A DNA stretch of 26,305 bases from a virus. The position numbers and the translations under genes are program-made. Location: IMG/VR virus record IMGVR_UViG_3300005511_000066, positions 1-26,305 of that record; one strand, written 5' to 3'. Numbering within the stretch: the stretch's first letter is position 1; each line of letters starts with the position of its first letter. A model generated the notes under the pieces. It searched no databases and was not told the origin of the DNA. It saw nothing but the letters and a program-made list of their open reading frames with translations. Shown here piece by piece: positions 1 through 26,305 of the stretch.

Positions 1-77
1 AAAAATGTACTAAAATATGTTTACAACTAAAAATAGATGTGTGAGGATTCACCTACCAACAGAGGAGAACAACCAAA
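1..77 (+). promoter_or_regulatory. AT-rich leader upstream of the accessory cassette
   Basis: This stretch is much richer in A and T than the rest of the window. It holds a direct repeat, ACTAAAATAT at 9-18 and ACTAAAAATA at 26-35, spaced about 17 bases apart, which could be a binding site or part of a promoter. No convincing paired -35/-10 boxes can be placed because the window begins here. GAGGAG at 62-67 is the ribosome binding site of the next small gene. Confidence 0.25.
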
Positions 78-218
78 ATGATCTACAATCCCGTCCAGAA
101 GCACACTTTCTGGGACCGCCTGTCCGCCTTCTACTTTACCAATCGAGACGAAATCGACGCCTGCCTGTTCCTCGGCGTATTTGCCCTTGTCCTCGCTCTC
201 ACCGTGAGCGTGGCGTAA
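78..218 (+). CDS. Small single-pass membrane protein, 46 aa
   Basis: A 46-codon frame opens with ATG ten bases after a good Shine-Dalgarno sequence (GAGGAG at 62-67). The first 25 residues are polar and aromatic (MIYNPVQKHTFWDRL). The last 20 or so form one hydrophobic helix (ACLFLGVFALVLALTVSVA) that would span the membrane. No family is recognised. It is the first gene of a run of small plus-strand genes, and its stop lies 25 bases before the next start. Such microproteins are common in phage accessory cassettes. The ribosome site and the clean membrane segment argue that it is real; its function is unknown. Confidence 0.55.
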   Translation: MIYNPVQKHTFWDRLSAFYFTNRDEIDACLFLGVFALVLALTVSVA

Positions 219-243
219 TTGGAATCCAAGAGAAAGCGAGGAC

Positions 244-915
244 ATGAATGCATTCAAACTGACCCAGGCTGACGTAGGCCGTAAAGTTATAAATAGTCGT
301 GGAGACGAGGGTTACATCGTCTCGTACTGCGAATTTGAAGACGGTGAGAATTTTCGCATCGGCAAAGAAAAGACCCGAAGCTACGATGACTATTGGGTGA
401 ATGAGCGCGGACGGAGAGAGGTATTAACCCGGCCAGAAATCATAAATTTTGCAGCCGAGGGAACATCAACAGAGGAAACGCCAACGCTCCAGGCAGCGAA
501 GTACTACCGGACCCGGGACGGTCGGAAGGCATTCGTGGTCGGTATTGGAGCTCCCTTCCGACCCGACGATGAGGATCAACAAGTTGTAGGCTGGATTGAC
601 GGCCAGAACCGCGTGATGACTTGGGCGATTAATGGGACCCACATACTTCATAGGCAGTCGAACGCCGACATTGTGAGTGCGTGGAAAGAACCGAAGCGCA
701 TCAAGGGGTGGTTGAACGTATATTCTGAGGAATCGGATCACCCGTATATTTCACGCGTTGTGCTTTTCGGGACTACCGTGAAAGTCAGCACCTATGCAAA
801 AACCACCAAAAGCGATGCTGATCGCGCGGCTTCCTATTTTCCGGAACTCAAGCGTATCGCCTGCATCGAGATCGACATCCTTGAGGGCGAAGGTCTCAAC
901 GGGGAGGTGGCGTAA
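244..915 (+). CDS. Phage hypothetical protein with repeated small beta modules
   Basis: A 223-residue soluble protein with no catalytic motif that I recognise. Three parts can be told apart. Residues 8-60 have a turn-rich region around DVGRKVINSRGDEGYIV. Residues 86-150 contain YYRTRDGRKAFVVGI followed by VVGWIDGQNRVMTWAINGTH. The C-terminal part begins KRIKGWLNVYSE and ends in RIACIEIDILEGEG. The YRTRDGRKA block and the WLNVY...RIACIEI ending are recurrent in hypothetical phage proteins of alphaproteobacteria, from general memory of the family. The gene overlaps the next start by one base (TAATG), so the two are probably translated together. Confidence 0.7.
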   Translation: MNAFKLTQADVGRKVINSRGDEGYIVSYCEFEDGENFRIGKEKTRSYDDYWVNERGRREVLTRPEIINFAAEGTSTEETPTLQAAKYYRTRDGRKAFVVGIGAPFRPDDEDQQVVGWIDGQNRVMTWAINGTHILHRQSNADIVSAWKEPKRIKGWLNVYSEESDHPYISRVVLFGTTVKVSTYAKTTKSDADRAASYFPELKRIACIEIDILEGEGLNGEVA

Positions 916-1106
916 TGATTTACGTAGTATGCTACTTCTGCGGCTTCATGGTGCTTCTCATTGCGCTCACGGCATATGACGAAGCAAACGGAATCGGGGT
1001 GCGCGACGCGCGTAAAAACTTCTGGGGCGCTTTGGTCTGGCCCCTGATATTAGTGATCGCCACTGGACTCCTTATTGGTAGGGCTCAACGGAAGTCCGGG
1101 CGATGA
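915..1106 (+). CDS. Small two-helix membrane protein, 63 aa
   Basis: This 63-residue protein starts inside the stop codon of the gene before it (TAATG) and overlaps the next gene by an ATGA junction. It must be translated by coupling. It has two hydrophobic segments, residues 1-19 (MIYVVCYFCGFMVLLIALT) and about 37-54 (FWGALVWPLILVIATGLL), joined by a charged loop, and ends in a basic tail (RAQRKSGR). This is a hairpin membrane protein with a cytoplasmic positive tail. No family is recognised. A role in membrane remodelling or exclusion is possible but unproven. Confidence 0.6.
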   Translation: MIYVVCYFCGFMVLLIALTAYDEANGIGVRDARKNFWGALVWPLILVIATGLLIGRAQRKSGR

Positions 1107-1498
1107 AGCTCAAATCCCTCCTGAACTGGATCGCTCCCCAGCCCGAAGCAACACCCTCTGGCCGGATCATCAAGCGCCTTATTCGTCGTAACCCGCCGAA
1201 GACTCAGACCGTCAGCCAAACGGGCGTGCAAGCCCGCGCCATCCATCACCTGATTGCGCACGGGCGCATTGATGCCATGACCATTCAACGCATGGGAACG
1301 ACTGACGCGCGCAAGATGCTGACACGCATGCGCCGCCTCGGCCTCCTCTTTGCTGCGGACGACATCAATGGCCACTTCCGCAGGCAGAATGCGTCCGGAA
1401 GCGGATACCACCGTGTCCATCTCTGGACGGGCAAAGTGCCAGCCAACTGGGCGACGCCAAAGGTTGAGCGCCGCAAGCGTGTGCGGGGAGGCCGGTGA
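1103..1498 (+). CDS. Helix-turn-helix (winged-helix type) phage protein
   Basis: A basic 131-residue protein. Residues 39-80 (VSQTGVQARAIHHLIAHGRI, then TIQRMGTTDARKMLTRMRRL) fit a small winged-helix fold: a helix, a short linker, a recognition helix and a strand. The pattern resembles the HTH_39 type often found in phages. After it, residues 100-116 carry SGYHRVHLWTGKVP. Both termini are rich in arginine and lysine, which suits DNA binding. The start overlaps the preceding stop (ATGA) and its TGA overlaps the next ATG, so it lies in the middle of a coupled operon. It may regulate the cassette or process DNA; the target is unknown. Confidence 0.6.
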   Translation: MKLKSLLNWIAPQPEATPSGRIIKRLIRRNPPKTQTVSQTGVQARAIHHLIAHGRIDAMTIQRMGTTDARKMLTRMRRLGLLFAADDINGHFRRQNASGSGYHRVHLWTGKVPANWATPKVERRKRVRGGR

Positions 1499-1827
1499 TG
1501 GAAACTCTAGCTCTTCTCTTTATCGGACACGCTCTGGCCGATTACCCTTTGCAGGGTGATTGGATTGCGAAAGCCAAGAACCATAAGCTCAATCTGGTGC
1601 CAGGCGAAACTATCTGGCCTAGCGTTCTGGCGTGCCATGCAGCCATTCATGCCGGTTTCGTGTGGGCTATCACTGGCAGCGGCTGGCTTGGCCTCGGCGA
1701 ATTCTTAGCCCACACTCTCATCGACTTCACGAAATCCGATGGGCGACTGACCTACAACCAAGATCAACTCCTCCATGTTCTTTGCAAGGTAGTATGGTTC
1801 ATGGCGCTCGTCTCGGTGCAAAACTAA
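1498..1827 (+). CDS. DUF3307 family membrane protein
   Basis: The protein is 109 residues from the ATG at 1498; an in-frame GTG one codon upstream is possible. It carries the hallmarks of DUF3307: an N-terminal LLFIGHALADYPLQGDWIAK block, a middle LACHAAIHAGFVWAITGSG segment and a C-terminal ending with LIDFTKSDGR and NQDQLLHVLCKVVW. These histidine- and aspartate-rich motifs alternate with hydrophobic helices, so it is an inner-membrane protein with three or four segments. The family is common in phages and plasmids and its biochemical role is not established. The start overlaps the previous stop (TGATG). Confidence 0.85.
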   Translation: METLALLFIGHALADYPLQGDWIAKAKNHKLNLVPGETIWPSVLACHAAIHAGFVWAITGSGWLGLGEFLAHTLIDFTKSDGRLTYNQDQLLHVLCKVVWFMALVSVQN

Positions 1828-1845
1828 TCAACGAAAGACCAATAT

Positions 1846-2106
1846 GTGAAATTCGATACCGTGAAAGTCGTTACTCGGGAGGCGTTCCTCGAACACCTCG
1901 TGGGCATCGTCGAGAGCAACCATACTAAGAGTAAAAACGGCAGTAAGCGCGGGGGTATTCGCACTACTGCTGGCCTCTACGGGGTTCATCCTACCGAAAT
2001 ATCTAATGTGCTGGCCGGGGTTCTGCGTCCCACCAAGAAATTACTTGAACATGAGGGGCTGGAAGCGGTGACCGTATATGTCCGGAAGGAGAAGCGCGAT
2101 GCGTAG
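1846..2106 (+). CDS. Small helix-turn-helix regulator
   Basis: An 86-residue basic protein. Its C-terminal half (GGIRTTAGLYGVHPTEISNV, then LAGVLRPTKKLLEHEGLEAV and YVRKEKRDA) matches the shape of short phage XRE/YdaS-like proteins: a helix, a turn, the recognition helix HPTEISNVLAG, and a C-terminal strand. The start is uncertain. GTG at 1846 has only a weak ribosome site; GTG at 1861 would remove five residues and keep the domain. An ATG at 1844 in another frame stops at once. The last eight bases overlap the lipoprotein gene. It may control this cassette, but no operator can be assigned. Confidence 0.6.
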   Translation: MKFDTVKVVTREAFLEHLVGIVESNHTKSKNGSKRGGIRTTAGLYGVHPTEISNVLAGVLRPTKKLLEHEGLEAVTVYVRKEKRDA

Positions 2107-2401
2107 CCTCGTCACCCTCGCACTGCTCCTCGGAGCTTGCGCCTCATCCTCGCCCTTCCAAGCCGTCACCGGTTCGACCGACTGGAGCGCTTATTCAGGA
2201 GACAGCCAGGCACCAGCCATGGAAGCCGCAGGACTCCGCAAGCTGCCCTACGATACCAGCATGAATCTCGTGCCTTGCATGTCCCTGCACGGGAATAAGC
2301 ATGTCCGCATGACGCTGGAGGAGAGATTGCAGTACCGGGCTGAGCATGGCGGGTATTTGTCTGACTGCGGTGTTAGTGATGAAGGGAGTGTGTGGGGATA
2401 A
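2099..2401 (+). CDS. Small lipoprotein, 100 aa
   Basis: The ATG at 2099 is preceded by a strong AAGGAG at 2087-2091. It gives a short signal sequence (MRSLVTLALLLGAC) with a lipobox, LGAC, whose cysteine is residue 14. After processing it would be attached to a membrane by lipid. The mature part is polar, with two further cysteines, and lacks the proline-rich character of Rz1-type spanins. The frame also has an ATG at 2078, but that start would place charged residues before the signal and is less likely. It overlaps the preceding helix-turn-helix gene and the following microprotein. No family is recognised. Surface exclusion or a spanin-like job are both possible. Confidence 0.6.
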   Translation: MRSLVTLALLLGACASSSPFQAVTGSTDWSAYSGDSQAPAMEAAGLRKLPYDTSMNLVPCMSLHGNKHVRMTLEERLQYRAEHGGYLSDCGVSDEGSVWG

Positions 2402-2550
2402 TACTTTGGTTCAATGTTGCAGGATTAGTGATAATGGGGCTCTGGCTTATTGGCTCAGGGCTCTGGGAGCATGACGGGACACAGGTCCTCATCGGCGTGT
2501 GTTCGCTTGCGGGCGCAGTATCGGGAACAAAGGTTCTGAAGGACTTATAA
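2392..2550 (+). CDS. Putative membrane microprotein, 52 aa
   Basis: A GTG at 2392 follows GAAGGGAG (2381-2388) and overlaps the end of the lipoprotein gene. The 52-residue product has two hydrophobic segments (GIILWFNVAGLVIMGLWLIG, and VLIGVCSLAGAVSG) separated by a short polar turn, ending KVLKDL. An internal ATG at 2434 would leave 39 residues and most of one segment. The overlap, ribosome site and hydrophobic pattern match the other microproteins of this cassette. It is the last plus-strand gene before the structured non-coding region. Function is unknown. Confidence 0.45.
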   Translation: MGIILWFNVAGLVIMGLWLIGSGLWEHDGTQVLIGVCSLAGAVSGTKVLKDL

Positions 2551-2570
2551 CTCCTGAAAATAGGCAAAAG

Positions 2571-2699
2571 AGGGCGTGCCCTCCTGCCTCGTGGCGAACA
2601 GCGGGTGGCAAGCGGAAAGCTCCTTCGCGGGGAACCGGCTGCACGTAGGAAGCTGGGCGGAAGGGGCTTGTAGCGCGTGAGGGCAGAGCCCTAGTTTTT
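2571..2699 (+). ncRNA. Candidate structured RNA closed by an 11-bp long-range stem
   Basis: No plausible gene fills this stretch, yet it is GC-rich and highly foldable. The ends pair: 2571-2575 (AGGGC) with 2688-2692 (GCCCT), and 2578-2583 (GCCCTC) with 2679-2684 (GAGGGC), with a 2x3 internal loop between. Inside, CCGGCT (2635-2640) can pair with AGCTGG (2650-2655), and GCGGA with TTCGC (2612-2616 with 2624-2628). A run of five T follows at 2695-2699. Each outer arm can also fold on itself, so two exclusive structures are possible. It lies between the accessory cassette and the packaging genes. The identity is unknown; phage C4-type antisense RNAs are one family to test. Confidence 0.4.
2680..2699 (+). 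terminator. Rho-independent terminator, accessory cassette or RNA
   Basis: The hairpin AGGGC-AGA-GCCCT (2680-2692) is followed by AG and five T. The stem is short but all strong pairs plus one A-T. It would end plus-strand transcription before the convergent gene that finishes at 2708. It shares bases with the long-range stem of the candidate RNA. Confidence 0.5.
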
Positions 2700-2707
2700 C
2701 GTCAAGG

Positions 2708-3355
2708 CTACGCCGCCAAACCAAGCAAACCAGTGAACACACCGATATAGAAGCCGAGTATCGTCTGGATCGAGTTCATTGCGAACTTCAGGCGCTCCGC
2801 GTCGTCTGTACGGAAGTATGTCACGATGCAGGCGATAAAGAAGATTGTGATAGCTCCCAGCATGAAAATGAGGATCGCAGGACGGATGTAGTTCACGGTG
2901 GTGAACGAGTCAGCAGCCTGCTGGACTTGAGTATTCTCAGCGGTCTGAGCTGCATTAGCTTTGGTGAACAGCGAATCAATGAGGCGGTCAAGCGGCGAGG
3001 AATGCTCGTGCGCAGCTTGAATAGCGATCAACGTATTCGAGGAATTCATCAGGTTCGTTTCCACTCGGGCGAGTGAAAGCACCACGTCAGGTGGGAGCTT
3101 GGCAAGCTGGTCCGGTGTGAGGGCCTTGGACAGCTGGCGCTGGGCTTCCTGCAACTGGGAGATCACAGACTGGTATGTGCTCGTGGGAACCGTAACGGTC
3201 GGATCTCTCGTGGACTCTATGAAAAGGGTTGGAATTATGGTCATCAGTCCCGCCAAGGTGGCAATGGCGACAGCAAGAAGGTTGCGCGTGAACAGGAGGC
3301 GGATGCGATCTGGCGCTTTTGCTTTGGCGATTTGTTCTGGGTCTACACTGGACAT
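2708..3355 (-). CDS. Reverse-strand membrane protein with coiled-coil middle
   Basis: The most likely start is the ATG at 3355, preceded on this strand by GGAAAAG. The frame stays open to an ATG at 3427, which would give 239 residues. The 215-residue product has a first membrane helix near residues 25-45 (LAVAIATLAGLMTIIPTLFI) and a long polar, helical middle (about 60-150) rich in Q, A, S and L. Two C-terminal membrane helices follow (ILIFMLGAITIFFIACIVTY and IQTILGFYIGVFTGLLGLAA). It is the only minus-strand gene in the left half and lies between the accessory cassette and the packaging operon. It may be expressed independently, for example during lysogeny, as exclusion proteins are. No family is recognised. 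Confidence 0.6.
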   Translation of the reverse strand: MSSVDPEQIAKAKAPDRIRLLFTRNLLAVAIATLAGLMTIIPTLFIESTRDPTVTVPTSTYQSVISQLQEAQRQLSKALTPDQLAKLPPDVVLSLARVETNLMNSSNTLIAIQAAHEHSSPLDRLIDSLFTKANAAQTAENTQVQQAADSFTTVNYIRPAILIFMLGAITIFFIACIVTYFRTDDAERLKFAMNSIQTILGFYIGVFTGLLGLAA

Positions 3356-3436
3356 AGCGGCTTTTCCGTTGAAGTGTTGGCACATGAATGACATCTTCTG
3401 GTTGCCAAAGCGTGAAGGCTGCGCCATCGTTATCCA

Positions 3437-3838
3437 GTGAAGAAGACCAGCGGCCGAGCAGCGGAGATGCGTCCAGATGGGATGCCCGTTGGCACACCGT
3501 TCAAGCCCGGACAGTCGGGTAATCCAGCAGGACTTCCTAAAGGCTTCGTCAGCATCAAGTCAGAGCTTCAAAAGCTCATAAATCTCGTCCTGAAGGGCGA
3601 GCATAACCCCCTTACAGAACTAGATGAGGACATGCCGGTCGGCCGCAAGATTGCGCTGAACCTTGTCATGAAGGCCGTTGCAGACGGTGACTTGCTTGCC
3701 GCGCTCAAGATCATGGAGCAGCTGGACGGGAAGGCGGCGCAGTCCGTCAACCTCGGCGGACAGGAAGACAATCCGATCGAGTTGAACAGCAAGCTTGAGG
3801 TGGTCTTGGTAAAGCCGAAGGAAAGCTCCGGTGATTGA
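3437..3838 (+). CDS. Small terminase subunit-like protein (DUF5681 N-terminus)
   Basis: Residues 20-40 contain GTPFKPGQSGNPAGLPKG, the signature of DUF5681, a short N-terminal segment usual in phage proteins encoded beside the large terminase. The rest is helical and charged (ELDEDMPVGRKIALNLVMKA, then DLLAALKIMEQLDGKAAQSV). The TGA overlaps the start of the large terminase, which supports a packaging role: recognising phage DNA and loading the motor. GTG at 3437 gives 133 residues; an ATG at 3464 would give 124 and keep the motif. The assignment rests on the motif and position. Confidence 0.7.
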   Translation: MKKTSGRAAEMRPDGMPVGTPFKPGQSGNPAGLPKGFVSIKSELQKLINLVLKGEHNPLTELDEDMPVGRKIALNLVMKAVADGDLLAALKIMEQLDGKAAQSVNLGGQEDNPIELNSKLEVVLVKPKESSGD

Positions 3839-5109
3839 ACCGAATCGAGATTCCGGAGGCGTTTCAGGGCTTTCTTGAGCCCCATCGGTACAAAACTGCC
3901 TTTGGGGGTCGCGGAGGTGCGAAGAGTCGGACGATCGGCAGAATCCTTGTCCATGTAGCAGCGCGACAGCCTGAACTTGTCGTTTGTGGCCGGGAATTCC
4001 AGAACAGCATTGACGACAGCGTTTACCGGCTTCTTGAGAACACCATCAGGAAGGACCAACTTCCTAACTATAAGTTCACCAAAACCAGCATCGAGAATAC
4101 GAAGACCGGAAGCGAGTTTGTCTTTAAGGGGCTCGCCAAGCTCGACGGCGTCAGCATTAAGTCCCTTGAAGGGGCGACAAAGCTCTGGATCGAAGAAGGC
4201 CAGAACATCAGTCACGGGACGATGGACAACGTCTTCCCGACGATCCGTGAAGCTGGGTCGGAGATCTGGACGAGCTTTAACACCACTGTCGAGTCGGCTC
4301 CGGTCTACCAGCGCCTGGTGCTGAACCCGCACCCGGACAGCCTCATCATTAAGGTCAACTGGGATAGCAATCCGTGGTTTCCGAAGGAGCTGGATGAAGA
4401 GCGCCTGCACATGTTGGCGACGGACCCGGAAAAATATCGGAATATCTGGGATGGCTATCCGCTCAGCTTCGCAGAAGGTGCTTATTGGCGAAAGGAGTTC
4501 GAGGCGCTGGAACGTGCGGGCCGCATCGGTGATGTGCCATACAATCCATCCCGTCCCCTTTATGTGTGGTTCGACCTGAGCCATTCCGCCAGCGGCAAGG
4601 GTGATCCCCACGCCATTTGGTTTATCCAGCCTACGGATACCGGAACGTTTGACATCATTGATTATTGGGAAGGCAACAACTGTTCGCTGCCCGACGTGGT
4701 GAAGGATGTGCTTATGGGGCGGGGCTACAGCATCGCGACTGTCTTCCTGCCACATGACGGCGAGAACGTGAACAGCCATTCCGGCATGAGCGATGCCGAC
4801 CTCGTCCGGAGTTTTGGCTTCAAAGTGGAAGTTATCGAGCGGACGAAGGATGTTGAGCGCGATCTCAACAACGTGCGTCTGATCCTGCCTCGCTGTCGGT
4901 TCGATGCCGTAAAAACGAAGGCGGGGCTCGCGGCGCTTAAGAACCACCGCCGCGCCCTCGATGAGAAGTCCGGGCTATGGAAATATGTCCACGACTGGAC
5001 CAGCCACGGCGCTTCCGGGTTCCGTGGGTTTGCGATCGAGCATCACCGGATGGCGGTGACGGGTAGTCAAGTGCGCACGCGTCGGAGCCGTAGCGCGTGG
5101 ACTGTTTAA
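3835..5109 (+). CDS. terL: Terminase large subunit (packaging ATPase and nuclease)
   Basis: This is the motor that pumps DNA through the portal into the prohead. Residues 24-31 (GGRGGAKS) are the Walker A loop, and LWIEEGQ with E120-E121 looks like Walker B. The nuclease half has FDLSHSAS (D247) and VFLPHDGEN (D308). The closing motif reads HDWTSHGASGFRGF, where relatives usually have an aspartate four residues from the glycine-rich turn; here that position (about 394) is serine. The TTG start at 3835 is forced, because a stop lies directly upstream and the conserved start (IEIPEAFQGFLEPHRYK) begins at once. AAGGAAAG at 3818-3825 is the ribosome site. It overlaps the small terminase by four bases. 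Confidence 0.93.
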   Translation: MNRIEIPEAFQGFLEPHRYKTAFGGRGGAKSRTIGRILVHVAARQPELVVCGREFQNSIDDSVYRLLENTIRKDQLPNYKFTKTSIENTKTGSEFVFKGLAKLDGVSIKSLEGATKLWIEEGQNISHGTMDNVFPTIREAGSEIWTSFNTTVESAPVYQRLVLNPHPDSLIIKVNWDSNPWFPKELDEERLHMLATDPEKYRNIWDGYPLSFAEGAYWRKEFEALERAGRIGDVPYNPSRPLYVWFDLSHSASGKGDPHAIWFIQPTDTGTFDIIDYWEGNNCSLPDVVKDVLMGRGYSIATVFLPHDGENVNSHSGMSDADLVRSFGFKVEVIERTKDVERDLNNVRLILPRCRFDAVKTKAGLAALKNHRRALDEKSGLWKYVHDWTSHGASGFRGFAIEHHRMAVTGSQVRTRRSRSAWTV

Positions 5110-5117
5110 ACCTATTG

Positions 5118-5140
5118 CAGGAAGTTGTGTCTTCCTGTTT
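5118..5140 (+). terminator. Hairpin after the large terminase gene
   Basis: CAGGAAG at 5118-5124 pairs with CTTCCTG at 5131-5137 around a TTGTGT loop and is followed by TTTAATT. It looks like a weak rho-independent or attenuating terminator between packaging and head genes. Bases TTGTGT and TATAAC (5149-5154) could instead be read as a promoter, but it would leave almost no leader. Confidence 0.4.
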
Positions 5141-5167
5141 AATTCAACTATAACGAAAGCAAAGACG

Positions 5168-5485
5168 ATGGCTAATAACCGGAAGACGGAACGCAAAGCG
5201 ACACAAGACGCGCTGAATAAGACCGAAGGCGCGACATCCGATGACGCTGCAAAAGACATAGCCGCTCAAGCTGCCGCTGCAAAAAAGGCCGAAGAAGCGC
5301 AAAAGCGCGAACAATCATCTGAAGAGGCTGGCCTTGCCAAAGAGGATGAGCTGTATCGCAAGGCGCTTAACGAGAAGAATGGCTACACTCTGGTTCCGGC
5401 CAGCAAGATCGGGAAGAACCACACCGTCAAGCAGGTGGGCAAGAAGGTGTATCCCGGCGACATGGTAATCGCTGAACGTCTGTAA
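5168..5485 (+). CDS. Small Ala/Lys/Glu-rich head-region protein
   Basis: A 105-residue hydrophilic protein. The first 60 residues are rich in A, K, E and D and should form a long helix or coiled coil (DDAAKDIAAQAAAAKKAEEA). The C-terminal 40 (NGYTLVPASKIGKNHTVKQV, then YPGDMVIAERL) look like a small beta fold. It sits between terminase and portal. No family is recognised. Position suggests a structural or packaging accessory. The ribosome site is weak (GAAAGC). Its TAA stop lies exactly where the portal start would be expected. Confidence 0.6.
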   Translation: MANNRKTERKATQDALNKTEGATSDDAAKDIAAQAAAAKKAEEAQKREQSSEEAGLAKEDELYRKALNEKNGYTLVPASKIGKNHTVKQVGKKVYPGDMVIAERL

Positions 5486-7374
5486 ACACGATCGACTGGC
5501 GCGATACCCGGAACGAAGCAGACCGCGCACAATATGCGCGGGAACTGTGTGAAAGCTTCTTAGCTAATCCGCAGTATTGCGCATGGTTCGATGAAGCGGC
5601 CGAATGCTTCGACTTCGATGAAAGCCGTCAGTGGACTGAAGAGGAAGAAGCTGATCTGATCGACAACGGGATGGTTCCTTATGTGTCGAACCAGATCAGC
5701 TTCAGGATCGACAATGTCAGTGGATCTGAGGTCCTTACAAGAACACGCCTGAAGTTTACGGCCCGCTCCCTGGCAGAAACTGCTCTGACCTCGGCGCAGG
5801 TGCTGACTGATCTGGTGCTTTTCCTGCAAGAGCGGAACGGAAGCAGCTCGAAATGGTCGCAGGCCATGCGAAAAGCCCGTGTCTGCGGGTTGGCATGGAA
5901 CCACCTCGTGCCGACTAACGACACCATTGAGGAGCATATCCCAAGCTCACTGGATGTCGTCTACGATCCGCTCGATATGACCATCGACTTCAGCAACAGC
6001 CGTGGGCGTGGGTTGGTGGCATGGTACACGCGCGATGAGATGCTCCGGAAGTATCCGGGAAAAGCCAAAGAGATCGACACGGCTATGTCGAGCTGGCGTG
6101 GTCTAGGTGGCGCGTACTGCGATCTGAAGGCTCCGGCTGGAATCAGAAGCCAGCGCATGACGTTTGCCGGGTGCGGATATTTCGACAAGTCCAGCAAGAA
6201 GCTCATGCTTGTTCGCTTTTACTATCGGGTGCCGAAGACGTTTTATACCTACACGTCCAAAGAGGGCATGATCGTCAACACCTTTTACAAGGCGGAAGCC
6301 GAGAAGGAATCCAGCAAGAAGCGCGGCGGCTACAGCAAGAACGAGGGCTATCAGGTCCGGTGCTGCGTTTTCTCAGGCTCCGTGGTCTTTGACGAATTCG
6401 AATACCCGTATCAGCTGGATTATTATCGCGGCGCCATTCCCATGACGCCTGTTTGTCTAAAGCGTGAGGAGAACACCGGTATCCCGTACGGCATGATCCG
6501 TGCGGTCAAAGATGACCAGAAAATGTACAACAAGAAGATGTCGAAGCTGAATTGGTACCTTTCAGCCCGCCAGGTCGTGATGGACGCGAACGCCGTGGAC
6601 GACGTGGATGCTCTCGCCAGTGAGGTAGCGCGGCCGGACGGCATCATAATGAAGCGGAAGGGTGCCGAGCTGGAAATCCAGAAGAATCTGGACGAGGTTG
6701 CTGCGCACTCTGCCTCTCTGCAAATGCACATCGCCAACATCGAACGCAATATGGGCGTCTTTGACGAGTCCGCAGGTGCGCAGACAAACGCCACAAGCGG
6801 ACGGGCCATTCAAGCCCGAAAGAGTGGCACCAATACCACCCAAGCCCTTCCGATCGACCTTCTGCGCCTTGCCAAGCGCAATTCAGGCCGACTTATGGCT
6901 ATCATGGCCCAAATGAAGTTTGACGAGCGGATGGTGTTTACGATCCGTGGCGACGACGGGCAGCCTCAACAGCGGATGATTGGTCCATCCCTCGGCGCTG
7001 ATGGGAAGCCTGAAAAGGACCCGGACGGTAACATCGTTCGTCAGGCTGATATTCGAGGCATCACCTTCGACGTGGACCTCATTGAATCCCCTGATGTCGC
7101 TAGCACGACAGAGGAGGAAAAGGATCGCCTCGCAGATATGTATGCGGCCGGTCAGCGTCCCGACATGCTTCCGCCTGAAGCCCTGATCTCCATGGGGTTC
7201 TCCGAATCCAGCCACATCGTCCAGTACGCAAAACAGAATTTCCAGCAACAGCTTCAGCAGGCCCAAGTCGCGCTGAAAGAGAACGAGCAGCTTAAGGCTA
7301 CGCTCGCAAAGATTCAGGGAGCGTCAAACCCTCCCTCAATGCCTACCGGCGGCGTGCCCGGTAATGTCCAATAA
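5482..7374 (+). CDS. Portal protein, P22-like; natural start codon absent
   Basis: The portal forms the twelve-part ring through which DNA enters and leaves the head. The frame is open from 5476 to 7374. Protein-like sequence begins at NTIDWRDTRNEADRAQYARE (5485 on), followed by FDEAAECFDFDESRQWTEEE and VPYVSNQISFRIDNVSGSE, typical of P22-type portals. The C-terminal tail is glutamine-rich (AKQNFQQQLQQAQ) and should form the barrel helices. No ATG, GTG or TTG precedes the conserved N-terminus: the codon at 5482 is GTA, where GTG would have overlapped the previous stop. The first ATG, at 5671, would remove about 60 conserved residues. Either initiation is unusual, the start is mutated, or there is a base error. 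Family assignment is firm; the start is not. Confidence 0.85.
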   Translation, partial: VNTIDWRDTRNEADRAQYARELCESFLANPQYCAWFDEAAECFDFDESRQWTEEEEADLIDNGMVPYVSNQISFRIDNVSGSEVLTRTRLKFTARSLAETALTSAQVLTDLVLFLQERNGSSSKWSQAMRKARVCGLAWNHLVPTNDTIEEHIPSSLDVVYDPLDMTIDFSNSRGRGLVAWYTRDEMLRKYPGKAKEIDTAMSSWRGLGGAYCDLKAPAGIRSQRMTFAGCGYFDKSSKKLMLVRFYYRVPKTFYTYTSKEGMIVNTFYKAEAEKESSKKRGGYSKNEGYQVRCCVFSGSVVFDEFEYPYQLDYYRGAIPMTPVCLKREENTGIPYGMIRAVKDDQKMYNKKMSKLNWYLSARQVVMDANAVDDVDALASEVARPDGIIMKRKGAELEIQKNLDEVAAHSASLQMHIANIERNMGVFDESAGAQTNATSGRAIQARKSGTNTTQALPIDLLRLAKRNSGRLMAIMAQMKFDERMVFTIRGDDGQPQQRMIGPSLGADGKPEKDPDGNIVRQADIRGITFDVDLIESPDVASTTEEEKDRLADMYAAGQRPDMLPPEALISMGFSESSHIVQYAKQNFQQQLQQAQVALKENEQLKATLAKIQGASNPPSMPTGGVPGNVQ

Positions 7375-7391
7375 CGTTGGGGATTCAAGTG

Positions 7392-8243
7392 ATGACGACA
7401 CCAAACGAAGACCAGAACCTGCAAGAGCAACCGAACGGCACCGAAGCCGGGGACGAGACAGACGATGAAAACGTCGGATGGACGAACCCGGAAGAGGAAT
7501 CCGATCAAGCTGACGGGAAACCTGATGCCGAAGAAGATGCCGGTAACGAAGACGCTGATGAGACCGAAGACGAGGAGCAGAAACCTGCGCCAGAAGCTAA
7601 CGCCTCGGATGGGTCGAATGACCGTGAGAAGGCGCTTCGCGACAAGTACTCGATGAGCAAGAACGAGGCTGAAACGCTTCGCAAAGCGGCTCGCAAGCTA
7701 GAAGCCGATGGGCTTCTTGACCGCGACGAGATTGCTGAAGCGATCGGCGTTAAGAAAGACTTCCTCGATGCTGTCCTCGATAAGCAGGATCTTCCGGAAG
7801 TCGGCGAAGACGGGCATGTAAGCGCTCTTCAAGAGCGTTTCGTGGAGGACTTCAACAACCCGACGCTCGATAAGGCCGCTGAACGGCTTTACGGCGATAA
7901 GGAAACGCGCGGCAAGATCCTGAAGGCGTTTGACTACGCCGTTCAGAATGATCCGAAGGTGCGTGAGAAGTACCTGAACGCGTCGCCAGACGACGTGTTT
8001 TATCTGGTGATGGATGAAGGAAAAGCCGCGCTTGATACCTTCAACCAGGCGCAAGAGCTTGGCGGTCCTGCCGGTATGATGGCGGAAATCGCCCGTCTCC
8101 GAGCCGAGAACGCCGAACTGAAAAAGAAACCGGTCGTCAACACACAGGCACAAAAGTCCGATGAGGACGAGGAACCGGATGAAGAGCATAAACCCGCACC
8201 TCAAAGTGCGCGCGAAGCTCGTATCCGGGCAATGATGAACTAA
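7392..8243 (+). CDS. Head scaffolding protein
   Basis: A 283-residue, very acidic protein placed between portal and coat, exactly where P22-type phages keep the scaffold. The first 75 residues are almost all D, E, N, G and P and are probably disordered. The middle is helical (ALRDKYSMSKNEAETLRKAA; DEIAEAIGVKKDFLDAVLDK). A short coiled coil follows (MMAEIARLRAENAELKKKP). The end is basic and helical (SAREARIRAMMN), as expected for the tail that binds coat protein. The scaffold directs coat assembly and then leaves. Starts at TTG 7377, GTG 7389 and ATG 7392 are all in frame; the ATG is chosen, with GGGGA upstream. Confidence 0.8.
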   Translation: MTTPNEDQNLQEQPNGTEAGDETDDENVGWTNPEEESDQADGKPDAEEDAGNEDADETEDEEQKPAPEANASDGSNDREKALRDKYSMSKNEAETLRKAARKLEADGLLDRDEIAEAIGVKKDFLDAVLDKQDLPEVGEDGHVSALQERFVEDFNNPTLDKAAERLYGDKETRGKILKAFDYAVQNDPKVREKYLNASPDDVFYLVMDEGKAALDTFNQAQELGGPAGMMAEIARLRAENAELKKKPVVNTQAQKSDEDEEPDEEHKPAPQSAREARIRAMMN

Positions 8244-8260
8244 AATAAAGGGTTTAATTC

Positions 8261-9391
8261 GTGACAACCGCGAATATTCCAGCCGGTAGCAATAACGCCC
8301 GGCAACAATGGGCGGATACGGCCCTTGAGTATCACTTCAGCGAGTTTCCGCTCTTGAACGTGATGAACCCCGGCAACGGTGGCGACACTCTCGAAGGCTG
8401 TATTGTCAAAGAGACATTCGATGCTGGTGAAGGCGATGCAAAGACCTACACGTTCCGTGTCCCGGTCAGTACCAGTACGGTGAAACAAGGTGATGCCCGT
8501 ATCCAGGGGACGGGTAAGTCGATAACGTACGGAAACGACAAGATCACGCTGCAAGAGTACGGCGACGAACTGCAGGTGAAGAACCGCACGATGAACAAGC
8601 AGCGTTCCAAGCTTGACGTTGACAAGGACACCAGCAAAGAACTCGGTAGTCAGTCTGGCCGCTTCGCGATGGTGAAGACGATGGCTGCGCTGACAGACGT
8701 TACCCGTGGCCGGACGCAGAAGCGCTATCTGTATGGTTCGGCTGAGGCCAACTATAACGCGACTCACGCGACGGCGCTGGCAAACGTTGATGCTACCGAC
8801 GACAAGCTTACGCTTGCTCTGCTCGGGGACGCTATCAACAAATTCAAGACGCAGTCCAGCGGCCTTGGATTCATGCGCCCAGCAAAGGTGGAACTGAGGG
8901 ACGGTACCACTGTCGAGAAGTTCGTCGGTCTCTTCCATGGCAACGCGATCCGCGACCTGAAGAAGGACCCGGATTTTAAGACCTCCGTGTACCAGAAAGA
9001 CAATCCACTGTTCGACGTAATCACAGGCTCCAACTTTGTCGGCGAATACGAAGGGTGTTTGATTTACGCTCTCCTGCCGGTAGACGGGGAGAATGACACT
9101 CTCTTGCTGAGTGGTGTCGGCGCAGGCGGTATCAATGTCGCGCACAACCTTATTCTTGGCATCGGCGCTGCCGTTCTTGCCTATGGTAAGGAAGCCGAAC
9201 CGGATACCAATATCAAATACAGCATGAGTAACAACGGCAACATGATTGTCACCAAGGTCGGTGATGACCACGGCCGGGATACTCTCTGGGCATGGCGTAA
9301 CGTGATGGCCTTCCAGAAGCTCGTTGACGACAAAACCAACGAAGACTTCGGCGTGGGCCACCTGTTCACAAGCGCGAAGGGCGGCCTCTAA
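8261..9391 (+). CDS. Major capsid protein (N4 gp56/DUF4043-like)
   Basis: A 376-residue protein directly after the scaffold. It begins with a helix-rich arm (NNARQQWADTALEYHFSEFP), then ITYGNDKITLQEYGDELQVK. The central part includes RGRTQKRYLYGSAEANYNAT and FVGLFHGNAIRDLKKDPDFK. The end is beta-rich (NGNMIVTKVGDDHGRDTLWA, NEDFGVGHLFTSAK). These features suggest the HK97-fold coat proteins grouped with N4 gp56 (DUF4043), as judged by memory of the family. The GTG start has AAAGGG eight bases upstream. A strong hairpin follows the stop, in keeping with its need for high expression. Confidence 0.82.
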   Translation: MTTANIPAGSNNARQQWADTALEYHFSEFPLLNVMNPGNGGDTLEGCIVKETFDAGEGDAKTYTFRVPVSTSTVKQGDARIQGTGKSITYGNDKITLQEYGDELQVKNRTMNKQRSKLDVDKDTSKELGSQSGRFAMVKTMAALTDVTRGRTQKRYLYGSAEANYNATHATALANVDATDDKLTLALLGDAINKFKTQSSGLGFMRPAKVELRDGTTVEKFVGLFHGNAIRDLKKDPDFKTSVYQKDNPLFDVITGSNFVGEYEGCLIYALLPVDGENDTLLLSGVGAGGINVAHNLILGIGAAVLAYGKEAEPDTNIKYSMSNNGNMIVTKVGDDHGRDTLWAWRNVMAFQKLVDDKTNEDFGVGHLFTSAKGGL

Positions 9392-9402
9392 GGCTGACTG
9401 AA

Positions 9403-9422
9403 GGGGAGGCAGCAACCTCCCC
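9403..9422 (+). terminator. Strong hairpin behind the capsid gene
   Basis: GGGGAGG (9403-9409) pairs perfectly with CCTCCCC (9416-9422) around a six-base loop. There is no T run, so it is unlikely to end transcription on its own. It may protect the capsid message or limit read-through into the next gene, and it buries the only good ribosome site (GGAGG) ahead of 9426. Confidence 0.4.
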
Positions 9423-9425
9423 ACA

Positions 9426-9734
9426 ATGAAAGATCAGACAATGACTCAAGTTAACCTTCAGCTGACGGACGGAACCGTCCGCCCAGCTCCGGCTGACGTA
9501 GCGGTGACCGCTGTCACTTCCGGTGGAGCGACCAAGACCGTGACCTTCAACAACGTGAAGACGATTCAGGTTGTGAAGGCGGTCGTCATCATCACGAGTG
9601 CGGGCGTACGCCGCGTGCCTTCTGGTGCTGTGACTGTTGGGACGGGCACTAGTGCCAACGTGCTGACTGTCGCAGATGGAAGCTACGCTAGCGGCGATAC
9701 GATCATCGCTGAAGTGCTGGGCTACAACAGCTAA
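9426..9734 (+). CDS. Small beta-rich head or decoration protein
   Basis: A 102-residue protein (97 if the ATG at 9441 is used) with a repetitive beta pattern: TQVNLQLTDGTVRPAPADVA, then KTVTFNNVKTIQVVKAVVII, VRRVPSGAVTVGTGTSANVL, and DTIIAEVLGYNS. It has no cysteine and few charges. Its place between capsid and head-completion genes fits a capsid decoration or cement protein, but no family is recognised. Perfect hairpins flank it on both sides, so its dose is probably set apart from its neighbours. Confidence 0.6.
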   Translation: MKDQTMTQVNLQLTDGTVRPAPADVAVTAVTSGGATKTVTFNNVKTIQVVKAVVIITSAGVRRVPSGAVTVGTGTSANVLTVADGSYASGDTIIAEVLGYNS

Positions 9735-9740
9735 TCCCTC

Positions 9741-9759
9741 GGGGGCGGGATAAGCCCCC
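9741..9759 (+). terminator. Hairpin between decoration and head-completion genes
   Basis: GGGGGC (9741-9746) pairs with GCCCCC (9754-9759) around GGGATAA. No T run follows. It repeats the design of the hairpin at 9403-9422 and may be a partial terminator or message-stability element. Confidence 0.35.
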
Positions 9760-9784
9760 ACAAATTTCAAGGAAAGCTTCTGAT

Positions 9785-10416
9785 GTGGACGTCGCCACCA
9801 TCATCACCAACATCAAAAGCCAGTCGCTGACCGGCAATACCGGTGCGCCGGACGATGATGCGAAGATCCTGCGCACATCAACAACAGCTATATCCGGATC
9901 ATCAGCCGGGCCGTACAGCTCTATCCCGGCTTCTTCCGGAAGTTCATCGACGTCACAGTGACGGACGGCGTGGCACTCTGGCCGTATTCGCTCCTGAAGA
10001 TCCTGTCCGTCGCCGATACCGGCAACAACAACGCGAAGCTCACAGCCAAATCTCTCGATGAAATCCAAGAGACGGATTTCGGCCTGACCGCAGTTGGCAA
10101 TCCGGCATATTACGAAGAGATCATGAACGGGCTGGTGACGTATCCCCGGAATTCCACCACCCTGAACGTCGGTTGTGTGCTGATGCCGCCGCTTCTCACT
10201 GCGGATACTCAGGAAATCGACATCCAGATCCCGGTTTTGTACCACGAGACCATCCAATGGGTTGCCCAGAAGATGATGGCCTTTGATGAGCGGGATAAGG
10301 TGACTGGCCTCGAAATTCAGTTCACTGAGGCTGAATTCGATGAGCTTATGAGTGGCTACCTCATGTTCCTCTGGAACAAGCTTCCTGCCGAGAAGCGGCG
10401 GGTCAAAGCATGGTAG
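9785..10416 (+). pseudogene. Head-completion protein (P22 gp4-like), frameshifted
   Basis: GTG at 9785 follows AAGGAAAG (9769-9776) and encodes VDVATIITNIKSQSLTGNTG and DDDAKILR. At 9874/9875 the protein-like sequence jumps one frame and continues INNSYIRIISRAVQLYPGFF and RKFIDVTVTDGVALWPYSLL down to FLWNKLPAEKRRVKAW. Adding one base restores a single 210-residue protein; a T there would give R-Y-I-N. As sequenced, the first frame stops at 9961 after 58 residues, and a GTG at 9958 could restart the last 152. Gp4-type proteins plug the portal and connect it to the tail, so loss should block infection. Position and sequence style support the family; decay and base-calling error are both possible causes. 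Confidence 0.7.
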
Positions 10417-12230
10417 CAACCCGGCCCGGCCTCTTCGATGGAAGCCTGTTCACGCTGTTTCCGCGTGCGCTCTCGAACTCCTCGCTCAGTCCGACCGTTC
10501 TCAATGCCTCCCAATACGCCCGTAAGCTGGTCAACATCCTGCCGAACAAGAAGAAGGCAGGCTCCGGAGCGCTCCGCTACGGCATGGGCAAGAAAGGCCC
10601 GGAATCCGTGGTCGAGCTGGTGGATGGATGGGAATACCGGAGATCGGACGGCACTATCGAGACGATATCACTGGGCAGTGACAACGCGCTTTACCGGTAT
10701 GACGAGGCACTGGACACCTATGAAGAGGTCAAAACCGGGCTCTCCGAGCTTGGGCTCGTCGGCACCACGACCTTCAACGGCAAGCTGATCTTCTGCAACG
10801 GCATTGATGCCAATTTTGCCTATGACGGCACGGAGTTCACCAACCTCGGGGAATACGTGGAAGACCGTCTTGCCGGAAACTACCAGTGGGTCTCCTCCAG
10901 CAGCTTCAGCCTCGATCCTGCCGGTGGTCGAACGGATTATCCGGACGGCCGGAAGGTCCGCGTGACGTTTGCCACCTCGGGCGTGATTGAAGGGACGATC
11001 GCAAGCTCAAGCCTCGTCGGCGCTACCTTGACCGTCACGGTAACAGACACGCCTTTTCCGGCCTCGGACGAGGATATCGAGATGATCGAGTATTTCGATG
11101 AGCCTCCGCCGTTCTCGTTTATCACCACGGCGAACGACCGCCTGTGGGCATTGAGCGGGGGTGTGTCCCGACCGAAGGTTTATCGCGGGCCCGACCCGAT
11201 GAAGATTTCCTACACGCCGATCCCCAATAATGAGAATTCATGGTTCGACCAGGGGACGGACACCAGCACGCAGGAAGTCGCGTACATCAATATCCAGAAC
11301 AAGGCCAACCTGTTTGATGAGCTGCTGGCTATCGGCAACTATAACGGCGCGATGGTCTTTTATGGCCGGCTGCGGACCTACATATGGCAAGGCTATGATC
11401 CGGGTGATATTGGCGGGTTCATCCCGGTCAAGACGCTGGCAGTTGGCCTGATCCACCAAAAGCTCCGGCAGTCGATGCCGAATGACGAGGCGATCGTGAC
11501 GCCCTTTGGGCTCCGGACACTCTCCGTGCAGGCGCAGACGGACGGGATTGAGGTCACCAGCGACATCGGCAGTACGCAGGATGGGGAATTCAGCGACAAG
11601 ATACGGGCGCTTCTGGCGGACGATGAGTCGTACCGCAAGGCCCGCAGCTTCTTTTATCAGCGGGACGGGCTGTTCGGGTACAAGCTCGATGACACCGGCC
11701 TGATGGTCTATGTCCTCAATGATAAGGCCAAGGGGTGGACGCAGTTCGCCGGATACTTTGCCGATGCCAACAGCTTCATTCCACTCGGCGACAATCGCCT
11801 GATTATCCAGCGCGGAATCCAAGCTTATCTTTATGCGAACGGGACGGATTCCCTTGTTGGCGAGTCGTATGCCGATGATGAGGAGCCGATTGACGGGCTC
11901 TGGTGGCTCCCGTGGCTGTCGCGGAATGCCCGCTGGGGCAACCGCGCTGTGGAGATCCTGCTCGAAGACACCGCGCCGAATATCACCATCATGCTGGACC
12001 GGATGATCGACTTCCGGGAACAGAACGTCGTCACGAGCCAAGTCCCTGTAGTCGGTGGTGGCTCTCAATGGGATGAGGCGCTGTGGGACGTAGGCGAGTG
12101 GGATTCCGGCACCGTGAATCCGGTCGTCTCAGACAAATTCCTTGCAGATAAAGCCTTCTGCTACCGCCTGTCGTTCTCAACGACAGAGGGGCCGGTGAAC
12201 CTGCTCGGACTAAGACCAATAGGAAGGTAA
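10410..12230 (+). CDS. Tail hub/stabilisation protein, P22 gp10-like
   Basis: A 606-residue, beta-rich protein overlapping the gp4-like gene by seven bases. It opens RPGLFDGSLFTLFPRALSNS and LPNKKKAGSGALRYGMGKKG. A series of tryptophan- and tyrosine-rich strands follows (WEYRRSDGTIETISLGSDNA; FNGKLIFCNGIDANFAYDGT; LLAIGNYNGAMVFYGRLRTY), suggesting a propeller-like fold. The end has GGSQWDEALWDVGEWDSGT and GPVNLLGLRPIGR. Order (after gp4) and length fit the gp10 class, which closes the head beneath gp4 and carries the tail needle and fibres. A gp26-like needle is not recognisable nearby. Confidence 0.75.
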   Translation: MVATRPGLFDGSLFTLFPRALSNSSLSPTVLNASQYARKLVNILPNKKKAGSGALRYGMGKKGPESVVELVDGWEYRRSDGTIETISLGSDNALYRYDEALDTYEEVKTGLSELGLVGTTTFNGKLIFCNGIDANFAYDGTEFTNLGEYVEDRLAGNYQWVSSSSFSLDPAGGRTDYPDGRKVRVTFATSGVIEGTIASSSLVGATLTVTVTDTPFPASDEDIEMIEYFDEPPPFSFITTANDRLWALSGGVSRPKVYRGPDPMKISYTPIPNNENSWFDQGTDTSTQEVAYINIQNKANLFDELLAIGNYNGAMVFYGRLRTYIWQGYDPGDIGGFIPVKTLAVGLIHQKLRQSMPNDEAIVTPFGLRTLSVQAQTDGIEVTSDIGSTQDGEFSDKIRALLADDESYRKARSFFYQRDGLFGYKLDDTGLMVYVLNDKAKGWTQFAGYFADANSFIPLGDNRLIIQRGIQAYLYANGTDSLVGESYADDEEPIDGLWWLPWLSRNARWGNRAVEILLEDTAPNITIMLDRMIDFREQNVVTSQVPVVGGGSQWDEALWDVGEWDSGTVNPVVSDKFLADKAFCYRLSFSTTEGPVNLLGLRPIGR

Positions 12231-12234
12231 GTAA

Positions 12235-13128
12235 ATGCGTATGAACTTCATCGCCGCTGCGCTTTTGACGGCGGTAGCGGCCAACACTCAAGCAGCCGTC
12301 TGGGAGCGCCCGGCCGGTGCCTACACGCCGACCAACCACTCGGTCAACACGACCAAGTACCAGACCGATCGCGCCAACGGCGTTGCGATCAGCTCTGCCA
12401 AAGTGGACGGCGACGTGAACAAGGCATTTGAGGGGCTGAACAGCCTCGAAGCCCGTGTTGCACCCTCTGTAATTGGCCAGTCAGGCAAGTTTCTGAGCAA
12501 CAATGGCGCTGCGACCTTCTGGGGGCTGATTTCGCCATCTTCGATCAGTTCCGGGGCTGCAACATCGGGACAGGTGCTAAAAGCCAACGGTTCGGGCTCC
12601 TCCGCGTTCGGTCTGCTTGATGCGACAAGCTTTGCAAACCTCGGGGTGTCCGGTTCCTACGTTGCGCCGATCATGACGGTGAACACGGCGGGGCAAGTCA
12701 CCTCGATCACGTCTACGAATGTCATTTCCGGGACAACGATCAGCGCCAGCACTGTGAGCGCAACCAACGTCTCGGCAACAAACCTGCAAGTGAGCGGCAC
12801 GATCATCAGCACCAGCCTGCTTCCTGTTGCAAGCGGTTATATCAGCACGACCACGACCGGCTGCTCCATCCTGAAAGGGTCGGGCCTGAGCGGCTGCACG
12901 CGCATCAGCACGGGCGTCTATGGGGTGAGCTTCACAACGGCGATGCCGGACGCGCTTTATAAGGTCAACTGCAACCTCGATAACTACAAGGTGGCCTCTT
13001 GGGCGGCGACTTCAGGCGGAGTTGCCCGTCCGAATACGACCACCGGGTTCTATCTCGGGGTGCTGAACGGGACCGGAACCGTGGACTATCAGGACAGCAA
13101 CCGGATCATGTGCGTGGTGTACCCGTAA
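12235..13128 (+). CDS. Exported fibre-like protein with Sec signal peptide
   Basis: A 297-residue protein. The first 20 residues (MRMNFIAAALLTAVAANTQA) are a clear Sec signal peptide ending in a TQA cleavage site. The mature part is low in charge and rich in S, T, G, A and V (GTTISASTVSATNVSATNLQ), with the repetitive beta look of phage fibres. A C-terminal domain has three cysteines (TTGCSILKG, SGCTRI, KVNCNLD) and ends RIMCVVYP. It lies between the gp10-like hub and the ejection genes, so a virion role is expected, yet it carries an export signal. ATG at 12235 follows AGGAAGG; an ATG at 12241 is also possible. It ends in a TAATG overlap with a 26-codon frame. Confidence 0.7.
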   Translation: MRMNFIAAALLTAVAANTQAAVWERPAGAYTPTNHSVNTTKYQTDRANGVAISSAKVDGDVNKAFEGLNSLEARVAPSVIGQSGKFLSNNGAATFWGLISPSSISSGAATSGQVLKANGSGSSAFGLLDATSFANLGVSGSYVAPIMTVNTAGQVTSITSTNVISGTTISASTVSATNVSATNLQVSGTIISTSLLPVASGYISTTTTGCSILKGSGLSGCTRISTGVYGVSFTTAMPDALYKVNCNLDNYKVASWAATSGGVARPNTTTGFYLGVLNGTGTVDYQDSNRIMCVVYP

Positions 13129-13191
13129 TGCGCAAAATTGTTGCCAAGGATTCCGGCATGGCTGATATTCAACGTAAGGAAAGTTCGATGC

Positions 13192-14046
13192 GTGGGGTTG
13201 TTCAGTAGTATCAGCAAGCTGGCGTTTACGCCCTCGCTCCTCAACGATGTCCTGAACCCGAAAACGGCCTCCACACCCATTCCAGAGCAGGCGCAGTTCG
13301 AGCCGTTTATCAATGAGATTGCCCGTACGAAAACTGAGCGCGTCAAGCAGCCGGACGGGACGTGGGCGACGGTTTTCAAACAGCTCCCGCTTTCTCCGGA
13401 AGATCAGGCGTACATGGACCAGCTTGAGGGCCTCCGGTCCAGTTCGCTGGCACACATCAAGGATATTTCGCAAAACTTCGACCTGACCAAGTATCCGGAG
13501 ATAGCCCAGTACCTGAAGGATTATGAAACGACCGCCAATCAGGCGATTAGCAAGGCGGCCTACGCCACAAGTCTGGGACAAGAGAAGCTGCTCGGCCGTG
13601 TTGGTCAAGCGAACAGCACAGCGGCTGACAATGCTCGTGTGGGACGTGCTGCAACTGAACAGGACCAGCGGGCATCGTTAGGGCGCGACATGAGCGCAAT
13701 CAAAGAAAACGCTCGCTCGAACGAGCTTAATCGCCAGATTGGTCTGTATAATGTGGCGACAGGAGGGATTACTGGCCAACAAAACACGCAAATCGCGTCT
13801 CTGGCGCCTGCGATCAGCGCCAGCCTATCTCAGCAGGCCAATGACCAAGCTTACAAGAACGCAGTGGCTGGAGTTGTCGGCGCGAACAATGCGTCAGCTT
13901 TGGCAGGACAACAGGCTGGGCTGAGCAACCTTGTAGGTCTTACCTCGCTGGCGGCTGCGCCCTTTACGGGCGGCACGAGCCTGATGCTGCCAAGCCTCTA
14001 CGGGGCGGCCAGTAAGAGCGGTTACGCAAAATACGGAGCAGCATAA
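13192..14046 (+). CDS. DNA ejection protein, P22 gp7-like
   Basis: A 284-residue internal virion protein. It starts with a membrane-active-looking segment (MGLFSSISKLAFTPSLLNDV), then a helical, polar middle (SQNFDLTKYPEIAQYLKDYE; RAATEQDQRASLGRDMSAIK). It ends with an alanine/glycine-rich region (VGANNASALAGQQAGLSNLV, then FTGGTSLMLPSLYGAA). It is the first of three consecutive genes that match the P22 gp7-gp20-gp16 set, which leave the head before the DNA and form a channel through the envelope. GTG at 13192 is chosen because AAGGAAAG (13176-13183) lies eight bases before it; the TTG at 13138 is unlikely. An out-of-frame ATG sits four bases upstream. Confidence 0.75.
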   Translation: MGLFSSISKLAFTPSLLNDVLNPKTASTPIPEQAQFEPFINEIARTKTERVKQPDGTWATVFKQLPLSPEDQAYMDQLEGLRSSSLAHIKDISQNFDLTKYPEIAQYLKDYETTANQAISKAAYATSLGQEKLLGRVGQANSTAADNARVGRAATEQDQRASLGRDMSAIKENARSNELNRQIGLYNVATGGITGQQNTQIASLAPAISASLSQQANDQAYKNAVAGVVGANNASALAGQQAGLSNLVGLTSLAAAPFTGGTSLMLPSLYGAASKSGYAKYGAA

Positions 14047-15281
14047 TGGCCCTCTCAACTCTCCCCCAGCTTCCCTCACTGTCTGACGCCATCAGCGGGG
14101 CAAACGCGCTCGATGCGCAGGCCAATCGGTATCAGGGCATTTCCGACTCTTTCAAGGAGGGTCAGCTGACACCACTGACGGCGATCGCAAAAGGACTGAG
14201 CAGTGCGGTAGCAAGTGGTAAATCTGAAAAGGCCGCCGCCGCACGTGATGCCGCGCAAGCGAGACTGAACCAGATTCAAGAACTCCGTTCCCAGATGGAA
14301 CAGCATCAGATGGAGGTCAAAGACCGTCTTCTGGCTGAACAGGAAGCGTCAGCGACGGGTGAGCAGCTTGCCCGCACAATCGACCAGGCTTCGGTCGGTG
14401 ATGACACGGGGCTCCGCAACTGGCTCGCATCAAACCCGCAATCGGCAAAGGTCATGAGCCGGGAATTGGGCGTTCCGGTCGAGAGCATGACTTTCAGCAA
14501 GCTTAACGGCGTTGACGTGCTGATCCCGTTCGGCCGGGACGCGGACGGCAACATGGTGACGGGTCAGCCGAAGGTTGTGGATGACGTCCTCAAGGCATAC
14601 GCGCCAGCTGCTTACAAGGCACGGTATAAGACACGGCAAGAAAACGCGCTTACCGAGGCCAAGATTGCCTCAGAGCAAGCTCAAGCAGGCAAATATAACG
14701 CCGAAGCTGAGAAGGCTGCACGTCCGGAGGAAAAGCCCCAGCGCGACTGGAAGGAATTCGAGGTTACGACCGGCACCTATGCGAAGCGGATAGGGGACGG
14801 GCGGGACCAGATCGTCCAGATGCTCAATAGTGGCTATCAGCCACCCCGTGCCATCAAGTTGGAGTACATCAACAACCCGTGGGCATACGCGTTTCTGAAC
14901 GATCAGGACCGCCAGTATCTCCAATCCATGCGGAACGTGATCAACGCGACGCTCCGTAAGGAATCTGGCGCTGTTATCAGCCCGGAAGAGTTCGCGACGG
15001 CTCGCGCTCAATACATTCCGACTGCCGAAGACAGCAACGACCTCGCAAATCAGAAGATCGGCAACATCAATACCGTGTACGAGGGCTTTAAGCAGGGCAG
15101 CAACGGCTATGTTGACGAATTAGAGCGTCGCACCGCTGCGCAACCGACGTCTCAGCCCAGCGTGAAAACGGGATCGAACAACCTAACTGGGCTCGAAACG
15201 CTCCCCGAGGGCTTCAAAGAGATTGGCAACGGCCTCGTACAAGGGCCTGATGGGAAAAAGTACCGGATGCAGCCCCGATAA
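14046..15281 (+). CDS. DNA ejection protein, P22 gp20-like
   Basis: A 411-residue, mostly helical protein whose ATG overlaps the previous TAA. Residues 55-105 form a long alanine-, lysine- and glutamine-rich coiled coil (SEKAAAARDAAQARLNQIQE). The middle contains LRNWLASNPQSAKVM and the region KYNAEAEKAARPEEKPQRDW. Near residue 310 is NATLRKESGAVISPEEFATA, a signature found in many phage internal virion proteins. The C-terminus has GFKEIGNGLVQGPDGKKYRM. It should travel with the gp7-like and gp16-like proteins through the tail. Its stop overlaps the next ATG, so the three ejection proteins are made together. Confidence 0.8.
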   Translation: MALSTLPQLPSLSDAISGANALDAQANRYQGISDSFKEGQLTPLTAIAKGLSSAVASGKSEKAAAARDAAQARLNQIQELRSQMEQHQMEVKDRLLAEQEASATGEQLARTIDQASVGDDTGLRNWLASNPQSAKVMSRELGVPVESMTFSKLNGVDVLIPFGRDADGNMVTGQPKVVDDVLKAYAPAAYKARYKTRQENALTEAKIASEQAQAGKYNAEAEKAARPEEKPQRDWKEFEVTTGTYAKRIGDGRDQIVQMLNSGYQPPRAIKLEYINNPWAYAFLNDQDRQYLQSMRNVINATLRKESGAVISPEEFATARAQYIPTAEDSNDLANQKIGNINTVYEGFKQGSNGYVDELERRTAAQPTSQPSVKTGSNNLTGLETLPEGFKEIGNGLVQGPDGKKYRMQPR

Positions 15282-17137
15282 TGCCATTTGATCTGGTCCC
15301 CGTCGATGAAACACCGAAGGCTAGGTTTGACCTTGTGCCGGTGGAGGATGAAAGTCCGGAAACGGGGCGCAAAGAGGTGGGCCGGGTCGGAACATTCGTC
15401 AAGAATGCCGCCCAAGCGCTGACGTTTAACACTGCCGATGAGATTGATGCCGGGCTGACGGCCGCAAAGCGTGCTCTGGTTGACGGTAAGGACTTCGGCC
15501 AGGAATACGCAAGCAAGGTGGCCTATAATCGAGCCGCCGATGCTCAGGACAACGCATCGAACCCGAAATCTGCCATGGCCGGACAAGTCACTGGGGCGGT
15601 CCTTGGGGGTATCGGTGCGCCAGTTAAGGGTGCCGCAACTGTCACCGGCCGGATCGCCCAAGGGATTGGCTTGGGAGCGGTCACGGGCGCAGCATCCGGC
15701 GCAGGCGGGGCGGATGGCGACGTAATTGATCGCGCGATCGGAGCGGTGAAAGGTGCGGGTTACGGCGCTGCCGGTGGGGCCGCTGGTGCCGCTGCCGGTG
15801 AAATCGTCGGGGCAGGGGTCAAAGCGGCCCGTGGTGTCAAAGCGCCTGCGGTCAAGACGGGTGAAGACCGCGTTGCCGAGTATCTGGCGGGTCGTGAAGC
15901 ACTGAAGGCGGTCAACCTCCCTGCCGATGAAGTTCAGATGGGGCTAGTAAATCCTATCAAAGAAGCGCTGAAGCACGAGAACCCTGCGCGATACGGTCGT
16001 GACGTTCAAAACTTCGTTGCCGAGCTGGACGATTTCGGCCGCAACGGGGTGAACGCGAATTCGCTTGAAAGCTTCCGCCAAGACCTGAACCAGCTCCCCA
16101 GCAAGTTTGCGGAGCCGATCCGGAAGGCGATTGACGACTTCTATGAGGTTGCCGATCTACCGGACGAATTCCGCCGCTCATACGCCATCAAGCGTCAAGG
16201 GGAGAAGCTGGAGGCAGTTCTTACGACGGCTGGGGACAGTCTGACTAAACAACGCAACGCGATAAATCGGTTTGTGGCGAAGGAGAAGGGCCTCACGCCA
16301 GATGTAAAGCAAGCGCTGTTGCAAGCTGGGAAGGCGAATACGAAAGAGGGGATGATGCGGGCGGTTGCCAGCGTTACCGGCCCGCTTGCCGGTATGGTGT
16401 CTCTCGGCATCACGCATAACCCACTCGCCCTAGGGGTCGGCCTTGTCGGAAAGGGGCTTACTTCCGCTGCTAACCGGAGCGGTGAATCAAGGATAGGGCA
16501 GGCGCTTGAGACGGTACAGGCCGGTGGAGGAGTCACTCGCTCAGCGTCTTTGGCCCCAAAGGGTGCCGTTGCTGGAGGACTGGCGGCAAATGCCAAATCA
16601 CCAGAGCCCGAAGTACGGCGGACGTTCAGGATTAGCGTTCCGGGTCAGCAGCCCTACGAGGAAACGGTCACGGCACCAAAAGCTGTCTCAGATACCCTTG
16701 TTGACCGTATCATTGGTGTGGAATCGGGCGGACGGGCTGACGCGAAGAACCCGAACAGCAGCGCACGCGGGGCGGGGCAGTTTATCAAGAGCACTTGGCT
16801 GGATCTGATGAAGGGTGAGCCGGAAGCTGAAGGCAAGTCACCCCGCGAAATCCTCGCACTCCGCGACGACAAGGATATCAGCCGTCGCATGGTCCAGAAG
16901 TACGCGGACAAGAACGCCTCCGTGCTGACGAAACGCGGCGTACAGCCGACTGACGCGACCATTTATCTGGCACATGTCCTTGATGGCCCGGTTGCTGCCC
17001 GGCTGGTGAAAGCCAGCCCGGAAACGCCCGCCCTGAAGATCGTCGGGAAAGAGGTTGTTGCAGCCAACCCCTCAATATTCAGGGGTAAGACGGTCGGACA
17101 AGTTCTGGCGTGGGCCGAACGGAAAACACGGGCATAA
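15281..17137 (+). CDS. Ejection protein with lytic transglycosylase domain, gp16-like
   Basis: A 618-residue virion protein that would cut peptidoglycan during DNA entry. The N-terminus has a doubled heptad, FDLVPVDE and FDLVPVED. Residues 100-185 are glycine- and alanine-rich with several membrane-inserting stretches (GQVTGAVLGGIGAPVKGAAT; AGYGAAGGAAGAAAGEIVGA). A helical region follows, then a second small glycine-rich segment near 365-395. The C-terminal 140 residues are an SLT-type transglycosylase: IIGVESGGRADAKNPNSSA with catalytic Glu481, then GAGQFIKSTWLDL and a late ATIYLAHVLDG. It starts within the stop codon of the gp20-like gene (TAATG). Confidence 0.88.
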   Translation: MPFDLVPVDETPKARFDLVPVEDESPETGRKEVGRVGTFVKNAAQALTFNTADEIDAGLTAAKRALVDGKDFGQEYASKVAYNRAADAQDNASNPKSAMAGQVTGAVLGGIGAPVKGAATVTGRIAQGIGLGAVTGAASGAGGADGDVIDRAIGAVKGAGYGAAGGAAGAAAGEIVGAGVKAARGVKAPAVKTGEDRVAEYLAGREALKAVNLPADEVQMGLVNPIKEALKHENPARYGRDVQNFVAELDDFGRNGVNANSLESFRQDLNQLPSKFAEPIRKAIDDFYEVADLPDEFRRSYAIKRQGEKLEAVLTTAGDSLTKQRNAINRFVAKEKGLTPDVKQALLQAGKANTKEGMMRAVASVTGPLAGMVSLGITHNPLALGVGLVGKGLTSAANRSGESRIGQALETVQAGGGVTRSASLAPKGAVAGGLAANAKSPEPEVRRTFRISVPGQQPYEETVTAPKAVSDTLVDRIIGVESGGRADAKNPNSSARGAGQFIKSTWLDLMKGEPEAEGKSPREILALRDDKDISRRMVQKYADKNASVLTKRGVQPTDATIYLAHVLDGPVAARLVKASPETPALKIVGKEVVAANPSIFRGKTVGQVLAWAERKTRA

Positions 17138-17152
17138 GGAAAGTATCCATGG

Positions 17153-17707
17153 GTGAGCTATCAAAATAATCCTCTTCTCGGACCCGTAGGCCAACCGGTT
17201 GCGGCACCTGCGCCTGCGGATGTTGCCGCTGCTGAAGCAAGGCAAGCGGCCATTGATGCCCAATCCGCCGCAACGGATGCTGCCGAATCGAAGGCTGCGG
17301 CAGATGTGGTAGCTTCTCAGGTAGCGGCGCAAATCGAGGCGGCTGAGGACATCGTTGATGAGGTCGAAGCAGCCGCGACGGATTTCACGCCCATCGTCTT
17401 TGCCGGAACGTCCTTGACGATCAATGCAGCGAACGCCGCCACTTATAATGGGCGTTACCTGAGCTGTACGGCGAGCAGCGCTGTGACCATTACTTATGGC
17501 AATGACATAACCGTCAGCTTCTTCAATCTCATTGGCCAAGACGGCTCCGGCAGGGTCACCGTCTCGGCAAGCTCCGGCGCGACCATGCGCAATGCGCAGC
17601 TGTTATTCAAGACACGAGGAACAGGGGTCATCGTCAGTGTAGCACTCACAGGGAATGCCACGGGCACGAACGCCGTCTACTCGCTCAATGGAGACGTGGC
17701 GGTCTAG
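17153..17707 (+). CDS. Small tail fibre or tailspike adaptor
   Basis: A 184-residue protein in two parts. Residues 1-75 are alanine-rich and helical (ADVAAAEARQAAIDAQSAAT) and should form a trimeric coiled coil. Residues 78-184 are a beta domain (FAGTSLTINAANAATYNGRY; SFFNLIGQDGSGRVTVSASS). It lies two bases before the tailspike gene, so it may link the spike to the tail or act as a minor fibre. GTG at 17153 has AAGGAAAG at 17136-17143. An ATG four bases upstream is in another frame and stops after six codons. Confidence 0.65.
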   Translation: MSYQNNPLLGPVGQPVAAPAPADVAAAEARQAAIDAQSAATDAAESKAAADVVASQVAAQIEAAEDIVDEVEAAATDFTPIVFAGTSLTINAANAATYNGRYLSCTASSAVTITYGNDITVSFFNLIGQDGSGRVTVSASSGATMRNAQLLFKTRGTGVIVSVALTGNATGTNAVYSLNGDVAV

Positions 17708-17709
17708 CC

Positions 17710-19959
17710 ATGTACCAGAAGCTCCTCGCCACCTTGAAGCCATCCGCCTCGACCGGCGTCCGCTGGGATTTGTGGTACGCCAACAATACCGGCTTCTACA
17801 TGAGCGAGGGTAGCGAGGTAGCTGTTAAAATCACGGTGGCCAATCCGACGCCGGGATGCAGCATTCGTTGTTACGTAACTGGTGGAGCCGCCTCAGAGAA
17901 CAACAACAACTGGTCTAGGAGCTTCACGGCGATGTGCACCGAAGAGGCGGCACGGCATACCGGCGTTACCTACACGCCGCAAGGCGACAGTAGCCACCCG
18001 TCCAGCCGGACAGGGATATTCACCTTCGCAGCCGATTACGATGGTCAACCCATCATTCTGGCCCGCACCGCTCAATACGACCTGACCACCGAAGGCACGG
18101 TCCAGCTGGATGTCTGGATCGACAACCCCAGCAGTGGCTCCATCCTCCATGGAATTGTGAGCCTCCAGATTGCCGATGTGTCGGTCACGCCTCCCGGCAC
18201 ACCGACTTTCCGGGTCAACTCTCCCGGTGGGTTCATCAATGAGGGGGATACGGTCAATATCACTCTCCAGACAGAGAATATTGCGCCCGGAACGACCTGC
18301 ACCGTCCAGATCGTCAACACGGCGGCAGCTGCGGCAGACTGGATTGAAGCGAACCACGACCAATGGGCAGCGGCCTGTGCGGCGGCCAACTGCACATACA
18401 CCATTCGAACCACGTCCTCTGGCCTGATCACGTTCGGATCGGGATACAGCGATGCCAATCCTATCCACTACACGCGCACATCTAAGGCGGACAGTCTGAC
18501 GGAAGCGTCCTCCGAGCAGGTGGACTGGATCTTCGCCAATTTCAGTGATCCGACGATGCGGATTTACTCCAGCGCGGTGTCTTACTGGCTGATCGACACG
18601 AGCCAGAACCCGACGCCCCCGGCATTCCAGATCAAGATGTCCCCGAGTAACCCGAATCCCGGCGATACAATCACGTACACACTGAAATCCGAGACGGGAG
18701 CTACAGGCGGCAGGACGGTGGTGTTTGCTCAAGGCGGGGATGCCAGCGACGCCGACTTCAACATCAGCCTGGACGATCTACTGACGAATCTCGCTGCCAC
18801 AGAATCGGCCAACCTGTCTTACGACACTTCTACCAATACCCTGACTGTTTCCGCCAGCTGGACCGGCACGTCCAGCACGACCCGCATCCTGAACCCGGCC
18901 ACGACGGCAACAAAGCACACCATGAGCCTGACCTCGGCAGGCGGTGGGGCTATTTTGGTCGTTGCGGACGATGTTTGCTACATCGGCGGCTCGGGCGCGG
19001 TCACGCCGTTCACCTATGCCTCGGGCATCAATCTTTCCGGTGCGGATTTCGGCGCATTCCTCATCAACTCGAATACGGTCCTCGATTACTACGCCACGAA
19101 GGATTTCCATATCTCACGCTTCCCGGTGAAGTGGGAATACCTGCAAAGCACGGCATTCGGCTCGCTTAATAGCACGAATACCAACGCCTTCATCGCGATG
19201 GTGAAATACTGGACCAACACCAAGGGCCGGTTTGCGATTGTAGACCTGCACAGCTATTCGAAGCTCAACAACGTTCAGATCGGCATCACGGGAAGTCTCG
19301 TGCGCCCGCAGGCGCTGTGTGACTTGTGGGTCAAGCTGGTCAACGCGATGCAAGCCGCGAGCGTTGATATGAGCAAGGTGATCCTCGATCTCATGAACGA
19401 GCCAACGAACCTCGCTGCTGACTGGCGGCGGTATGCTCAGGCGGCAACCAATGCAATCCGTGCCCGCACGACCTTCACCGGCATGATTATGGTCGAAGGC
19501 GTCAGTGGTTCGAGCGCGATGAACTGGAGCGCGAACAAGAACGACAGCGAGCTGGTGAAGTTTTACGACCCGGCCAACAATTACGCTTTCCAGCCGCACC
19601 AGTACCTTGATTCCAATGGCAGCGGGACATTGGGAAGCTGCGCGGTTAACAGCGCCTCCCGGATCTCCTCGATTACCAACTGGGCTAGGACGAACGGGAA
19701 AAAGCTGTTCCTTGGCGAAATTGCATGGGGAGATGACAGTATTGCAGGAAATGAACAGTGCGGGGTCGAGTATCCGCAGATCATGACGCGGCTGACCGTA
19801 TCAGATGCCGATGTATGGATAGGTTACACCTATTGGGGCGCAGGTCAGTTCTGGGCAGCGGGATATCCCTTCAAGCTCGATCCATCGGCATATGATGGCT
19901 CGGTGCCAGACACGCAGCAGATGTATGAGTTGTTGCTGTACAACCGATTTACAGCTTAG
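17710..19959 (+). CDS. Tailspike with GH5 endoglucanase domain
   Basis: A 749-residue virion enzyme. Residues about 25-430 hold three tandem beta modules beginning SEGSEVAVKITVANPTPG, NEGDTVNITLQTENIAPG and NPGDTITYTLKSETGATG. Residues about 435-749 are a glycoside hydrolase family 5 domain: FHISRFPVKWEYLQ, FAIVDLHSYSKL, the acid/base Glu564 in LDLMNEPTN, an aromatic FQPHQYLDSNG, the nucleophile Glu670 in LFLGEIAWGDD, and WIGYTYWGAGQFW. GH5 enzymes of this kind cut beta-1,4-glucans such as cellulose. As a spike it would degrade a host exopolysaccharide or cellulose coat during adsorption. It lacks a signal peptide, which fits a virion part rather than a secreted cellulase. The exact substrate is not shown by sequence. 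Confidence 0.9.
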   Translation: MYQKLLATLKPSASTGVRWDLWYANNTGFYMSEGSEVAVKITVANPTPGCSIRCYVTGGAASENNNNWSRSFTAMCTEEAARHTGVTYTPQGDSSHPSSRTGIFTFAADYDGQPIILARTAQYDLTTEGTVQLDVWIDNPSSGSILHGIVSLQIADVSVTPPGTPTFRVNSPGGFINEGDTVNITLQTENIAPGTTCTVQIVNTAAAAADWIEANHDQWAAACAAANCTYTIRTTSSGLITFGSGYSDANPIHYTRTSKADSLTEASSEQVDWIFANFSDPTMRIYSSAVSYWLIDTSQNPTPPAFQIKMSPSNPNPGDTITYTLKSETGATGGRTVVFAQGGDASDADFNISLDDLLTNLAATESANLSYDTSTNTLTVSASWTGTSSTTRILNPATTATKHTMSLTSAGGGAILVVADDVCYIGGSGAVTPFTYASGINLSGADFGAFLINSNTVLDYYATKDFHISRFPVKWEYLQSTAFGSLNSTNTNAFIAMVKYWTNTKGRFAIVDLHSYSKLNNVQIGITGSLVRPQALCDLWVKLVNAMQAASVDMSKVILDLMNEPTNLAADWRRYAQAATNAIRARTTFTGMIMVEGVSGSSAMNWSANKNDSELVKFYDPANNYAFQPHQYLDSNGSGTLGSCAVNSASRISSITNWARTNGKKLFLGEIAWGDDSIAGNEQCGVEYPQIMTRLTVSDADVWIGYTYWGAGQFWAAGYPFKLDPSAYDGSVPDTQQMYELLLYNRFTA

Positions 19960-19986
19960 AATCACCGATAACGAAGGGGTAGCCTG

Positions 19987-20907
19987 ATGAAATTTAAACT
20001 CGCTCTAGCGGCAACGATGGCCGTAATGGCGGCGTCGTCTGCAATGGCGCAGAACCTCTTGAACTACCCGGTGATGACGATCTCAGGTAGCGCTGGTCTT
20101 CCGGGAGGGACTGATGGGCAGATCCAGACCAACAGCGGAGGCGCATTTGGAGCCGCCTCGAACATCTATTACAACTCGACCACCAATGTGCTTGGCATCT
20201 CCACGACAACACCGCAAGGAACGCTCGAAAACGCCGGACAAACGTTGCTTGGGCTCGGCGCTTATTCGACATCCTCGGCATGGAGCATGGTCAAGAGTGC
20301 TGCGGCATCCTTGGGTAGCTCGGCGGCATTGGCTACGTGGCTCCGCAGCCCGCTGGCACTGTCATTTTCTAACACGGTGGGCGGTAACATCGGCATCGGA
20401 CAAATCCACACCACGGGAGGCCTTCCATCCAACCAGCTTTACGCAGAAATGCAGGCATGTGGTTCAACGGCGAGCGGGACAATCGTGTGTAAACAGCGGG
20501 CCTTTGGGAAGCGCACTACTGAGGCCTGGACGACCACGGCTCAAGGCGATCAGGTCGAGCTTTCCATTACCCCAATCAGCACAACGCAGAACATCCGCCA
20601 ATTCGTAGGGGACAGCAGTGGGACTTGGAAAATCGGGACGCTTCTGAACAGCACGCAGACAAGCACGGCTCTGATTGCCAACGGACGTGTCTTGGTTAAT
20701 TCGTCCGTCAGTGCTGACCCCAGCGCATCCCTGCATGTGAGCGGAACCAGTATCCTCGGCATCTGCAATTCGAGCATAACCTGCGGCTCTTCGCAGCAAG
20801 GCGCGGCCTGTTGGTCTACGGTGAAGAAGTCTTATGCCGGATGTGATGGTGCTGGCAGTTGGGTGGTGCAGACGTCCACCTCCAGCGTCAGCGCCAGCGC
20901 CCTATAA
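19987..20907 (+). CDS. Exported fibre-like protein, second signal peptide
   Basis: A 306-residue protein beginning with a Sec signal peptide (MKFKLALAATMAVMAASSAMA) with AMA cleavage site. The mature part is typical fibre sequence: GSAGLPGGTDGQIQTNSGGA, then NIYYNSTTNVLGISTTTPQG, a motif that recurs in phage fibres and lets beta strands trimerise. The middle (LYAEMQACGSTASGTIVCKQ; QGDQVELSITPISTTQNIRQ) is a beta domain. The C-terminus has a cysteine cluster (LGICNSSITCGSSQQGAACW, SYAGCDG). The ribosome site is AAGGGG. It follows the tailspike and precedes another exported protein. Receptor binding is plausible; the signal peptide is odd for a virion part. Confidence 0.7.
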   Translation: MKFKLALAATMAVMAASSAMAQNLLNYPVMTISGSAGLPGGTDGQIQTNSGGAFGAASNIYYNSTTNVLGISTTTPQGTLENAGQTLLGLGAYSTSSAWSMVKSAAASLGSSAALATWLRSPLALSFSNTVGGNIGIGQIHTTGGLPSNQLYAEMQACGSTASGTIVCKQRAFGKRTTEAWTTTAQGDQVELSITPISTTQNIRQFVGDSSGTWKIGTLLNSTQTSTALIANGRVLVNSSVSADPSASLHVSGTSILGICNSSITCGSSQQGAACWSTVKKSYAGCDGAGSWVVQTSTSSVSASAL

Positions 20908-20926
20908 TCAAGAGAAAGACCACGGG

Positions 20927-21361
20927 ATGAAACAATATCTCGCCCTTACCGCGCTGGCCCTGCTGGCGCCGCTGGCAGCGCATGCTCAAGCACAGCTGGA
21001 TCGCTTCGATATCAAGAACAACGTGATCCGAGCGGTGAACAACTATGGCGGCGTCCAGTGTGGCAGCACGGCGGCAGTCAGCTACACTGTACCCACGACT
21101 AGCAGCACGATTTACATCCGGTTTGATCCGACGCCTTCCGGACATGACTACTGCGCAGAAAACACCGCACAGCCTGTCTGTGGCACCAGCCGTCCAACCA
21201 CGACATCCAGCACCAATGCTTGGGAGTTTAATCCCGTTTCCCGACGCCTCGTGGACGTGAACAACGGCAGCAGCTACCGTCCGAACCGGATTTGGGTGCA
21301 GGCCCGCAATTCCAGCGATTGCGTAATCTGGCACTATAACTCCGGTATGCCGAATGAGTAG
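20927..21361 (+). CDS. Small exported cysteine-containing protein
   Basis: 144 residues starting with a signal peptide (MKQYLALTALALLAPLAAHA, AHA site). The mature 124 residues have four cysteines (VQCGST, DYCAEN, PVCGTS, SDCVIW), enough for two disulfides in the periplasm. The fold appears all-beta: VSYTVPTTSSTIYIRFDPTP, SYRPNRIWVQARNSSDCVIW. It shares an operon with the fibre-like gene just upstream (19 bases apart) and overlaps the next by eight bases. No family is recognised. It could modify the host surface, block superinfection or join the virion after lysis. Confidence 0.65.
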   Translation: MKQYLALTALALLAPLAAHAQAQLDRFDIKNNVIRAVNNYGGVQCGSTAAVSYTVPTTSSTIYIRFDPTPSGHDYCAENTAQPVCGTSRPTTTSSTNAWEFNPVSRRLVDVNNGSSYRPNRIWVQARNSSDCVIWHYNSGMPNE

Positions 21362-21722
21362 GAGCCAGTCAGCCTCGTCCAGCAACGAGGTTTGGCGCGA
21401 GAAGCTGGCTGAAAAGCTGGATCTGGTGCTAACGAAAGTCGGAACCATCGAAGGGAAGCTAGAAGGTCTCCCCAACCGGGTTCAGATCCTCGAAACGATG
21501 GCAACGCGCCTCGATACGACCGTCACGACGATGGTCGGGAGTGCAACGCGCCATGAGTTGCGCACGGACAAGATTGAGGAACGGCTGCGTGAAGCAGAGG
21601 ATCAGCTTACTACTATCAAGGGAGAGCGGAGAGGCATCAACTGGATGCTCGAATTTCTCAAGGTCGGCGGTGCTGGTGGCGTAGGCGCTGCAATTGTAAA
21701 ATTTGTGGGCGGCCCATCCTAA
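21354..21722 (+). CDS. Coiled-coil protein with C-terminal hydrophobic tail
   Basis: 122 residues: a long amphipathic coiled coil (about 10-90: EVWREKLAEKLDLVLTKVGT; ELRTDKIEERLREAEDQLTT) and a glycine-rich hydrophobic end (MLEFLKVGGAGGVGAAIVKF). The layout resembles the XhlA-type holin partners of phage lysis cassettes, in which a coiled coil is anchored by a single C-terminal helix. The match is one of architecture only. Its ATG overlaps the previous stop by eight bases, and it opens the lysis-type block. Confidence 0.55.
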   Translation: MSRSQSASSSNEVWREKLAEKLDLVLTKVGTIEGKLEGLPNRVQILETMATRLDTTVTTMVGSATRHELRTDKIEERLREAEDQLTTIKGERRGINWMLEFLKVGGAGGVGAAIVKFVGGPS

Positions 21723-21723
21723 A

Positions 21724-22125
21724 ATGCGCAAACTCAACCTCCGCCGCATCCATACCGCCAACGGCGCAACGATCGGCGTTCTGAGCGGTCTTTCCCACAC
21801 TCTTTATACGCTGGAAGAGGCTTGGCGAGAAAACAAGCCGAAGATCAGCTCGATTCCGGCCGGCACTTATAAGTGCATACCTCATGGCTGGGAGCCCGGA
21901 GCTGTCGTTTCTAAGCCGAAGGTCTGGCAGCTTCAGAACGTACCCGGACGCTCCGCCATTCTCATTCACGTGGGCAATACCACAAAGGACACCGAAGGCT
22001 GCATCCTAGCAGGGATGGGTATGATGGTCACGCAAACCCTATCCTCGATATCGGATAGCCACATGGCGATCGAACAGATGCGCAAGGAAATCGGTGAAAA
22101 CCCCTTCCTGCTCACGATCGAATAG
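21724..22125 (+). CDS. DUF5675 protein, possible peptidoglycan enzyme
   Basis: 133 residues from the ATG at 21724, one base after the preceding stop. LEEAWRENKPKISSIPAGTY, then NVPGRSAILIHVGNTTKDTE and GCIL, are hallmarks of DUF5675, a family usual in phage lysis regions. The IHVGN...DTEGCI block (His82, Cys93) resembles the catalytic histidine-cysteine motif of YkuD L,D-transpeptidases. A role in cutting or altering peptidoglycan is therefore likely by inference, and no other stand-alone endolysin is visible nearby. A strong terminator follows at 22188-22216. Confidence 0.8.
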   Translation: MRKLNLRRIHTANGATIGVLSGLSHTLYTLEEAWRENKPKISSIPAGTYKCIPHGWEPGAVVSKPKVWQLQNVPGRSAILIHVGNTTKDTEGCILAGMGMMVTQTLSSISDSHMAIEQMRKEIGENPFLLTIE

Positions 22126-22187
22126 TTGTTGGCAGGATTCTGGGCACGGGTTATCGTGAGGGTACCTTGTGATGGCAAGGTGTTGGT

Positions 22188-22216
22188 AAGGGCGCTTCAT
22201 GGGGGGCGCCTTTTTT
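22188..22216 (+). terminator. Strong rho-independent terminator
   Basis: AAGGGCGC pairs with GCGCCTTT (one G-U pair) across a loop of about ten bases, followed by a run of T at 22211-22216. It would end the late virion transcript after the DUF5675 gene. A smaller hairpin, ACCTTG-TGATGG-CAAGGT, lies just upstream at about 22164-22181. Confidence 0.8.
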
Positions 22217-22270
22217 CGTTGTCGCCGAATCCGGGTCGTGATTCACTGAAGCACAACGAAAGTACCTTCT

Positions 22271-22459
22271 ATGAATACTCCTCTCAAAGGCTGGCGAACC
22301 ATCCTGTTTAATACGGTCACGATCTTCGTGGCTGGTGCACAAATGGTCGATCCAACGCTGTTCGGCCCTCAAGGCTTGCTGATCGTCACGCTGATCAACT
22401 CTGGAGGAAACATGATCCTCCGCGCCCTCACTAATACCGCAGTTGGTAAATCGGTCTAA
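22271..22459 (+). CDS. Holin-like small membrane protein
   Basis: 62 residues. The N-terminus MNTPLKGWRTILFNTVTIFV is of the type found in many short phage holins (a lysine/tryptophan turn leading straight into a membrane helix). A second, weaker hydrophobic stretch follows (LFGPQGLLIVTLINSGGNMI). Holins open the inner membrane at a set time. The ribosome site is poor (GAAAG about ten bases upstream), which is common for tightly timed holins. It lies behind the terminator at 22188-22216 and so probably has its own promoter, which I cannot place. Its stop overlaps the next ATG (TAATG). Confidence 0.6.
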   Translation: MNTPLKGWRTILFNTVTIFVAGAQMVDPTLFGPQGLLIVTLINSGGNMILRALTNTAVGKSV

Positions 22460-22923
22460 TGACCACAGTTGCCTATCGCGATGGCGTGCTCGCCTTCGAT
22501 GAGCAAATTACTTGGGGCGGCACGAAATGGGCGAAAGCTATCAAAGCTCGCCAGATCGGTGACATGATTGTGGCATGTTCAGGATGTTCAAGTATTTGCC
22601 ACTCTTACCTTGAATGGGTCTCCCAGAATCCGTCAAAAGTTCTCGATTTGGCCCCAGTGCAAGACTGGAAGCAGGGCGCCGAAAGAGACTTTGACGCCCT
22701 CATTATTACGCGTGACAGTATTTATTCACATGACGGGACGGGAAGACCTTATCCAGTGGATGCGCCGTTTCTGGCCATTGGAAGCGGCATGCAATTCGCG
22801 CTCGGTGCGATGGCGATGGGAGCGGATGCGGTGCAAGCAGTTCAAGCGGCAGCGACATTAGATAGCTCCACAGGTGGTGCGGTTCGCACTCTGCAAATGG
22901 AGGCAGCATGCCCATCCAAGTAG
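22459..22923 (+). CDS. HslV-like Ntn hydrolase (phage proteasome-like peptidase)
   Basis: 154 residues. TTVAYRDGVLAFDEQITWGG at the N-terminus matches the first strand of HslV/proteasome beta subunits: a threonine after the initiator Met would be the nucleophile, with Asp14 and Lys29 in the usual spacing. Later, FLAIGSGMQFALGAMAMGAD, then AVQAVQAAATLDSSTGGAVR, is the conserved helix-and-strand ending. Related single-subunit proteins occur in phages and plasmids, with no demonstrated substrate. No partner ATPase (HslU-like) is in the window. The gene is translationally coupled to the holin-like gene. Confidence 0.8.
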   Translation: MTTVAYRDGVLAFDEQITWGGTKWAKAIKARQIGDMIVACSGCSSICHSYLEWVSQNPSKVLDLAPVQDWKQGAERDFDALIITRDSIYSHDGTGRPYPVDAPFLAIGSGMQFALGAMAMGADAVQAVQAAATLDSSTGGAVRTLQMEAACPSK

Positions 22924-23072
22924 ATCCGCCCAAACGCGCCATAAGTTCGACCGCCGCAGTCGTCCTGGCTGTGCTTGGTGTGCTTGGGATCGTCGTCGCG
23001 ACCAACTGGCTGGCGCTTCCTCTAGTCGTCGTTATGGCCGCTGCCGTCGCAGGATATTTTCTTCACGGGTAG
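22908..23072 (+). CDS. Small two-helix membrane protein, 54 aa
   Basis: An ATG at 22908 follows GGAGG (22899-22903) and overlaps the end of the HslV-like gene. The product has a polar start (MPIQVDPPKRAISS) and two hydrophobic segments (AAVVLAVLGVLGIVVATNW; LALPLVVVMAAAVAGYFLHG). This is the shape of a small holin or antiholin. The ribosome site, overlap and hydrophobic pattern make a strong case that it is real. No family is recognised. Confidence 0.6.
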   Translation: MPIQVDPPKRAISSTAAVVLAVLGVLGIVVATNWLALPLVVVMAAAVAGYFLHG

Positions 23073-23332
23073 CTGTGGAGAAGTCGAATTAGTCGAAACC
23101 TGTTGGGCAGCGCCGATTACAGCGGGAAGTGGGGAATATGGGGATTGTGGGTACAGCGTGAAAATAGTTGTGCGAAATCAACAACGTAAGGAAAAACTGG
23201 GCGTCCAAAAATATGAACGAAAACCGAACGAGCACAGCTCGGTAATTTGTGCAGGCTTGTCAGAATCACATGAATTGAAGTAATGCGTAGCAGTAGCAGT
23301 GCACACATTCTTTTTTAAGGAGAAGTGCGCTC
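23073..23332. other. Intergenic stretch of 260 bases
   Basis: No supported gene is seen. It contains a hairpin CGAGC-ACA-GCTCG (about 23229-23241). A weak promoter-like pair, TTGTCA (23257-23262) and TAATGC (23281-23286), is spaced 18 bases apart, ahead of the small gene at 23333. TACAGCG occurs twice (about 23117 and 23153). Frames on both strands are short and have poor starts. It may hold the promoter for the next small gene. Confidence 0.3.
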
Positions 23333-23503
23333 ATGGAACAAAACTCCCTCGCATTTGAAGGCTTCGGCATCAAGGCAACGGCCTTGGGCGCATTGCCAGT
23401 CGCCGGGCTTCTGACGCTGCTAGCGATTTACATCATCACACGGACCATTCTGCGGCACCGGGAGGTTTCGCAACGGCCTCGGCGCAACAAGCTGCCGAAA
23501 TGA
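23333..23503 (+). CDS. Small single-pass membrane protein, 56 aa
   Basis: The ATG at 23333 follows AAGGAG (23317-23322). The product starts MEQNSLAFEGFGIKATALGA, has one clear membrane helix (LPVAGLLTLLAIYIITRTIL) and ends in a basic tail (RHREVSQRPRRNKLPK), giving an N-out, C-in topology. It is the last plus-strand gene before two minus-strand genes, and its stop runs into a shared terminator hairpin. No family is recognised. Confidence 0.6.
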   Translation: MEQNSLAFEGFGIKATALGALPVAGLLTLLAIYIITRTILRHREVSQRPRRNKLPK

Positions 23504-23526
23504 AAAGCCCCGCCAGAAGCGGGGTT
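23503..23526 (-). terminator. Terminator for the gp49/66-family gene
   Basis: On the minus strand AACCCCGC pairs with GCGGGGCT around a five-base loop, followed by TTTT. It ends the leftward transcript just after the stop at 23541. Read on the plus strand the same hairpin lies at the end of the 56-residue gene and could act for it too, though the T run is short. Confidence 0.8.
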
Positions 23527-23540
23527 GCCAACTAGTGTTT

Positions 23541-23846
23541 CTAGGCAGCAAGCTTGTCGCGGAGGGCGAAGCCCATCAGCGGCCAAATTTGACGGATTGC
23601 ATCTTCACGAGCGAATTTCTCGCCAAGCTCTTGGTTAAAGTTGTCCGGGTCAGCAGGAGCTGATTTACCGAGAACAACATATCCATTTTTCATGACCACA
23701 ACGGCGATGGTCATGTAATCGGCAGCAGCAGGCCGAATATAATCTACAGTTCCGATTGAATCCTCAATGTCCGCAAGAGAAACCCGGTGAGGCGTCTTTT
23801 GAACGGCGGCTGATTCAGCGTCGGAGATTTGCAGGGAAGAAGTCAT
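23541..23846 (-). CDS. Phage gp49/gp66 family protein
   Basis: 101 residues. The pattern VSLADIEDSIGTVDYIRPAA, then AVVVMKNGYVVLGKSAPADP and LGEKFAREDAIRQIWPLMGF (end ALRDKLAA), matches the N4 gp49/Sf6 gene 66 family. These are small soluble proteins of unknown role, widespread in phages and plasmids. It is read leftwards, away from the lysis genes, with its own terminator. The inverted repeat GTGCAG...CTGCAC upstream may be an operator. Confidence 0.85.
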   Translation of the reverse strand: MTSSLQISDAESAAVQKTPHRVSLADIEDSIGTVDYIRPAAADYMTIAVVVMKNGYVVLGKSAPADPDNFNQELGEKFAREDAIRQIWPLMGFALRDKLAA

Positions 23847-23872
23847 TTTCTATCATTTCATTGTTTCTACCT

Positions 23873-23892
23873 GTGCAGTAATAGGTCTGCAC
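23873..23892 (-). promoter_or_regulatory. Possible operator upstream of gp49/66 gene
   Basis: GTGCAG (23873-23878) and CTGCAC (23887-23892) form a perfect inverted repeat around eight bases. It lies 27 bases upstream of the start at 23846, where a promoter would be expected. The -35 and -10 boxes are not clear. Confidence 0.3.
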
Positions 23893-23900
23893 GAAAACAT

Positions 23901-23929
23901 CTTGCCACCTCTAGTTGAGAGGTGGCAAG
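23901..23929 (-). terminator. Terminator for ArdC gene
   Basis: A perfect 12-bp stem, CTTGCCACCTCT with AGAGGTGGCAAG, and a five-base loop. On the minus strand it is followed by ATGTTTTCG. It separates the ArdC transcript from the gp49/66 gene. Confidence 0.85.
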
Positions 23930-23938
23930 AAATTATCG

Positions 23939-24838
23939 CTACTCGGCAGCTTCACGCTGTTGCTGTTCTTCGACTTCCGGAAACGCCTTCCTCCAAAGCC
24001 AGTCTGATGCCTGTCCGGCATAGCTGGCCGCGTTGAAGATCGCCCGGTTGTCCTCCTTCAGAACCTTCAGCCAACTCTCGATGTAGCTGGCTGACCGGAA
24101 CGAGGCCGGGATGTCGAGCCGGGCGCAGAGGAAGGCAGAACCTAACTCGGCGCAAAGCTCTTCGCGGGCATAAGCGGTATCCCCGAACTTCTTCCCGAAT
24201 TGCCGGTCAAGGCGGTTCTTATGGCCGCTGGCATGGATCAATTCATGATTCATGGTTCCCCAGTAGGCTTCCTCGCTCTCGAACTGATTGGCATAGGGCA
24301 TGACCACCTCGTCGCCGCCCGGATAGTAGGCTGCGCGGTTGCCGCCGTTCTTGATCTTGATGCCGGTGCCCTTCACGAAGTCGGACGCCTTGGTGTAGAT
24401 CTCGACCTGGCTCTCAGGCCGCTCCTGCTGTTGCAGGTATTTCGCCGGGACATCGTCAAGCTGGTCCAGCCCGAAAACTGGGTAGGTCTTCACGATTGTC
24501 GTCTGCTTATCCTCCCCGGATTCCTCGTCCTTCTTCGTGCCGTGCTTGGTGAAGATGACGTGGGTTGCCTTCTCGCCCTTCCTGACCTTGGCACCGATGG
24601 CGTTGATCTGGTGGTAGGTGGCGTATTGCAGATTGCTGAAGCCCCGCTGTGACGCGGCAAGCCACAACAAGAGGATGTTTCCACCGCTATACATCCGGCC
24701 GGAAACTAGGTTGCTGGGTATCATGCCGACGCCCTTGAGCTTGGCATCCTTCCACGGGCGTACCCACGGCGGTGTGCCTTCCTCAATCTGGCGGATTACC
24801 TCGGCTGTGACCGACGCATAAAGATCTGCTGTTTTCAT
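23939..24838 (-). CDS. ardC: ArdC-type antirestriction protein
   Basis: 299 residues, the usual size of ArdC. Residues 1-125 are the N-terminal ssDNA-binding domain (DUF1738): YASVTAEVIRQIEEGTPPWV, then WKDAKLKGVGMIPSNLVSGR. The C-terminal half is a zincin metallopeptidase-like domain with HELIHASGH at 198-206 (zinc ligands His198, His202 and probably a glutamate near 227-231 in REELCAELGSAF). In conjugative plasmids ArdC protects incoming DNA from restriction in the new host. It is transcribed away from the coupling-protein gene. Its Shine-Dalgarno sits in a hairpin. Identification is firm from the motif and domain order. Confidence 0.93.
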   Translation of the reverse strand: MKTADLYASVTAEVIRQIEEGTPPWVRPWKDAKLKGVGMIPSNLVSGRMYSGGNILLLWLAASQRGFSNLQYATYHQINAIGAKVRKGEKATHVIFTKHGTKKDEESGEDKQTTIVKTYPVFGLDQLDDVPAKYLQQQERPESQVEIYTKASDFVKGTGIKIKNGGNRAAYYPGGDEVVMPYANQFESEEAYWGTMNHELIHASGHKNRLDRQFGKKFGDTAYAREELCAELGSAFLCARLDIPASFRSASYIESWLKVLKEDNRAIFNAASYAGQASDWLWRKAFPEVEEQQQREAAE

Positions 24839-24843
24839 GATTT

Positions 24844-24857
24844 GCCTCGCAAGAGGC
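24844..24857 (-). promoter_or_regulatory. Hairpin covering the ArdC ribosome binding site
   Basis: In the ArdC leader, GCCTC-TTGC-GAGGC (minus strand) folds so that the Shine-Dalgarno GAGG, about eight bases before the ATG at 24838, lies in the 3' arm. This should reduce translation until the hairpin is opened. Confidence 0.45.
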
Positions 24858-24869
24858 CGCGAAAGATCA

Positions 24870-24925
24870 TCTAGCCAAAGGTATCCCTCGGGCCTGCGAA
24901 AAGTGTGAAGATTGTTCTGGCTAGA
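24870..24925. promoter_or_regulatory. Inverted repeat between divergent conjugation genes
   Basis: TCTAGCCA (24870-24877) and TGGCTAGA (24918-24925) form a perfect eight-base inverted repeat, 40 bases apart, between ArdC and the coupling protein. It could be a divided operator controlling both promoters. No -35/-10 pair is certain. Confidence 0.35.
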
Positions 24926-24942
24926 CGTGAGAAGGTTACGCC

Positions 24943-26305
24943 ATGAAGTTCTATGAAGCCATTACTATATGGCCGCTTACGGTTGCTTGCCGTTTCTTTT
25001 GGTACTTCTTTATTTCCGTTTTGTGGAACTGCTGGGAGGCGCTTAGATTTCCCTACGCTACTTGGCAGAGGTACAAAAATCCTCCACAGCCTACCCACGG
25101 GAACGCTCGATACGCTGATTTCAAGACACTGCGGAAAAAGGGCTACCTGAAGCCTGTTGGATTCCTCGCCTGCATTCTCCGTAGGGGATATTTTGGCAAG
25201 CCTGTGAAGGTCTACACCCGTAGTGAGCGTAGCGTCCTGATTATGGCTCCCCCCGGAGCTGGGAAGTCGCAGCACATCATTGCCGACCTGAAAGACGTGG
25301 CTAAGAGACCCTATCCCGTACTTCCGTTCCTACTGGTCGGAGACGCCGGGAACGAGCTGTTCACAGCGACGGGACCGATATTCAAATCTGTCGGTTATCA
25401 ACTTTCAAAGATCGACGGCGTCGAGCCAGATCTTTTTACCAAGTACGACATTCTCAGCGGGCTCTCTCCCAAGTTCATCGACCGCTTCAAATTCCAGACA
25501 CGTCTGAAGGGCATCTGCGAGGCCATGGTCGCCGAAGAGCCCAATTCAAAGCATCCCCACTTCGTCCAGTTCGCAAGGCTTTTGCTCAAATGCGTGATCG
25601 CCGTCGATGTCCTCTACGAAGGCAACGCTCGGCCGATCTGTGACCTTGTCGATATCCTGTTCGATGACGAGGCGCGGGAGGAGATGCTCAAGCGGGCAAA
25701 GGCCTATAACGACGTCTTCATTTCAAAGACCCTGAAGACGATGCAGGATATGCAGAAGAACGGTGAGGGGGTTTCGATGATGAGCACGGCGCTTCGGAAG
25801 CTGGAGCCGTGGTCAGACCCGGCGATCCGGGAGATCACGACGTTCGGATACGATGAGAACGGAAAGTACTATCGCGGCTGGAACTTCACCCAGATGTACA
25901 GCCAGGAGAAACCGGTCGTCCTCTACATCCGAACTGGCTACGAGGACGTGGGCGGAGCGCTGGCGAGAATCATCTACAGCAACGCGGTGAATGAGGTCTC
26001 GGCTATCTGGGACGAAACCAACAAGCCGCTGCGCCGTGAGCTACTGATTTACGTTGACGAGGCCGGGTTGGCTGGCAACGTGTCAGCCTTCATCAAAGCG
26101 TTCAGCCGCCTGCGTAAGGTGTGGGTCCGACTCCGCCTGTGCTTTGTCGGCATGGACGAGCTGAAAAAGGTTTACCCTGACGATTACAAAACGCTTCTGA
26201 ACGGGTGCGACATGACCGTGTTTGGTGGCGGCAACGATACCGATCTTTTCAAATACGCAAGCGATCTCGCAGGGGAGTTCACGGTCCAGAGCAAGAGCGA
26301 GAGTG
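24943..26305 (+). CDS. VirD4/TraG-type coupling ATPase, cut by window end
   Basis: The frame stays open from the ATG at 24943 to the window edge (454 codons seen), so it is a partial gene. The first 35 residues are hydrophobic and tryptophan-rich (ITIWPLTVACRFFWYFFISV), a short membrane anchor. THGNARYADFKTLRKKGYL matches the conserved HGxARxA block of VirD4/TraG proteins. Walker A is APPGAGKS (residues 102-109), and Walker B is LLIYVDEAGLAG with Asp372 and Glu373. Coupling proteins bring the relaxase-bound DNA strand to a type IV secretion channel. GAGAAGG precedes the start. It is divergent from ArdC. No relaxase or secretion genes are in view. Confidence 0.88.
   Translation, partial: MKFYEAITIWPLTVACRFFWYFFISVLWNCWEALRFPYATWQRYKNPPQPTHGNARYADFKTLRKKGYLKPVGFLACILRRGYFGKPVKVYTRSERSVLIMAPPGAGKSQHIIADLKDVAKRPYPVLPFLLVGDAGNELFTATGPIFKSVGYQLSKIDGVEPDLFTKYDILSGLSPKFIDRFKFQTRLKGICEAMVAEEPNSKHPHFVQFARLLLKCVIAVDVLYEGNARPICDLVDILFDDEAREEMLKRAKAYNDVFISKTLKTMQDMQKNGEGVSMMSTALRKLEPWSDPAIREITTFGYDENGKYYRGWNFTQMYSQEKPVVLYIRTGYEDVGGALARIIYSNAVNEVSAIWDETNKPLRRELLIYVDEAGLAGNVSAFIKAFSRLRKVWVRLRLCFVGMDELKKVYPDDYKTLLNGCDMTVFGGGNDTDLFKYASDLAGEFTVQSKSES

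Follow-up and report, generated by a model that had tools for sequence, protein, structure and literature searches.

The present analysis indicates that the stretch of DNA studied here (the window; 26,305 bases, IMG/VR record IMGVR_UViG_3300005511_000066, a fragment classed as linear) comes from a group of integrative temperate phages that very probably act as mobilizable elements too, depending on a mating channel supplied by a helper. Judging from its sequence and those of its relatives, the window most plausibly comes from an integrative temperate podovirus equipped with its own mobilization cassette of MOBQ type, and covers about 70% of that genome, from its middle part. On the best reading, such phages are not phage-plasmids, are not self-conjugative, and are not prophages inside an ICE.

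Phage genes of the window and gene order in its relatives

In the window, a P22-like podovirus is followed by two divergent genes, encoding ArdC on the minus strand and a VirD4-type coupling protein (T4CP) on the plus strand, and the contig end falls inside the latter. The terminase large subunit (3835..5109, +) matches Terminase_3 (1.1e-29) and phrog_3717, the P22-like portal protein (5671..7374, +) matches P22_portal (1.3e-74), and the major head protein (8261..9391, +) matches phrog_334 (8e-19), so that the P22-type portal and the associated head genes that characterize P22-like podoviruses are both present. The tail genes are followed by a 749-aa protein (17710-19959, +) with a GH5 cellulase domain (Pfam Cellulase 1.4e-29, residues 448-711), which is 90% identical in relative G008 and is probably a tail-associated glycan hydrolase.

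To the left of the cassette region lies a presumed lysis gene encoding a DUF5675 protein (21724..22125, +; Pfam 4.9e-24), with 44-84% identity in six relatives. Small genes, some of them common to relatives, occupy the space between its end (22125) and ArdC (23939). Among them are a 56-aa ORF (23333..23503, +) common to G008 (86%) and G004 (77%) and, between the lysis genes and the cassette, a Phage_gp49_66 family protein (23541..23846, -; Pfam 3.7e-20) for which no counterpart was found in the nine relatives. At the opposite end of the window, three early genes are shared with relatives: 244..915 (+) has 27-44% identity in seven relatives with different virion types, 1103..1498 (+) has 29-60% in G001, G002, G004, and G005 and 80% over 30 aa in G008, and 1846..2106 (+) has 36-58% in five records.

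The preliminary description had reported P22-like virion genes, with which the portal, terminase, and head matches agree, and an ArdC with a VirD4/TraG ATPase, both of which are matched by Pfam domains as detailed below. It had placed ArdC about 1.5 kb from the late block; the succession is right, but the distance is about 1.8 kb when counted from the DUF5675 gene. Its remark that no integrase separates the two blocks also holds, as none is encoded within the 26,305 bases, and the relatives place this gene about 3.5-4 kb beyond the T4CP.

Profile scans of IMG/VR yielded nine further records, namely G001 (2874155637_000003), G002 (3300022740_000044), G003 (2744054906_000003), G004 (2838686498_000003), G005 (2517093000_000002), G006 (3300037471_000898), G007 (3300048073_000103), G008 (643348569_000003), and G009 (2935793552_000002). 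These are mostly predicted proviruses or fragments, G006 alone being closed. Two scans of genome contigs and two single-sequence viral scans gave no further loci, and the MobA-like matches among phage records comprised four unannotated contigs of 4-9 kb and two cyanophage records; the group carrying the cassette is rare in the collections searched. In all nine relatives the late genes are followed, in the same order and polarity, by ArdC (-), T4CP (+), a relaxase (-), small genes, and a tyrosine integrase, the last being present once per record (in L016 and L017 as identified by reading). In most relatives an HTH_17 protein is found just before the integrase. A chimeric assembly of the window was also considered and rejected, since the cassette order recurs in the relatives and the window is colinear with G008.

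The closed genome of G006 (37,445 b) carries at its ends a direct repeat of 127 bp without mismatches, which fits a closed circle. Around this circle follow TerS, TerL, a P22-like portal (7e-125), head, Hc3, tail, and lysis genes, the full cassette, the integrase, and then replication genes, including a DnaB helicase, so that the cassette lies between the lysis and the early genes. Because replication genes stand on the far side of the integrase in this closed genome, the cassette belongs to the phage. The comparison with G008 points in the same direction: 14 segments of its DNA align colinearly with the window, most of them at 71-84% identity, and the record runs on through T4CP, relaxase, and integrase. 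By this map, the window is short of about 5.8 kb on the left and 5 kb on the right, and we infer that its own MobA/MobL relaxase, oriT, HTH/excisionase-like gene, and integrase lie beyond the contig end.

An alternative arrangement has to be considered here, in which the contig runs across the junction between a prophage and an independent integrative mobilizable element (IME) or ICE, the two being inserted in tandem at a single chromosomal site. Such an arrangement is quite improbable in view of the replication genes past the integrase of the G006 circle, of the single integrase per record, of the early genes likewise shared at the opposite end, and of a gene order after the late genes that is the same in ten records representing four or more virion types, even though the cassette and integrase sit at the record end in most relatives and Mesorhizobium commonly harbors IMEs with a virD4-like T4CP (PMC8627217).

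ArdC and the T4CP are the only window genes matched in all nine relatives; the virion genes are not. The virion modules of the window/G007/G008 type, G003, G006, G001/G002, and G004/G005 are not related to one another beyond weak similarities of terminase or tail, and siphovirus tape measure proteins occur in G001, G002, G004, G005, and G009. We lean toward the view that the lineage is defined by the mobilization cassette, the early genes, and the integrase rather than by the virion, podoviral and siphoviral modules being swapped around the cassette.

Two genes of the early regions can be mentioned here. G002 encodes an Erf-like single-strand annealing protein (L012:9161-9892, -; phrog_155 9.8e-45), which may partly account for module swapping. 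In G005, a 322-aa protein (L020:2492-3460, -) with a DUF4062 match (5.7e-30) and weak TIR similarity is a possible anti-phage defence gene.

ArdC, coupling protein, and the region between them

The ArdC protein (23939..24838, -) consists of an ssDNA-binding N domain (Pfam ArdcN 3.1e-33) and a zincin metallopeptidase domain (MPTase-PolyVal 1.5e-46), in which the HExxH zinc motif is present as HELIH; its matches in the nine relatives have 50-94% identity. The T4CP (24943..26304, +) matches T4SS-DNA_transf (2.2e-13; 50.4 bits vs a curated Pfam cut-off of 20.1) and TraG-D_C (1.7e-10; 41.3 vs 22 bits). Its ORF is open at the contig end, and by comparison about 60 C-terminal residues are absent. The Walker A and Walker B motifs are GAGKS and IYVDEA, respectively, and the profile matches in the PDB are Cag5 and TrwB. 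In the AlphaFold model, which is of modest confidence (pLDDT 64), a RecA-like AAD fold is found, the 36 best PDB matches by Foldseek being Cag-beta/VirD4 and TrwB (E 1e-8 to 1e-6). The T4CPs of the nine relatives are 28-61% identical to that of the window; no match was found among 50,697 phage records, and the nearest plasmid T4CP has only about 24% identity.

The divergent intergenic region (24839..24942) is kept in all six records compared (MAFFT alignment of the window and G001-G005) and contains the dyad TCTAGCC...GGCTAGA, whose arms covary in G001 (TCCAGC...GCTGGA). It is probably a two-way promoter/operator. As the most conserved non-coding stretch, it was also considered as a candidate oriT. 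This assignment was rejected, because it is the region upstream of the relaxase, and not the intergenic region, that varies with the relaxase class; the intergenic region is kept in G001 despite the different relaxase domain. The DNA match between G008 and the window extends at 84% across ArdC and the intergenic region and stops about 160 bases into the T4CP, and at the protein level the identity falls from 94% for ArdC to 52% for the T4CP. Such a drop suggests that recombination has occurred within the cassette at this point.

The codon differences between G004 and G005 (synonymous/nonsynonymous) are 86/1 for the T4CP, 39/2 for ArdC, and 67/21 for the relaxase, with dN/dS of about 0.01 for the T4CP and 0.1 for the relaxase. 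The cassette genes are under purifying selection, which is strong for the T4CP. This selection, together with the conserved oriT and a Walker A motif that is intact in all six T4CPs checked, makes it extremely improbable that the cassette represents decaying captured plasmid genes without function, a reading that could draw on the rarity of the group in the collections searched and on the incomplete T4CP ORF of the window.

Relaxase and predicted oriT

A relaxase to the right of the T4CP, which the preliminary description had proposed to look for, is present in all nine relatives. It is assigned to MobA/MobL by Pfam in G002, G003, and G006 (MobA_MobL 2.8e-12 to 5e-13) and by alignment or blastp to these proteins in the other six, and its profile matches the MOBQ nickase structure 4ht4. 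The structure model of the relaxase was of insufficient quality for use (pLDDT 63, and below 50 for the first 74 residues). Related relaxases are encoded by small plasmids of alphaproteobacteria, most of them with a T4CP gene nearby, which suggests alphaproteobacterial hosts for the phages as well.

Upstream of the relaxase gene, a hairpin and a nic-like sequence are found in 9/9 relatives, and we regard them as a predicted, oriT-like site of the MOBQ type. In class A (G002-G007, 6/9) the hairpin is directly followed by TAACTGCGC, while in class B (G001, G008, and G009, 3/9) ATAT and a variant sequence come next, a nic-like site clearly off the MOBQ consensus. The predicted class A nic lies at a G/C step, as exemplified by G006 (GACAATTCCCATGGAATTGTCTAACTGCG/CTATCC). 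In RSF1010 the layout is a hairpin followed by TAAGTGCG/CCC, the nic reference being CAGTTTCTCGAAGAGAAACCGGTAAGTGCG/CCCTCCC (PMC4814116). The MOBQ plasmid relatives have an oriT of their own with this same layout, in which GGGTTTC..GAAACCC or GGGTTTG..CAAACCC precedes ATAAGTGCGC upstream of the relaxase. Among 400 dinucleotide-shuffled whole records, 2 contain the motif with a stem of 6 or more, and compensatory changes are seen on both sides of the stem at pairs 4, 5, and 7 in G007 and at pair 5 in G004. Both motif and stem are absent from the window, which ends before the relaxase.

The oriT class tracks the nuclease (N) domain of the relaxase. The G001 protein is only about 42% identical to those of class A and is closest to that of G008 (48%). 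The C-terminal region is common to the relaxases of both classes, and we infer that it is the signal recognised by the T4CP.

Helper dependence, alternative roles, and known systems

The ATPase VirB4 of a mating-pair formation (Mpf) channel, the mark of a self-transmissible element, was found in none of the ten records, several of which may be incomplete but one of which, G006, is closed; the positive control genome was detected. Transfer would consequently need a helper, as it does in mobilizable elements that encode a relaxase and coupling protein themselves (PMC11389934).

The preliminary description had left a choice between a phage-plasmid and a prophage settled in a conjugative plasmid or ICE. 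Its core idea of a phage that itself carries conjugation genes is supported by nine further records, including the closed circular genome. The settled prophage is contradicted by the same phage-transfer gene order in ten records and in that closed genome. A phage-plasmid or self-conjugative phage found no support in the comparison, given one tyrosine integrase per relative beside the cassette and no VirB4 in any record. An extrachromosomal phage whose own Mpf and rep/par genes lie beyond the window would be in line with coupling proteins being typical of conjugative systems and with the two P1-like phage-plasmids that have a mob gene or oriT (PMC10879196). However, every relative has an integrase and none, closed G006 included, has VirB4, and neither the window nor L017 resembles any plasmid record at the DNA level, which renders this possibility very improbable.

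For the integrative, helper-dependent phages favored here, the following sequence of events can be proposed. The integrase, with the HTH protein, would excise the prophage as a circle, and the relaxase would nick the oriT just upstream of its own gene and remain bound to the strand. Because the phage has no channel of its own, its T4CP would dock the relaxase-bound strand on a mating channel supplied by a conjugative plasmid or ICE residing in the same cell. In the recipient, ArdC would shield the incoming single strand from restriction, and the strand would be recircularised, completed, and reintegrated by the integrase. The phage could in this way spread as particles or by hitch-hiking on conjugation, both the use of a helper and the transfer of the phage being predictions.

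It is also conceivable that the cassette is real phage cargo with another role, that is, interference with the T4SS of a resident plasmid or relaxase-started rolling-circle replication, without phage transfer. Phages often act on competing elements, and relaxases and rolling-circle initiators are related. Neither role, however, needs the full set of relaxase, cognate oriT, coupling protein, and ArdC, and a C-terminal domain common to relaxases with different nuclease domains is what is expected of a signal read by the T4CP. We thus consider such roles improbable.

CloDF13 is a known helper-dependent mobilizable plasmid with its own T4CP. MOBQ plasmids with their own T4CP resemble the phages described here in having a MobA/MobL relaxase, a VirD4-type T4CP, and an oriT of MOBQ layout beside the relaxase gene. 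In the phages, however, the T4CP and relaxase genes are convergent rather than divergent, and the cassette is part of a temperate phage genome that also encodes integrase, terminase, virion, and lysis proteins. IME/iMOB elements likewise have integrase, relaxase, oriT, T4CP, and helper dependence (the last predicted for the phages), to which the phages add a virion and lysis set. With P22-like podoviruses, the window and G006 have in common the P22 portal family, terminase, and head genes; they differ in the mobilization cassette, which a number of siphoviruses among the relatives also carry. Among published cases, P1-like phage-plasmids and their derived plasmids with mob or oriT come closest, joining phage and conjugation functions as well (PMC10879196). 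In that group mob/oriT are found mostly after loss of phage functions and on plasmids (PMC10879196), whereas here they form the conserved core of intact-looking integrative phages. The components are all known individually; no description of them combined into a conserved core of integrative phages turned up in the open-licence literature searched, the lack of a report in those papers being weak evidence of absence.

If the lineage reading is true, these would be mobilizable elements that also make particles and could move horizontally in two ways. Gene transfer by phages is usually considered separately from transfer by conjugative elements. A prophage with its own oriT, relaxase, T4CP, and ArdC could bypass a receptor-limited host range and reach recipients that particles cannot infect, and provirus-finding tools could mislabel such elements as phage-IME chimeras. 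The predicted oriT, the cognate relaxase classes, and the closed genome make dual-route transfer directly testable.

Two further features of the cassette region are worth mentioning. A 103-aa membrane-type protein without a Pfam match is encoded in the cassette of 9/9 relatives (L003:14540-14851 and counterparts) and mostly ends in GGSCG or GGTCG. Between relaxase and integrase, each relative has a minus-strand gene of 230-300 aa (e.g., L003:13016-13822, L007:13202-14095, and L008:13031-13729); these genes are mostly unrelated between records, and the slot looks like a cargo hot spot.
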